Source: Alkalibacillus almallahensis (GTDB lineage: Bacteria > Bacillota > Bacilli > Bacillales > Alkalibacillaceae). From it: a DNA stretch of 64,000 bases. The notes beneath the pieces were generated by a model. The model was not told the origin of the DNA and searched no databases. It worked only from the letters and a program-made list of their open reading frames with translations. Of the stretch, positions 1-64,000 are shown in pieces. Each line of letters begins with the position of its first letter. The first letter of the stretch is position 1. The DNA lies in contig NZ_JAASRU010000013.1 in NCBI RefSeq assembly GCF_011761495.1, forward strand, positions 1 to 64,000, read 5' to 3'. The translations under genes were made by a program, and so were the position numbers.

Positions 1-97
1 GTCACACCTGTTCCCATGCCGAACACAGCAGTTAAGCTCTCTAGCGCCGATGGTAGTTGGGGTTCTTCCCCTGCGAGAGTAGGACGCCGCCGGGCAT
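1..97 (+). rRNA. rrf: 5S ribosomal RNA, 3' part (5' end outside window)
   Basis: The sequence from base 1 matches the conserved body and 3' arm of bacterial 5S rRNA: the CCGAACACAGCAGTTAAGC segment, GCGCCGATGGTAGT, and the closing GAGAGTAGGACGCCGCC. Roughly the first 20 bases of the molecule lie outside the window. It is followed at once by an intrinsic terminator, so this is the end of an rrn operon. In B. subtilis an rrn operon also precedes ctsR. The exact 3' end is uncertain by a few bases. Confidence 0.95.
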
Positions 98-103
98 ATT
101 GTT

Positions 104-139
104 AAAGCTAAGAGATTTATTGTCTTCTTAGCTTTTTTT
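104..139 (+). terminator. Intrinsic terminator of the rrn operon
   Basis: A 10-bp perfect stem (AAAGCTAAGA at 104-113, TCTTAGCTTT at 126-135) runs directly into a T tract. It lies a few bases after the 5S rRNA. Confidence 0.92.
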
Positions 140-213
140 GTTTATGATGGAATAATAATTAAATAGTGTTCATACATAAAAGGGAACTGGTGTAAAAGAG
201 GAGTGTGATTGAA

Positions 214-942
214 ATGGACTTCATTCAATATATAAATGAACAATTCATTAATGAAAATTTTAATACCATGTTATATCGTGTATTAATTGCAACGGTACTA
301 TGTGGATTGATTGGTTTTGAACGTGAACTTAAGAACCATCAAGCGGGTTTCCGTACTCACATATTAGTTGGTGTAGGAGCTTGTGTGATGATGTTACTAT
401 CTGTTTATGGGTTTGACCCTTATATTAACGATCATGATACAGTCCGTTTTGATCCAGCTCGTATTCCTTCTTATGTAATCAGTGGGATTGGATTTTTAGG
501 AGCAGGAACGATTCTTGTTAATGGTATGACGATTAGAGGTTTAACAACGGCTGCGTCTATTTGGACTGTTGCTGGACTAGGATTAGTTATTGGTGCAGGC
601 ATGTATGCTTTAGGAATTCTTGCAACATTAGTTGTATTACTAAGTTTAATTTTTCTTAACTCATTTGAGAAACTATTTACGCGTCATAAGGATAAAAATC
701 AACTGCATTTATTGATTAATCAAGAGGCTCATATTGGACAGATTCTAGATTTATTAGAGGAATTTCGGTTACAAATTAAACGAATGGAGATTAAAAGTGA
801 TGAAATGGAGCGTCGGAATGTCCATATTGAGCTTGAGAAACGTCAAGAATTTAACCGACATGAATTATTAGATCAGTTAAGTAAGTTGAATGATGTCACT
901 TATATTTACAATAATGAAGATTTGGATATAACAAATAAATAA
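214..942 (+). CDS. MgtC/SapB family membrane protein
   Basis: A 242-residue protein of the MgtC/SapB family. The first ~150 residues hold four to five hydrophobic segments with the family signatures GFERELKNHQAGFRTH and SGIGFLGAGTI; the hydrophilic C-terminal ~90 residues resemble the ACT-like tail found in Gram-positive members. Family members are linked to magnesium limitation and membrane potential, but the molecular function is unsettled, so no symbol is given. ATG 214 is chosen because AGAGGAG at 197-203 is spaced 10 nt from it; the upstream in-frame GTG at 205 is too close to that site. It stands alone between two terminators. Confidence 0.85.
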   Translation: MDFIQYINEQFINENFNTMLYRVLIATVLCGLIGFERELKNHQAGFRTHILVGVGACVMMLLSVYGFDPYINDHDTVRFDPARIPSYVISGIGFLGAGTILVNGMTIRGLTTAASIWTVAGLGLVIGAGMYALGILATLVVLLSLIFLNSFEKLFTRHKDKNQLHLLINQEAHIGQILDLLEEFRLQIKRMEIKSDEMERRNVHIELEKRQEFNRHELLDQLSKLNDVTYIYNNEDLDITNK

Positions 943-954
943 TAGTATTAGATA

Positions 955-996
955 ACGTGTGAACACTATTTGTGCCAGTGTTCACACGTTTTTTTA
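955..996 (+). terminator. Intrinsic terminator after the mgtC-like gene
   Basis: Perfect 12-bp inverted repeat (ACGTGTGAACAC at 955-966 and GTGTTCACACGT at 978-989) followed by seven T residues. Confidence 0.93.
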
Positions 997-1035
997 TGCA
1001 ATAATAACTATTACAAAAGCAAGTAATCAAATCAT

Positions 1036-1094
1036 TTGCAACATAGAAAAATATGAGTATAATGAAAGTATAGTCAAAGATAGTCAAAGTCAAA
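1036..1094 (+). promoter_or_regulatory. SigA-type promoter and CtsR operator of the clpC operon
   Basis: A promoter-like pair TTGCAA (1036-1041) and TATAAT (1058-1063) is spaced 16 nt. Directly downstream two copies of AGTCAAA (1072-1078 and 1082-1088) are separated by 3 nt, matching the known CtsR heptanucleotide direct repeat, and a third GTCAAA follows at 1089-1094. The operator covers the expected transcription start, so CtsR would block its own operon. Confidence 0.88.
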
Positions 1095-1138
1095 CTTTGA
1101 TCAATTATAAATGATTGAGGAGTAAGGAGGGAGCAACG

Positions 1139-1603
1139 GTGAGGAATATATCCGATGTAATTGAAGCGTATTTAAAGCAAGTCATTCAGTCGAGTCAGAG
1201 TGATGTCGTTGAATTAAAGCGCAGTGAAATTGCTGACCGTTTTGAATGTGTCCCTTCTCAAATAAATTATGTGATTAATACGCGATTTACACTTGAAAAA
1301 GGTTATTTGGTGGAAAGTAAGCGTGGTGGTGGTGGCTACATTCGCATTATTCGCTTACAACCTAAATCGAATGAAGCTTTAATACAAGAGATGGATTTAG
1401 CATCGAATCAACCTTTAACTCAACAAGCTTCGTTTGATTTAGTTGAACGTCTTAAGGAAGAAAATTTAATAACAGAGCGTGAAAAACGTTTGATGGAGAA
1501 AGTTATGCATCGAGATATACTGGATATACCATTACCAGATCGTGATATTATTCGTGCTAAGATTTTTAAAGAACTATTAACGACCATCAAAATGCACGGT
1601 TGA
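1139..1603 (+). CDS. ctsR: CtsR, repressor of class III heat-shock genes
   Basis: A 154-residue DNA-binding repressor of clp genes. The N-terminal winged helix-turn-helix carries the family-typical segment KRSEIADRFECVPSQINYV and the glycine-rich wing (KRGGGGYIRI) that senses heat in B. subtilis CtsR; the C-terminal half is the dimerisation and McsB-contact region. GTG 1139 is preferred over the upstream TTG at 1115 because AAGGAGGGAG (1124-1133) fits it and the product then starts like B. subtilis CtsR. It is the first gene of ctsR-mcsA-mcsB-clpC and has its own operator just upstream. Confidence 0.96.
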   Translation: MRNISDVIEAYLKQVIQSSQSDVVELKRSEIADRFECVPSQINYVINTRFTLEKGYLVESKRGGGGYIRIIRLQPKSNEALIQEMDLASNQPLTQQASFDLVERLKEENLITEREKRLMEKVMHRDILDIPLPDRDIIRAKIFKELLTTIKMHG

Positions 1604-1617
1604 TTGGAGGGGTTAAA

Positions 1618-2157
1618 ATGTTATGTCAAAATTGCCAAGAGCAAGAAGCCTCTGTTCATTACACGCAAGTCGTTAATGGACAAAAGAAAGAAATGCATTT
1701 GTGTGAGCAATGTGCTCAAGGTGAGGGTTATATGGATTTTGCAAATGAAAACTTATCCCTTCACCACTTTCTAACGAATATGTTCCCGTTTGATCAAACT
1801 AAAGACCAAACGCAACAACAGATGACCTCTGCACAAACGATTCAATGTGAAGGATGTGGCTTGACGTATCATGAGTTTCGACATCAAGGGAAATTCGGTT
1901 GTAGCCAATGCTATGAAGCTTTTTCGGATTATCTAGACCCGATATTTAAACGTGTTCATAGTGGCAATACAGAACATGTTGGTAAAATTCCGAAGAGATT
2001 AGGCGGTAATTTGCATAAACACCGGGAAATTAATCAACTCCAAGAACAGATGCAACAGAAAATTAACGAAGAAGATTTCGAGGAAGCTGCGAATATTCGA
2101 GATCGTATCCGTCACTTAAAAGAAGAACTGCATGATGATCATGGGGGTGAATCGTAA
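1618..2157 (+). CDS. mcsA: McsA, zinc-binding activator of the McsB arginine kinase
   Basis: A 179-residue adaptor. It has two zinc-ribbon halves with CxxC pairs (CQNC and CEQC near the N-terminus, CEGC and CSQC around residues 78-102) and a C-terminal UVR motif (residues about 143-178, rich in Glu and Gln). McsA activates McsB and acts in stress and heavy-metal responses in B. subtilis. ATG 1618 follows GGAGGGG at 1606-1612. The stop codon shares one base with the mcsB start, so the two are translationally coupled. Confidence 0.95.
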
Positions 2158-3224
2158 TGTCTTTACAAGATTTTATTAATGATGCCATCAGCCCATGGAT
2201 GAATGATGAAGGTCAGGATTCGGATATTGTTTTAAGCACGCGAATCCGTTTGGCCCGCAATTTGAAACAAGTGCCTTTCCCGACTAGTGGAGATCAGTCA
2301 TCACAAGAGAAAGTACTCGAACATATTGAACAAGAGTTTAACAATCAATCTTATGAGGATTTTAAAAAGTTTCAATTAGTGAAGATGGCTGATATAGAGT
2401 CGGTTGAAAAACGGGTTTTGGTTGAAAAACATTTGATGAGTCCTAATTTAGCTGAAAATAGTCAAACAGGTGCGGTGCTAATTTCAGAAAATGAGCAGGC
2501 TTCAGTGATGATTAACGAAGAGGATCATTTAAGAATTCAACTCTATTACCCAGGTCTAGGACTATCTGAAGCTTTACAACAAGCCCAGAAGTTAGATGAT
2601 TGGTTTGAAGAACGAACACGATATGCGTTTAATGAAGAAAAAGGGTACTTAACCAGTTGTCCAACTAATGTCGGCACAGGTTTGAGGGCATCGGTTATGA
2701 TGCATTTACCAGCGTTAACGATGACGAATCAAATGACCCGAATGGCACCAGAGATCAACAAGTTAGGATTAGTCGTCCGTGGTATTTATGGAGAAGGCAG
2801 TGAAGCGCTCGGTGCGCTGTATCAAATATCCAATCAAATGACACTTGGTAAATCAGAAGAGGATATTATTCAAGATTTACAAAGTGTTGTAAGCCAAGTG
2901 ATTGAAAGTGAACGTCAATCTCGTGAATGGGTGATGCAACAATCGGGTATACAGTTAGAGGATCGGATATTTAGGTCTTACGGTGTGTTGGCTCATAGCC
3001 GCATCATTGAATCGAAGGAAGCGGCCAAATGCTTATCAGATGTCAGGTTAGGCATTGATTTAGGTTTAATTAAAAACATTTCAAAAACCATTTTGAATGA
3101 GTTAATGGTGCTAACGCAGCCGGGCTTTTTACAACACTACGCGAAGAAATCTCTACAACCAGCTGAACGTGATTGGTTTAGAGCGAACTTAATTCGTGAA
3201 CGATTACAATTAGAGCAATATTAA
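2157..3224 (+). CDS. mcsB: McsB, protein arginine kinase
   Basis: A 355-residue phosphagen-kinase-family enzyme that phosphorylates arginines of proteins and so marks them for ClpCP degradation; it also inactivates CtsR. Visible family blocks are the nucleotide-binding STRIRLARN near residue 28, the catalytic [14 protein letters not shown] around residue 168, and [12 protein letters not shown]. The length equals that of B. subtilis McsB (363) within a few residues. The start ATG overlaps the mcsA stop by one base; clpC follows after 19 nt. Confidence 0.96.
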
Positions 3225-3243
3225 TTGAAGGAGGCAAACAGGT

Positions 3244-5706
3244 ATGATGTTTGGACGATTTACAGAGAGAGCACAAAAAGTATTAGCTTTATCTCAAGAA
3301 GAAGCTGTTCGGTTAGGTCATAATAATATCGGAACAGAACATATATTACTCGGCTTAGTGAAAGAGGGCGAAGGTATTGCAGCTAAGGCGCTGTCGTCAT
3401 TAAACGTGACAGCCGAACAAATCCAACAGGAAGTTGAACAATTAATTGGTGTCGGTCAAAGTGAACAACAAACGATTCATTACACACCACGTGCGAAGAA
3501 AGTCATTGAATTATCAATGGACGAAGCGCGTAAATTAAACCATTCATATGTCGGAACAGAACATATATTACTCGGCTTGATTCGTGAAGGCGAAGGTGTG
3601 GCTGCACGCGTCTTTAATAACTTAGGTGTTAGCTTAAACAAAGCGCGCCAACAAGTATTGCAGCTGTTGGGCAGTAACGAATCAACAGGTAATAATCGTC
3701 AACAAAAGCAATCAAGTAATGCGAGCACTCCAACACTTGATTCATTAGCAAGAGACTTAACAGCAGTGGCACAAGAAAGCAATATCGACCCTGTTATTGG
3801 TCGTGCTGAAGAAATTGAACGTGTCATTCAAGTGTTAAGTCGTCGCCGTAAGAACAACCCTGTTCTAATTGGTGAACCAGGTGTTGGTAAAACAGCGATT
3901 GCTGAAGGTCTAGCACAACAAATTATTAATAATGAAGTACCAGAAATTCTACGTGATAAACGCGTCATGACTCTCGATATGGGTACTGTTGTTGCAGGAA
4001 CTAAATATCGTGGTGAATTCGAAGATCGTTTGAAAAAAGTCATGGAAGAAATTCGCCAAGCTAATAATGTGGTTCTTTTCATTGACGAATTACACACATT
4101 AATTGGTGCTGGTGGTGCTGAAGGTGCAATTGACGCTTCAAACATCTTGAAACCAGCTCTAGCGCGCGGTGACTTGCAATGTATTGGTGCCACAACATTA
4201 GACGAATATCGTAAATATATCGAAAAAGACGCCGCGTTAGAACGTCGTTTCCAACCGGTTCAAGTTGATGAACCAACACCGGAACAATCACAACAAATTC
4301 TTGAAGGATTACGTGACCGTTATGAAGCGCATCACCGTGTGACTATTTCACCTGAAGCGATCGAAAGTGCTGTTCGCCTATCAGATCGTTATATCACGGA
4401 CCGTTTCTTACCAGACAAAGCAATTGACTTAATTGATGAAGCGGCATCACGTGTGCGTTTAAGAAGTTATACAGCTCCACCTAACTTAAAAGAACTTGAA
4501 CAGAAGTTAGATGAAGTTAAGAAAGAAAAAGATGCGGCTGTACAAAGCCAAGAATTTGAAAAAGCTGCTTCTCTACGTGATAAAGAGCAGAAATTAAAAG
4601 ATGAACTAGAGAAAACGAAAGACGAATGGAAAGAAAAGCAAGGTAAAGAAGATTCCGAAGTAACGCTTGAAGATATCGCTCAAGTTGTCTCGACATGGAC
4701 GGGAGTACCTGTTTCTCGCTTAGCGAAGGACGATAAAGAACGCTTACTCAATCTAGAACAAACACTTCATGACCGTGTTATTGGTCAAAACGAAGCCGTT
4801 GATGCTGTTGCTAAAGCAGTTCGTCGTGCTCGTGCAGGCTTGAAAGATCCGAAACGTCCTATTGGTTCCTTTATCTTCTTAGGCCCAACTGGTGTTGGTA
4901 AGACAGAATTAGCACGCGCATTAGCGTCTTCAATGTTTGGTGATGAAGATGCGATGATTCGTATGGATATGTCCGAATATATGGAAAAACACGCGACATC
5001 TCGTTTAGTTGGTTCTCCTCCTGGCTATGTAGGCTATGAAGAAGGTGGCCAATTAACAGAAAAAGTACGCACGAAACCTTATTCCGTTATTCTCTTAGAC
5101 GAAATTGAAAAGGCGCACCCTGAAGTCTTTAACATCTTACTACAAGTCCTAGAAGATGGTCGTTTGACTGATGCGAAAGGTCGCGTTGTCGACTTCCGTA
5201 ACACAGTCTTAATTATGACATCAAACGTAGGTGCTCAAGAATTACGTCGTCAGAAATACGTTGGTTTCAGTGTTGATGATAACCAACAAGATCATAAACA
5301 AATGAAATCGAAAGTCATGGACGAATTGAAGAAAGCATTCCGTCCAGAATTCTTAAACCGTATCGACGAAACGATCGTCTTCCATTCACTAGAAGAAGAG
5401 CATATTCAAGAAATTGTTCAACTTATGGTTAAACAATTACAAAACCGTCTGTCTGATAGTGAAATTAACTTCACTTTAACAGATGCTGCTCTTAAGAAGA
5501 TCGCAGATGAAGGTATGGATTTAGAATATGGTGCTCGACCATTACGTCGTTCACTTCAGAAGAATGTGGAAGACTTCTTATCAGAAGAACTTCTTCGTGG
5601 TACGATTCAAGCAGGGCAAGAAGTAGAAATTGACGTCAATGAAGACGGTGAATTCTATATTGCCTCGACGAAGGCTTTGGAACCTGAAACAAATGAACAA
5701 TCATAA
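3244..5706 (+). CDS. clpC: ClpC, AAA+ unfoldase of the ClpCP protease
   Basis: An 820-residue HSP100 unfoldase. Residues 1-146 hold two Clp-N repeats (each with the GTEHILLGL segment). The first AAA+ module has Walker A GEPGVGKT near residue 210; a UVR-containing middle domain spans about 414-455; the second AAA+ module has Walker A GPTGVGKT near residue 547 and ends with the Clp D2-small domain. The product pairs with ClpP (not in this window) and uses McsB-marked substrates. ATG 3244 and ATG 3247 are both possible; the start [11 protein letters not shown] matches homologues. A strong terminator closes the operon. Confidence 0.97.
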
Positions 5707-5711
5707 GATTA

Positions 5712-5745
5712 ACAGCCGGATTCGCCGATAATCCGGCTGTTTTTT
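5712..5745 (+). terminator. Intrinsic terminator of the ctsR-clpC operon
   Basis: Perfect 10-bp stem ACAGCCGGAT (5712-5721) and ATCCGGCTGT (5731-5740) followed by TTTTTT, six bases after the clpC stop codon. Confidence 0.95.
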
Positions 5746-5791
5746 CTACTTTGTTATAATGTAAGCATCTACATAGGAAAGGGAGTAAATT

Positions 5792-7162
5792 ATGGCTAAA
5801 TCAAAAGTGATCTTTTTCTGTCAGGAATGTGGCTATGAATCACCGAAATGGATGGGGAAATGTCCAGCTTGTCATCAATGGAATACATTAGTTGAGGAAA
5901 AGGTGTCAAAAAATGCTGATCGTCATGAAGTAAACGGAGAATCCTCTAAACAACGAAAGAAACCTCAATCGATTAAAGAAGTATCTTCACAAGAAGAGGA
6001 ACGTTTATCCACGCAAATGGAAGAGTTAAATCGTGTGTTGGGCGGTGGCATTGTACCTGGTTCGCTTGTCCTTATCGGGGGTGACCCTGGTATTGGTAAG
6101 TCGACATTACTACTCCAGTTATCATCTCAAGTGGCGAACAATCATATGAATGTGTTGTACATCTCTGGTGAAGAATCGGAAAAACAAACGAAACTTCGAT
6201 CTGATCGACTCGATGCAAATGAGGATCATTTATACATTATGGCGGAAACGAATTTAGAATATGTGATTGATGCGATTGATCAAATGAACCCATCATTTGT
6301 TGTCATCGATTCGATTCAGACCATCTTTAATGATGCGGTTACCTCAGCTCCAGGCTCTGTTTCCCAAGTTCGTGAGTGTACGAGCGCCTTAATGAAAGTG
6401 GCAAAGTCGAAAGGGATCTCGATTTTCATTGTAGGTCACGTGACAAAAGAAGGAGCGATTGCAGGCCCGCGCTTGTTAGAACATATGGTTGATACTGTTT
6501 TATATTTTGAAGGCGAACGTCACCATACATTCCGAATCCTCCGCAGTGTCAAAAACCGTTTCGGAAGCACGCATGAGATGGGCATTTTTGAGATGAAAGA
6601 GGAAGGATTAAAAGAAGTCAGTAACCCATCGGAAATCTTCTTAGAAGAGCGATCACAAGGGGTGGCAGGTTCAACTGTAGTCTGCTCATTAGAAGGAACT
6701 CGTCCGATGTTAGTGGAAATTCAAGCATTGATCTCCCCGACTCAATTTGGTAACTCACGCCGAATGGCAACAGGGCTAGATCATAATCGGGTCCCGTTAC
6801 TGATGGCTGTCTTAGAAAAACGAGCTGGGTTATTGTTACAAAACCAAGATGCTTACGTCAAAGTTGCTGGTGGTGTGAAATTAGATGAGCCTGCAATTGA
6901 TTTAGCGGTGGCAATTAGTGTCTCTTCAAGCTTCCGTGACCAGCCAACACGCCCAGACGATGTATATATTGGTGAAGTCGGATTAACAGGTGAGGTTAGA
7001 CGGGTCGCTCGTATTGAACAACGCGTTCACGAAGCGCATAAACTTGGGTTTAAACGCATCATTTTACCAAGTAATAACTTAGGCAGTTTTACACCACCAG
7101 AAGGAATTGAATTAGTTGGAGTGAATTCCGTACAAGAGGCTCTAAAAGCAGGTTTGGAGTAA
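5792..7162 (+). CDS. radA: RadA, DNA branch-migration ATPase
   Basis: A 456-residue recombination helper that extends strand exchange. An N-terminal C4 zinc finger (CQEC...CPAC, residues 10-27), a RecA-like core with Walker [11 protein letters not shown] near residue 96, the RadA-specific KNRFG motif near residue 253 and a C-terminal Lon-protease-like domain are all present, so the protein is complete. In B. subtilis the next gene is disA, encoding a DNA-integrity scanning c-di-AMP synthase that acts with RadA; here no disA follows and yacL comes next after 175 nt. Confidence 0.96.
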
Positions 7163-7225
7163 TTGTGTTACAAACGAGAAATATTTGTAACACAATTGAC
7201 ATAAAAAGTTTCGTAATGATATAAT
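7161..7225 (+). promoter_or_regulatory. Promoter with an overlapping 14-bp inverted repeat upstream of yacL
   Basis: AATTGTGTTACAAA (7161-7174) and TTTGTAACACAATT (7184-7197) form a perfect inverted repeat with a 9-nt centre. Its right edge overlaps the -35 of TTGACA (7196-7201), paired with TATAAT (7220-7225) at 18-nt spacing. No T tract follows the repeat, so an operator is a better guess than a terminator. The left arm begins on the last bases of radA. Confidence 0.6.
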
Positions 7226-7234
7226 AATATCTTT

Positions 7235-7276
7235 TTGACGCATTTTTTTGAACCGTGCTATAATAAGCTATTATAG
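7235..7276 (+). promoter_or_regulatory. Second promoter of yacL overlapped by a small palindrome
   Basis: TTGACG (7235-7240) and TATAAT (7259-7264) are spaced 18 nt. The -10 box is inside a short palindrome CTATAATA-AGC-TATTATAG (7258-7276). Confidence 0.55.
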
Positions 7277-7337
7277 TTCATTTTTAACTTATGTTCTATT
7301 TTGCTTTTGGCAACACTTAAGAATAGGAGGTGCAAGC

Positions 7338-8429
7338 ATGTTAAAGAGGACGATACAATTGTTTATCGTGGTCGCTGGTGGTGCACTAGGTTATTTATAT
7401 TCACCTGAAGTTGCATCATTAGTAGGCGTTGGCGAGTCAAGTTGGTTCATTCCTTTTATCGGTTTAGTGTTAGGTGCAATCATATTATTTATATCTACTT
7501 TTTGGCTCGTGGACTATATTGTTAATCTGTTAAAAGTGATCGAAGAGAAGTTGGTCAAAGCACCAGTGGCCGATTTATTATTTGGTAGTTTAGGTTTAAT
7601 TGTCGGATTGGTTCTGGCCTTTCTCGTTAATATTTACTTGCAAGGTTTAAGTAATCCGGTTTTATCTGAGATATTACCTATATTCGTTATGGTGATTTTA
7701 GGTTATTTAGGTTTCCAAGTCGGGTTTAAACGACGAAACGAATTTATCAATTTATTATCGATGAATCGTAAAGAATCAGGAGCGGATGAGCAGCAGGCAA
7801 ATGTCAACCAAGCGGCAGATGTTCGCCCGAAAATCTTAGATACGAGCGTTATTATCGATGGGCGAATAGCTGATATTTGTGAAACGCACTTTTTAGAAGG
7901 GTCTATTATTATTCCCCATTTTGTGTTGGAAGAATTACAACATATCGCAGACTCATCAGATGTCCTAAAACGTAATCGAGGACGCCGTGGCTTAGATATT
8001 TTAAACCGATTGCAGAAGGAAGTCCCTGTAGATGTTCAGATTTACGAGGGAGACTTTGAGGACATTCAGGAAGTCGATAGTAAACTAGTTAAATTAACGA
8101 AGGTTATGAGCGGTGTACTTGTGACGAATGATTTTAATTTAAACAAAGTGTCTGAGTTTCAGAATGTAACAGTCTTAAATATTAATGATTTGGCAAATGC
8201 TGTTAAGCCTGTTGTTTTACCAGGTGAAGAGATGAATGTTTATGTCATTAAGGCGGGTAAAGAAGACCGTCAAGGCGTTGCATACTTGGATGACGGCACG
8301 ATGATTGTGGTCGAAGAAGGTAAGAATCATATTGGGGACAGTCTTGATGTTATTGTGACAAGTGTTCTACAAACTTCAGCAGGCCGCATGATTTTTGCGA
8401 AACCCAAAGCACTAGATCAGGCGCAATAA
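7338..8429 (+). CDS. yacL: YacL-like membrane protein with PIN and TRAM domains
   Basis: A 363-residue protein with four N-terminal hydrophobic segments (about residues 5-140), a PIN-fold nuclease-like domain opening with ILDTSVIIDGRI near residue 165 and retaining the later acidic TNDFNLN segment, and a C-terminal TRAM domain (VKPVVLPGEEMNVYVIKAGKE onward), a probable RNA-binding fold. The substrate is unknown in this family. ATG 7338 is chosen because GGAGG at 7327-7331 precedes it; an in-frame extension upstream to 7248 runs through promoter sequence and is rejected. Confidence 0.92.
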   Translation: MLKRTIQLFIVVAGGALGYLYSPEVASLVGVGESSWFIPFIGLVLGAIILFISTFWLVDYIVNLLKVIEEKLVKAPVADLLFGSLGLIVGLVLAFLVNIYLQGLSNPVLSEILPIFVMVILGYLGFQVGFKRRNEFINLLSMNRKESGADEQQANVNQAADVRPKILDTSVIIDGRIADICETHFLEGSIIIPHFVLEELQHIADSSDVLKRNRGRRGLDILNRLQKEVPVDVQIYEGDFEDIQEVDSKLVKLTKVMSGVLVTNDFNLNKVSEFQNVTVLNINDLANAVKPVVLPGEEMNVYVIKAGKEDRQGVAYLDDGTMIVVEEGKNHIGDSLDVIVTSVLQTSAGRMIFAKPKALDQAQ

Positions 8430-8439
8430 AATAACCTCA

Positions 8440-8488
8440 GGGGCTGACGCAGTATCAATTGAAAATTGTGTGATGTGTCAGCCCTTTT
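8440..8488 (+). terminator. Intrinsic terminator after yacL
   Basis: GGGCTGAC (8441-8448) pairs with GTCAGCCC (8477-8484), followed by TTTT; a smaller CAATT/AATTG hairpin lies in the loop. Confidence 0.8.
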
Positions 8489-8550
8489 CGTTTGGTTAAT
8501 GTTCACCTATAATAAATGTAACAAGTTCTATATGAGATAGGAGACGCAGC

Positions 8551-9735
8551 ATGGAACAATATCAAGCCATTGTTTTAGCAGCTGGACAAGGTAAACGCAT
8601 GGGATTAGGGCAAAATAAACAATTACTTCAATTAGGTGGTCGCCCTTTAATCGCCCATACACTGAATGTGTTTGAAGAAGATCCTTTATGCCGAGCGATT
8701 TATCTTGTTGTGCAAGCAGATGAACACGATGTCATGGAAGAAGTCGTGAATGAATATAGTTTTGAGAAGGTTATGAAGTATATCACTGGTGGTAATGAAC
8801 GTCAGGACAGTGTTCGACAAGGTGTTGAAGCGGTTGAAGAAAACGTGATTACATTTGTTCATGACGGTGCACGTCCATTTGTGAGCCAAAATGAACTTCA
8901 TGATTTGTTCGAAGCGACTAAACGACAAGGATCAGCTTTTTTAGCGACACCTGTTACAGATACGGTTAAACAACAATCAGAGCAGGGCATTAAAACGTTA
9001 GATCGTAATACGCTCTATCAAGCGCAAACACCACAAGCTTTTCAATATGAGTGGTTAAAACAAGCTCATGATCACGCGTTCAAAAATGGTGTTATAGCAA
9101 CGGATGATGTGGCGTTATTAGAAGAAATAGGATTAGAATCGATTATCGTGGAAGGTAGCCTAGATAATTTTAAGTTAACGAATCCTGAAGATATACAAAA
9201 AGCGGAAAATATGCTACAAATGAATAGGTTTGAGAATCGTAAGGAGGAGTCATCGATGATTCGCATTGGACAAGGCTTTGATGTACATCAATTAGTGGAA
9301 GGTCGCCCTTGTATCATAGGTGGGGTGGAGATTCCTTATGATTACGGTTTGAAAGGTCATTCTGATGCGGATGTGTTACTACATACGATTGCAGATGCTG
9401 CTCTAGGAGCGGTGGGTCGAGGTGATATAGGTCGCCATTTCCCTGACGACGATCCGCAATATGAAGGTTATGATTCAAAACAATTACTAAAAGAAGTATG
9501 GGAAGACGTAGAAGCGTTAGGCTATACATTAGGTAATGTTGACTGTACGATTATGGCACAGGCACCGAAGATGGCACCATATGTTGATGAGATGAAAAGT
9601 GTCATTGCCTCCATTTTAAACGCTCGTGAAGATCAAGTGAATGTCAAGGCGACAACAACAGAAAAGCTTGGGTTTACAGGGCGTAAAGAGGGCATTGCTG
9701 CTCAAGCAGTCATATTATTACACGAAACGTCATAA
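8551..9735 (+). CDS. ispDF: IspD-IspF fusion: CDP-ME synthase plus MEcPP synthase of the MEP pathway
   Basis: One continuous 394-codon frame covers two enzymes of isoprenoid synthesis. Residues 1-225 are IspD ([10 protein letters not shown] nucleotide-binding loop, TDDVALLE segment), which makes CDP-methylerythritol. After an 11-residue linker, residues 236-394 are IspF (zinc-site [23 protein letters not shown]), which makes methylerythritol cyclodiphosphate. In B. subtilis these are two separate adjacent genes. No stop codon separates them here, yet AAGGAGGAG (9241-9249) and ATG 9256 remain at an ideal 6-nt spacing, so free IspF may also be made. A base-calling error at the junction is the main alternative. 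Confidence 0.85.
9241..9258 (+). promoter_or_regulatory. Internal Shine-Dalgarno and start codon for IspF inside ispDF
   Basis: AAGGAGGAG at 9241-9249 stands 6 nt before ATG 9256, which opens [11 protein letters not shown], the usual IspF N-terminus. The site lies inside the fused reading frame. Confidence 0.75.
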
Positions 9736-9778
9736 ATTTTGTACAATATTACTTAGACATATGAAAGGGGATCAAATC

Positions 9779-11239
9779 ATGACGGAAAAAGTACGCGTTC
9801 GTTATGCACCAAGTCCAACGGGTCATTTGCATATCGGAAACGCTCGAACGGCATTATTTAATTACTTATTCGCTCGTAGTACGGGTGGTGACTTCATCAT
9901 TCGTATTGAAGATACAGACCAGAAACGAAATGTTGAAGGTGGCGACATCGGTCAGCTAACGTATTTGAAATGGTTAGGGATCGATTGGGATGAGAGTGTT
10001 GATATTGATGGAGGTTTTGGACCATATCGTCAAATGGACCGCCTGCATATCTATCAAGAATATGCTGATGAGCTCCTTGAAAAAGGACTTGCTTATAAAT
10101 GCTATATGACAGAAGAAGAATTAGAGCAAGAACGTGAAGAGCAACGCGCTCAAGGGAAAGTACCGAAATATTCGGGTGCTCATCGTGATCTAACACCTGA
10201 ACAAATTCAAGCCTTTGAAGATGAAGGTCGCATTCCTAGCGTTCGTATACGAGTCCCTGAGAACGAAACGTATACGTTTAATGATATCGTGAAGAAAAAT
10301 ATCACCTTTGAATCTGGAGATTTCGGTGATTGGGTCATCATGAAGAAAGACGGAACGCCGACGTATAATTTTGCTTGTGCGATTGATGATTACTTGATGA
10401 AGATTACCGATGTCTTACGCGGTGAAGATCACATCTCGAATACACCGAAACAAATGATGGTTTACCATGCATTTGGCTGGGAAGTCCCGAGATTTGCGCA
10501 CATGACCTTAATTGTGAATGAAGAACGCAAGAAATTGAGTAAACGTGATGAAGATATTATTCAATTTATTGAGCAATATGCAGACTTAGGTTATTTACCT
10601 GAGGCGTTATTTAATTTCATCGCATTACTTGGCTGGTCACCTCAAGGTGAAGAAGAACTGTTTACACGTGAAGAGCTGACAGAAATCTTTGACCCAGAGC
10701 GTTTATCGACATCACCTGCTGTATTCGACCCAAGCAAATTGAAGTGGATGAACAATCAATATATTAAAGACAGTTCATTAGAGCGTGTGATTGATTTGAC
10801 GTTGCCACATTTAATTGAAGCAGGTAAAGTGTCTGAAAATATGAGTGTAGAAGACCGCGAGTGGGTGGAAAAACTCATCTCACTTTATCATAATCAATTG
10901 AATTATGGGGCAGAGATTGTTGAGTTGACAGAACTCTTCTTCCGTAAAGAAATTAGTTATGATGAAGAGAGCCAAGCTGTATTAGATCAAGAACATGTGC
11001 CAGATATGTTAGCGCATTTCAAATCAGAATTAGAACAATTAGATGAACTGACACCAGAAAATGTCAAAGCTGCCACTAAAGCAACGCAAAAAGCAACAGG
11101 TAATAAAGGTAAGCAATTGTTCATGCCAATTCGTGTAGCAACTACAGGGCAAATGCATGGACCTGAATTGCCAGATGCTATCAGCTTACTTGGAAAAGAA
11201 ACCGTCATTCATCGATTGAATCAAGTCGCATCGTCGTAA
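9779..11239 (+). CDS. gltX: Glutamyl-tRNA synthetase (GluRS)
   Basis: A 486-residue class I aminoacyl-tRNA synthetase charging tRNA-Glu, and in Bacilli also tRNA-Gln as a precursor for amidation. The HIGH-type motif appears as [12 protein letters not shown] near the N-terminus and the KMSKS-type motif as KLSKRDE in the middle; the alpha-helical anticodon domain fills the C-terminus. ATG 9779 is chosen over upstream in-frame codons because AAAGGGG precedes it at 9764-9770 and the product then begins [17 protein letters not shown]-box follows, so downstream cys genes can be expressed by read-through. Confidence 0.96.
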
Positions 11240-11274
11240 CGACTTTTACTTTAGCGACATATGAATAGTCAAAG

Positions 11275-11509
11275 CGTTGATGAGGAGAAGTAAAACGTGT
11301 GATTTAACTTCAGAGAAAGCTACATAAGCTGAGAGTAGCTGTTAAAGATCCGTTTGAAATGCACCTCTGAGCCTTCACTTGAATAAATAGTATGGTGAAG
11401 CGGATGGCTCCGTTACAAGCTATAAGTTGAGAGGTTAAACCTCTAAACAGAGTGGAACCGCGCTATGTAGCGTCTCTGTCTATATAAGTTATAGGCAGGG
11501 ACGTTTTTT
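11275..11509 (+). ncRNA. T-box riboswitch, probably cysteine-specific
   Basis: A tRNA-sensing leader before cysE-cysS. The T-box signature AGAGTGGAACCGCG is at 11449-11462, and the terminator stem CGTCTCTGTCTAT (11471-11483) with ATAGGCAGGGACG (11491-11503) ends in a T tract. A TGC (Cys) triplet at 11360-11362 in GAAATGCACC is the likely specifier. The antiterminator TGGA would pair with an acceptor end whose discriminator base is U, as in tRNA-Cys, which supports the same reading. Low charged tRNA-Cys should allow read-through into cysE and cysS. Confidence 0.93.
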
Positions 11510-11547
11510 ATTGAGATCAGTTACCTCATCACAAGGAGGGAAGAATA

Positions 11548-12210
11548 ATGTTTAAATTTTTTAAGCTGCTTAAAGAAGATGTAGATGTCGTGTTCGACCA
11601 GGATCCAGCAGCACGCAATCGATTAGAAGTTATGCTGACGTATGCAGGTGTTCATGCAGTCTGGGCGCATCGGTTTGCACACGGCTTTCAAAAACGCAAT
11701 ATGAAGTTTATTGCCCGGGTAATATCGCAAGTGAGTCGCTTTTTCACGGGTATTGAAATCCATCCAGGCGCTAAAATTGGCCGTCGCTTTTTTATCGATC
11801 ATGGCATGGGTGTTGTCGTTGGTGAAACATGCGAAATCGGGGATAATGTTACATTATTTCAAGGTGTCACATTAGGAGGTACAGGCAAGGAAGCTGGTAA
11901 ACGTCACCCGACACTAAAAGATAACGTTCTGGTAGCAACAGGTGCGAAGGTGCTCGGCTCAATTACGATAGAAGAGCACTCAAAAGTAGGAGCTGGCTCT
12001 GTTGTCTTAAAAGACGTACCTAAGTATTCAACTGTCGTTGGTATCCCAGGGAATATTGTGGTCAAAGATGGGGTTAAAGTGAAGAAGAACTTTGATCACC
12101 ATAAACTACCCGACCCTGTTGCTGATAAATGTGATTATTTAGACCAAAGAATTGCTGAATTGCAGGCTGAAGTGAAAGCATTGAAAGGAGAGAATCAACG
12201 TGACGATTAG
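11548..12210 (+). CDS. cysE: Serine O-acetyltransferase
   Basis: A 220-residue enzyme forming O-acetylserine from serine and acetyl-CoA, the first committed step of cysteine synthesis. The left-handed beta-helix hexapeptide repeats are visible from about residue 68 ([23 protein letters not shown]) to 175, with the catalytic DHGMG and the [11 protein letters not shown] acetyl-CoA loop. RBS AAGGAGGGA at 11533 onward. It is the first gene after the T-box and overlaps cysS by 11 nt. Confidence 0.96.
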
Positions 12211-13597
12211 AATGTACAATACATTAACGCGTCAAAAAGAAGACTTCAAACCAATCGAAGACGGTAAGGTGAAAATGTATGTTTGCGGACCGACTGTCTA
12301 TAATTATATTCACGTAGGTAATGCCCGTCCGGCGATTGTGTTTGATACGATCAGACGTTATTTAGATTATCGTGGTTATGAGGTTGAATATGTACTTAAT
12401 TTCACCGATGTTGATGATAAACTCATCAAGGCTTCACATGAATTAGGTGAAGATGTTCCGGCGATTGCTGAGCGTTTTATTCAGGCGTATAAGGAAGATG
12501 TCGGCGCTTTAAATGTGCAAGAAGCGGTTCATCATCCGCGCGTGACTGACACGATGGATGAGATTATTGATTTTATTAAAGGATTGATCGATAAAGGTTA
12601 TGCCTATGAAGCGGATGGAGATGTTTATTTTAAGACACGTGCTTTCGATGAATACGGTAAATTATCTCACCAATCCATCGACGAATTGCAATCGGGATCG
12701 CGTATTCAGGTAGGCGATAAGAAAGAAGATCCTCTTGATTTTGCGTTATGGAAAGATGCTAAAGATGGTGAAATAGCTTGGGAGAGCCCGTGGGGTGAAG
12801 GTCGACCAGGTTGGCATATCGAATGTTCAGCAATGGCTAAAAAGCATTTAGGTGACACAATCGATATTCATGCTGGTGGGCAAGATTTGTCCTTCCCGCA
12901 CCATGAGAATGAAATCGCCCAGTCAGAATGCTTCAATGATGAAACATTTGCTAATTATTGGCTTCATAATGGCTATATTCAAATCGATAATGAAAAAATG
13001 TCGAAATCACTAGGTAATTTTATTTTGGTACATGATCTTGTTAGAGAACATGATCCTAACGTTGTACGTTTCTTCATGCTAAGCGTTCATTACCGAAATC
13101 CGATTAATTTCAACGATGAATTATTAGCGAGTGCGAAGCGTAGTTTTGATCGATTGAAATCAGCGTATGATAATTTAGCGCACCGTAAGCAAGCGAGCAT
13201 GAATCTATCAAGCGATGGGCAAGAATGGTTGGATCAAGTAGAACGTCATGTTGACACATTTGTTCAAGAAATGGATGATGACTTTAATACAGCAAATGCA
13301 ATCAGCGTTTTATTTGATTTAGCTAAAGATGCGAACATTTATTTAGAGCAAGATCAGACGTCATCCGATGTCATTGATCGATTTATGGGAGCGTTTGATG
13401 AAATAACAAATGTTCTTGGTTTCTCATTAGTGACGACTGAATTATTAGATGAGGAAATCGAGACCTTAATAGAAGAACGGAAACAAGCGAGAAAAGATCG
13501 CCAATTCGCTCGAGCTGATGAAATCCGTGATCAACTAGCAGATATGGGTATTATTTTAGAAGACACGCCACAAGGAACGAGATGGAAAAGACAATGA
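12200..13597 (+). CDS. cysS: Cysteinyl-tRNA synthetase
   Basis: A 465-residue class I synthetase. The zinc ligands ([16 protein letters not shown] near residue 29, [10 protein letters not shown] near 210, and [11 protein letters not shown]), the HIGH-type HVGN and the KMSKS motif (KMSKSLGN) are all present. GTG 12200 is chosen because AAAGGAG (12184-12190) is 9 nt upstream and the start [14 protein letters not shown] matches homologues; ATG 12212 is too far from that site. It overlaps both neighbours and shares their T-box control. Confidence 0.96.
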
Positions 13598-13989
13598 ATC
13601 CTAAATCGATGAAAAGCTTGACGCTAGCTTACATGGGTGATGTTGTCTATGAAAAAGCGGTTCGTGACTATTTAATTCGAAGCGGTGAAGTTAAACCTAA
13701 TGAATTGCATAACTTAGCTGTGTCTTTCGTGTCAGCGAAGGCACAAGCGATCGTTATGCTTCGTTGGTTGGACAACGAAACATTGACTGAACATGAAGCA
13801 GCGGTCGCTAGGCGCGGCCGTAATGCGAAATCAAGCGTACCGAAAAATACTGACCCTCAAACATACCGTTACAGCACAGCGTTTGAAGCACTTTTAGGTT
13901 ATTTATATTTTAGCGAATCATTTGAGCGGGTGGATGAATTGATTCAAGATGCGATTACCATATTGGAAGAAAGGAGTGGGTCCGAGTGA
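13582..13989 (+). CDS. mrnC: Mini-ribonuclease 3, 23S rRNA maturase
   Basis: A 135-residue RNase III catalytic domain without a dsRNA-binding domain. In B. subtilis Mini-III trims 23S rRNA ends. The catalytic signature [15 protein letters not shown] is near residue 12 and the second acidic segment [10 protein letters not shown] near residue 97. The start overlaps the cysS end by 16 nt and the stop overlaps the rlmB start, which indicates coupled translation. Confidence 0.95.
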
Positions 13990-14726
13990 GTGAAGAATGG
14001 ATTACTGGGAAAAACCCAGTACTAGAAACGTTGAAGTCAGGGCGTTCTGTGAATAAGTTGTTAGTGTTAGAAACGATGAAGCCACAAGCCCAGCAACAAC
14101 TGATTCAAGCCGCGAAACAACAAAATGTTCAGGTTCAAAAGGTTCCTAAACAGAAACTAGATGCAATTGGCGGTCACCACCAAGGTGTCGCAGCCTCAGT
14201 CGCAGCTTATGATTATGCTGATTTAGATGATTTGTTTGCCAGAGCCGAAGCTAAAAACGAGGCACCTTTTTTCATTTTATTAGATCAATTAGAAGATCCA
14301 CATAATCTAGGTTCTATTATGCGAACGGCTGATGCGGTAGGCGCGCACGGCATTGTCATACCGAAACAGCGCTCCGTCCAATTAACACAAACCGTTGCGA
14401 AAGCATCGACGGGAGCGATTGAACATATTCCAGTTGCTCGCGTGACGAATATGAACCAAACGATTGAAGAGCTGAAAGAACACAATGTTTGGATAGTTGG
14501 AACGGATGCTAGTGCCGATCAGGATTACCGTGAGGCCGCATACGATATGCCAATTGCCTTAGTTATCGGAAGTGAAGGACAAGGCATGAGTCGACTGGTC
14601 GCTAAAAACTGTGATTGGTTTGTTAAATTACCAATGAAAGGCCAGGTTACATCACTAAATGCATCGGTTTCTGCAAGTATTTTAATGTACGAGGTTCTGC
14701 GGAAGCGCGATCAGGTAGGAGAGTAG
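13986..14726 (+). CDS. rlmB: SpoU-family 2'-O-methyltransferase RlmB-like (YacO)
   Basis: A 246-residue SPOUT methyltransferase predicted to modify 23S rRNA (Gm2251 type). The N-terminal substrate-binding domain (residues 1-75) is followed by the knotted SAM-binding domain with DQLEDPHNLGSIMRTADA, GSEGQGMSRLV and PMKGQVTSLNASVSASI motifs. GTG 13986 overlaps the mrnC stop and follows AAGGAGTGGG. The exact target nucleotide is inferred from the family. Confidence 0.92.
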   Translation: MSEEWITGKNPVLETLKSGRSVNKLLVLETMKPQAQQQLIQAAKQQNVQVQKVPKQKLDAIGGHHQGVAASVAAYDYADLDDLFARAEAKNEAPFFILLDQLEDPHNLGSIMRTADAVGAHGIVIPKQRSVQLTQTVAKASTGAIEHIPVARVTNMNQTIEELKEHNVWIVGTDASADQDYREAAYDMPIALVIGSEGQGMSRLVAKNCDWFVKLPMKGQVTSLNASVSASILMYEVLRKRDQVGE

Positions 14727-14731
14727 GCATC

Positions 14732-15241
14732 ATGATTGTATTAGTAGTAGACGGCTATAATATAATCGGTGACTGGGACGAGTTAAAGTCGTTAAGTGAG
14801 CGAGATTTAGAACAAGCCCGGTCGCGATTAATCGAAATGTTAGCGGAGTACCAAGCCTATACAGGTCACCGCGTCATCGTCGTGTTTGATGCCTATTATG
14901 TCAGAGGAGTCGAACGATTTTATAACACCTTGCAAGTTGAAGTTATTTTCACGCGTGAGAAAGAGACGGCCGACGATAAAATCGAAAGGCTCGTTAAAGA
15001 GTTAATGAATGTTAAAACGAAAGTCTATGTAGCGACTTCAGATTATGCTGAACAATGGACAATTTTTGCTCGAGGGGCTCTGCGAAAGTCGGCCCGTGAA
15101 TTAGCGATTGAAATTAATTCAATCGACAAAGATATTCGTCAAAATCTCGAAAAACAAGCTGACGTTAAGCCTAAAGCCAAAATTCCACTCAGTGATGATG
15201 TGTTGAAGAAGTTCGAAAATTGGCGAAGAGGGAATAATTGA
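14732..15241 (+). CDS. rae1: Rae1 (YacP), ribosome-associated mRNA endonuclease
   Basis: A 169-residue NYN/PIN-fold protein. The active-site acidic residues lie in LVVDGYNIIGDW at the start, VIVVFDAY near residue 50, and EKETADDKIE and VATSDYAEQ later. B. subtilis Rae1 (170 residues) cuts mRNAs in the ribosomal A site. It begins 5 nt after rlmB and ends the cys-type operon; sigH has its own promoter downstream. Confidence 0.92.
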   Translation: MIVLVVDGYNIIGDWDELKSLSERDLEQARSRLIEMLAEYQAYTGHRVIVVFDAYYVRGVERFYNTLQVEVIFTREKETADDKIERLVKELMNVKTKVYVATSDYAEQWTIFARGALRKSARELAIEINSIDKDIRQNLEKQADVKPKAKIPLSDDVLKKFENWRRGNN

Positions 15242-15251
15242 CTAGATTTAG

Positions 15252-15281
15252 TTGACTGAAAATTCACAACTCCTGTATAAT
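15252..15281 (+). promoter_or_regulatory. SigA-type promoter of sigH
   Basis: TTGACT (15252-15257) and TATAAT (15276-15281) with 18-nt spacing, 77 nt upstream of the sigH start. Confidence 0.8.
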
Positions 15282-15357
15282 AACCGTATATTTACAAAAT
15301 GAGCAGTCGATTGACAATGAATCGTGTTAGGTATGGTTCGATACGGGAGGAATCTAA

Positions 15358-16011
15358 GTGAACACCAAACAAGAGACAAAGAACCACCTGAATTTTGATC
15401 AACTAGATGATGAAGTTGTATTAGATTATGTTCAACAAGGCGAAGTCCAAGCATTAGAGTATCTCATTCAAAAATATCGTAGTTTTGTTCGTGCTAAAGC
15501 GAGAACATATTTTTTGATTGGAGCTGATCGTGAGGACATTGTGCAAGAAGGAATGATTGGTTTATATAAAGCAATCCGTGATTTCCAAGATGATAAGCAA
15601 TCGTCCTTTAAGGTGTTTGCTGAGCTGTGTGTGACGCGTCAGATTATCACAGCTATTAAAACAGCAACTCGTCAAAAACATATACCGCTTAATTCTTATG
15701 TGTCGTTGGACAAGCCTGTTTACGAAGAAGATTCTGACCGTACATTGATTGATATGATTGCCGAAGACGAAAAGGCCGATCCTGAGCGATTATTAATTAA
15801 TCGTGAAAGAATTGGTGATATGGAAATTAAAATGCAAGAGTTGTTAAGCGAGCTTGAGCAAGAGGTTTTAGAGCTTTATTTAGATGGACAAACATATCAG
15901 GAAATATCGGATGAGTTAGGTCGTCATATAAAGTCAATCGATAACGCATTACAACGAATAAAACGCAAACTAGAACGCCATATTTCAGTCAATGAGATTA
16001 CGTTTACCTAA
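15358..16011 (+). CDS. sigH: RNA polymerase sigma factor SigH (sigma-30)
   Basis: A 217-residue sigma-70-family factor directing transition-state and sporulation genes in Bacillus. Region 2 includes EYLIQKYRSFVRAKARTYFLIGADREDIVQEG and the -10-recognising FAELCVTRQIITAIKTATRQKH; region 4 carries the helix-turn-helix YQEISDELGRHIKSIDNALQR. GTG 15358 follows GGGAGGAA with good spacing. Its presence fits an endospore-forming lineage, although sigH alone does not prove sporulation. Confidence 0.96.
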   Translation: MNTKQETKNHLNFDQLDDEVVLDYVQQGEVQALEYLIQKYRSFVRAKARTYFLIGADREDIVQEGMIGLYKAIRDFQDDKQSSFKVFAELCVTRQIITAIKTATRQKHIPLNSYVSLDKPVYEEDSDRTLIDMIAEDEKADPERLLINRERIGDMEIKMQELLSELEQEVLELYLDGQTYQEISDELGRHIKSIDNALQRIKRKLERHISVNEITFT

Positions 16012-16094
16012 GCCTTACCGCCATTTGACATTGATAATAGAGAGTGGTAGATTAGTGAAAGTGATAAAATACGTTAATAAAAGAGGTATGTGTG

Positions 16095-16241
16095 ATGCGT
16101 AAGAAGGTCGCGTTGGCTTGTACCGATTGCCATAATCGAAACTATACAACTGAGAAACAAGCACAAACCTCAGATCGAATAGAGATAAAGAAATATTGTA
16201 ATCGATGTGCGCAACATACGCTCCATCGAGAGACGAAGTAA
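16095..16241 (+). CDS. rpmG: 50S ribosomal protein L33, zinc-binding form
   Basis: A short gene of 48 codons. The product begins [17 protein letters not shown] and carries two zinc-ligand pairs, CTDC and CNRC, as in the C+ form of L33, so it needs zinc. AGAGG lies 8 nt before ATG 16095 and an in-frame GTG sits immediately before it. The position between sigH and secE is the usual one for an rpmG copy in Bacilli. Confidence 0.93.
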
Positions 16242-16268
16242 CATGGTAAGGTGTTAGGAGGGGAAATC

Positions 16269-16436
16269 GTGATTAGCTTTTTCAAAGATGTTAGTCGTGA
16301 AATGCGGAAAGTAACTTGGCCAACAGGAAACGAATTAACACGCTATACAGTCATTGTTATTTTGACAGTTTTATTTGTCGCTATTTACTTTACAGTCGTC
16401 GACCTAGGGATTTCGCAAATTCTAGAATTACTATAA
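16269..16436 (+). CDS. secE: Preprotein translocase subunit SecE
   Basis: A 55-residue single-span subunit of the SecYEG channel. The amphipathic segment FFKDVSREMRKVTWPTGNELTRYT with the conserved KVTWPT precedes one transmembrane helix (VIVILTVLFVAIYFTVV). GTG 16269 follows AGGAGGGG at 16257-16263 with 5-nt spacing. It is 27 nt after rpmG; its partner secY is at 42525-43817. Confidence 0.94.
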   Translation: MISFFKDVSREMRKVTWPTGNELTRYTVIVILTVLFVAIYFTVVDLGISQILELL

Positions 16437-16463
16437 TGTTTTTTATGATTAAATGCATTAAAA

Positions 16464-16530
16464 TGTGATATAATGTTGACAAAAGAAACCCGCTCGGCCG
16501 GGTTTTTTATATTGTCAAAAAACCCGGAGA
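16464..16530 (+). promoter_or_regulatory. nusG promoter and candidate terminator/antiterminator leader
   Basis: An extended -10 TGATATAAT ends at 16474, putting transcription start near 16481. Just after it, AAACCCG (16486-16492) pairs with CGGGTTT (16499-16505) and runs into T residues, a small intrinsic terminator. The segment CCGGGTTTTTT (16498-16508) is also perfectly complementary to AAAAAACCCGG (16517-16527), so two mutually exclusive hairpins can form. No convincing -35 box was found. Confidence 0.6.
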
Positions 16531-16561
16531 AAGTATAGGAGGGAAGGCTAAGGCCGGATTT

Positions 16562-17095
16562 ATGGAAAAGAATTGGTATGTCGTCCACACGTATTCAGGT
16601 TATGAAAACAAAGTGCGATTAAACTTAGAAAAACGAATCGAATCGATGGGTATGGAGGATAAGATCTTCCGTGTCATTGTGCCTGAAGAAGAAGAGACCG
16701 AAGTGAAGAATGGCAAAAAGAAGACTGCAATGAAAAAGACCTTTCCAGGTTACGTGTTAACTGAAATGGTCATGACAGATGATTCCTGGTTTGTTGTGCG
16801 TAATACACCTGGTGTTACTGGATTCGTAGGTTCTTCAGGTGCGGGACAAAAGCCAACGCCAGTGTTGCCTGAAGAAGCTGAGCGCGTCTTGAAACGCATG
16901 GGTGTCCAAGAAACACAACAAGAAGTTGATTTCGAATTGAAAGAATTGGTTCGCGTCATTGATGGACCATTTGCTAATTTCGAAGGTACGATTGAGAATA
17001 TTGATGCTGATAAACAAAAACTTAAAGTTCACGTTAATATGTTTGGTCGTGAAACGCCAGTAGAATTAGACTTTAATCAAGTCGAAAAAATATAA
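16562..17095 (+). CDS. nusG: Transcription elongation and termination factor NusG
   Basis: A 177-residue factor that binds RNA polymerase and, in Bacilli, promotes pausing. The NGN domain begins [18 protein letters not shown] with FPGYVLTEM and [11 protein letters not shown]; the C-terminal KOW domain contains [17 protein letters not shown]. The full length matches B. subtilis NusG. Oddly, the strong AGGAGGG (16538-16544) is 17 nt from ATG 16562, so the closer TAAGG near 16549-16553 may be the working ribosome site. The leader holds a candidate attenuator. Confidence 0.96.
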
Positions 17096-17103
17096 TCAGA
17101 TGG

Positions 17104-17230
17104 TTGCATTTTTGATATAAAGATGCTAGAATTTTTATGTTTCGTACGGCTAAAAATGTCGTCGTAATAAATGAGTGGGAGGGACAAGAGTTCCCGCAAC
17201 CACATCACGGACTTTAAGGAGGTGTGTCTC
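17104..17230 (+). promoter_or_regulatory. rplK promoter and L1-type regulatory leader
   Basis: TTGCAT (17104-17109) and TAGAAT (17127-17132, with TGC before it) are spaced 17 nt. The leader contains GTGGGAGG (17175-17182) and AACCACAT (17198-17205), whose GTGG and CCAC can pair around a GAGG bulge. This resembles the L1-binding site of 23S rRNA and of L11 operon leaders, so autogenous repression by L1 is likely. Confidence 0.65.
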
Positions 17231-17656
17231 GTGGCTAAAAAAGTAGTAGACGTTGTAAAATTACAAATTCCTGCAGGTAAAGCAAACCCAGCTCCACCAG
17301 TAGGTCCTGCACTAGGTCAAGCTGGTATTAATATCATGGGATTCTGTAAGGAATTCAACGCACAAACAGAAGATCAAGCTGGTATGATTATTCCGGTTGA
17401 AATTTCGGTTTATGAAGACCGTTCATTTACATTTGTAACCAAAACGCCACCTGCTGCGGTGCTTCTTAAGAAAGCAGCTGGTATCGAGTCAGGTTCTGGT
17501 GAGCCAAACCGTAATAAAGTAGCTTCAGTAACAAGCGATCAAGTTCGCGAAATTGCTGAAACGAAAATGCCTGACTTAAACGCTACTGACGTCGATGCGG
17601 CGGTACGTATGGTTGAAGGTACTGCACGTAGCATGGGCATCACGATTGAAGGATAA
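17231..17656 (+). CDS. rplK: 50S ribosomal protein L11
   Basis: A 141-residue protein of the GTPase-associated centre; its N-terminal domain interacts with the stringent-response and thiostrepton site. Family blocks are [34 protein letters not shown] and [18 protein letters not shown] 17231 follows AAGGAGGTG; the upstream in-frame extension to 17171 is leader sequence and is rejected. First gene of the L11-L1 pair. Confidence 0.97.
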
Positions 17657-17849
17657 TCCTTCTAAACTTGAAAACGCTCGGGGGAGGTTGCGGAAGTCGT
17701 TTCGCAACCTTTATTACGGCGTTTGAGGATAAGCAGTTCTGTGTATAGCCAAAGCACATGATACTGTCTTCGCCTAAAGGCTCGTATGAGTACGAGTTGA
17801 CTTTAGTGGGAGGTTCAACCGTTAAAACCACATTGAGGAGGAAGTTAAA
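17657..17849 (+). promoter_or_regulatory. rplK-rplA spacer with hairpins and a second L1-site look-alike
   Basis: The 193-nt spacer is long for an L11-L1 pair. It holds an 8-bp hairpin AGGTTGCG (17685-17692) with CGCAACCT (17703-17710), a CTCGT/ACGAG hairpin near 17781-17796, and GTGGGAGG (17806-17813) with AACCACAT (17826-17833), the same two elements seen before rplK. A second translational control site for L1 is possible. Confidence 0.5.
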
Positions 17850-18548
17850 ATGGCTAAAAGAGGTAAAAAGTTTCAGGAAGCTCTAAAGCTTGTTGATCGT
17901 TCAAAAACGTATGATATTCAAGAAGCAGTTGAACTTGTTAAGAAAACATCAATTGCTAACTTTGATGAAACAGTTGAAGCGGCTTTCCGCTTAGGGGTAG
18001 ACCCTAAAAAAGCTGACCAACAAATTCGCGGTGCGATGGTTCTACCACACGGTACAGGTAAAAGCCAACGCGTCCTAGTAATCGCTAAAGGTGATAAAGC
18101 GAAAGAAGCTGAAGCTGCAGGTGCAGATTACGTAGGCGACCAAGAATACATTGATCAAATCAATAATGGTTGGTTCGAATTCGACGTTGTTGTTGCAACA
18201 CCTGACATGATGGCGGAAGTTGGTAAGCTTGGTCGAGTATTAGGACCAAAAGGCTTAATGCCAAACCCTAAAACAGGTACTGTAACGTTTGAAATTGAAA
18301 AAGCTGTCCAAGAAATCAAAGCTGGTAAAGTTGAATACCGCGTTGATAAATCTGGAAACGTTCATGTACCGATCGGAAAAGTATCATTCGATGATCAAAA
18401 ACTCGTCGAAAACTTTGAAGCCCTAACTGAGACATTAGTGAAAGCTAAACCACAAACGTCTAAAGGTACTTATATGCGTAATGCTTCAGTATCATCAACA
18501 ATGGGTCCTGGAATCCGTGTTGACATTTCAAGTTACGCTAAAAAGTAA
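17850..18548 (+). CDS. rplA: 50S ribosomal protein L1
   Basis: A 232-residue protein of the L1 stalk that assists E-site tRNA release and represses its own operon. Recognisable blocks are [26 protein letters not shown], the signature [19 protein letters not shown], and the C-terminal [20 protein letters not shown] precedes ATG 17850. The promoter of the following L10 leader begins right at its stop codon. Confidence 0.97.
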
Positions 18549-18793
18549 TTGACTTTCGATTATATATTAGTTATAATTTGAGACGTTGTTAAATTAAATA
18601 ATGATTATACCGTAGACAGCAGGGGCGATTCGTCGCTTAATTCTTGCCCTGCCGAGGTGTGTGACGTGATATAATTGGACACTCGAAATGTGTACAAAGT
18701 AAATCCATCATGCCTCCATGTCTACATGGAGGCATTTTTTGATGCTATAAACACCACACGGTATGATGATAAATAAGACTAGGGGGTGGAACG
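18549..18793 (+). ncRNA. L10 leader: promoter, L10/L12-binding structure and attenuator
   Basis: TTGACT (18549-18554) and TATAAT (18572-18577) at 17-nt spacing start a ~200-nt leader. GCAGGG (18619-18624) pairs with CCCTGC (18647-18652), matching the core stem of ribosomal L10 leaders. A perfect 11-bp terminator ATGCCTCCATG (18710-18720) and CATGGAGGCAT (18725-18735) with a T run stands just before rplJ. Excess L10-L12 would favour termination. Confidence 0.88.
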
Positions 18794-19303
18794 ATGAGCA
18801 AAGGTCAAGTACTTGAGCACAAAAAGCAACAGGTTGAGATGATCGCTGAAGGTTTCCAAAACAGTAAGACATCAGTACTTGTTGACTATCGTGGCCTTGA
18901 CGTAGATGAAGTAAGTGAACTTCGTCAACAACTTCGTGAAGCAGGTGTAGAGTTCCGTGTTTATAAAAACACAATGACACGCCGTGCTGTTGAACAAGTT
19001 GGTTATGAAGAATTGAACGATGTACTAGTTGGACCTACAGCAATTGCATTCTGTGAAGAAGATGCTGTTGCCCCAGCCAAAGTTATTGGTCAATTCGCTA
19101 AAGACCATCAAGCACTTGAAATTAAAGGTGGCGTAATCGAAGGACAAATTGCAACAGTTGAACAACTGCAAGAACTTGCAGAATTACCGTCACACGAAGG
19201 TCTTGTTGCGATGCTACTTAGCGTACTACAAGCACCAATGCGTAACTTCGCGTATGCAACACAACAAGTTGCAGATCAGAAGAATGAAGAAGAAGGCGCT
19301 TAA
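18794..19303 (+). CDS. rplJ: 50S ribosomal protein L10
   Basis: A 169-residue stalk-base protein that anchors L7/L12 dimers. The globular N-terminal domain has [34 protein letters not shown]; the C-terminal helix (about 130-169) binds L12. GGGGGTG precedes ATG 18794. Expression depends on the attenuator in the leader. rplL follows after 51 nt. Confidence 0.97.
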
Positions 19304-19354
19304 TCCAGTCGCCTAAAACGGATAAAAACACAAATCACAAGGAGGAACTTAATC

Positions 19355-19720
19355 ATGACTAAAGAGCAAATTATTGATGCGATTAAGGAAATGTCAGTTT
19401 TAGATCTTAATGAATTAGTTAAAGCAATTGAAGAGGAATTTGGTGTATCAGCAGCAGCACCAGTTGCAGCAGCAGGTGCAGCAGGTGGCGAAGAAGAAGC
19501 TGAAGAACAAACAGAATTCGAAGTTGTTCTTGCGGACGCTGGCGACTCTAAGATCAAAGTTGTTAAAGCAGTACGTGAAATCACTGGCCTAGGTCTTAAA
19601 GAAGCTAAAGAACTAGTTGACAATGCACCTGGTACAGTTAAAGAAGGCGTTGCGAAAGAAGACGCAGACCAAATGAAAGAACAACTAGAAGAAACTGGCG
19701 CAACAATCGAATTAAAATAA
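19355..19720 (+). CDS. rplL: 50S ribosomal protein L7/L12
   Basis: A 121-residue acidic stalk protein that recruits translational GTPases. The N-terminal dimerisation domain is followed by an Ala-rich hinge (residues about 32-48) and the C-terminal domain with [27 protein letters not shown]. Typical AAGGAGG ribosome site. Two terminator-like hairpins follow, which would reduce read-through toward rpoB. Confidence 0.97.
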
Positions 19721-19735
19721 TAGTCATTAAGTTAA

Positions 19736-19775
19736 ATAAGCTCGCTGACCAATCTATCAGCGAGCTTATGTTTGT
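19736..19775 (+). terminator. Terminator-like hairpin after rplL
   Basis: Perfect 13-bp stem ATAAGCTCGCTGA (19736-19748) and TCAGCGAGCTTAT (19757-19769), followed by an interrupted T tract (GTTTGTTT). Confidence 0.8.
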
Positions 19776-19800
19776 TTAAATTAATGTTCTTAAAAGTACT

Positions 19801-19845
19801 AAAACTAAGCTTTCGCTAGATCTTTTTGGCGGAAGCTCAGTTTTT
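19801..19845 (+). terminator. Second terminator-like hairpin before the methyltransferase gene
   Basis: AAAACTAAGCTTTCGC pairs imperfectly with GCGGAAGCTCAGTTTT and ends in a T tract near 19845. With the preceding hairpin it forms a tandem barrier between rplL and rpoB. Confidence 0.65.
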
Positions 19846-19914
19846 CTTCTTAACTTAACATGTAATCTACAATTCCCCAACGAATAATGATCGATTTAGC
19901 GAGAAGGTGAGATT

Positions 19915-20520
19915 GTGAGTGAACAATATTTTACAAATAGTCCCCAAAGCGAAAGCCATCCGTCCCAATTTCAGACGAAGATCAATGATATAAATTTAAT
20001 ATTCCATACAGATGATGGTGTTTTTTCCAAGAAACAAGTTGATTATGGTACGCGTGTTTTACTAGAACATTTTTCGATACCGAATGAATCAGGGCGTATT
20101 TTGGATGTTGGGTGTGGTTATGGTCCGGTTGGCATTACTATTGCTAAACAATATGAGGGTTTGAGCATTGACATGGTGGATATTAATGAGCGTGCGATTC
20201 AACTAGCTCATAAAAATATCCAAGAAAATCAAGTTAAAGAAGCCAAAGCTTTCATCAATGATCGACTGACTGATCTTCGGGCTAATGACTATACAACCAT
20301 TATTACAAACCCACCATTTCGAGCGGGGAAAGCGGTTGTGTTTGATATTGTTGACCAAAGTTTTAAGTGTCTCATTCAGCAGGGTGAATTGTGGTTAGTT
20401 GTACAAAAGAAACAAGGAGCTCCTTCGTTAAAAAAGAAAATGGAGGATGTTTTCGGAAATGTTGACGTTATAAAACGGGATAAAGGTTATTATGTTTTAA
20501 AGTCAATTAAAATTGACTAG
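19915..20520 (+). CDS. RsmC-like class I methyltransferase (YbxB)
   Basis: A 201-residue SAM-dependent methyltransferase of the RsmC/RlmG type, the usual gene between rplL and rpoB in Bacillus. SAM motif I is LDVGCGYGPVGI near residue 63, the acidic MVDIN follows, and the target-base motif TNPPFR is near residue 124. Homology suggests guanine N2 methylation of 16S rRNA, but the target is not shown for this group. GTG 19915 follows AAGGTGAG. Confidence 0.88.
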   Translation: MSEQYFTNSPQSESHPSQFQTKINDINLIFHTDDGVFSKKQVDYGTRVLLEHFSIPNESGRILDVGCGYGPVGITIAKQYEGLSIDMVDINERAIQLAHKNIQENQVKEAKAFINDRLTDLRANDYTTIITNPPFRAGKAVVFDIVDQSFKCLIQQGELWLVVQKKQGAPSLKKKMEDVFGNVDVIKRDKGYYVLKSIKID

Positions 20521-20876
20521 CTAGTAGCCTTGTGATATCATTAAAAAATGCCACTAGATACAAATCTTTGTCAAGTTATTTTTTATACTTTCTAAAAAAT
20601 ATTAACAATGATTTGTAGATAAGTGAAATAGAGCCGTTTTGAGGTATAAACTGAGCACGTTAAACCGATAATGGTTACATGCTCGTTTATAGATATATAG
20701 TTTATCATGTTTTGGATAAATTGTATATCCTTTGAAAAAAGTTAGATATAACATTTGTGAACATACAGATGTTGTTATATAGGCTTGTGAAACGATGTGG
20801 ATCAAGCAAGTTCGGCATGCCTAAATGTCGGACGGTTTTTTGTTTTAAATATTTGGTTGTTTGAGGGGTGAAGCAG
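20521..20876 (+). promoter_or_regulatory. rpoB upstream region with terminator-like hairpin
   Basis: About 350 AT-rich bases without a gene. No clear SigA promoter with good spacing was found. Near the 3' end, GTTCGGCA (20810-20817) pairs with TGTCGGAC (20826-20833, two G-U pairs) and is followed by six T residues (20836-20841), a weak intrinsic terminator 35 nt before the rpoB start. Confidence 0.5.
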
Positions 20877-23800
20877 TTGACAGGTCAACTAGTTCAATAT
20901 GGTCGACACCGCCAGCGTAGAAGCTACGCGCGAATTAGCGAAGTGCAAGAATTACCGAACTTAATCGAGATTCAAACCGCTTCGTATCAATGGTTTTTAG
21001 ATGAAGGGTTAAAAGAAATGTTTGCTGACATTTCACCAGTAGAAGATTTTACTGGTAACCTCTCATTAGAGTTTGTGGATTACTCATTAGGTGAACCGAA
21101 GTATTCGGTCAATGATGCAAAAGAACGTGACGTAACGTATAATGCGCCGTTACGTGTGAAAGTTCGCTTGTTAAACAAGGAAACAGGTGAAGTGAAAGAA
21201 CAAGAAGTCTTTATGGGTGATTTCCCATTAATGACAGACACAGGTACGTTCATTATTAATGGTGCTGAACGTGTGATTGTTTCTCAACTTGTTCGTTCAC
21301 CAGGTGTTTATTTCAGCGACAAAATTGATAAGAACGGCAAGAAAGGTTACACGTCAACAGTTATTCCGAGCCGTGGTGCTTGGTTAGAATTTGAAACTGA
21401 TGCTAAAGATGTCGTTCATGTGCGTATTGACCGGACACGTAAATTGCCAATCACCGTGTTGTTACGTGCTTTAGGTTTTAGCTCTGATGAAGAGATTATT
21501 AATTTATTAGGTGACAACGAATTTGTTCGTAACACCTTAGAAAAAGACAACACAGAAGATAGTGAAAAAGCACTGATCGAGATTTACGAACGGTTACGCC
21601 CGGGTGAACCACCGACAGCAGAGAACGCAAAAAGCTTGCTTTATTCCCGCTTTTTCGACCCGAAACGTTATGATTTAGCCCGTGTCGGTCGTTACAAAAT
21701 GAATAAGAAACTACAAATCAAAGATCGCTTGTTTAATCAAACGTTGGCAGAATCAATTGCTGACGAAGAAACAGGTGAAGTCATCGCTCGAAAAGGCGAT
21801 AAACTGAACCGTCGTTTATTAGATAAGATTATTCCTTATCTAGAAAAAGAAGAAGATGCCGTTGGTGAACAGATTTTAGAACCACAAGATGGTGTGTTAG
21901 AAGATCCTGTGAAAATCCAATCGATTAAGATCATTGATCCGACTGATCCAGATGGTGAGAAAACACTCAATGTCATTGGTAATAGTATTGTTGATGATGA
22001 ACTTAAACATATCACTTATTCAGACATTGTTGCGTCGGTCAGTTACTTCTTTAACTTGTTGCACACAGTTGGTAAAACAGACGATATTGACCACTTAGGT
22101 AATCGTCGTTTACGTTCTGTAGGTGAGTTGTTACAAAACCAATTCCGAATTGGCTTGTCTCGTATGGAGCGTGTCATTCGTGAACGTATGTCTATTCAAG
22201 ATACAGAGTCCATTACGCCGCAACAGTTAATCAATATTCGACCGGTTATTGCTTCGATTAAAGAGTTCTTTGGTAGTTCACAGTTATCGCAATTTATGTA
22301 CCAAACGAACCCATTAGCTGAATTGACGCACAAACGTCGTCTATCAGCTCTAGGACCAGGTGGTTTAACGCGTGAACGTGCTGGTATGGAAGTCCGTGAC
22401 GTTCACTACTCGCACTACGGTCGTATGTGTCCAATCGAAACACCAGAAGGACCAAACATCGGTCTGATTAACTCACTTTCATCTTATGCGAAAGTGAATC
22501 CATTTGGTTTCATTGAGACGCCATATCGCCGTGTTGACCCTGAAACAGGTAAAGTAACGGGTCATACTGATTACTTAACAGCAGATGAAGAAGATAACTA
22601 CATTGTTGCTCAGGCAAACGCAACATTGAATGAAGATGGTACTTTTACGGATGAAGAAGTTATTGCTCGTTTCCGTGGTGAAAACATCGTTGTAAAACGT
22701 GAACAAATTGACTACATGGACGTTTCGCCGAAGCAGGTTGTATCTGCAGCAACAGCATGTATTCCATTCTTAGAAAATGACGACTCTAACCGTGCCTTAA
22801 TGGGTGCGAACATGCAGCGTCAAGCTGTACCGTTGATTGATCCTGAATCACCAACAGTTGGTACAGGAATGGAATATGTATCTGGTAAAGACTCAGGTGC
22901 AGCAATTGTTAACCAACACGAAGGTGTTGTAGAAAAAGTTGAAGCAAAAGAAGTTCATGTTCGTCGAATTGAAACAGTTGATGGTAAGGAAGTAGAAGGC
23001 GATTTAGATCGCTATCGTTTCCAAAAATTCATCCGTTCCAACCAAGGTTCTTGCTATAACCAACGTCCAATCGTTTCTAAAGGTGATCGCTTAGAAAAAG
23101 GTGAAGTCATCGCTGATGGTCCGTCAATGGATCGCGGAGAACTAGCCTTAGGTCGTAACGCATTAGTTGCCTTTATGACTTGGGATGGTTATAACTATGA
23201 GGACGCCGTGATCATGAGCGATCGTCTGGTTAAAGACGATGTGTTCACTTCGATTCATATTGAAGAATTTGAATCGGAAGCACGTGACACGAAGCTAGGT
23301 CCTGAAGAGATCACACGTGACATTCCTAATGTTGGTGAAGACGCTCTGAAAGACTTAGATGAAAGTGGAATCATTCGTGTTGGTGCTGAAGTAACAGATG
23401 GTGACATTCTAGTCGGTAAGGTTACGCCAAAAGGTATGACAGAATTATCATCTGAAGAACGCCTACTTCACGCTATTTTCGGTGAAAAAGCTCGTGAAGT
23501 TCGTGACACATCTCTACGCGTACCACACGGTGGTGGCGGTATTGTACACGACGTAAAAGTGTTCAACCGTGTTGACGGAGATGAATTATCGCCAGGCGTT
23601 AACAAGCTTGTCCGTGTTTATATTGTTCAAAAACGCCGTATTTCTGAAGGTGACAAGATGGCAGGCCGTCACGGTAACAAAGGTGTTATTTCCCGTATTT
23701 TACCGGAAGAGGATATGCCATTCCTACCAGATGGTACACCTGTTGATGTCATGCTTAACCCATTAGGTGTTCCGTCTCGTATGAATATCGGACAGGTGTT

Positions 23801-24431
23801 AGAATTACATCTTGGTATGGCAGCTCGCGAATTAAATATCAACGTGGCATCACCTGTCTTTGATGGTGCGAACGAAGAAGATGTTTGGGAAACTATGGAA
23901 GAAGCTGGCTTAGCTCGTGATGGTAAGTCCGTCCTTTATGACGGTCGTACTGGCGATGCATTCGATAACCGCGTTTCAGTGGGTGTCATGTATATGATCA
24001 AGCTAGAACACATGGTTGACGACAAACTACACGCTCGTTCGACTGGACCGTATTCACTTGTTACGCAACAACCACTTGGTGGTAAAGCACAGTTTGGTGG
24101 TCAGCGTTTCGGTGAGATGGAAGTTTGGGCTCTCGAAGCATATGGTGCAGCGTACACACTTCAAGAGCTATTAACCGTTAAGTCTGACGATGTGGTTGGA
24201 CGTGTGAAAACGTATGAAGCAATCGTCAAAGGTGAGAACTTACCTGAACCAGGTGTTCCAGAATCATTCCGCGTCTTAATCAAGGAACTGCAAAGTCTTG
24301 GTATGGATGTAAAGATGTTAACGGATGATGAAACGGAAATCGATATGCGAGATCTAGAAGAAGATGATCAATCGACTGATCAATTAAACGTCAATATAGA
24401 ACGACATGAGCCAGAGGAGTCGGCTGAATAA
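20877..24431 (+). CDS. rpoB: RNA polymerase beta subunit
   Basis: A 1184-residue catalytic subunit, complete from [21 protein letters not shown] to the acidic C-terminus. TTG 20877 is chosen because GAGGGG (20863-20868) fits it and B. subtilis RpoB also starts with TTG at this residue; the GTG at 20868 overlaps the ribosome site. In rifampicin cluster I the sequence reads [29 protein letters not shown]: residue 475 is Tyr (TAC, 22299-22301) where E. coli Asp516 and its Bacillus counterparts have Asp. The His526 and Ser531 equivalents are unchanged. Confidence 0.97.
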
Positions 24432-24477
24432 TTGTTCTATCAATTAACTGTTCGAAAAAATGAGGGAGGTAGTCTCC

Positions 24478-27400
24478 TTGATCGATGTAAATAAATTTGA
24501 GTATATGAAAATTGGTTTAGCGGCATCGGAGAAAATTCGTGCATGGTCTTACGGAGAAGTTAAAAAGCCAGAAACGATTAACTATCGTACATTGAAGCCG
24601 GAGAAAGACGGTCTTTTCTGCGAAAGAATCTTTGGCCCAACAAAAGATTGGGAGTGTCACTGCGGAAAATACAAACGCGTTCGCTATAAAGGCATTGTTT
24701 GTGACCGTTGTGGCGTTGAAGTAACGAAAGCGACCGTTCGACGTGAGCGTATGGGGCATCTTGAATTAGCTGCCCCTGTCTCTCATATCTGGTATTTCAA
24801 AGGTATTCCGAGCCGTATGGGCTTAGTTCTTGATCTGTCACCTCGTGCTTTAGAAGAAGTGATTTATTTCGCTTCATATATCGTGACAGAACCAGGTAAC
24901 ACCCCACTTGAAAAGAAACAATTGCTTTCTGAGAAAGAGTACCGTGCTTATTACGATAAATACGGCAAGTCTTTCCAAGCTCATATGGGTGCAGAAGCAA
25001 TTCGTAAACTACTTCATAGTGTTGATTTAGAATCTGAAGTAGAAGAGTTAAAAGAAGAATTGAAAACAGCGCAAGGTCAGCGCCGTACACGTGCGATTAA
25101 GCGACTTGAAGTGCTTGAATCATTCCGTAACTCAGGAAATGATCCAGCTTGGATGGTATTGGATGTTTTACCAATCATTCCTCCAGAATTACGTCCGATG
25201 GTTCAATTAGACGGAGGTCGTTTTGCGACATCAGACCTTAACGACCTTTACCGTCGTGTAATTAATCGTAACAATCGTTTGAAGCGCTTATTAGATTTAG
25301 GTGCACCAACGATTATCGTGCAAAACGAGAAACGTATGTTACAGGAATCAGTTGACGCATTAATCGATAATGGTCGTCGCGGTCGTCCAGTAACAGGACC
25401 AGGAAACCGTCCACTTAAATCACTTTCACACATGCTGAAAGGTAAGCAAGGTCGTTTCCGTCAAAACTTACTTGGTAAGCGTGTTGACTATTCAGGTCGT
25501 TCAGTTATCGTTGTTGGTCCGAACTTAAAGATGTATCAATGTGGTTTACCTAAAGAGATGGCGATTGAATTATTCAAACCATTCGTCATGCGTGAACTTG
25601 TTGATCGTGGTTTGGCGCATAATATCAAGTCAGCTAAGCGAAACATTGAACGTTTACGCCCAGAAATCTGGGATGTGCTTGAAGATGTGATTAAAGATCA
25701 CCCAGTTATGTTAAACCGTGCACCAACATTACACCGTTTAGGTATTCAGTCATTCGAACCAGTCCTAGTTGAAGGGCGTGCGATTCGTTTACACCCACTC
25801 GCATGTACAGCTTATAACGCTGACTTCGACGGTGACCAAATGGCGGTACACGTTCCGCTTTCACAAGAAGCGCAGGCAGAAGCGCGTGTATTAATGCTCG
25901 CAGCGCAAAACATCCTGAACCCGAAAGATGGTAAGCCAGTTGTTACACCATCTCAGGACATGGTATTAGGTAACTATTACTTAACATTAGAGCGCGAAAA
26001 TGCTCTTAATGAAGGTAAAGTTTTCTCAACACCATCTGAAGCGTTAACTGCTTATAATAATGGTTATGTTCATTTACACAGCAGAATCGGTGTTTATGCA
26101 GGATCGTTAAATAAACCACAATTCACCGAAGAGCAAAATCGCAAAGTGTTGATTACAACTGTTGGTAAGATTATCTTTAACGAAATCTTGCCGGATTCAT
26201 TCCCTTACATGAATGAACCGACAGCTTCTAACTTAGAAGTTGAAACACCAGATCAATATTTCATCGACCCTACAGAAGATGCAAGAGAAGTACTGCAATC
26301 ACGTGATTTAGTACTACCATTCAAGAAGGGCATCTTGGGTGATATCATCGCTGAAGTCTTCAAATACTACAAGCTTTCAGAAACATCGAAAATGCTTGAC
26401 CGTATGAAAGACTTAGGGTTCAAATACTCAACTAAAGCAGGTATCACAATCGGTGTTTCTGACATCGTTGTATTAGATGAAAAACAACAAATTATTGATG
26501 ATGCACAAGAGAAAGTTGATAACGTTACTAAACAGTTCCGTCGTGGTTTAATCACGGAAAACGAACGTTATGATCGTGTTGTTTCTGTATGGACAGATGC
26601 AAAAGACGATATTCAAAATCGTCTATTAGGCGCATTAGGTAACTTGAATCCAATCTATATGATGAGTGATTCTGGAGCACGTGGTAACGCCTCTAACTTC
26701 ACACAGTTAGCTGGTATGCGTGGTCTAATGGCTAACCCATCTGGTAAAATCATCGAACTACCGATCAAATCGAACTTCCGTGAAGGTTTAACGGTATTAG
26801 AATACTTTATTTCGACACACGGTGCTCGTAAAGGTCTTGCCGATACCGCGCTTAAGACTGCTGACTCAGGTTACTTAACACGTCGTCTAGTAGATGTTGC
26901 GCAAGACGTGATTGTCCGCGAAGATGATTGTGGAACTGACCGAGGTATGGAAGTTAGCACATTAAGTGAAGGTAGCGAAACAATCGTGCCACTTTATGAC
27001 CGTCTAGTAGGACGTACAGCATTCCGTTCAGTGAAACATCCTGAAACAAATGACGTCCTAGTTAAACGTGATGAGCTAATCACAGAAGACATCGCTAAAG
27101 AAATTGTTGAATCCGGTGTTGAAGAAGTTGTCATCCGCTCAGTCTTCACTTGTAACACACCACATGGCGCTTGTAAGAAATGTTATGGACGTAACATGGC
27201 AACAGGTGAGCAAGTGGATGTTGGTGAAGCAGTTGGAATTATCGCAGCACAGTCAATCGGTGAACCTGGTACACAGCTAACGATGCGTACCTTCCACACT
27301 GGTGGTGTAGCTGGTGATGACATCACACAAGGTCTACCACGTATCCAAGAGGTATTCGAAGCTCGTAATCCTAAAGGTCAAGCGATCATTAGTGAAATTC

Positions 27401-28104
27401 ACGGAACAGTTAAAGAAATCAACGAGTTCAAAGATAAGAAAGAAGTCGTTGTTCAAGGTCAAATCGAAACACGCAAGTACAACGCTATGTACAATGCGCG
27501 TATGAAAGTAGAAGAAGGTGACACAGTAGAACCAGGTCAAGCGCTTGTTGAAGGTTCTATTGATCCGAAAGAATTAATCAATGTTCAAGGCTTGCAGGGC
27601 GTTCAAGAGTACTTGCTTAAAGAAGTACAAAAAGTTTACCGTATGCAAGGTGTTGAAATCAGCGATAAACACGTCGAAGTCATGGTAAGACAAATGCTAC
27701 GTAAAGTACGTGTGATTGAAGCTGGTGACACAGACTTACTACCTGGATCATTAATGGAATTCCAACAGTTCAAAGAAGCGAACCACGATGTCTTAGTACA
27801 AGGTGGCCAGCCTGCTGTTGCGAAACCAATTATTCTTGGTATCACGAAAGCATCACTAGAAACAGATTCATTCTTATCAGCTGCATCATTCCAGGAGACA
27901 ACACGTGTCCTAACAGACGCAGCAATCAAAGGTAAGTATGACGAGTTAATGGGTCTGAAAGAAAACGTCATTATCGGTAAACTTGTTCCTGCTGGTACAG
28001 GTTTAGATCGTTACAGAAACCTTAAACATGTTAAAAACGAACCGGATGTAGACGTTGGAAACGTAGAAGAAGTTCAAGCAGAAGAGGTCACAACAGAATC
28101 ATAA
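24478..28104 (+). CDS. rpoC: RNA polymerase beta' subunit
   Basis: A 1208-residue subunit carrying the catalytic magnesium site [12 protein letters not shown] (Asp 449, 451, 453). The N-terminal zinc ribbon [20 protein letters not shown] and the second zinc site [11 protein letters not shown] are intact, as is the bridge/trigger-loop region ([24 protein letters not shown]). TTG 24478 follows GGGAGGT and matches the B. subtilis start; the upstream in-frame extension is ribosome-site sequence. It lies 46 nt after rpoB in the same operon. Confidence 0.97.
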
Positions 28105-28118
28105 TTAGTAAGGTAAAG

Positions 28119-28152
28119 ATGAGCATCGTCGCCGGGCGGCGCGATGCTCTAC
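28119..28152 (+). other. GC-rich hairpin after rpoC
   Basis: GAGCATCG (28121-28128) pairs with CGATGCTC (28142-28149), with an inner GCC/GGC extension. No T tract follows, so it may be an mRNA 3'-end stabiliser or processing signal and not a classic terminator. Confidence 0.5.
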
Positions 28153-28225
28153 TTATCTTAATGAAAATGCTAACAGGTTGGTCGCACCCTAATTTAAAAA
28201 TCACCATGTTTTTCTACATTTTTCG

Positions 28226-28254
28226 TTGACACAATAGTCATGCAGTGATAATAT
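28226..28254 (+). promoter_or_regulatory. Promoter upstream of rplGB
   Basis: TTGACA (28226-28231) and TAATAT (28249-28254) are spaced 17 nt, 45 nt before the start codon. This would drive rplGB and possibly rpsL-rpsG-fusA. Confidence 0.7.
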
Positions 28255-28298
28255 ATCAAAGGTGCTTCATTTAACCTTGTTACTTTGGAGGATGAAAG

Positions 28299-28550
28299 AT
28301 GTCTTATGAAAAAGTACTCAAGGCACAAAAACGTTTAAAAATTGGAGCAAAACAAGTGCAAAAAGCTATTAAACATGGCGAAGCACTAGAAGTCGTGATT
28401 GCAAGTGATGCAGAGCGACATGTGACAAATAAAATTGTTGATGTTGCTGAGAATCATCAAATCCCAGTGATTGAAGTAGATTCGATGAAAGAACTAGGTC
28501 AAGCAAGTGGGATCGATGTTAATGCAGCGACGGTGGCAATAACAAAGTAA
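28299..28550 (+). CDS. rplGB: L7Ae-family ribosome-associated protein (YbxF-like)
   Basis: An 83-residue RNA-binding protein of the L7Ae/L30e/S12e/Gadd45 family, which recognises kink-turns. Its place between rpoC and rpsL is typical of Bacilli. The conserved stretch LEVVIASDAERHVTNKIVDVAE corresponds to the RNA-contact segment. B. subtilis YbxF binds kink-turns in vitro, but a fixed ribosomal role is unclear. TTGGAGGATG provides the ribosome site. Confidence 0.9.
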   Translation: MSYEKVLKAQKRLKIGAKQVQKAIKHGEALEVVIASDAERHVTNKIVDVAENHQIPVIEVDSMKELGQASGIDVNAATVAITK

Positions 28551-28643
28551 CTTTATATGCTGATGCATGTAAGTTTCTTTTTTGCCTTTTTATGAACCAC
28601 CTGGATGTGTGGAATTACAAAAAGAACGAAGGGAGGATATATA

Positions 28644-29063
28644 ATGCCTACTATTAATCAATTAGTACGTAAAGGACGTAAGACTAAACGAGCAGGTTCA
28701 GACGCGCCAGCGTTGAACAAAGGTTACGACTCTCAAAAGAATCGTCAAACACACAACCCTGCTCCTCAAAAACGTGGTGTGTGTACACGTGTTGCAACAA
28801 TGACACCGAAGAAGCCAAACTCATCACTTCGTAAATATGCACGTGTGCGTTTATCAAACCAAATTGAGGTTACAGCTTACATCCCTGGTATCGGCCACAA
28901 CTTACAAGAACACAGTGTTGTTCTAATTCGTGGTGGACGTGTTAAAGACTTACCAGGTGTCCGTTATCACATTGTTCGCGGTGCATTAGACACTGCAGGT
29001 GTTGAAGGACGTAAACAAGGACGTTCTAAGTATGGTACGAAACGCCCTAAAGCTAAAAAGTAA
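28644..29063 (+). CDS. rpsL: 30S ribosomal protein S12
   Basis: A 139-residue decoding-site protein. The streptomycin-relevant segments [11 protein letters not shown] and [13 protein letters not shown] keep the sensitive lysines. ATG 28644 follows GGGAGG at 28631-28636; the upstream in-frame extension to 28605 is rejected because homologues begin [12 protein letters not shown]. It heads rpsL-rpsG-fusA-tuf. Confidence 0.97.
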
Positions 29064-29098
29064 AAAATAAATGATGATGAATGAAGGGAGGCTAACAT

Positions 29099-29569
29099 AT
29101 GTCACGTAAAGGTGCAGTCCCAAAAAGAGACGTAATACCTGATCCGATTCACAACTCTAAGTTAGTGACTCGTTTAATCAATCAAATTATGATTGATGGT
29201 AAGAAAGGTACAGCACAAAAAATCTTATACGCTGCGTTTGACTTAGTCGAACAACGTAGTGGTCAAAATCCTATGGACGTATTCGAAGAAGCTATGAAAA
29301 ACGTCATGCCAGTACTTGAGGTGCGCGCACGTCGTGTTGGTGGTTCCAACTATCAAGTACCTGTAGAGGTTCGTGCAGAACGTCGTCAGGCACTAGGTCT
29401 TCGTTTCATCGTTAACTACTCTCGTTTACGCGGTGAGAAAACGATGGAAGAACGTCTTGCGAATGAAATTTTAGATGCATCCAATAATACAGGTGCAGCG
29501 GTTAGACGCCGTGAAGAAATGCATAAAATGGCAGAAGCGAACAAAGCATTCGCTCACTATCGTTGGTAA
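29099..29569 (+). CDS. rpsG: 30S ribosomal protein S7
   Basis: A 156-residue primary assembly protein of the 30S head. It begins [16 protein letters not shown] and has the family block [24 protein letters not shown], ending AHYRW as in Bacillus. AAGGGAGG precedes the start; fusA follows after 41 nt. Confidence 0.97.
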
Positions 29570-29610
29570 TCAATCAATTATAAATCCAATCACAGGAAGG
29601 AGACATTATT

Positions 29611-31689
29611 ATGCCAAGAGAGTTCTCCTTAGACAAGTATCGTAACATTGGAATTATGGCACACATCGATGCTGGTAAAACGACAGCTACTGAGCGTATC
29701 TTGTATTACACAGGACGTATTCATAAGCTGGGAGAGACTCACGAAGGTGCTTCTCAAATGGACTGGATGAGCCAAGAGCAAGACCGTGGTATTACAATCA
29801 CGTCTGCGGCCACAACAGCCCAATGGAATGACCATCGTATTAATATTATCGATACTCCAGGACACGTGGACTTCACAGTTGAAGTTGAACGTTCATTACG
29901 TGTCCTTGACGGATCGGTCGCTTTACTAGACGCACAGTCAGGTGTTGAACCACAAACAGAGACTGTTTGGCGACAAGCGACGACTTACGGAGTTCCACGT
30001 GTTGTTTTCATTAACAAAATGGACAAAGTAGGTGCTGACTACTTATACTCTGTAGGTACGTTAAAAGAACGTTTAGGTGCAAACGCACACCCAATTCAGT
30101 TACCAATTGGTGCTGAAGATCACTTTGAAGGAATCATCGACCTTGTGACTATGCAAGCGTATTACTATGAAGATGATTTAGGTACGCGTGCTTATGCAAC
30201 AGAAATTCCTGATGACTATAAGGAACAAGCAGATGAGTATCGCGCTTCATTAGTTGAAGCAGTTGCTGAATTAGATGAAGATCTAATGATGAAATATTTA
30301 GAAGGTGAAGATTTTACGACGGAAGAACTAAAAAGTGCAATTCGTCAAGGAACTTGTGACGTTGAATTCTACCCAGTACTTGTAGGTTCAGCATTCAAGA
30401 ACAAAGGTGTTCAATTACTATTAGACGCTGTTATTGACTATCTTCCTTCACCTGTAGATGTTCCAGCAATTGAAGGTTTCAAACCGGATACTGAAGAAGA
30501 GGTTGTTCGTAAGTCTGATGACAACGAGCCATTCTCAGCACTAGCCTTTAAGGTTATGACAGACCCTTATGTTGGTAAGTTGACGTTCTTCCGTGTTTAT
30601 TCAGGAACACTTAAGAGTGGTTCTTACGTTAAGAACGCAACGAAAGATAAACGTGAACGTGTCGGTCGTATCCTACAAATGCATGCGAACCACCGTGAAG
30701 AAGTTCCAGAAGTATACGCTGGTGACATTGCAGGTGGTGTCGGCTTGAAAGACACAGCAACAGGGGATACACTAAGTGATGAGAAAAACTTAGTTATTCT
30801 TGAATCAATGGAGTTCCCTGATCCAGTAATTGCTGTTGCTATCGAACCTAAATCAAAAGCCGATCAAGATAAGATGGGCATCGCTTTAGCTAAGCTAGCT
30901 GAAGAGGACCCAACATTCCAAACAGAAACAAATGACGAAACAGGACAAACGATTATTCACGGTATGGGTGAGCTTCACTTAGACGTAATCGTTGACCGTT
31001 TGAAAAAAGAATTTAAAGTAGAAGCTAACATTGGTTCACCACAAGTTGCTTATCGTGAGACTTTCCGTGCTTCAGCAGAAGTTGAAGGTAAATTCGTACG
31101 CCAGTCTGGTGGTCGTGGACAATACGGTCACGTTTGGGTTAAATTCGAACCTAACGAAGAAGGTGCAGGTTACGAATTCCACGATAAAATCGTTGGTGGT
31201 GTTGTTCCAAAAGAATACATTCCGTCAGTTGATCAAGGTATACGCGAAACATTAGAAAATGGTGTTTTAGCTGGTTATCCATTAATCGACGTAAAAGCAA
31301 CACTATTTGATGGTTCTTACCACGATGTTGACTCGAACGAAACAGCGTTTAAAGTAGCCGCATCAATGGCTCTTAAAGAAGCAAAAGCTAAATGTAAACC
31401 TGTTCTTCTTGAACCAATGATGAAAGTAGAGATCGTTGTGCCAGAAGAATACATGGGTGATATCATGGGAGATGTCACATCTCGCCGTGGACGTGTAGAA
31501 GGTATGGGTACTCGTGGCCCAGCATCAGTTGTTGATGCATTCGTTCCACTTTCAGAGATGTTCGGTTATGCGACAGCACTACGTTCAAACACGCAAGGTC
31601 GTGGATCGTACACCATGCATTTCAGCCACTATGAAGAAGTTCCTAAATCAATTTCTGAAGAAATTATTAAGAAAAATAGTGGTGAATAA
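29611..31689 (+). CDS. fusA: Elongation factor G
   Basis: A 692-residue translocation GTPase. G motifs are [15 protein letters not shown] (G1), [10 protein letters not shown] (G2), DTPGHVDF (G3), NKMDKVGAD (G4) and GSAFKNKG (G5). Domain IV and V follow to residue 692, equal to B. subtilis EF-G. AGGAAGGAGA precedes ATG 29611. Confidence 0.98.
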
Positions 31690-31733
31690 TTGATTTTTTA
31701 ACGCGAATCACTTATAAAAGGTATTGTAAGGAG

Positions 31734-31764
31734 TTATCTTTCGAGAGACACTCTCGGAAGATAA
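31734..31764 (+). promoter_or_regulatory. Stable stem-loop in the fusA-tuf spacer
   Basis: TTATCTTTCGAGAG (31734-31747) pairs with CTCTCGGAAGATAA (31751-31764) around an ACA triloop: 14 pairs, one of them G-U. No T tract follows. It lies 51 nt before tuf and could set mRNA processing or stability so that tuf is expressed above fusA. Confidence 0.6.
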
Positions 31765-31815
31765 ACCCACAATATAAATAAATTAATAATTATTTACTTT
31801 AAGGAGGAAATATAA

Positions 31816-33006
31816 ATGGCAAAAGAAAAATTTGACCGCTCCAAATCCCACGTTAACATTGGGACAATTGGTCACGTTGACCACGGAAAAACGACTTTAA
31901 CAGCAGCAATCACGACAGTACTTAACAAACAATCAGGTGCAGGGGACGTAATGGCTTACGATCAGATCGACGGTGCTCCTGAAGAGCAAGAGCGTGGAAT
32001 TACAATTTCAACAGCTCACGTTGAGTACGAAACAGCAAACCGTCACTATGCACACGTTGACTGTCCAGGTCACGCTGACTATGTTAAAAACATGATCACA
32101 GGTGCAGCACAAATGGACGGTGCGATCCTAGTTGTATCAGCAGCTGACGGTCCAATGCCACAAACTCGTGAGCACATCTTACTTTCTCGTCAGGTTGGTG
32201 TACCAGCAATTGTTGTATTCCTTAACAAGTGCGACATGGTAGACGACGAAGAGCTTCTAGAACTAGTAGAAATGGAAGTTCGTGACTTACTAGGCGAATA
32301 TGACTTCCCTGGTGACGACATTCCAGTTGTTAAAGGTTCTGCTCTTATGGCAATCGAAGGTAATGAAGAGTATGAAAATGCTATCATCGAACTAATGGAA
32401 GCTGTTGACAGCTACATTCCAAACCCAGAGCGCGATACTGATAAGCCATTCATGATGCCAGTTGAGGACGTATTCTCAATCACAGGCCGTGGTACAGTTG
32501 CAACAGGCCGTGTTGAGCGTGGTCAGGTATCAGTTGGTGACGATGTTGAAATCATCGGTATGGCTGAAGATTCAAGCAAGACAACAGTTACAGGTGTTGA
32601 AATGTTCCGTAAGCTTCTAGACTATGCTGAAGCTGGTGACAACATTGGCGCGCTACTACGTGGTGTTAGCCGTGAAGAAATCAGCCGTGGCCAAGTACTA
32701 GCTAAGCCTGGTTCAATCACACCACACACTAACTTCAAAGCTGAAGTTTATGTTCTATCAAAAGACGAAGGTGGTCGTCATACACCATTCTTCTCAAACT
32801 ATCGCCCACAGTTCTACTTCCGTACAACAGACGTAACTGGTGTTATCCAGCTACCTGAAGGTGTAGAAATGGTTATGCCTGGCGATAACGTAGAAATGGA
32901 CGTTGAACTTATTTCACCAATCGCGATTGAAGAAGGTACTAAATTCTCAATCCGTGAAGGTGGCCGTACTGTAGGTGCGGGCGTTGTTTCTACAATCGTT
33001 AAGTAA
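31816..33006 (+). CDS. tuf: Elongation factor Tu
   Basis: A 396-residue GTPase delivering aminoacyl-tRNA. G motifs [33 protein letters not shown] and the two beta-barrel domains are complete. AAGGAGG precedes ATG 31816. Acidic substitutions such as [12 protein letters not shown] around residue 180 fit a salt-adapted host. A strong terminator follows. Confidence 0.98.
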
Positions 33007-33032
33007 TAACGATCGTAAGGATCATAATTAAT

Positions 33033-33063
33033 AAAGCTACCAGCTACGGCTGGTAGCTTTTCT
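33033..33063 (+). terminator. Intrinsic terminator after tuf
   Basis: Perfect 12-bp stem AAAGCTACCAGC (33033-33044) and GCTGGTAGCTTT (33049-33060) with a TACG tetraloop and T tract. Confidence 0.95.
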
Positions 33064-33139
33064 TATGAAAACTATTGGGTAATAAAAGGTAGAGCTTTCA
33101 AAAGTATTTACACAAGAATTCTGAATATTAATCTATGGC

Positions 33140-33370
33140 TTGAACTCAAGGGTTCTACTTTGTATAATGATTTGAGTGGCTGTGATGAGAAATATAGTAT
33201 TTTCCCTTGAATTCTTAAATGATATTTACTATAATCTAAATGTTGCAGTCAAACAAGGCGATGAAGTGGAAGGTTGCCGACACACCCGGCCCCTTTGCCA
33301 TGGCAAGGTGTGGGGAAAATTTCCGCGGAGAATGTCTGTTGAAAAGATAGGCGACAAAGGAGGGAAAGTA
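33140..33370 (+). ncRNA. Promoter and leader of the S10 operon
   Basis: TTGAAC (33140-33145) and TATAAT (33163-33168), spaced 17 nt, start a ~195-nt leader. It contains a strong hairpin formed by CCTTTGCC and GGCAAGG around 33291-33308, flanked by CACACC/GGTGTGG. An L4-responsive S10 leader is expected in this position in Bacilli; the assignment to that class is inferred from position and structure. An open frame across it is leader, not gene. Confidence 0.7.
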
Positions 33371-33679
33371 ATGGCAAACGAAAAGATTCGTATCAGATTA
33401 AAAGCGTATGAACACAAGATTTTAGATCAGTCAGCTGAGAAAATCGTAGACACGGCAAAACGCGCTGGAGCAGAGGTTTCTGGTCCAATTCCATTGCCGA
33501 CAGAACGCTCTATTTATACAATCTTACGTGGTACACATAAGTACAAAGATGCTCGTGAGCAATTTGAGATGCGTACACATAAGCGTTTGATTGACATTTT
33601 GAGCCCAACACCACAAACAGTGGATTCATTGATGCGTTTAGATTTACCATCTGGCGTAGACATTGAAATTAAATTATAA
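33371..33679 (+). CDS. rpsJ: 30S ribosomal protein S10
   Basis: A 102-residue 30S head protein, also NusE in transcription antitermination. It begins [26 protein letters not shown] and has the loop [48 protein letters not shown] precedes ATG 33371. First gene of the S10-spc-alpha cluster. Confidence 0.97.
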
Positions 33680-33699
33680 ATTTTTAGGAGGTGTGACGG

Positions 33700-34326
33700 A
33701 TGACGCAAGGAATCTTAGGACGCAAAATCGGTATGACGCAAGTTTTCTCTGAAAACGGTGAACAACTACCGGTCACAGTCGTTCAAGCTGAAGGTAATAC
33801 TGTTCTTCAGAAGAAAACAGAAGAAAATGATGGTTACGAAGCGATCCAAGTTGGTTTCTCAAATGAAAAACCTAATCGCGTTAAGAAAGCGGAGAAAGGT
33901 CATGCTGAGAAAGCAGAAGCTGAACCTAAGCGCTTCGTTAGTGAAATCCGTGACGTTAATCTTGACGATTATGAACAAGGTCAAGTATTGAGCGTTAATA
34001 TGTTTGAAGCTGGACAAATGGTTGATGTCACAGGTACTTCAAAAGGTAAAGGTTTCCAAGGTGCAATCAAGCGCCATAATCAAGGTCGTGGACCTGAAAC
34101 ACACGGTTCTCATTTCCATCGTTCACCAGGTTCAATTGGTGTAATGGACACAGGACGTGTATTCAAAGGAATGAAAGGCCCTGGACAAATGGGTGGAGAA
34201 ACAGTTACAATCCAAAACCTTGAAGTGGTTAAGGTGGACGCTGAAAACGACTTAATCCTTATTAAAGGTAATGTTCCAGGCGCTAAAAAATCTTACGTAA
34301 AAATTTCAAGTGCAGTTAAGGCGTAA
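33700..34326 (+). CDS. rplC: 50S ribosomal protein L3
   Basis: A 208-residue early assembly protein near the peptidyl-transferase centre. It starts [16 protein letters not shown]; the long loop [36 protein letters not shown] reaching the catalytic core is intact. AGGAGGTG precedes ATG 33700. Confidence 0.97.
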
Positions 34327-34353
34327 CAATAACTAACGAAGGGAGGAAATGTC

Positions 34354-34977
34354 ATGCCTAAAGTAGCACTATATAACCAAGCGGGTTCTCAAGTTGGCGA
34401 CGCTGAACTTGCAGAGAACGTATTTGGTATTGAGCCGAATGAAGTTGTCTTACATGACGCAGTTGTGATGCAACAAGCGAACTTGCGTCAAGGAACTCAT
34501 AAAGTAAAAGGTCGCTCAGAAGTAAGCGGTGGTGGACGTAAACCATGGCGCCAAAAAGGTACTGGTCGTGCACGTCACGGATCAATTCGCTCACCTCAAT
34601 GGGTTGGTGGCGGAACTGCGTTTGGCCCTACGCCACGTAGCTACAGCTACAAGCTACCTAAGAAAGTTCGTCGTTTAGCGCTATTATCAGCGTTAGCTTC
34701 AAAAGTGAAGTCAGACGAAATCTATGTGCTAGATGAATTAAACTTCGAAGCACCGAAAACAAAAGAAGTTGTTACATTGCTAAGCAATCTTAATATCGAT
34801 GGTAAAGCACTAATCGTAACAGCTAATGAAAATGAAAACGTTGCTCTATCAGCTAACAACCTTCAAGGAGTTGAAGTTCTAACAGTTGATGACATTAATG
34901 TTTTAGATTTAATGAAGCATGACGCGCTGCTAATCACGAAAGAAGCAGCTGAACAAGCAGGGGAGGTGCTTTCATAA
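34354..34977 (+). CDS. rplD: 50S ribosomal protein L4
   Basis: A 207-residue exit-tunnel protein and, in S10 operons, a likely autogenous regulator. The tunnel loop [35 protein letters not shown] is present. The stop overlaps the rplW start by one base. Confidence 0.97.
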
Positions 34978-35267
34978 TGAAAGAGGCAAGAGATATCATT
35001 AAGCGCCCAATCATTACCGAACACTCTGCGGATTTGATGGCTGAGAAAAAATATACATTTGAAGTATTGAAATCAGCTAACAAAACAGAAATCAAAAATG
35101 CAGTAGAAGAAATTTTCAATGTTAAAGTTGAAAAAGTTAATACCATTAACGTTAAAGGTAAGTTTAGAAGAATGGGTCGTTACGGTGGCTACCGCCCTGA
35201 CCGTAAAAAAGCGATCGTTCAACTCACTGAAGACAGTGAAGAGCTAGACTTCTTTGAAACAGTATAA
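34977..35267 (+). CDS. rplW: 50S ribosomal protein L23
   Basis: A 96-residue tunnel-exit protein that docks trigger factor and SRP. It begins [21 protein letters not shown], with the loop [22 protein letters not shown]. Start overlaps the rplD stop; GGGGAGG lies inside the end of rplD. Confidence 0.97.
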
Positions 35268-35298
35268 TAAATAATTTACTAAAAGGAGGGAAATCACG

Positions 35299-36138
35299 AT
35301 GGCGATTAAAAAGTATAAACCAACCACAAATGGACGTCGCTTTATGACAACATTAACAAATGAAGAAATCACGACGTCCACGCCGGAAAAATCCTTACTT
35401 GCGCCGCTTAAAAACAAAGCAGGTCGTAACAACCAAGGGAGAATTTCCACTCGTCATCAAGGTGGAGGACATAAGCGTAAGTATCGTATCATCGATTTCA
35501 AGCGTGACAAAGATGGTATACCAGGACACGTTGCTACAATCGAATACGATCCGAACCGTTCAGCAAACATTGCACTAATCCATTATGCTGATGGTGAAAA
35601 ACGCTATATCCTAGCACCTAGAGGTCTAAAAGTAGGCCGAGAAATTCAATCAGGTGAGCAAGCAGATATTAAAACAGGTAATGCATTACCTCTAAAAGAT
35701 ATTCCAGTCGGTACTACAGTTCATAATGTTGAACTTAAACCAGGTCACGGTGGCCAATTAGTTCGTTCAGCAGGTGCACAAGCTCAAGTGCTTGGACGTG
35801 AAGAGAAATATGTACTTGTTCGTTTAGCGTCTGGTGAAACTCGCCGTATCCTAGGTACTTGCCGTGCAACAATCGGTCAAGTTGGTAACAACGAACATGA
35901 ACTAGTCAGAGTCGGTAAAGCTGGTCGTAGTCGTTGGAAAGGCGTTCGCCCTACAGTACGCGGTTCTGTTATGAACCCTAGTGATCACCCACACGGTGGT
36001 GGTGAAGGACGCGCACCAATCGGTATGCCTTCTCCAGTTACACCATGGGGCAAACCAACACTTGGTTACAAAACGCGTAAACGTAATAAAGACTCAGACA
36101 AATATATTGTCCGTCGTCGCAAGAAGAAGAAGAAATAA
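35299..36138 (+). CDS. rplB: 50S ribosomal protein L2
   Basis: A 279-residue protein needed for subunit joining and peptidyl transfer. The peptidyl-transferase-proximal loop [19 protein letters not shown] with the key His is present, ending in a basic KKKKK tail. AAGGAGGG precedes ATG 35299. Confidence 0.98.
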
Positions 36139-36183
36139 TGCTGCTAAGCAACATGTTGCTTAAACATGAAGGGAGGCTTATTA

Positions 36184-36462
36184 ATGGGTCGTAGTTTGAA
36201 AAAAGGACCTTTCGCAGACGATCATCTGATGAAAAAAGTCGAGAAATTAAATGAATCAAACGATAAACAAGTTATTAAGACTTGGTCACGTCGTTCTACC
36301 ATTTTCCCACAGTTCGTAGGACACACATTCGCTGTTTACGACGGTCGTAAACATGTCCCTGTTTATGTGACTGAAGACATGGTCGGTCATAAATTAGGTG
36401 AATTTGCGCCAACACGAACGTTTAAAGGTCACGCAGGTGACGATAAGAAAACAAAACGCTAG
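36184..36462 (+). CDS. rpsS: 30S ribosomal protein S19
   Basis: A 92-residue protein forming the head with S13. It begins [23 protein letters not shown] and includes [51 protein letters not shown] 36184 follows GGGAGG; an in-frame upstream extension is rejected on homology. Confidence 0.97.
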
Positions 36463-36478
36463 ATGAGAGGAGGTTTGC

Positions 36479-36826
36479 ATGATGCAACAAGCTAAAGCTG
36501 TAGCTAAAACGGTTCGTATCGCTCCTCGTAAGGCTCGTTTAGTTATCGATTTAATTCGAGGAAAAGATGTAGGCGAAGCTATCGCAACACTTAAGCACAC
36601 AAACCGTGCAGCGACACCAGACATTGAAAAAGTATTAAACTCTGCTATCGCAAACGCAGAACACAATTATGAATTAGATGTTGATAACTTAGTTGTTTCT
36701 GAAGCATACGTTAATGAAGGCGTAACACTTAAACGTTTCCGCCCACGTGCACAAGGCCGTGCAACTGCTATTAACAAGCGCACAAGCCACATTACAGTCG
36801 TGGTATCAGAAAAGAAGGAGGGATAA
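36479..36826 (+). CDS. rplV: 50S ribosomal protein L22
   Basis: A 115-residue tunnel-wall protein. Family blocks are [19 protein letters not shown] and [23 protein letters not shown] (the beta-hairpin associated with macrolide effects). Two adjacent ATG codons (36479, 36482) are possible; GAGAGGAGG lies upstream. Confidence 0.97.
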
Positions 36827-36829
36827 ATA

Positions 36830-37471
36830 GTGGGTCAAAAAATTAACCCGAAAGGTCTTCGTGTCGGTATCATTCGTGACTGGGAGTCAAAATGGTACGC
36901 TGAGCAAGAATACGCAGATCTTTTACATGAAGACATTAAAATTCGTGAATATATTACAGAGCGCTTAAAAGACTCAAGCGTTTCACAAGTTGATATTGAA
37001 CGCGCTGCAAACCGTGTTAACATTTCTGTTCATACTGCTAAGCCAGGGATGGTCATTGGTAAAGGTGGTTCAGAAGTTGAAAACCTACGTAATGAACTAA
37101 ACCATTTAACTGGTAAACGTGTTCATATCAACATTGTAGAAGTTAAGAAACCTGAACTTGATGCAACATTAGTTGCTGAAAATATTGCACGTCAGTTAGA
37201 GAATCGTGTTTCTTTCCGTCGTGTACAAAAACAAGCTATTCAACGCGCTATGCGTTCAGGAGCTAAAGGTGTTAAAACACAAGTTTCTGGTCGTCTAGGC
37301 GGAGCGGATATGGCTCGTATCGAACAATATAGCGAAGGAACTGTTCCACTTCACACTCTTCGTGCAGACATCGATTACGGTAATGCAGAAGCTGACACTA
37401 CTTACGGTAAGTTAGGTGTTAAAGTGTGGATCTATCGTGGTGAAGTCCTTCCAACAAAAAATGATGGATAA
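36830..37471 (+). CDS. rpsC: 30S ribosomal protein S3
   Basis: A 213-residue mRNA-entry protein. The KH domain [18 protein letters not shown] is near residue 73 and the C-terminal [31 protein letters not shown] is complete. GTG 36830 follows AAGGAGGG, 4 nt after rplV. Confidence 0.97.
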
Positions 37472-37489
37472 GGAAGGAGGATCAGCAAT

Positions 37490-38117
<628 letters not shown>

Positions 38118-38136
38118 TTGAGAGGAGGTTACCTCG

Positions 38137-38400
38137 ATGGCTGATCGTAATTCTCGTAAGGTCTATAGTGGTCGTGTTGTTTCTGACAAAATGGATAAAA
38201 CAATCACGGTTTTAGTTGAGACTTATAAGTTCCACCCACTATACGGCAAACGTGTTAAATATTCTAAGAAATTCAAAACACATGACGAAAACAACCAAGC
38301 TAAGAAAGGCGACGTCGTTCGTATTATGGAAACACGTCCTTTATCAGCTAGCAAACGTTTCCGTCTAGTAGATATCGTAGAAGAAGCTGTTGTTATTTAA
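38137..38400 (+). CDS. rpsQ: 30S ribosomal protein S17
   Basis: An 87-residue early-binding 30S protein. Family blocks are [40 protein letters not shown] and [26 protein letters not shown] precedes ATG 38137. Confidence 0.97.
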
Positions 38401-38442
38401 TAAAGTTCACTCGGAGTATTTCCGAAGGGAGGTAGCAATTGT

Positions 38443-38811
38443 ATGATCCAAGAAGAAAGTACTTTAAAAGTAGCTGATAACTCTGGTGCCCGTGAAGTAC
38501 AAACGATCAAAGTACTAGGTGGTTCAGGACGTAAAACAGCGAATATTGGTGATGTTGTCGTTTGCACAGTGAAACAAGCAACACCAGGAGGCGTTGTTAA
38601 AAAAAGCGAAGTCGTAAGAGCTGTTATTGTTCGTTCTAAGAGAGGCGTACGTCGTAAAGACGGTTCATATATTCGTTTTGATGAAAACGCTGCTGTTATC
38701 GTACGTGACGATAAAAGCCCACGCGGAACACGTATCTTCGGACCTGTTGCACGTGAACTACGTGAAAACAAATTCATGAAGATCGTTTCCCTAGCGCCAG
38801 AAGTTTTATAA
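38443..38811 (+). CDS. rplN: 50S ribosomal protein L14
   Basis: A 122-residue protein at the subunit interface. It begins [30 protein letters not shown] and has the block [44 protein letters not shown] precedes ATG 38443. Confidence 0.97.
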
Positions 38812-38849
38812 TAGAGAAAATAAAGCCTTGTTAAGGAGGTGCACGATTC

Positions 38850-39161
38850 ATGCATGTAAAAAAAGGCGACAAAGTTAAAGTCATTTCCGGTAAAGACAAA
38901 GGAAAAGAAGGCACTGTTTTAGAATCATTTCCTAAGAAGGAACGCGTTGTGGTAGAAGGTGTTAACTACATGAAGAAACACTCTCAACCATCTCAAGAAA
39001 ATCCACAGGGCGGAATTTTAAACCAAGAAGCGCCAATTCATGTTTCTAATGTGATGCCTGTCGACCCGAACACAAATGAACCAACCCGTGTTGGCCATGA
39101 AGTACGTGACGGTAAGAAAGTTCGCATCGCAAAGAAATCTGGTGAACCTTTAGATAAATAG
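38850..39161 (+). CDS. rplX: 50S ribosomal protein L24
   Basis: A 103-residue assembly initiator with an N-terminal KOW motif ([21 protein letters not shown]). The remainder includes [31 protein letters not shown] precedes ATG 38850. Confidence 0.97.
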
Positions 39162-39187
39162 TTTTGTGAGGAAAGGAGGTCTACTTG

Positions 39188-39727
39188 ATGAACGCACTTA
39201 AAAAGCAGTACAAAGAAGAAGTTGTACCTAGTTTGATGAATAAATTTGAATATGATTCAGTTATGCAAGCACCTGAAATTGAAAAGATTGTGATCAACAT
39301 GGGTGTTGGCGATGCTGTTCAGAATTCAAAAGCGTTAGATAACGCTGTAGAAGAATTAGAATTAATTTCCGGTCAGAAACCGGTGATTACAAAAGCGAAG
39401 AAATCTATTGCTGGATTCCGTCTTCGTCAAGGTAATCCAATCGGAGCTAAAGTAACACTACGTGGTGAGCGTATGTACGAGTTCCTTCATAAGCTTATTG
39501 CTGTTTCACTACCACGTGTACGTGACTTCCGTGGTATCTCAAGCAAAGCATTTGATGGACGCGGTAACTACACACTAGGTGTTAAAGAACAGTTGATTTT
39601 CCCGGAAATTAATTACGATAAAGTTAACAAAGTACGCGGTATGGATATCGTAATTGTTACAACTGCTGACTCGGATGAAGAATCTCGTGAATTGCTTTCA
39701 CAATTCGGAATGCCTTTCAGACAGTAA
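39188..39727 (+). CDS. rplE: 50S ribosomal protein L5
   Basis: A 179-residue 5S rRNA-binding protein of the central protuberance. Blocks include [45 protein letters not shown] and [15 protein letters not shown] 39188 is preferred to the adjacent TTG 39185; AAAGGAGG lies upstream. Confidence 0.97.
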
Positions 39728-39937
<210 letters not shown>

Positions 39938-39966
39938 GCCCAGAGTCGGGAAGGAGGTAATCAGAA

Positions 39967-40365
39967 ATGGCAATGACAGATCCAATTGCAGATCTATTAA
40001 CACGAATTCGTAACGCCAATATGGCACGTCACGATCAATTAGAAGTACCATCTTCTAACTTGAAAAAAGAAATCGTTGATATTCTAAAGCGTGAAGGTTT
40101 CATCCGTGACTACGAATTCATTGAAGATAATAAACAAGGCGTTCTACGTCTATTCTTAAAATACAGTGCTGATAGCGAGCGTGTTATTACAGGAATTAAG
40201 AAAATCAGTAAGCCAGGCCTGCGTGTTTATGTGAGATCAGATGAGGTTCCACGTGTTCTTAACGGGTTAGGTATCGCTGTTGTTTCAACATCCCACGGTG
40301 TATTAACGGATAAAGAAGCTCGTCAAAAAGCGGTAGGCGGCGAAGTGCTAGCTTACGTTTGGTAA
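39967..40365 (+). CDS. rpsH: 30S ribosomal protein S8
   Basis: A 132-residue central-domain protein of 16S rRNA and, in E. coli, the spc operon repressor. It begins [28 protein letters not shown] and ends with [35 protein letters not shown] precedes the start. Confidence 0.97.
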
Positions 40366-40395
40366 TCACTAATGAACAGTCAGGAGGTGTAATGA

Positions 40396-40932
40396 ATGTC
40401 ACGTGTAGGTTTAAAACCAATTGAAATCCCAAATGATGTTGAGGTAAGTGTTGATGGTAACGTTGTGACAGTGAAGGGTTCTAAAGGCGAACTATCACGC
40501 ACGATCCATCAAGACATGGACGTTAAAATTGATGGTCAAGAGTTAACAGTCGTACGCCCAAGTGAAAAACAAGCACACCGAGCAATCCACGGTACTACTC
40601 GTAGTAATATTGCTAACATGATTGAAGGTGTTTCTAAAGGTTTCGAAAAAGCTTTAGAAATTTATGGTGTTGGTTACCGTGCGCAAATGCAAGGTGAAAA
40701 GCTTGTCGTAAACGCTGGTTACTCTCATCCAGTTGAAATCGACCCGATCGAAGGTGTCGATATCGAATGTCCTACGAATACACGTATTGTAATCAAAGGA
40801 ATCGATAAAGAAAGAGTCGGTGCGGCAGCAGCTAACATTCGTTCTATTCGTACACCTGAACCTTACAAAGGTAAAGGTCTTCGTTATGAAAATGAACATG
40901 TACGCACTAAAGAAGGTAAGAGTGCTAAATAA
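40396..40932 (+). CDS. rplF: 50S ribosomal protein L6
   Basis: A 178-residue protein near the sarcin-ricin loop, built of two related domains. It begins [22 protein letters not shown] and ends with the signature [33 protein letters not shown] precedes ATG 40396. Confidence 0.97.
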
Positions 40933-40964
40933 TTTCCGTTAAGAGACAGAAAGGAGTGACCTAG

Positions 40965-41327
40965 ATGATTACGAAGCAAGATAAGAACGCTGCTCGTAAA
41001 AAGCGTCATACCCGTGTTCGTCGCGATTTAGTCGGTACATCTGAGCGTCCACGCTTAAATGTTTACCGTTCAAATAAACACATCTATGCACAACTAATTG
41101 ATGACTTTGCTGGAGTAACAGTTGCAAGTGCTTCTACAGTTGATCAAGAATTCAACGGAGAAGCAACTGGAAATGTTGAAGCTGCAAAACAAGTCGGTGA
41201 ATTAGTCGCTAAACGTGCAACAGATAAAGGTTATCAATCCGTTGTTTTCGATCGTGGTGGTTACTTATACCATGGCCGAGTAGCAGCATTAGCTGATGCT
41301 GCACGCGAAACAGGATTAGAATTTTAA
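40965..41327 (+). CDS. rplR: 50S ribosomal protein L18
   Basis: A 120-residue 5S rRNA-binding protein. Blocks are [37 protein letters not shown] and [32 protein letters not shown] precedes ATG 40965. Confidence 0.97.
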
Positions 41328-41351
41328 TTAAGTTATAAAGGAGGGAAAAGC

Positions 41352-41855
41352 ATGCATACACAAATCGATCCAAGTAAGCTTGATATTGAAGAACGTGTCG
41401 TTACGGTTAATCGTGTCGCAAAAGTTGTGAAGGGTGGTCGCCGTTTCCGTTTCACAGCACTTGTTGTTGTCGGTGACAAAAATGGTCACGTTGGTTTCGG
41501 TACTGGTAAAGCGAACGAAGTACCAGAAGCTATTCGTAAAGCGATCGAAGAAGGTAAACGTAATTTAGTACGTGTACCGATTGTTAATACAACAATTCCT
41601 CACCAAATTCATGGTCAATTTGGTTCAGGTAACATCTTACTAAAACCGGCTTCTGAAGGTACAGGAGTTATTGCAGGTGGCCCAGTTCGTGCGGTGTTAG
41701 AATTAGCAGGTGTGCACGACATCCTATCGAAATCACTAGGATCTAACACACCGATTAACATGGTGCGTGCGACAATTCGAGGTTTAAGCGAACTTAAAAC
41801 AGCAGAGGAAGTTGCGAGACTACGCGGCAAATCTGTTGAGGAACTGAAAGGATAA
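41352..41855 (+). CDS. rpsE: 30S ribosomal protein S5
   Basis: A 167-residue fidelity and mRNA-helicase-site protein. The dsRNA-binding fold has [29 protein letters not shown]; the spectinomycin loop ([11 protein letters not shown]) is of normal sequence. GGAGGG precedes ATG 41352. Confidence 0.97.
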
Positions 41856-41867
41856 GGAGGGATAAAC

Positions 41868-42050
41868 ATGGCTAACAAATTAGAAATTACCCTCACACGT
41901 AGTGTAATTGGCCGTAAGCAAGACCAGCGCGACACGGTTAAAGCACTAGGTCTTAATAAAATCAGACAATCAGTCGTTCATGACGATACAGAAGCGATTC
42001 GTGGCATGATCAACAAAGTATCCCACTTAGTTGAGGTAAAAGAAGCGTAA
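41868..42050 (+). CDS. rpmD: 50S ribosomal protein L30
   Basis: A 60-residue protein starting [31 protein letters not shown] and ending [10 protein letters not shown], the usual length. AAGGAGGG precedes ATG 41868, 12 nt after rpsE. Confidence 0.96.
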
Positions 42051-42084
42051 GTAACGATTAACGTAAAGAGGAGGTGCTCGACGA

Positions 42085-42525
42085 ATGAAACTTCATGAGT
42101 TAAAAGGAGCTGAAGGCTCTCGTAAAAAACGTAATCGTGTAGGTCGCGGAATGGCTACTGGTAACGGCAAAACATCAGGTCGTGGCCATAAAGGTCAAAA
42201 AGCGCGTTCTGGCGGTAACATCGGTCCAGGTTTCGAAGGTGGGCAAATGCCTATTTACCAACGCCTTCCGAAGCGTGGTTTCACAAACATTAACCGTAAA
42301 GAATATACGATTGTAAACTTAGAAACTCTTAATCGTTTCGATGAAGGAACGGAAGTAACACCAGAACTTCTTCTAGAAACTGGTGCTATCAGCAAAGTTA
42401 AAGCAGGCGTTAAGATCCTAGGCGACGGAAGTCTAGATAAAAAATTGACTGTAAAAGCTGATAAGTTCTCTGCTTCAGCGAAAGAAGCAATTGAAGCGGC
42501 AGGCGGTCAAACTGAGGTGATTTAA
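42085..42525 (+). CDS. rplO: 50S ribosomal protein L15
   Basis: A 146-residue late-assembly protein with the Gly/Arg-rich N-terminal extension [31 protein letters not shown]. The stop codon overlaps the secY start by one base, coupling it to translocase synthesis. Confidence 0.97.
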
Positions 42526-43817
42526 TGTTCCGCACATTTTCCAATTTGTTTCGCGTGGCCGACATTAGACAAAAAATCCTGTTCACGCTTGCCATTTTAA
42601 TTGTATTTCGACTAGGAACATTCATCCCTGTTCCGTTCACTGATAGTGATGCTCTTACAATGATGAATGAAACCAATAGCTTTGGGTTTATTGATACATT
42701 CGGAGGAGGCGCATTAAGTCAGTTTTCGATCTTTGCGATGAACATCTTCCCATACATCACAGCTGCGATTATCATGCAGTTGTTACAAATGGATGTTGTT
42801 CCAAAGTTTACTGAATGGCGTAAACAAGGTGAAATGGGACGTCGTAAATTAGCACAATTTACACGTTATTTCACAGTGGTTTTAGCATTTCTCCAAGGTA
42901 TCGGAATGTCAATTGGATTCAACCAGATGACAGATGGTGCATTAATAAGTAATCCAGGGATTGTGACTTACTTAACGATTGCCATTGTTCTAACTGGTGG
43001 AACGACTTTCTTGATGTGGCTTGGTGAACAAATCACTGAATTTGGTGTCGGTAACGGAATTTCAATTATCATTTTTGCAGGTATTGTGGCCGGACTACCA
43101 AATGGTGTGAACCAGCTTTATGAAACTTATATTTCAGGTGCTGGTGATCAACTGTTCATTAACTTGGCTGTAATAGGAATTATAGGTCTTGTTGTTATTG
43201 CTGTTATCGTAGGCGTTATCTTTATTCAACAAGCATTACGTAAGATTCCGATTCAGTATGCAAAAAGAACTGTTAACCGTTCTCCAGTTGGAGGACAGTC
43301 AACTCACTTACCATTAAAGGTAAATGCAGCAGGCGTTATTCCGATCATTTTTGCAATTGCGTTTATTATGGCACCTCGGACAATAGCCCAATTCTTTGAA
43401 GGTAACGAATTTGCACAGACAATGGCTTGGGTATTTGATTACACTGAGCCGGTAGGAATGGTCATCTACTTTGGCTTAATTATTGCGTTCACGTATTTCT
43501 ATACATTCGTTCAAGTTAATCCTGAGCAAATGGCTGAGAACTTACAGAAGCAAGGTGGATATGTACCAGGTATTCGACCAGGTAAGAATACTGAGACGTA
43601 TTTAACCCGTGTCATGTATCGTTTAACATTTGTAGGCGCGCTATTCTTAGCTGTTGTTGCGATCTTCCCGATTATGTTAGGAAGTATTGCTGACTTACCT
43701 ACATCTGTTCAAATTGGCGGTACGAGTCTTCTAATCGTTGTCGGTGTTGCATTAAATACAATGAAACAATTAGAAAGCCAATTAGTAAAACGTCATTATC
43801 GCGGCTTTATTAAATAG
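42525..43817 (+). CDS. secY: Preprotein translocase channel subunit SecY
   Basis: A 430-residue inner-membrane channel with ten transmembrane helices. The plug region FGGGALSQFSIFAMNIFPYITAAIIMQLL, the loop QYAKRT near residue 244 and the C-terminal loop RPGKNTETYL are visible. GAGGTGATTTA within the end of rplO supplies the ribosome site. Partner SecE is encoded at 16269-16436. Confidence 0.97.
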   Translation: MFRTFSNLFRVADIRQKILFTLAILIVFRLGTFIPVPFTDSDALTMMNETNSFGFIDTFGGGALSQFSIFAMNIFPYITAAIIMQLLQMDVVPKFTEWRKQGEMGRRKLAQFTRYFTVVLAFLQGIGMSIGFNQMTDGALISNPGIVTYLTIAIVLTGGTTFLMWLGEQITEFGVGNGISIIIFAGIVAGLPNGVNQLYETYISGAGDQLFINLAVIGIIGLVVIAVIVGVIFIQQALRKIPIQYAKRTVNRSPVGGQSTHLPLKVNAAGVIPIIFAIAFIMAPRTIAQFFEGNEFAQTMAWVFDYTEPVGMVIYFGLIIAFTYFYTFVQVNPEQMAENLQKQGGYVPGIRPGKNTETYLTRVMYRLTFVGALFLAVVAIFPIMLGSIADLPTSVQIGGTSLLIVVGVALNTMKQLESQLVKRHYRGFIK

Positions 43818-43831
43818 TCGCTCTGATGTAA

Positions 43832-45255
<1,424 letters not shown>

Positions 45256-45271
45256 GTGAAGGTGATGACGG

Positions 45272-45587
45272 TTGAATGATGGAGATTCGCGATGTCCGGA
45301 GTTAGGACAGTTAGTGAGGATAAAACGAGGAAGAGAATCAGACCAATACGCGGTTATTATTGGATTTGATGACCAGAAGTTTGTTAAGCTAGCAGATGGT
45401 GAAAAGCGCAAGTTCGATCGACCTAAACGAAAGAACCTTCATCATGTCGAATTGATTGATTATGTTTCTCCAGAAGTAAACCGCAGCTTAGAAGAAACAG
45501 GTCGAGTGACTAATGGAAAACTTCGCTTCGCAATATCAAAATTTGTCAACGAACTGATGACAGGTTGGAAGAAGGGAGATTCTCTCG

Positions 45588-45610
<23 letters not shown>
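45272..45610 (+). CDS. KOW-domain RNA-binding protein (L14e-like)
   Basis: A 112-residue protein with an N-terminal KOW-type motif ([24 protein letters not shown]). Bacilli commonly have such an L14e/L6e/L27e-like gene between map and infA; the function is unknown, with ribosome association inferred from context. TTG 45272 is the only start near AAGGTGAT. The last 23 nt overlap infA, and the C-terminal ~30 residues may therefore vary freely. Confidence 0.8.
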
Positions 45611-45954
<344 letters not shown>

Positions 45955-45978
45955 AACAAAAGGAGGTGCAATGCACTC

Positions 45979-46344
45979 ATGGCTCGTATTGCAGGTGTAG
46001 ATATTCCACGTGAGAAGCGTGTTGTTATCGCGTTAACATACATTTATGGTGTTAGCCACACAACAGCTAGTGAAATTGTTGCAGAAGCAGGCGTTAGTGA
46101 AACAACTCGTGTCCGTGATCTAACGGAAGAAGAGTTAGCTAACATCCGTAAAGCAACAGACAATTATACAGTTGAAGGTGACTTACGTCGTGAAGAGTCA
46201 CTTAACATCAAACGTTTAATTGAAATTGGTTCATACCGTGGACTCCGTCATCGTCGTGGCTTACCAACACGTGGTCAGAAGACTAAGAACAACTCTCGTA
46301 CACGTAAAGGTCCACGTCGTACAGTAGCGAATAAGAGAAAATAA
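45979..46344 (+). CDS. rpsM: 30S ribosomal protein S13
   Basis: A 121-residue head protein contacting P-site tRNA. It begins [24 protein letters not shown] and ends with [39 protein letters not shown] precedes ATG 45979. Confidence 0.98.
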
Positions 46345-46370
46345 TTGATTAAAAAGGAGGTATGCTTGTC

Positions 46371-46772
<402 letters not shown>

Positions 46773-46787
46773 TCTGGCGTATATAAT

Positions 46788-46938
46788 TTGTCAGCCCGTC
46801 TATAATGGGATATGATAGCTTTAAAAGTATAGCACGGTTATTTTGGGATTGATCCGCGTTTTAGCGTGGATCCCGCCCGTTTTGGGAATAACGATGGATC
46901 TCATCGTTTTTTCGACGTTTTGAAGGAGGGTTTTGTGA
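46788..46938 (+). promoter_or_regulatory. rpoA promoter and structured leader with terminator-like hairpin
   Basis: TTGTCA (46788-46793) and TATGAT (46811-46816) are spaced 17 nt. The leader forms GATCCGCG (46851-46858) with CGTGGATC (46865-46872), and then a terminator-like hairpin AACGATG (46890-46896) with CATCGTT (46902-46908) and a T tract. GTTATT (46837-46842) can pair with AATAAC (46887-46892), which removes three bases of the terminator arm, so alternative folds are possible. Confidence 0.6.
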
Positions 46939-47883
46939 ATGATTGAAATTGAAAAACCGAAAGTGGAAACGGTCGAAGTTAGTCACGATGCTAAATTCGG
47001 CAAATTCGTAATTGAACCATTAGAGCGTGGATATGGTACAACGATGGGGAACTCCTTACGTCGTATCTTATTATCCTCCCTACCAGGATCAGCTGTAACC
47101 TCCGTACAAATCGAAGGAGCGTTACATGAATTCACAACACTTGATTATGTGATGGAAGATGTCACGACCATTATTCTAAATCTGAAAAAGCTAGCTTTGA
47201 AGATTTATTCTGATGATGCGAAGACATTAGAAATCGACGCAAGTGGTGAAGGTGACGTCACAGCTGCAGATATTCAACATGATAGCGATGTCGAAGTATT
47301 AAACCCTGAGCTAAAGATTGCGACAATCACTGGTAACGGTAAATTAAGCATGAAAATCAATGCTGAAAAAGGCCGTGGTTATCGCCCAGCAGAGTATAAC
47401 AAAAAAGATGAACAACCAATTGGCGTTATTCCAGTTGATTCAATCTTCACACCAGTAGAACGTGTGACGTACCAAGTCGAAAATACACGTGTTGGTCAAG
47501 TCACGAATTATGATAAATTAACGCTTGATGTGTGGACAGACGGAAGCATTCGCCCTGAAGAAGCTATCTCTCTAGGCGCTAAAGTGTTCACTGAGCACTT
47601 AAATGTTTTTGTTGGCTTAACTGACGAAGCACAAAGCGCAGACATTATGGTCGAGAAAGAAGAAGACCAAAAAGAAAAAGTGTTAGAAATGACAATTGAA
47701 GAACTGGATCTATCAGTTCGTTCATATAATTGCTTAAAACGTGCAGGAATTAATACTGTACAAGAACTAACACAGAAATCTGAAGAAGACATGATGAAAG
47801 TTCGTAACTTAGGACGTAAATCTCTTGATGAAGTGAAACACAAACTTCATGCCCTTAACTTAGGCTTACGTAAAGACGATTAA
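46939..47883 (+). CDS. rpoA: RNA polymerase alpha subunit
   Basis: A 314-residue assembly subunit. The N-terminal dimerisation domain begins [42 protein letters not shown]; the C-terminal domain binding UP elements and activators has [19 protein letters not shown]-type sequence ([19 protein letters not shown]). AAGGAGGG precedes ATG 46939. Confidence 0.98.
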
Positions 47884-47927
47884 TAGATGCAGCACAGTCA
47901 ATCTCTATGCAAAGGAGGTCTTTAAGG

Positions 47928-48290
47928 ATGGCAAAAGCGAAATTAGGTCGTACGACTGAACAACGTATGGCTCTTCTACGTAACTTAGCGACTGATCTGA
48001 TCGTTCATGAGCGCATTGAAACGACAGAATCAAAAGCGAAAGAGTTACGCCCAGTCGTTGAGAAAATTATTACGCTAGGTAAGCGTGGCGACCTTCATGC
48101 TCGTCGACAAGCAGCTTCATTCTTGCGCAAAGTTGAAGCGGATGAAGAAGGTACTGACGCGTTACAAAAATTATTCTCTGATATTGCTCCACGTTTTGAA
48201 GAGCGCCAAGGTGGATACACTCGTATCCTTAAACTAGGTGAACGCAAAGGTGACGGAGCAAAAACAGTGATTATTGAATTAGTTGACTAA
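47928..48290 (+). CDS. rplQ: 50S ribosomal protein L17
   Basis: A 120-residue protein near the tunnel exit. It begins [51 protein letters not shown] 47928 follows AAAGGAGG (47911-47918); the upstream in-frame extension is spacer. It ends the alpha segment and is followed by a terminator. Confidence 0.97.
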
Positions 48291-48310
48291 TTGAATGAAT
48301 CAATAAAAGA

Positions 48311-48354
48311 GGGGAGTTCAGATCTCATATAATTGAGAACTGAACCCTTTTTTT
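48311..48354 (+). terminator. Intrinsic terminator after rplQ
   Basis: GGGGAGTTCAGATCTCA (48311-48327) pairs with TGAGAACTGAACCC (48334-48347) with two unpaired bases, followed by a long T tract. Confidence 0.92.
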
Positions 48355-48355
48355 A

Positions 48356-48364
48356 TGCTATAAT
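48356..48364 (+). promoter_or_regulatory. Extended -10 promoter of the ECF transporter genes
   Basis: TGCTATAAT at 48356-48364 is an extended -10 box that begins within the end of the preceding T tract. No good -35 box is seen. It is 30 nt before ecfA1. Confidence 0.5.
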
Positions 48365-48394
48365 GGCAGAAAGTAAACCTAAGGAGTGCGCGGA

Positions 48395-49222
48395 TTGATT
48401 GAGCTGGAGCAAGTTTCGTTTCGTTATCAAAACGAAGCAAGTCATGTACTTGAAAATATTAATCTCACCATCGAACAGGGTGAATGGGTCGGGATTGTTG
48501 GACGTAATGGTTCCGGGAAGTCAACATTAGCCAAATTGCTTAACGGATTATGTTTAGCAACAAGTGGCGTTGTTCGTGTGAATCATACCGTCTTAACTGA
48601 TGAATCCAAATTCCAAATCCGCAACCATATTGGGATGGTTTTTCAAAATCCTGAAAACCAATTTGTCGGAACTACCGTCGCTGATGATGTGGCCTTTGGG
48701 TTAGAAAACTTAGCTGTCCCACGTGAAACGATGATTAAACGGATTGATCAGAGTCTTGAACAGGTTGACATGACAGCTTATAAGAATCACGAACCGTCAC
48801 GGTTGTCAGGTGGTCAGAAACAACGTGTGGCTTTAGCGAGTGTATTAGCCATGCAGCCAGAAGTGATTGTGTTAGACGAAGCCACGTCAATGTTGGACCC
48901 GATCGGGACGGATCAAGTGCTATCACTCATTCAAGAACTCCATGAAAAACTTGGTGTGACGGTTATTATGGTCACACATGACTTGAATGAAGCTGCTTTA
49001 GCTGACCGTGTGATCACACTGGATGCAGGAACCGTTTGGTTTGATGGAAAGCCAAGAGAGTTACTAGAGAAAGGTGATCAATTACATGAGGTAGGTCTTG
49101 AACCTCCATTTGTCACTAAAGTCTATCAGCAGTTAACTAGACAGTCGCTTAATATTACGCAAGAGCCCTTACACTATGAAGAACTGGTGGATGAATTATG
49201 GAGATTGTATTTAAAGACGTAG
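48395..49222 (+). CDS. ecfA1: ECF transporter ATPase A (EcfA1)
   Basis: A 275-residue ABC ATPase energising group II ECF vitamin transporters. Walker A GRNGSGKST, Q-loop FQNPENQFVG (the ECF-type DNPENQ/QNPENQ motif), signature LSGGQKQRVALASVLA, Walker B VIVLDEATSMLDP and H-loop are intact. TTG 48395 is 8 nt from AAGGAG; the GTG at 48386 overlaps that site. Its end overlaps ecfA2 by 25 nt. Substrate-binding S subunits would lie elsewhere. Confidence 0.95.
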   Translation: MIELEQVSFRYQNEASHVLENINLTIEQGEWVGIVGRNGSGKSTLAKLLNGLCLATSGVVRVNHTVLTDESKFQIRNHIGMVFQNPENQFVGTTVADDVAFGLENLAVPRETMIKRIDQSLEQVDMTAYKNHEPSRLSGGQKQRVALASVLAMQPEVIVLDEATSMLDPIGTDQVLSLIQELHEKLGVTVIMVTHDLNEAALADRVITLDAGTVWFDGKPRELLEKGDQLHEVGLEPPFVTKVYQQLTRQSLNITQEPLHYEELVDELWRLYLKT

Positions 49223-50064
49223 ACTATATTTATCAACCGAATACGCCACTCGAGCATGTTGCCTTACAAGGACTTTCCTTTACGATTCCATCACAGTCTT
49301 TTACAGCCATTGTCGGTCGAACAGGCTCTGGAAAGTCGACCTTGCTACAACAGTTAAATGGGCTATTACAACCCACTTCAGGTACTGTCACGATTGGTAA
49401 GACTAGATTACCAGGTGCTAAAGCTAAACCGTTAAAAGAATTGCGAAGGCGAGTTGGTCTTGTATTTCAATATCCAGAGCATCAATTATTTGAGGAAACG
49501 GTTAAACAAGAGTTGTTATTTGGTCCGAAGAATTTTGGGTTAGACCTCGGACAAGTTGAAGCCTGGTTGCCTCAAGTTTTGCAGGATGTTGGCCTTGATG
49601 AATCAGTTTTAGAACGGTCACCATTTACATTAAGTGGTGGACAAATGAAGCGGGTCGCCTTAGCAAGTGTGTTAATTTTAGATTCAGAAGTACTTGTATT
49701 AGACGAGCCGACAGCAGGACTAGATCCGGTGGGTAAAAAACAGCTACTGCAATTATTCCGATATCTAAATGAAGAAAAGGGTAAAATGGTCGTCTTAGTG
49801 ACTCATAATATGGAAGATGCTATGGCGAATGCTGATCAGCTTTTGGTATTAAATAACGGTTGTATCGAGAGTGTGACCTCACCGAAACGTTTAATAGAAA
49901 AACGAGATCAGTTAGAAGCGATTGGTTTAGCACCTCCCGAATCGATTAAATTCGTTGATTACATGACACAAACTTTAGGTGTGAACTGGAATGAACATGA
50001 AGCGACGGTTGATACAGTGAGTCAGGCTTTAATCAAGCGGATAAAGGCTGGTGCTAACAAGTGA
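49198..50064 (+). CDS. ecfA2: ECF transporter ATPase A' (EcfA2)
   Basis: A 288-residue second ATPase of the ECF module. Walker A GRTGSGKST, Q-loop FQYPEHQLFEETV, signature LSGGQMKRVALASVLI and Walker B VLVLDEPTAGLDP are intact. It overlaps ecfA1 and ecfT, so the three subunits are made together. Confidence 0.95.
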   Translation: MEIVFKDVDYIYQPNTPLEHVALQGLSFTIPSQSFTAIVGRTGSGKSTLLQQLNGLLQPTSGTVTIGKTRLPGAKAKPLKELRRRVGLVFQYPEHQLFEETVKQELLFGPKNFGLDLGQVEAWLPQVLQDVGLDESVLERSPFTLSGGQMKRVALASVLILDSEVLVLDEPTAGLDPVGKKQLLQLFRYLNEEKGKMVVLVTHNMEDAMANADQLLVLNNGCIESVTSPKRLIEKRDQLEAIGLAPPESIKFVDYMTQTLGVNWNEHEATVDTVSQALIKRIKAGANK

Positions 50065-50858
50065 AGCAATCTTTTATTTTAGGCCAGTATATTCCGAGAG
50101 AATCATTCATACATAGATTAGATCCACGGACAAAAATCATCTCGCTTATTTTGTTTGTGATCACGATGTTCGTTATCGATCGCTTGTTGATTTATAGCTT
50201 ATTATACGGGTTTGTATTGGGTTGTGTTTTATTATCTACAATTCCGATAACTTATTTAATCAAAGGATTAAAACCAGTTTGGTGGCTTGTGGCCTTTACC
50301 TTTATCTTTCACGTCTTATTTCAACGTGATGGTGAAGCCTTATTTGATGTGTTTGGATTCTTTATTTATGACCAAGGTTTTATACAAGGCGGCGAGATTG
50401 CGAGTCGTTTGCTCCTTATGATTGTTATGGCAACACTCCTGACGTTAACGACGCCGCCATTAGCGGTTACAGATGGGATGAGGTGGTTTTTAACGCCGTT
50501 AACTAGGTTAGGGATGCCCGTCAATGAATTAGCGATTATGATGGCGATCTCATTAAGGTTAATACCAACCATGACAGAAGAGATGGATAAGATCTCAAAG
50601 GCGCAAGCAGCTAGAGGTCTTGATTATACGCAAGGACGACTGCGAGATCGATTTAAGGCTTTATTACCGTTGTTAATTCCGTTGTTCATCAGTGCTTTTA
50701 AACGGGCTGAAGCTCTAGCTATGGCGATGGAGGCACGAGGTTACCAAGGGGCTGACCATCGTACATCTTATCGGCAACTCGTTTTCAGGACAATGGATTA
50801 TATCGTCGTATGCCTGATGACGACGGTAACGATATCAATCTATCTGATGATAGGGTGA
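50061..50858 (+). CDS. ecfT: ECF transporter transmembrane T subunit (EcfT)
   Basis: A 265-residue membrane scaffold with about five hydrophobic segments. The two ATPase-coupling motifs of the family are AQAARGLDY and AMEARGYQG (A-R-G core). GTG 50061 overlaps the ecfA2 stop. The order A-A'-T then truA is conserved in Bacilli. Confidence 0.95.
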   Translation: MKQSFILGQYIPRESFIHRLDPRTKIISLILFVITMFVIDRLLIYSLLYGFVLGCVLLSTIPITYLIKGLKPVWWLVAFTFIFHVLFQRDGEALFDVFGFFIYDQGFIQGGEIASRLLLMIVMATLLTLTTPPLAVTDGMRWFLTPLTRLGMPVNELAIMMAISLRLIPTMTEEMDKISKAQAARGLDYTQGRLRDRFKALLPLLIPLFISAFKRAEALAMAMEARGYQGADHRTSYRQLVFRTMDYIVVCLMTTVTISIYLMIG

Positions 50859-50870
50859 AGGAGAGTCAAT

Positions 50871-51608
50871 GTGGAACGAATTAAAGTACATATCGCTTAT
50901 GATGGCACACATTTTGCTGGTTATCAGGTGCAGACAAACGAACGAACAGTGCAATTGGTTATTGAACAAGCCTTAAAGAAAATGCATCGTGATGATATTC
51001 GGATTTACTCATCTGGTAGAACGGACTCAGGGGTGCATGCGTTGGATCAAGTCATTCATTTTAATACGCCCTTAACCTTGGAATGTTCAGCCTGGCAACA
51101 AGCACTACAAACCTTATTACCATCAGATGTGCAAGTGCAACGAGTTGAGAAAGTTGAAGAACAATTTCATGCACGGAAGAGTGCGCGTGGGAAAGTTTAT
51201 CGTTATGTCGTCTTGAATCAACGTCATTATGATTTATTTAATCGCCAGTACGAATGGCATGTCATGAAACCGATTGATGTCGATTTGATGAGATCGGCAG
51301 CTGAAAAAATTATCGGGACTCATGATTTCACACCGTTTTCTGCATCAAAATCCAATGTCACGGGGGATAAAACACGCACAGTTCATGCGATTGCTATTTG
51401 GGAAGAGAATGGGCGTATCATGTTCGAAGTAAAAGGTGACGGCTTTCTCACCCATATGGTGCGAATTATTGTCGGGACCTTAGTTGAAATTGGCTTAATT
51501 AAAAAGACGTCGAATTGTATTGATGAAGCATTTGCGACTTTAGACAGGCAAAAAGTCGGGATGACAGCGCCTAGTCACGGGTTATTTTTGTCGCAAGTGA
51601 TCTATTAA
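50871..51608 (+). CDS. truA: tRNA pseudouridine(38-40) synthase
   Basis: A 245-residue pseudouridine synthase acting on the tRNA anticodon arm. The catalytic segment is SSGRTDSGVHALDQVIHF (Asp). GTG 50871 follows AAGGAGAG, 12 nt after ecfT. In B. subtilis rplM follows directly; here purB and purH intervene. Confidence 0.95.
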   Translation: MERIKVHIAYDGTHFAGYQVQTNERTVQLVIEQALKKMHRDDIRIYSSGRTDSGVHALDQVIHFNTPLTLECSAWQQALQTLLPSDVQVQRVEKVEEQFHARKSARGKVYRYVVLNQRHYDLFNRQYEWHVMKPIDVDLMRSAAEKIIGTHDFTPFSASKSNVTGDKTRTVHAIAIWEENGRIMFEVKGDGFLTHMVRIIVGTLVEIGLIKKTSNCIDEAFATLDRQKVGMTAPSHGLFLSQVIY

Positions 51609-51653
51609 ATGAGAAATCGAGATAAGTTTGGTTAGAGATAGGAGCGGGATGAG

Positions 51654-52952
51654 ATGATCGAACGTTATACACGTGAAGAAATGGGACAAATATGGACAGA
51701 AGAAAATCGGTTTAACGCCTGGTTAGAAGTCGAGGTGTTGGCGAGTGAGGCATGGGCTGCATTAGGTGACATTCCGAATGAAGATGCGAAGAAAATCCGC
51801 GAGAAGGCGTCATTTGATGTTGAGCGGGTCCATGAGATTGAACAGGAGACACGTCATGATGTCGTGGCATTTACCCGAGCTGTGTCTGAGACGCTTGGTG
51901 AAGAGAAAAAGTGGGTCCATTACGGTTTAACGTCTACAGACGTGGTCGACACAGCGCTTTCATACGTGATTAAACAAGCTAACACGATTATTCGAAAAGA
52001 TCTGCATCATTTTTTAGCGGTCTTGAAGCAAAAAGCACAGGATCATAAGTATTCTATTATGATGGGGCGTACGCATGGTGTTCATGCAGAACCAACGACA
52101 TTTGGTCTGAAGTTAGCTTTGTGGTATGAAGAGTTCAAACGCCATATTGAACGATTTGAAGCGGCTGCAGCAGGGATTGAAGTGGGGAAACTATCAGGCG
52201 CTGTCGGGACATATGCGAATATTGATCCGTATGTGGAAGAGTATGTCTGTCAGCAATTAGGGTTAACGCCTTCACCGATTTCGACTCAGACGTTACAACG
52301 CGATCGTCACGCTGATTATATGTCTACCTTAGCGCTAATCGCGACGTCCGTTGAAAAGATGGCGACGGAAATCCGTGGCTTACAAAAGAGTGAGACGCGT
52401 GAGGTGGAAGAATTTTTTGCGAAAGGTCAGAAAGGTTCGTCTGCCATGCCCCATAAGCGGAATCCGATCGGGTCTGAGAATATGTCTGGGATGGCGCGGG
52501 TCATTCGAGGGTATATGATGACGGCTTATGAGAATGTGCCACTTTGGCATGAACGTGACATTTCTCATTCCTCGGCTGAACGTGTGATTTTGCCAGACGC
52601 GACGATTGCGCTCGATTATATGTTAAATCGATTCTCAGGTATTGTAGAGAAGTTAACGGTCTATGAGGATCATATGCGGGCTAATATGGACGCGACATAT
52701 GGCTTGATTTACTCTCAGCGTGTATTACTCACGTTAATCGATCAAGGGTTCTCACGCGAACGTGCGTATGATCTTGTTCAGCCACTAGCGATGCAAGCGT
52801 GGGAAGAAGGCCAGTCGTTTCCTGAATTAATCCGCCAAACAAAAGAAATAACTGATACAGTCGACAGCGAAACGTTAGAAGCATGTTTTGATGCGACTTA
52901 TCATTTAAAAAATGTTGATATGATCTTTGAACGATTAGGATTAGATGATTGA
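51654..52952 (+). CDS. purB: Adenylosuccinate lyase
   Basis: A 432-residue fumarase-superfamily enzyme acting twice in purine synthesis (SAICAR to AICAR, adenylosuccinate to AMP). Visible are [14 protein letters not shown] (catalytic His), the signature loop [18 protein letters not shown] and [26 protein letters not shown] precedes ATG 51654. It overlaps the purH reading frame region closely and is not in a full pur operon here. Confidence 0.96.
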
Positions 52953-52969
52953 GCGAGAGGATGATGGTC

Positions 52970-54499
52970 ATGAAACGGCGCGCTTTAATGAGTGTTTCAG
53001 ATAAAACAGGGATTGTAGATTTTGCGAGTCAGCTCGTTGAAGAGGGTTTCGAGATTATTTCGACAGGTGGAACGAAGCGAGCGCTAGAAGAAGCGGGTTT
53101 ACCCGTTATTAGGATATCAGACGTAACTGAATTTCCAGAGATTCTAGATGGTCGAGTTAAGACGCTTCACCCTCATATTCACGCAGGTTTATTAGCGAAG
53201 CGGGACGATGATCAACACATGGCTACCTTACAAGAGCAGGCGATCCAAACGATTGATCTACTCGTCGTAAATCTTTATCCATTTAAAGAAACGATTTCGA
53301 AACAGGATGTACAACATAATGAAGCGATCGAAAACATCGATATTGGTGGCCCTGCGATGTTGCGGGCTGCGGCTAAAAATTATCAAGACGTTACGGTGGT
53401 TGTGAATCCTAGTGATTATGGGCGGGTGATTGATCATGTGAAGGGTGCTCAAGACAGTTCGCAACTTAATCAAGCTCTAGCAGCAAAAGTGTACCGCCAC
53501 ACAGCACAGTACGATGCGTTTGTAGCAGAATACTTAACAACTGAGGTGGGTGAGGATTTTCCTGAATCGAAGACAATCACTTATGATTTAAAAGAATCAC
53601 TACGCTATGGAGAGAACCCTCATCAGCAAGCAGCTTTTTATGCGAATCCACTTGCTAGCGAGACGTCGCTTGTTCATGCCGAGCAAAGACACGGCAAAGC
53701 CTTATCTTATAATAATATCCAAGATGCGAATGCAGCTTTACAGATTGTTAGAGAGTTTAGCGAACCAGCTGCTGTTGCGGTGAAACATATGAATCCATGT
53801 GGCGTTGGCATTGGCGATCATTTAGATCAAGCATTTACGAGAGCCTATGAAGCAGATCCGATTTCGATCTTCGGTGGCATTGTCGCGGTAAATCGTGAAA
53901 TAGATGAGGTAGTCGCGAATCAATTGAGTCAGATTTTCTTAGAAATTGTGATTGCCCCGCGTTATACAGAGCGAGCTTTTGAGATTTTAGCCCAAAAGAA
54001 AAATATCCGCTTACTCGAGCTACCGATGACAGAGGATGATTCTGAACAAATTTTGCATTCTGTTAAAGGTGGACTGTTGATCCAAGATGAGGATCGTGCG
54101 CCGAAGGAAATGGCTGACTATAGTGTCGCAACAGACCGGGAACCAACTGAAGCAGAATGGAAACAATTGTTATTCAGCTGGGATGTCGTGAAGCATGTGA
54201 AATCCAATGCGATTGTCTTAGCAACGAATCACCAGACAATCGGTATTGGTGCTGGCCAAATGAACCGTGTAGGAGCCGCCAAAATTGCGATTGAACAAGC
54301 GGGTGACCAAGCAAAAGGTGCAGTCATGGCATCAGACGCTTTTTTCCCAATGGATGACACCGTTGAAGCGGCTCACCAAGCAGGTGTGACAGCGATCATT
54401 CAACCAGGCGGATCCAAACGAGATGCTGACTCGATTCAAAAATGTAATGAATACGGAATCGCGATGATATTCACAGGCGTTCGTCACTTTAAACACTAA
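52970..54499 (+). CDS. purH: AICAR transformylase / IMP cyclohydrolase
   Basis: A 509-residue bifunctional enzyme for the last two steps to IMP. The N-terminal cyclohydrolase domain begins MKRRALMSVSDKTGIVDFA with STGGTKRALEEAG; the transformylase domain includes LRYGENPHQQAAFY and VKHMNPCGVG, ending GIAMIFTGVRHFKH. ATG 52970 is preferred because AGAGG (52956-52960) is 9 nt away; earlier in-frame ATG codons at 52961 and 52964 are too close. It follows purB at once; no terminator is obvious before the repeat array. Confidence 0.95.
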   Translation: MKRRALMSVSDKTGIVDFASQLVEEGFEIISTGGTKRALEEAGLPVIRISDVTEFPEILDGRVKTLHPHIHAGLLAKRDDDQHMATLQEQAIQTIDLLVVNLYPFKETISKQDVQHNEAIENIDIGGPAMLRAAAKNYQDVTVVVNPSDYGRVIDHVKGAQDSSQLNQALAAKVYRHTAQYDAFVAEYLTTEVGEDFPESKTITYDLKESLRYGENPHQQAAFYANPLASETSLVHAEQRHGKALSYNNIQDANAALQIVREFSEPAAVAVKHMNPCGVGIGDHLDQAFTRAYEADPISIFGGIVAVNREIDEVVANQLSQIFLEIVIAPRYTERAFEILAQKKNIRLLELPMTEDDSEQILHSVKGGLLIQDEDRAPKEMADYSVATDREPTEAEWKQLLFSWDVVKHVKSNAIVLATNHQTIGIGAGQMNRVGAAKIAIEQAGDQAKGAVMASDAFFPMDDTVEAAHQAGVTAIIQPGGSKRDADSIQKCNEYGIAMIFTGVRHFKH

Positions 54500-54502
54500 G
54501 GT

Positions 54503-54800
54503 CATCGAAATATATCAGCGCTCGCCGATATATATCGGCATTCGTCGATAAACTGTCTATGGCGCCGATATATTGCTGAGGTCGCTGATATAATTCTTGA
54601 GTCGCCGATAAATTGTTCAGCGCGCTGATATACAGTCGGAAACGCAAAATAACGGTCACTCGCTGAAATATATCAGCGCTCGCCGATAAAAATTCAAACT
54701 CGCTGATAAAATATCCAAGACGCCGATATATTATTAAAGTAGCTGATAAAATGCTCAGCGCGCTGATAAATCCGCTAACTCGCCGATATATTGCAATTCA
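54503..54800. repeat. Array of fifteen 20-bp units with CGCYGATAWA core
   Basis: Fifteen consecutive units, each a 10-bp core close to CGCYGATAWA and a 10-bp variable part, begin at 54503, 54523, 54543, 54563, 54583, 54603, 54623, 54643, 54661, 54681, 54701, 54721, 54741, 54761 and 54781. The spacing is exactly 20 bp except one 18-bp unit (54643). Cores mostly alternate CGCC and CGCT. The unit at 54643 and the first unit have degraded cores. A 24-bp stretch at 54507-54530 recurs exactly at 54665-54688. Palindromes lie at 54524-54539 (16 bp), 54617-54628 and 54755-54766. The period is not a multiple of three, so it is not coding. Confidence 0.9.
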
Positions 54801-54868
54801 CAGTCAAAATCTTTTAATGGAATCATTCTAATAACTTCAATAAAAATCGAGAAAAGATGCGATTTATC

Positions 54869-54993
54869 TTGACATTATACCTATAGATATTATAATATAT
54901 TCTATGGCATTTTATCATATCCACGTAATAGCCCCGGAAACTATTCGTGATGAGATAAACGTAATGAAACGGAAATAACAGGAGGGAACCGTC
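54869..54993 (+). ncRNA. Promoter and L13-type leader of rplM-rpsI
   Basis: TTGACA (54869-54874) and TATAAT (54891-54896) are spaced 16 nt. The ~90-nt transcribed leader before rplM lies where L13 leaders are found in Bacilli and ends with AACAGGAGGGA. Assignment to the L13 leader class is by position and general form; the fold was not computed. Confidence 0.65.
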
Positions 54994-55431
54994 ATGCGCC
55001 AAACATTTATGGCAAACGAACAAAACGTTGAGCGTAAATGGTACGTAGTTGACGCAGAAGGCCAAACTTTAGGTCGTCTATCGACAGAAGTTGCAGCACT
55101 TCTACGTGGCAAGCATAAGCCAAGCTACACACCACACGTTGATACAGGTGACAATGTCATCGTAATTAATGCAGACAAAATTCAGTTAACAGGTAAGAAA
55201 TTAACTGATAAGAAATATTACCGTCATTCAAACTACCCAGGTGGTTTGAAAGAGCGTAGCGCAGAAGAAATGCGTAATAATTATCCAGAACAAATGCTTG
55301 AACAAGCAATCAAAGGCATGCTACCTAAGAACAAATTAGGTCGTAAAATGGGCAAAAAGCTACACGTCTATCGTGACGCTAACCATAGACATCATGCACA
55401 AAAACCAGAAGTTTACGAGCTTCGTGGATAA
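54994..55431 (+). CDS. rplM: 50S ribosomal protein L13
   Basis: A 145-residue early-assembly protein. It begins [43 protein letters not shown] and ends YELRG as in B. subtilis (145 residues). AGGAGGGA precedes ATG 54994. Pairs with rpsI. Confidence 0.97.
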
Positions 55432-55449
55432 TTAAGGAGGGTAATTGAA

Positions 55450-55842
55450 TTGGCACAAGTACAATATAACGGCACTGGCCGTCGTAAAAGCTCAGTAGCA
55501 CGTGTACGACTAGTACCAGGTAATGGTAAAGTCGTTGTGAATAAAATCGATGCAGAACAATACTTCCCACACGAAACTCTACGTCGTGTGATTAACCAAC
55601 CATTAGACGTTACAGAAAACACAGGTAACTATGACATTTATGTCAACGTTGATGGTGGTGGATTCTCAGGTCAAGCTGGTGCGATCCGCTTAGGCGTTGC
55701 TCGCGCTCTATTAGAAGCTGACCCTGAATACCGCCCATCGCTAAAACGCGCTGGACTTCTAACGCGTGACGCACGTGAGAAAGAACGTAAAAAATACGGT
55801 CTTCGTGGCGCTCGTCGTTCACCACAGTTCTCAAAACGTTAA
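55450..55842 (+). CDS. rpsI: 30S ribosomal protein S9
   Basis: A 130-residue head protein whose C-terminal tail SPQFSKR reaches P-site tRNA. It begins [34 protein letters not shown] 55450 follows AAGGAGGG. It ends the conserved core; accessory sequence follows. Confidence 0.97.
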
Positions 55843-55860
55843 AAACCCTGTTATATCAAG

Positions 55861-55903
55861 GTTTCAAACACCCATTCGTTATCAGACGGATGGGTGTTTT
55901 TTT
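55861..55903 (+). terminator. Terminator after rpsI, copy 1 of a repeated hairpin
   Basis: AAACACCCATTCGT (55866-55879) pairs with ACGGATGGGTGTTT (55886-55899, one G-U) and leads into T residues. The flanking GTTTC before the stem is also present in the copies at 56729-56771 and 60670-60712. Confidence 0.9.
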
Positions 55904-56199
55904 ATACATGGTAATTTAAATTCAACTTACTTATACGCTAGTCTGATCCTTGTGAAAAACCACAATTAATAGTAAAGAGCCAGTGATGAACGACAATATA
56001 CAAAAATGTAAATAATTAGGTATAATTTTATTATTGTTTAATATAAGGTGTTTATCTATAATGAAGAAAAAGTACATATCCATTAAAGTTTGAAATTTTA
56101 TTAAAGAGGTTTTTTAATTTTTGACATGAGGTTTATTAATCCGTTGTAGATACAATTTTAATTTAATGATTCTAAATGAAAAGTGGAGGGGAATAATTC
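55904..56199. other. Intergenic region without a recognisable gene
   Basis: AT-rich sequence after rpsI. It contains a 26-nt segment (55954-55979) nearly repeated at 56965-56991 and a TTGACA at 56121-56126 without a well-spaced -10 box. Nothing else was recognised. Confidence 0.6.
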
Positions 56200-56583
56200 T
56201 TGAAAAAAAGGTATGTAGTTTATGTAGTTATAACCATAATTTTAATGGCAAGTATTTATTTCTTAGTAGTATCCAACATTAATAATGATGAAACAATCTA
56301 TATTAACATGCATGATGATGTTGAGAGTGTTACGAATGAGGAGAATAATTTCAAAGGAAATGTGACTGAAGAGTTGGCTGTAGAAAATTTGATTAGCTAT
56401 TTGTATGAACAAAATCAAACATCTAAAGGTTTTGAGGTTCACTTAGAAGACAAGGAACAAGAAGAGGATAAACATATTATGCAAGTATTTAGCGTAGTTG
56501 GAGAAGATGAATCCCAAAGCAAAGAAAATCTAGGGTTGTATTCTGTTAGTAAAAGTACTGGTAAAATATCAGAACTTAATTAA
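56200..56583 (+). CDS. Small membrane-anchored protein of unknown function
   Basis: A 127-residue frame starting with TTG 56200, 8 nt after TGGAGGGG. Residues 4-26 are one hydrophobic helix after a Lys/Arg start, with no lipobox Cys; the rest is hydrophilic and strongly acidic, so an extracellular domain is likely. The C-terminus LGLYSVSKSTGKISELN resembles short beta-hairpins of PepSY-like proteins, but this is too weak to assign a family. It lies between two copies of a repeated hairpin and is flanked by non-coding DNA. Confidence 0.65.
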   Translation: MKKRYVVYVVITIILMASIYFLVVSNINNDETIYINMHDDVESVTNEENNFKGNVTEELAVENLISYLYEQNQTSKGFEVHLEDKEQEEDKHIMQVFSVVGEDESQSKENLGLYSVSKSTGKISELN

Positions 56584-56603
56584 AGAAATTGCTTTTAGGA
56601 AAA

Positions 56604-56701
56604 ACTCTCACTTAGTTTATATGAACTATACCCCAGTTAGTGACTAATTAAAAATGTCTTTAACTGGGGTTTTGTATTAATTAGCCGGAATGAGTGAGAG
56701 T
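56604..56701 (+). terminator. Nested hairpins after the 127-residue gene
   Basis: An outer 9-bp repeat ACTCTCACT (56604-56612) with AGTGAGAGT (56693-56701) followed by GGTTTTTA encloses an inner terminator ACCCCAGTTA (56630-56639) with TAACTGGGGT (56661-56670) and TTT. The inner element recurs after the arylsulfotransferase-like gene at 59045-59090. Confidence 0.75.
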
Positions 56702-56728
56702 GGTTTTTATAATTGGCTCAGTAATAAT

Positions 56729-56771
56729 GTTTCAAACACCCATTCGTTATTAAACGAATGGGTGTTTTTTT
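56729..56771 (+). repeat. Repeated terminator-like hairpin, copy 2
   Basis: The same element as at 55861-55903: GTTTC, then AAACACCCATTCGT pairing with ACGAATGGGTGTTT and a T tract. It follows another terminator and no gene lies between, so it is not needed to end a transcript. Confidence 0.85.
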
Positions 56772-57383
56772 ATGACATCCATTAACTGAACATCAGATAG
56801 TTTTTGTCTCTGTCGTGCAAAGTCATGTCCAATCGTTTTGGAGATTAAAGTTGTTTGTAAAATATAAGCTAATAGTGATCAAAGCAAAATCACTGTTTAA
56901 TGGATTAAATTGCAGTTTAAGCAGGATGTACAAAATTATGTTTAATAGCAATTTGCTAATAGAGGAAAAACCCACAATTTATAGTAAAGAGTTAAGTCAT
57001 ATATAAATCGTCATCTTTTGACATAATAATGCACTTTTGTTGTAATATTGACAAAATGATCAAGAAGAGTGCTGACAGGCTTTGTTATTTCTCGTGTTAA
57101 TACCAATTATTTTTTCAATAGTGCAGAATTTAAACTTTTATAGAAAAGTGATCATCAAAGTCTAGGTGGGATGCCATCAAGGCAATCTTCTTTTGAAAGA
57201 TTCATAGTCGTTCTCTTGATTTTAATCGTAATCGTTTCACCGCTTGCTAATAAACATGCTGAGAGTAAACGGTTTAATCCTTAATTCAAAGAAAGCTAAA
57301 TGATCATTTTAACTGTTTCCGCAATATGTAGAATCTTAATACCTTTACATATATCGTACATAAAAAGGGAGAGGGGACTAATC
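56772..57383. other. Intergenic region without a convincing gene
   Basis: About 610 nt. A 63-codon frame at 56815-57006 lacks a ribosome site and recognisable sequence. The second copy of the short repeat is at 56965-56991. A purine-rich stretch before 57384 is the ribosome site of the next gene. No promoter was identified with confidence. Confidence 0.6.
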
Positions 57384-59033
57384 GTGCGTCGAGTGTATGT
57401 CATTATTGTGTCGTTAAGTATAGTCGTGCTTGCTGGAGTCCTTTGGTTTGTATTATCCGAGGAGATGAAAAAGGAACAAATGGTAAATGAAGCGGAAGAA
57501 GCGGAAAGTGATCCTTCCTCTTCAAAACGTAGTGAAGAGATAGATGAGCAACAACAGCTCAAAGAAGATTTAAAAACCACATATGAAGACGGAGACTATT
57601 CTTTCACTAATCCAATGATTGAAAAGGATCCTTACAATTTTTCTCCTTTATCCGCGCTTGCTTTATTTCAGACAGATGAAGCAGCAGAAGTCACTGTTAT
57701 TGTGGAAGGAAAAGATGGTGCAAAGGATATTGAGAAAACCATTTCGGGCTCTCGAACTGAACACGAAATACCCATTCTTGGACTTTATCCAGATGCAACC
57801 AATCAAGTGATTCTGCAAGCTGAAACAGAATCGGGTGAAACGATGAAACATGAGTTTGAAGTCGAAACTAGCTCGTTACCTGATGACTTAATTCAACCGA
57901 CAATAGAAGAAAGCCATCCAGAAAACATGCAAGATGGATTGACGTTTGTCGTTCCAAGCAAAAAGTATCCATATGCTGTTGATGAAAATGCTCAAGTCCG
58001 CTGGTATTCTAGTATGCAAAGCCAGCATTTGTTTAAACGTTTGGAAAATGGTCATATATTGCTAGCACCTAAGAATAAAGAAGAAAACGGTGAACTTGTA
58101 GTAATGGATATGCTCGGTGATATTCAAGATAGTTATAACGTCGAAGTTGAAAATTACGAAAATAACGATATCATTCACCATGATACGATCGAACTTCCAA
58201 ATGGAAACTTACTTGCTACTGTTCATGATGGCGCGGAATATATTGAAGATGAAATGATTGAAATAGATAGAGAGACTGGTGAAACGGTAAACGTTGTTGA
58301 TATGAAAGAGGTCATGCCTTCTTCCTTTTACGAGGACTACAGCGGCCCAGGAATTGAAAATGGTGAGGTGGACTGGTTCCATCAAAATGCTGTTTCCTAC
58401 GATGAGAAGGACGATGCCATTTTAGTATCTAGCCGAAGTCAGGATATTGTGGTGAAAATGGATTATCCTGATGGTGACATTAAGTGGATTTTAGGATCTC
58501 ATGAAAATTGGCCATCCTCATATGAACAGTATTTGCTTGAGCCTGAATCTGAGGATATGAAGTTTCCAGGTGCCCAGCACGCTATGACTACATTGCCTGA
58601 TCAAGATCAAAATGACGCGACGAGTGATGTGCTTCTTTTTGATAATAATAAAGTGATTACCCGCGGAGACGAAGGAAAAAGTGAAGAATTCAGTCAAGCG
58701 GTTCAATACCGAATTAATGAAGAAGACCATACCGTCGAACAGGTTTGGTCTTACGGAAAAGAACGGGGAGAAGAGTTTTTCTCCTTTATCATCGGTGATG
58801 CTGATCATCTGCCAGACGATGGGAATAGACTGATCACTTCAGGTTACATGCTGAATTCCGAAGACGAAAGAGAAAGTCGGATCGTTGAAGTGACCGGTTC
58901 TAATGATCCTGAAGTCGTTTTTGAAATCTTATTAACTGGCTTCACTGAAGATGCTAATAACAAAGCTTACCGAGCAGAACGAATGCCTTTATATCCTCAG
59001 AACCAAGCTAACCCGTCGATTTTTCAGAGATAA
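57384..59033 (+). CDS. Membrane-anchored arylsulfotransferase (ASST)-like protein
   Basis: A 549-residue protein. A basic start and one hydrophobic helix (about residues 4-24) anchor it, followed by an acidic linker to about residue 90. An N-terminal beta-sandwich-like region and then beta-propeller blades follow, with ASST-type segments FHQNAVSYDEKDDAILVSSR, IKWILGSHENW and PGAQHAMTTL (His candidates). ASST enzymes move sulfate between phenols by a His intermediate. The substrate is not evident. GTG 57384 follows GGGAGAGGGG; an upstream in-frame extension to 57300 lacks a ribosome site. Confidence 0.78.
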   Translation: MRRVYVIIVSLSIVVLAGVLWFVLSEEMKKEQMVNEAEEAESDPSSSKRSEEIDEQQQLKEDLKTTYEDGDYSFTNPMIEKDPYNFSPLSALALFQTDEAAEVTVIVEGKDGAKDIEKTISGSRTEHEIPILGLYPDATNQVILQAETESGETMKHEFEVETSSLPDDLIQPTIEESHPENMQDGLTFVVPSKKYPYAVDENAQVRWYSSMQSQHLFKRLENGHILLAPKNKEENGELVVMDMLGDIQDSYNVEVENYENNDIIHHDTIELPNGNLLATVHDGAEYIEDEMIEIDRETGETVNVVDMKEVMPSSFYEDYSGPGIENGEVDWFHQNAVSYDEKDDAILVSSRSQDIVVKMDYPDGDIKWILGSHENWPSSYEQYLLEPESEDMKFPGAQHAMTTLPDQDQNDATSDVLLFDNNKVITRGDEGKSEEFSQAVQYRINEEDHTVEQVWSYGKERGEEFFSFIIGDADHLPDDGNRLITSGYMLNSEDERESRIVEVTGSNDPEVVFEILLTGFTEDANNKAYRAERMPLYPQNQANPSIFQR

Positions 59034-59040
59034 CCCTGAA

Positions 59041-59095
59041 GTATACCCCAGTTAGTAGACTTATTAAAAAAGTCCACTAACTGGGGTTTGTTATA
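59041..59095 (+). terminator. Terminator after the ASST-like gene, second copy of an inner hairpin
   Basis: ACCCCAGTTAGTAGACTT (59045-59062, with one unpaired base) pairs with AAGTCCACTAACTGGGGT (59070-59087) and runs into TTTG. The TATACCCCAGTTAGT segment is shared with the hairpin at 56626-56640. Confidence 0.85.
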
Positions 59096-59233
59096 CCGAA
59101 ATCACCTTATAGCTGCCTAGCTTTTTAACAAATCTTTTATAAAAGTACCGTCAAAGGGGATCTTTTACAACAAAATTGCTAATCAGAATTAAAACTAGTA
59201 AAGTATTGTTAAAAAGCAATAGGAGAGTTCAAC

Positions 59234-60505
59234 ATGAAAAAGAAATTTACCAATGCGACTATTTATAAGCATGATGATGCATCTGAAATATTAGTTGAAA
59301 ATGGCAAATTCAAAGCGATCGGTCATGACTTGGGTGAGGCAGATGAAACAATTGATTTACAAGGACGACTCGTTTTACCTCCTTATGTCGACTCTCATTT
59401 ACATCTGGACTATTATTTCACGGGTCAAGATGACGATATTAAAAATGAATCAGGGACTTTATTCGAAGCGATTGATCTCTGGAATGATTATAAAAAAGGA
59501 ACCACTAAAGAAGAAATGAAAGTGCGCATGCGTCAGGCAGTTAAAGATGTCGCTTCTTATGGGACGCAATTTATACGAGCGCAAACTGACTGTACTGATC
59601 CTCATTTAACAGGGATTAAAGCAGCGCTTGAAGTGCGTGATGAATTAAAAAATAATATAACAATTCAGGTCGTAGCCTTTCCGCAAAACGGGATGTATTC
59701 GTTTGAAGAAGAGGGTCAGTCTGGTCGTGATTTAGTTGAAAAAGCCCTGCAATTAGGGGCTGACTGTGTGGGAGGAATTCCACATAATGAATGGTCAGCT
59801 GAAGATGGAAATGAATCTGTTAAAGAAATTGTGCGTCTCGCCATCAAATACGACAAGTTAATTGATGTTCATTGTGATGAAACGGATGATCATCAAGCGC
59901 GTTTTCTAGAAGTGCTGAATGCAGAGGCGTTGAAACAAGGGTATGGCAAATCGACGACAGCTTCGCATACGAGTTCATTTGGTTCAGCGAATGATGCGTA
60001 CGCTTTTAGAATGATGGGCTTATTCCGCCAGTCAGGGATTAACTTTGTTGCTTGTCCAACTGAGAATTTATTTTTGCAGGGCCGACAAGACACTTATCCT
60101 AAACGTCGTGGTTTGACGCGGGTTAAAGAGTTTGTCGATCATGGTATCAATGTAGCCTTTGGACAAGACTCAATCGTTGACCTATGGTATCCTGCTGGTT
60201 CTGGTAATATGATGAATATCTTGGATAATGGCCTTCATGCAACACAATTGATGCGTGATGAAGATTTTCCGCGAAACTTTGACTTGATAACCTACAACGG
60301 CGCTCAATTGATGCAGTTGGAAGATCACTATGGTTTAGACGAAGGGAAACCAGCCAACTTTATTGTACTGGATGCACCCAACACGTTCGAAGCGCAACGT
60401 CGCCGTGTTGAATGTTTAGCGTCTATTCGTCATGGTGAGTACTTATTTAAAAAAGAACCTCGTGTTTTTGACACAGAATTAGATATTGACCGCAAAACAA
60501 AATAA
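59234..60505 (+). CDS. Cytosine-deaminase-like amidohydrolase
   Basis: A 423-residue amidohydrolase-superfamily enzyme, clearly related to E. coli CodA by collinear motifs: metal ligands His55 and His57 (SHLHLD), AFPQNG (Gln155), DVHCDETDD (His213, catalytic Glu216), TASHT (His about 245) and Asp312. CodA has HDD at the last site; here it is QDS (residues 311-313), so the pyrimidine-facing Asp after the metal ligand is Ser. Cytosine is the first guess, but another amino-heterocycle is possible. AGGAGAG precedes ATG 59234. No codB-like permease adjoins; a 27-residue membrane peptide gene follows. Confidence 0.82.
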   Translation: MKKKFTNATIYKHDDASEILVENGKFKAIGHDLGEADETIDLQGRLVLPPYVDSHLHLDYYFTGQDDDIKNESGTLFEAIDLWNDYKKGTTKEEMKVRMRQAVKDVASYGTQFIRAQTDCTDPHLTGIKAALEVRDELKNNITIQVVAFPQNGMYSFEEEGQSGRDLVEKALQLGADCVGGIPHNEWSAEDGNESVKEIVRLAIKYDKLIDVHCDETDDHQARFLEVLNAEALKQGYGKSTTASHTSSFGSANDAYAFRMMGLFRQSGINFVACPTENLFLQGRQDTYPKRRGLTRVKEFVDHGINVAFGQDSIVDLWYPAGSGNMMNILDNGLHATQLMRDEDFPRNFDLITYNGAQLMQLEDHYGLDEGKPANFIVLDAPNTFEAQRRRVECLASIRHGEYLFKKEPRVFDTELDIDRKTK

Positions 60506-60531
60506 AGGTCATCAGATGAGGGAATTATCTT

Positions 60532-60615
60532 ATGACAAGTGCTTTATTTATTGCGATAACGATCGGTTGTGCCATTCCTATTTATTTAGCGATCGTCAAT
60601 CACGATGAAGATTAG
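60532..60615 (+). CDS. 27-residue single-span membrane peptide
   Basis: ATG 60532 opens a 27-codon frame ending at TAG 60613-60615. The product starts MTSALFIAITIGCAIPIYL and ends NHDED: one hydrophobic helix then an acidic tail. GAGGGA at 60518-60523 is 8 nt upstream, a fair ribosome site. It lies 26 nt after the deaminase-like gene and would be on its transcript. It could be a small subunit or regulator, or a chance frame; the composition and ribosome site favour a real gene. Confidence 0.55.
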   Translation: MTSALFIAITIGCAIPIYLAIVNHDED

Positions 60616-60669
60616 TTATGAACATAACACTCCTCAAATTATGGCTCTATTTTTAAAGTCAATATAAAA

Positions 60670-60712
60670 GTTTCAAACACCTATTCGTGATTAAACGGAT
60701 AGGTGTTTTTTT
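60670..60712 (+). terminator. Terminator, copy 3 of the repeated hairpin
   Basis: GTTTC, then AAACACCTATTCGT pairing with ACGGATAGGTGTTT and a T tract. Compared with copy 1, one C-G pair has become T-A on both sides of the stem, so pairing is maintained. It ends the deaminase transcription unit. Confidence 0.9.
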
Positions 60713-60777
60713 GAATTGTATCTGGCATTTTCGTATGATATGATATTCGAGTGACTGTCAATTCACTTTAAGTGAAT
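60711..60777 (+). promoter_or_regulatory. Promoter and palindromic operator of the TetR-MFS operon
   Basis: TTGAAT (60711-60716, in the preceding T tract) and TATGAT (60734-60739) are spaced 17 nt. A 17-bp perfect palindrome ATTCACTT-T-AAGTGAAT at 60761-60777 lies just downstream, 22 nt before the regulator gene. This is the expected arrangement for self-repression by the TetR protein. Confidence 0.75.
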
Positions 60778-60799
60778 GATTGGTCAAAAGGAGGATATG

Positions 60800-61672
60800 A
60801 TGGGGAATCGAAGAGAGGAAATGCTGGATGCAGCTGTACAGTTATTCCAGGAAAACGGCTTTTATGACACGTCTGTAGAAGACATCACAAGTGCTTGCGG
60901 TATTTCTAAAGGCGGTTTTTATAAACATTTTGATTCAAAAGAAAGCATGGTTTTGGAATTATTACAACGTTATTATGATGAACTGTTTTGGGAAGCAGAA
61001 AACTTAACGGAAGATTTGCAAGGTTCTTCGTTATTAACACTTAAGAAGAAAATTGCGATTGAGCTGGAGAAGTCAATTGATTATCATTACTTTTTCTATG
61101 CGGTGCTGACGGATTTCCACCCGAATGATCAAGGTCCTATTCCAACTGCTTTGACTGATATAAAGCGTAAATTACGTGACTGGCATAAACAGGCGTTGCT
61201 AGAAGCGTTTGGACCAACTATTAAAACATATTTAAACGATCTAACTGTTGTAATGGAAGGGACGATCCATAGTTATTTGATTAAAATAATCTGGCAAACT
61301 CATTTGCCTTTGGATATGTTAGCAGAGTTTATCACAGAATCCCTGCATGCGATTGTGACAAATGATGATCGTATTTTTCCGGTTTTACCGAGCGGTTATG
61401 ATGAAGGAGTTAATCGTCATTCCATTTTAGAAGACCTGAAACAGCAATTAGAAACGATTCATGCAGAATTACAAACGAGTGATCAAGCAAGTCACACTAT
61501 CAATAAGGATTTGGAAACAATTGATCTATTAATTGAAGAGCTCGGTCAACAAAGCAAGCGGGAATTTCTGATTGACGCCTTGCTCACTCAGTTATCCCAA
61601 AGACCTTATCTGAAACAACGATTAACATCTATATTAACAACATGGGAAGTATGGAAAGGAGACTCAACATGA
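60800..61672 (+). CDS. TetR/AcrR family transcriptional regulator
   Basis: A 290-residue repressor, longer than the usual ~200. The N-terminal helix-turn-helix is REEMLDAAVQLFQENGFYDTSVEDITSACGISKGGFYKHFDSKESM. The extra C-terminal ~90 residues are helical and Gln/Glu rich, possibly a coiled coil. ATG 60800 is 5 nt from AAAAGGAGG; ATG 60797 is too close. Its stop overlaps the exporter start by 4 nt, so it most likely controls that exporter and senses its substrate. Confidence 0.9.
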   Translation: MGNRREEMLDAAVQLFQENGFYDTSVEDITSACGISKGGFYKHFDSKESMVLELLQRYYDELFWEAENLTEDLQGSSLLTLKKKIAIELEKSIDYHYFFYAVLTDFHPNDQGPIPTALTDIKRKLRDWHKQALLEAFGPTIKTYLNDLTVVMEGTIHSYLIKIIWQTHLPLDMLAEFITESLHAIVTNDDRIFPVLPSGYDEGVNRHSILEDLKQQLETIHAELQTSDQASHTINKDLETIDLLIEELGQQSKREFLIDALLTQLSQRPYLKQRLTSILTTWEVWKGDST

Positions 61673-63132
61673 GCGAGACGGAAAACTCTTGGAACCTACC
61701 ACAAAAACAAAAAGTCTTAATGATTGCGGCACTATTAACAGGTGCTTTTATGGGAATAATCAACGAGACACTATTAGCAACCGCGCTTCCGTCCATTCAG
61801 GAAGCATTCAATATAACACAAGGTCAAGTTCAGTGGATGACGACAGCATTCCTCATGACAAATGGTATTATGATTCCTTTGTCCGCCTTCTTAATTGATC
61901 GGTTTTCAACGAGAGCTTTATTTCTAACGGCCATTGGCTTATTCGGTACAGGGACATTGATCGCAGCACTTGCGCCTGTTTATCCTGTCCTTCTATTAGC
62001 TCGAGTGGTGCAGGCTTCAGGTTCAGGTATTATGTTGCCATTATTAATGACGGTACTATTAGCTGTGATCCCAGTAGAACGACGCGGAACAGCTATGGGT
62101 ATGATGGGGATTGTGATTGCATTTGGCCCAGCAATAGGCCCAACATTATCCGGATTTCTTCTGGAATTCTACTCTTGGCGTTCTCTGTTCTACACAGTTC
62201 TTCCGATTGTTGCGCTTACCATGACTGTCGCTATTCTCTTCCTTAAGAATGTGACAGAACTTCGGAAGCCTAAGATCGATGTTTTATCGATTATTTTATC
62301 TTCTGTCGGGTTCGGTTCGTTCCTTTACGGATTCAGTATTGCAGGTGAAGCGGGCTGGGCGAATGCTCCAGTTATCACGGCTATTACAGGTGGTATGCTT
62401 GTGATTGGCTTATTTATATGGCGACAGCTTATACTAGGCACACCTATGCTTGAGTTCCGTGTCTTTCAATTTCCGATTTTCACATTGGCGATTGTGATTA
62501 CGATGACGGTGCTCATATCATTGATTGGGGTTGAAACATTATTGCCATTATTCATGCAGAATGTCTTGCAGTTCACCCCACTTGAATCTGGATTAGTCAT
62601 TCTTCCTGGCGCGATTGTGTTAGGAATTATGTCGCCTATTACAGGTCGATTATTTGATAAATTTGGAGCTAAGTGGCTAGCCTTGATCGGCCTCGGAGTC
62701 GTTATTGTAACAACGTTTATGTTTACACAAATATCGCTAGAAACAACATTTACTTATTTAACGGTTATTTTTGCGATTCGTATGTTTGGCTTATCCCTTG
62801 TACTGATGCCTGTGATGACATCTGCATTGAATCAATTGCCAGCTAAATGGTATTCCCACGGGTCTGCTATGGCTAATACGATGCAACAAATTTCCGCAGC
62901 GATTGGTACAGCTATTTTGGTAACACTTGTTTCGATGGGGGCTCAAAACTTCACACCAGATGCAAGTGCTTCTCCAGAAATGATTGGCATGTTAGCTCAG
63001 GTCGTTGGGTTTGAATGGGCGTTTATGGGAAGTACCATACTTGCGGCAGTTGCCTTTATCTTGGCACTGTTCCTTCACCCACCTAAGAAAGAAAAAGAGA
63101 TTGTCCGTCAAATTCACGAACAAACGACGTAG
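61669..63132 (+). CDS. MFS multidrug exporter, DHA2 (EmrB/QacA) type
   Basis: A 487-residue transporter with about 14 hydrophobic segments. The antiporter motif C appears as GIVIAFGPAIGPTLSGFLL and the first loop motif as LIDRFSTRALF. DHA2 members export lipophilic drugs or metabolites with proton exchange; the substrate here is unknown. ATG 61669 overlaps the regulator stop and follows GGAAAGGAGA. A perfect terminator follows. Confidence 0.9.
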   Translation: MSETENSWNLPQKQKVLMIAALLTGAFMGIINETLLATALPSIQEAFNITQGQVQWMTTAFLMTNGIMIPLSAFLIDRFSTRALFLTAIGLFGTGTLIAALAPVYPVLLLARVVQASGSGIMLPLLMTVLLAVIPVERRGTAMGMMGIVIAFGPAIGPTLSGFLLEFYSWRSLFYTVLPIVALTMTVAILFLKNVTELRKPKIDVLSIILSSVGFGSFLYGFSIAGEAGWANAPVITAITGGMLVIGLFIWRQLILGTPMLEFRVFQFPIFTLAIVITMTVLISLIGVETLLPLFMQNVLQFTPLESGLVILPGAIVLGIMSPITGRLFDKFGAKWLALIGLGVVIVTTFMFTQISLETTFTYLTVIFAIRMFGLSLVLMPVMTSALNQLPAKWYSHGSAMANTMQQISAAIGTAILVTLVSMGAQNFTPDASASPEMIGMLAQVVGFEWAFMGSTILAAVAFILALFLHPPKKEKEIVRQIHEQTT

Positions 63133-63169
63133 ACGTTGTTTTGTTAAAAATTAATTACCTAAATCCATT

Positions 63170-63208
63170 ACACCCTCTTTGCTCCTAATGCAAAGAGGGT
63201 GTTTTTTA
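63170..63208 (+). terminator. Intrinsic terminator after the MFS gene
   Basis: Perfect 13-bp stem ACACCCTCTTTGC (63170-63182) and GCAAAGAGGGTGT (63190-63202) followed by TTTTT. Confidence 0.95.
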
Positions 63209-63302
63209 TGTAGAAAATATCTTTCAGTTATTAATTGATTGGTTCAGTGAAAGTTTAGTGTTGATTTTCAAATTGTATATTACTGAGTTGTTGAATTGTG
63301 AG

Positions 63303-63420
63303 AAGCGAAGGTGGCGACTCCTGCAGGAACAGCACGAGTCTCGAGACCCCGCAGGAAGTGCTTTTCTTCCGAGGAGACTCGAGCCGTGCCTGCGGAAAGC
63401 GTCCACCGGCAGCGGATCAC
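63303..63420. repeat. GC-rich structured intergenic repeat of Bacillaceae type
   Basis: A GC-rich island in AT-rich DNA. GGTGG (63310-63314) pairs with CCACC (63403-63407), and inner segments GCGACTCCTGC, CGAGTCTCGAG, CCCCGCAGGAAG and GGAGACTCGAG give a long branched hairpin. From memory, closely similar sequences (GACTCCTGCGGGAACAGCACGAG and so on) are scattered between genes in many Bacillaceae; possibly related to the Rfam Bacillaceae-1 class, unverified. Short frames across it are not genes. Confidence 0.7.
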
Positions 63421-63491
63421 AATATCAACAACGGACTTTAACAGAGCCTATAAAAAAGACCCAACACAGTTATTAAATAATAAATGTCTTC

Positions 63492-63544
63492 TTGTAAAAC
63501 GCATCTATTTAGATTATTATCTAATTAGATAATAATCTAAATAG
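63492..63544 (+). promoter_or_regulatory. Promoter inside a 40-bp perfect palindrome (ArsR operator)
   Basis: The left arm CTATTTAGATTATTATCTAA (63505-63524) is exactly repeated in inverse at 63525-63544 with no loop. TTGTAA (63492-63497) and TATTAT (63515-63520) form a 17-nt spaced promoter whose -10 is within the palindrome. The palindrome ends at the Shine-Dalgarno of the ArsR-type gene, so self-repression is expected. Confidence 0.75.
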
Positions 63545-63555
63545 GAGGGTGATTG

Positions 63556-64000
63556 ATGCAATTAGATAAATTAGTCCACTTTCATAAAACAGTGGGCAAT
63601 CAAACACGACTACGTATTATTGGTTTATTAAAGGAAGGTGGATCCCTTCATGGCCAGGCCATTGCAGGGAAATTAGGGTTAACGCCACCAACTATTTCAC
63701 ACCATCTAACAAAGCTTAGAGCGATCGATATTGTCTACCAACGTCGTGACAAAAATACGATTTATTACGCGCTTAACGAACGGAAATTAGACTTGTTAGC
63801 TGGCGCGATCACAAGATTAGGGGATGATGACATGAATGAAGAACTTCAAGTGACGGATGAAGAAAAGCATAAGGTATTAAATAACTTTATTGGGTCTGAC
63901 GGTCGGATCGAAGCAATGCCTGCTCAACTTAAAAAACGGTTAATTATATTAGAATATATCATTAAAGGTTTAGAAGCAGGTCAGTCGTATCCTGAGCCTA
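63556..64000 (+). CDS. ArsR-family regulator with C-terminal DUF2087, partial
   Basis: The frame starts at ATG 63556 after AGGAGGGTG and is open at the window end, so the 3' part is missing. The first ~85 residues are a winged helix of ArsR type (HFHKTVGNQTRLRIIGLLKEG, LTPPTISHHLTKLRAIDIV). From about residue 115 the sequence IGSDGRIEAMPAQLKKRLIILEYIIKGLEAGQSYPEP matches the start of DUF2087, a domain often fused to ArsR-type DNA-binding domains. No metal-site cysteines are seen in the visible part. The inducer is unknown. Confidence 0.85.
   Translation, partial: MQLDKLVHFHKTVGNQTRLRIIGLLKEGGSLHGQAIAGKLGLTPPTISHHLTKLRAIDIVYQRRDKNTIYYALNERKLDLLAGAITRLGDDDMNEELQVTDEEKHKVLNNFIGSDGRIEAMPAQLKKRLIILEYIIKGLEAGQSYPEP

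Follow-up and report, generated by a model that had tools for sequence, protein, structure and literature searches.

The intergenic region between purH and rplM of Alkalibacillus almallahensis raises the question of what an extended run of short direct repeats, phased at almost exactly 20 bp, does at this position. We analysed it in a window of 64,000 nt (positions 1 to 64,000 of contig NZ_JAASRU010000013.1 in assembly GCF_011761495.1, here genome G000), followed the repeat into related genomes and looked for a protein that accompanies it.

The array between purH and rplM

The array (54503-54790, + strand) begins right after the stop codon of purH (52949-54499, + strand) and is followed by rplM (54994-55431, + strand), the gene names being taken from a preliminary description of this DNA and assigned by eye. 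Scored against CGCYGATAWA, it contains 13 cores with at most one mismatch between 54523 and 54790: ten are exact (starting at 54523, 54563, 54583, 54603, 54623, 54681, 54701, 54721, 54761 and 54781) and three carry one mismatch (54543, 54661 and 54741). The preliminary description had counted fifteen units; the other two positions keep to the array but are degenerate, with three mismatches to the core at 54503 and, by eye, four at 54643 (CGCAAAATAA). Neighbouring cores are 20 bp apart except for 38 bp spanning 54643, which is the sole irregularity in the exact period reported for this array. The 24-bp block at 54507-54530 (+ strand) recurs exactly at 54665-54688 (+ strand), and the three palindromes pointed out earlier (54524-54539, 54617-54628 and 54755-54766) are all exact. 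Two exact cores in inverted orientation (CGCTGATATA) lie inside the array as well, at 54511-54520 and 54669-54678 on the - strand. The alternation of C and T at the fourth core base holds approximately in the window array but, by eye, is not general in other species; doublets of 40-42 bp are plain in some Lysinibacillus arrays.

All 12 exact matches to CGCYGATAWA in the window (10 on the + strand and the 2 inverted) fall within the array, while shuffled windows contained 0.52 on average and 3 at most. The longest chain of cores (at most two mismatches, 18-22 bp apart) has 7 members in the array and 2 in the remaining window. No open reading frame of at least 80 aa spans the array and its 20-bp period is not divisible by three, indicating, as previously proposed, that it is non-coding. 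At the RNA level, the array folds better than its shuffles (z -3.5), for which the inverted cores may be responsible. A crude terminator finder detected no terminator between purH and the array, and an Rfam scan of 52000-57500 gave zero matches at the gathering score. A probable L13 ribosomal leader candidate lies upstream of rplM at 54906-54963, with 33.8 bits against a gathering score of 44, and by eye is kept in G005 and G008. A 16-bp tandem repeat of 2.6 copies at 63503-63544 of the window is apparently unrelated to the array.

Recurrence of the arrays and their partner gene

In both its own genome and other Bacillaceae, the spaced core searched for at the suggestion of the preliminary description recurs as arrays at 20/21-bp spacing. 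The 36 contigs of G000 contain 38 occurrences of a two-core pattern (cores separated by 8-12 bp, with A or C as the third base), spread over 15 places; two CGCYGATAWA cores are present at 12 of these. The reversed pattern has zero occurrences in this genome. The two-core pattern was present in 10 of 60 genomes (own and relatives); within the genus we counted 115 pairs in G002, 126 in G003, 101 in G004, 38 in G005 and none in G001. Pairs of a stricter core were found in 26 of the 397 genomes of the order (own included) and in 17 of 136 genera, and the reversed-pattern control over the 397 genomes gave 0 in every row. Among the matches listed, arrays occur in Oceanobacillus, Alkalibacillus, Neobacillus, Lysinibacillus, Rossellomorea, Metabacillus and others, and the single pairs from distant phyla resemble chance hits. 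A Cryptobacteroides MAG (L136:1081-1174) contains five CGCCGATAAA cores spaced 21 bp apart, their linkers nearly identical, which may reflect contamination, transfer or chance. The arrays of Oceanobacillus senegalensis (L080, L087) run into N stretches of 1.5-3 kb.

The anatomy of the arrays is strict. Of 617 neighbouring cores no more than 22 bp apart, 580 are spaced by 20 or 21 bp, and wider gaps tend to be multiples of 20/21 bp. Column information ranges from 1.06 to 2.0 bits in the cores, which were selected by pattern, and from 0.03 to 0.6 bits in the linker. Among the 116 arrays at named loci, 47 have five units and 82 have four to six. The strict spacing, conserved core and variable linker support the earlier proposal of a sequence-specific protein array on one helix face.

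When the ORFs beside arrays were clustered, one unusual family stood out, a NERD-domain protein located 0-66 bp from arrays at five loci, two of them with partial genes. The remaining families that recur beside arrays, by eye ABC ATPases, GntR-type regulators and sensor kinases, seemed to be generally common ones and were set aside. A search profile (A1) built from three full-length members of the NERD family matches 311 of the 397 genomes of the order, including all 26 that bear arrays and 285 of the 371 others; since a match at 1e-10 may span the NERD part only and the family is common, this co-occurrence is weak. The unexpected finding lay in the flanks of the genes. Repeat finding at the 30 best protein loci revealed 20/21-bp arrays beside most genes, with cores differing from locus to locus, and the picture was the same at 30 of the 42 family matches in ten chosen genomes. 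Under a fixed rule (best 6-mer chain at exactly 20/21 spacing, no more than 450 bp from the gene, score of at least 3), an array lies beside 26 of the 29 best-scoring protein loci, or 26 of 30 if L261, left unscored because no reading frame met the gene rule, is taken as a miss. The same holds for 30/30 loci of the ten genomes, which were chosen partly for having arrays and in which those 30 of 42 matches were covered; this count includes L298, which has an array although it is cut short ahead of the winged helix. At L292 the gene rule took a neighbouring ORF, and the array adjoins the actual NERD gene.

The controls were empty. Among NERD genes from other Firmicutes with a match that stops before the winged helix, 0 of 24 have an array (21 of the profile matches end by position 231 and 3 reach 247-256); as these genes are also taxonomically distant, this control does not isolate the domain. 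Under the same scoring rule, 0 of 30 dnaA loci from the genomes of the best-locus set have an array, and spacings of 15/16, 17/18, 23/24, 25/26 and 30/31 bp gave 0 in all groups. With a slightly looser rule, an array adjoins 59 of 62 genes (18 on both sides, 23 only 5' and 18 only 3'), the exceptions being L249, L254 and L267. L389 (G571), a full-length relative from another order, had no detectable array, with a best chain of 2.5. Three loci found through their arrays (L191, L094 and L083) are part of the looser-rule, residue and covariation sets and are not in the scored-flank counts; at L083:966-2361, in Lysinibacillus sp. BPa_S21, an array of 66 cores adjoins the NERD gene. The pairing of gene and array is almost certainly real, and that the arrays and these proteins belong together is strongly supported. 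A neutral minisatellite expanding by slippage would account for the 66 units of the Lysinibacillus array and for the whole-unit gains and losses seen between G000 and G005, but it is scarcely credible in view of the strict 20/21 spacing with free linkers and the specific pairing with one protein family.

NERD (PF08378) is above the Pfam cut-off in 6/6 proteins scanned, with no other family above cut-off, and the own-genome protein scores 60.1 bits against a gathering cut-off of 22.1. In the partner protein, this domain is accompanied by a CxxC-CxxC zinc ribbon and by a winged helix, the latter predicted. In the numbering of the own-genome protein, E46, D79, K94 and Q125 are present in 59/59 sequences and E92 in 57/59, while the zinc-ribbon cysteines are kept in 57-59 of 59. 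We take the E46/D79/E92/K94/Q125 pattern to be that expected of a PD-(D/E)XK nuclease. The full-length structure model is poor (pLDDT 46). The model of the C-terminal part (mean pLDDT 70) comprises a beta hairpin, three helices and a short strand; its winged-helix matches reach Z 6.0, with Foldseek E no better than 0.018, lending loose support to a winged helix in this part. A sequence search for a solved NERD relative returned none; its hits were limited to zinc ribbons and to unrelated chains, with E values of 0.1 or worse. In PHROGs, one family without an assigned function matches weakly in 3 of 5 proteins.

The defence models of PADLOC and NCBIfam gave only weak matches of the NERD part to PglW, MADS6 and MkoA, in NCBIfam far below the cut-off. 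Those to the PglW and MADS6 models raise a conflict or defence role, in which the nuclease would be held at self arrays, or the arrays would mark self against foreign DNA, with arms-race switches of specificity. The C-terminal part indeed changes fast, and passages of one study place NERD among the restriction-type nucleases near Dnd systems (PMC10853773). However, the model matches fall far below curated cut-offs and the solo arrays far from any partner would be left unexplained, making this role distinctly unlikely.

The C-terminal part and the core

The core differs between paralogs, while the two arrays of one gene share their core in 18/18 genes (similarity 0.91-1.00, against a between-gene mean of 0.66). 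By eye, 15 of these 18 array pairs have the same orientation, that of L271 is inverted and two have near-palindromic cores. Read in gene sense, many cores appear by eye to consist of a CG-rich half followed by an AT-rich half, such as TCGCTGATAAA, TTCGCCGGAWTA, CTCGATGATAA and CGCTTAAAT, and GGCTCATAAA, TGTCCGATA and TCGCGGATATAA are of the same build. Among 56 genes, whose pairs include close orthologs, core similarity tracks C-terminal identity at constant NERD identity (partial correlation 0.20, reached by 0/500 permutations). NERD identity at constant C-terminal identity shows no such relation (-0.08, 465/500 permutations).

Individual loci show the same association. L299 and L300 are one locus in two species, where the NERD part is 94% and the C-terminal part 47% alike; the DNA is 92.5% identical through the gene, this identity stops at the start of the zinc ribbon, and the cores of the 3' arrays differ. 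L281 (G005) and L288 (G000) also occupy one locus, judged by one flank at 90.8% identity, the other side being a contig end in G000; their NERD parts are 69% and their C-terminal parts 44% alike, and the cores are different. Likewise, L276 and L277 differ in core from L279, with a NERD part 93% and a C-terminal part 64-70% alike.

We also asked where each core forms arrays, within the 0.13-0.43 Mb examined per genome, which partly includes the arrays adjoining the genes themselves. Cores of the G002 and G003 paralogs pair only in those two species, with 0 in G000 and G005, and seven foreign cores gave 0 arrays in G000, G002, G003 and G005. For two cores, CCGAATAG and TGTCGGAC, arrays occur also or only in the species whose gene at that locus has the other core, as if a switch had taken place at the locus.

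Judged from the covariation and the exchanges, the C-terminal part very probably reads the core. The zinc ribbon and winged helix would then recognise the 10-bp core, the spacing of two helical turns (20/21 bp) would align some five proteins along the same side of the double helix, and the NERD domain, with its conserved PD-(D/E)XK nuclease residues, would probably cut or nick DNA at the arrays. The binding protein postulated in the preliminary description would thus acquire a name, the NERD-zinc ribbon-winged helix family. The NERD domain in turn gains a DNA target, and the paralogs, each with its own array, constitute a natural code table of reading specificity.

Occupied and solo sites, and likeness to known systems

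G000 has three matches to the family. The partner gene for the window core lies outside the window, at G000:C19:15753-16697, with CGCYGATAWA-type arrays on both sides; the chains there are weak (3.0 and 3.5), a consequence of the large number of degenerate or inverted units. NERD genes adjoin the same core also in G003, G004, G040, G170, G288 and G384. G001, which lacks such arrays, has eight family matches, and the four loci examined have other cores. In G002, G003 and G004, arrays with a TCGCCGGAWTA core adjoin a NERD gene, and by eye the array after purH has this same core in all three.

At the C19 site, the sister species G005 has the same flanking genes and a single solo array, to which both G000 arrays align in blocks of 84% and 89% identity. 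Either a deletion between the arrays or an insertion of gene and array would give this difference, a comparison of one locus whose direction is not polarised. G005 has CGCYGATAWA arrays at 11 places in the sequence examined and no partner gene for them was found among the 2 family matches of its 96% complete assembly; gene loss is therefore the simpler reading. Boundaries of solo arrays and target duplications were not found.

The arrays themselves also change. Between G000 and G005 we observed whole-unit gains and losses, and positions differ at 27/369 in the core, 148/736 in the linker and 454/4975 in the flank, a comparison that we do not rely on since the cores were picked by their match in G000 and unit turnover inflates the linker value. 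In G002 and G003, the array is at the same place in 4/4 fully aligned loci (86-90% identical), and at some shared loci GATAAA-core units of G003 align to CCAAAT-core units of G002. Three composite arrays of G003 (L352, L353 and L359) have GATAAA-core units running in register into CCAAAT-core units, with the boundary at a different point in G002. On contig C17 of G002 (L380:7055-12487), five arrays with the same core and orientation alternate with four different genes in a cassette-like string. These genes are a NERD gene and, by eye, a second NERD-like gene, one resembling an antiporter and one resembling pRiA4b. An 8-kb segment present in G005 and absent from G000 has one breakpoint at an array edge (L414:5735-5838, L219:3636-3731). 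In Neobacillus mesonae, two distant arrays (L099 and L157) share, by eye, their linkers in order as well as outside sequence, ~30 bp before and ~90 bp after, which would suit the copying of a whole unit about 200 bp long.

As to the gene and strand preferences raised in the preliminary description, arrays favour gene 3' ends and the sense orientation. Among the 96 arrays with an ORF on both sides (13 others were left out of this count), 46 lie in sense and 15 in antisense between co-directional genes, 29 lie in convergent and 6 in divergent gaps; the 525 background gaps comprise 315 co-directional, 87 convergent and 123 divergent ones. The crude finder recognised a terminator ahead of the array, after the stop codon, in 31 of 75 cases, and one at or beyond the start of the array in 3 of 75. 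These counts bear on an RNA element acting after transcription, as a 3' region, a sponge or a small RNA. The sense bias between co-directional genes, the better-than-shuffle fold of the window array and the small RNAs proposed for such repeats in passages of PMC8161180 would all suit it. Against it, the arrays mostly follow recognised terminators instead of preceding them, they lie on either side of NERD genes and their core tracks a DNA-binding-type domain, so that an RNA role is very unlikely and the repeated RNA structure first suggested is not borne out.

With respect to the origin of replication, by eye no consistent leading-strand bias was apparent for the arrays of three large assemblies with a located dnaA. 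Measured along the contigs, array places cluster: in G377:C1 (contig of 3.83 Mb, dnaA at 101 kb) all 10 lie at 270-1837 kb and nine of them within ~820 kb of dnaA, and a lean towards dnaA is also seen in G402:C1 (3 places) and G403:C1 (10 places).

The enrichment of convergent gaps (29/96 vs 87/525), the depletion of divergent ones (6/96 vs 123/525) and the conserved places in G002 and G003 are what a host chromosome-structuring role might leave behind. NERD proteins would coat the dispersed arrays and organise or insulate the nucleoid, and the gene-flanking arrays would be ordinary or autoregulatory; the idea is already in print for the repeats, in passages of PMC8161180. We consider it unlikely, in that the arrays are patchy within the genus (none in G001), a single genome carries multiple paralogs whose cores are unrelated, the reading part is exchanged along with its array and nuclease-type residues are conserved.

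From the gene-array pairing, the core common to both sides of a gene, the one occupied/solo pair and the exchange of reading part and array, we infer binding, cutting and spread. It is rather likely that the array in the window consists of solo cognate sites of a protein from the NERD-zinc ribbon-winged helix family, whose array-gene-array units probably spread selfishly. Such units would correspond to a complete element and the solo arrays to its solo ends: recombination between flanking arrays would delete the gene and leave a solo array, and nuclease-stimulated recombination would probably seed or convert arrays elsewhere, mostly at gene 3' ends. As reading part and array may be exchanged together, a genome would collect several orthogonal nuclease-array pairs and solo footprints. 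Whether the array-gene-array unit propagates itself is evenly balanced in our judgement, and the chances are about equal for and against a new class of self-propagating chromosomal element of Bacillales, composed of a nuclease whose reading part is exchangeable and whose gene lies between arrays that repeat its own code word. If the units move, they are a new kind of mobile element; if not, they are a new array-binding system of the bacterial chromosome. Limited searches for an extrachromosomal source led us to reject it: the window array had only 3 weak, chance-like plasmid matches (E 0.9 or worse), the 66-core Lysinibacillus array had no match in plasmids or phages, and viral contigs yielded 11 stretches, each holding a single pair, but did not contain any relative of the NERD protein.

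The preliminary description knew of no named system for the array, but tandem repeats of 20-21 nt have been described in Bacillus as a class without known function (PMC8161180, in the passages available). In the parts of their papers available, Subirana and Messeguer describe them as non-coding repeats that share a short conserved signal and fall into several families in each genome, specific to the species (PMC6749651, PMC8161180), and propose protein polymerisation on DNA or small RNAs as roles (PMC8161180). B. subtilis 168 is listed there as having none of these repeats. The present arrays resemble these repeats in their constant size (580/617 spacings of 20 or 21 bp), their short conserved signal with a variable rest and their non-coding nature. 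The signal of B. weihaiensis, printed in one passage as TCGCGG (PMC8161180), is contained in the core beside the NERD gene L270, possibly by chance. Unlike their description, ours adds the NERD partner, the solo/occupied site and the exchanges; the words 'NERD' and 'nuclease' are absent from the main text of PMC8161180 and PMC6749651, and a full-text search, with most subscription papers and separate bioRxiv preprints outside its scope, found no paper pairing the NERD domain with tandem repeats and three that mention it along with direct repeats; no earlier report linking NERD proteins to such arrays came to light. A repeat class that its describers called enigmatic thus gains a partner protein. 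For the NERD domain, the relevant passage of a 2022 paper on one morphology protein states that, to its authors' knowledge, the role in bacteria had been unstudied before (PMC9040797). Among NERD proteins (PF08378), the partner protein is set apart by the zinc ribbon and predicted winged helix.

Other known systems share individual features with the arrays. A CRISPR array has repeats of ~23 nt or more and unique spacers of similar length, whereas the core here is 10 bp and the linker 10-11 bp, in agreement with the preliminary description, which had judged the array not CRISPR-like. Iterons of plasmids and partition sites also consist of a few direct repeats ~20 bp apart read by a winged helix-type protein; unlike them, the arrays are chromosomal and present in many copies, their core differs between paralogs and no replication or partition gene was noticed beside them. 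REP/BIME sequences with RAYT are likewise repeats scattered through intergenic regions, and they too flank a protein gene. RAYT is a Y1 HUH transposase and REPs are palindromes, while the protein linked to the arrays is NERD by Pfam and the cores are direct and phased at 20/21 bp. Homing endonuclease genes, and LTRs with their solo LTRs, offer a likeness in occupied and solo sites and in flanking repeats. In contrast to a homing endonuclease element, the flanking arrays of G000 duplicate the single array of G005, at the one locus compared, and do not correspond to its halves.
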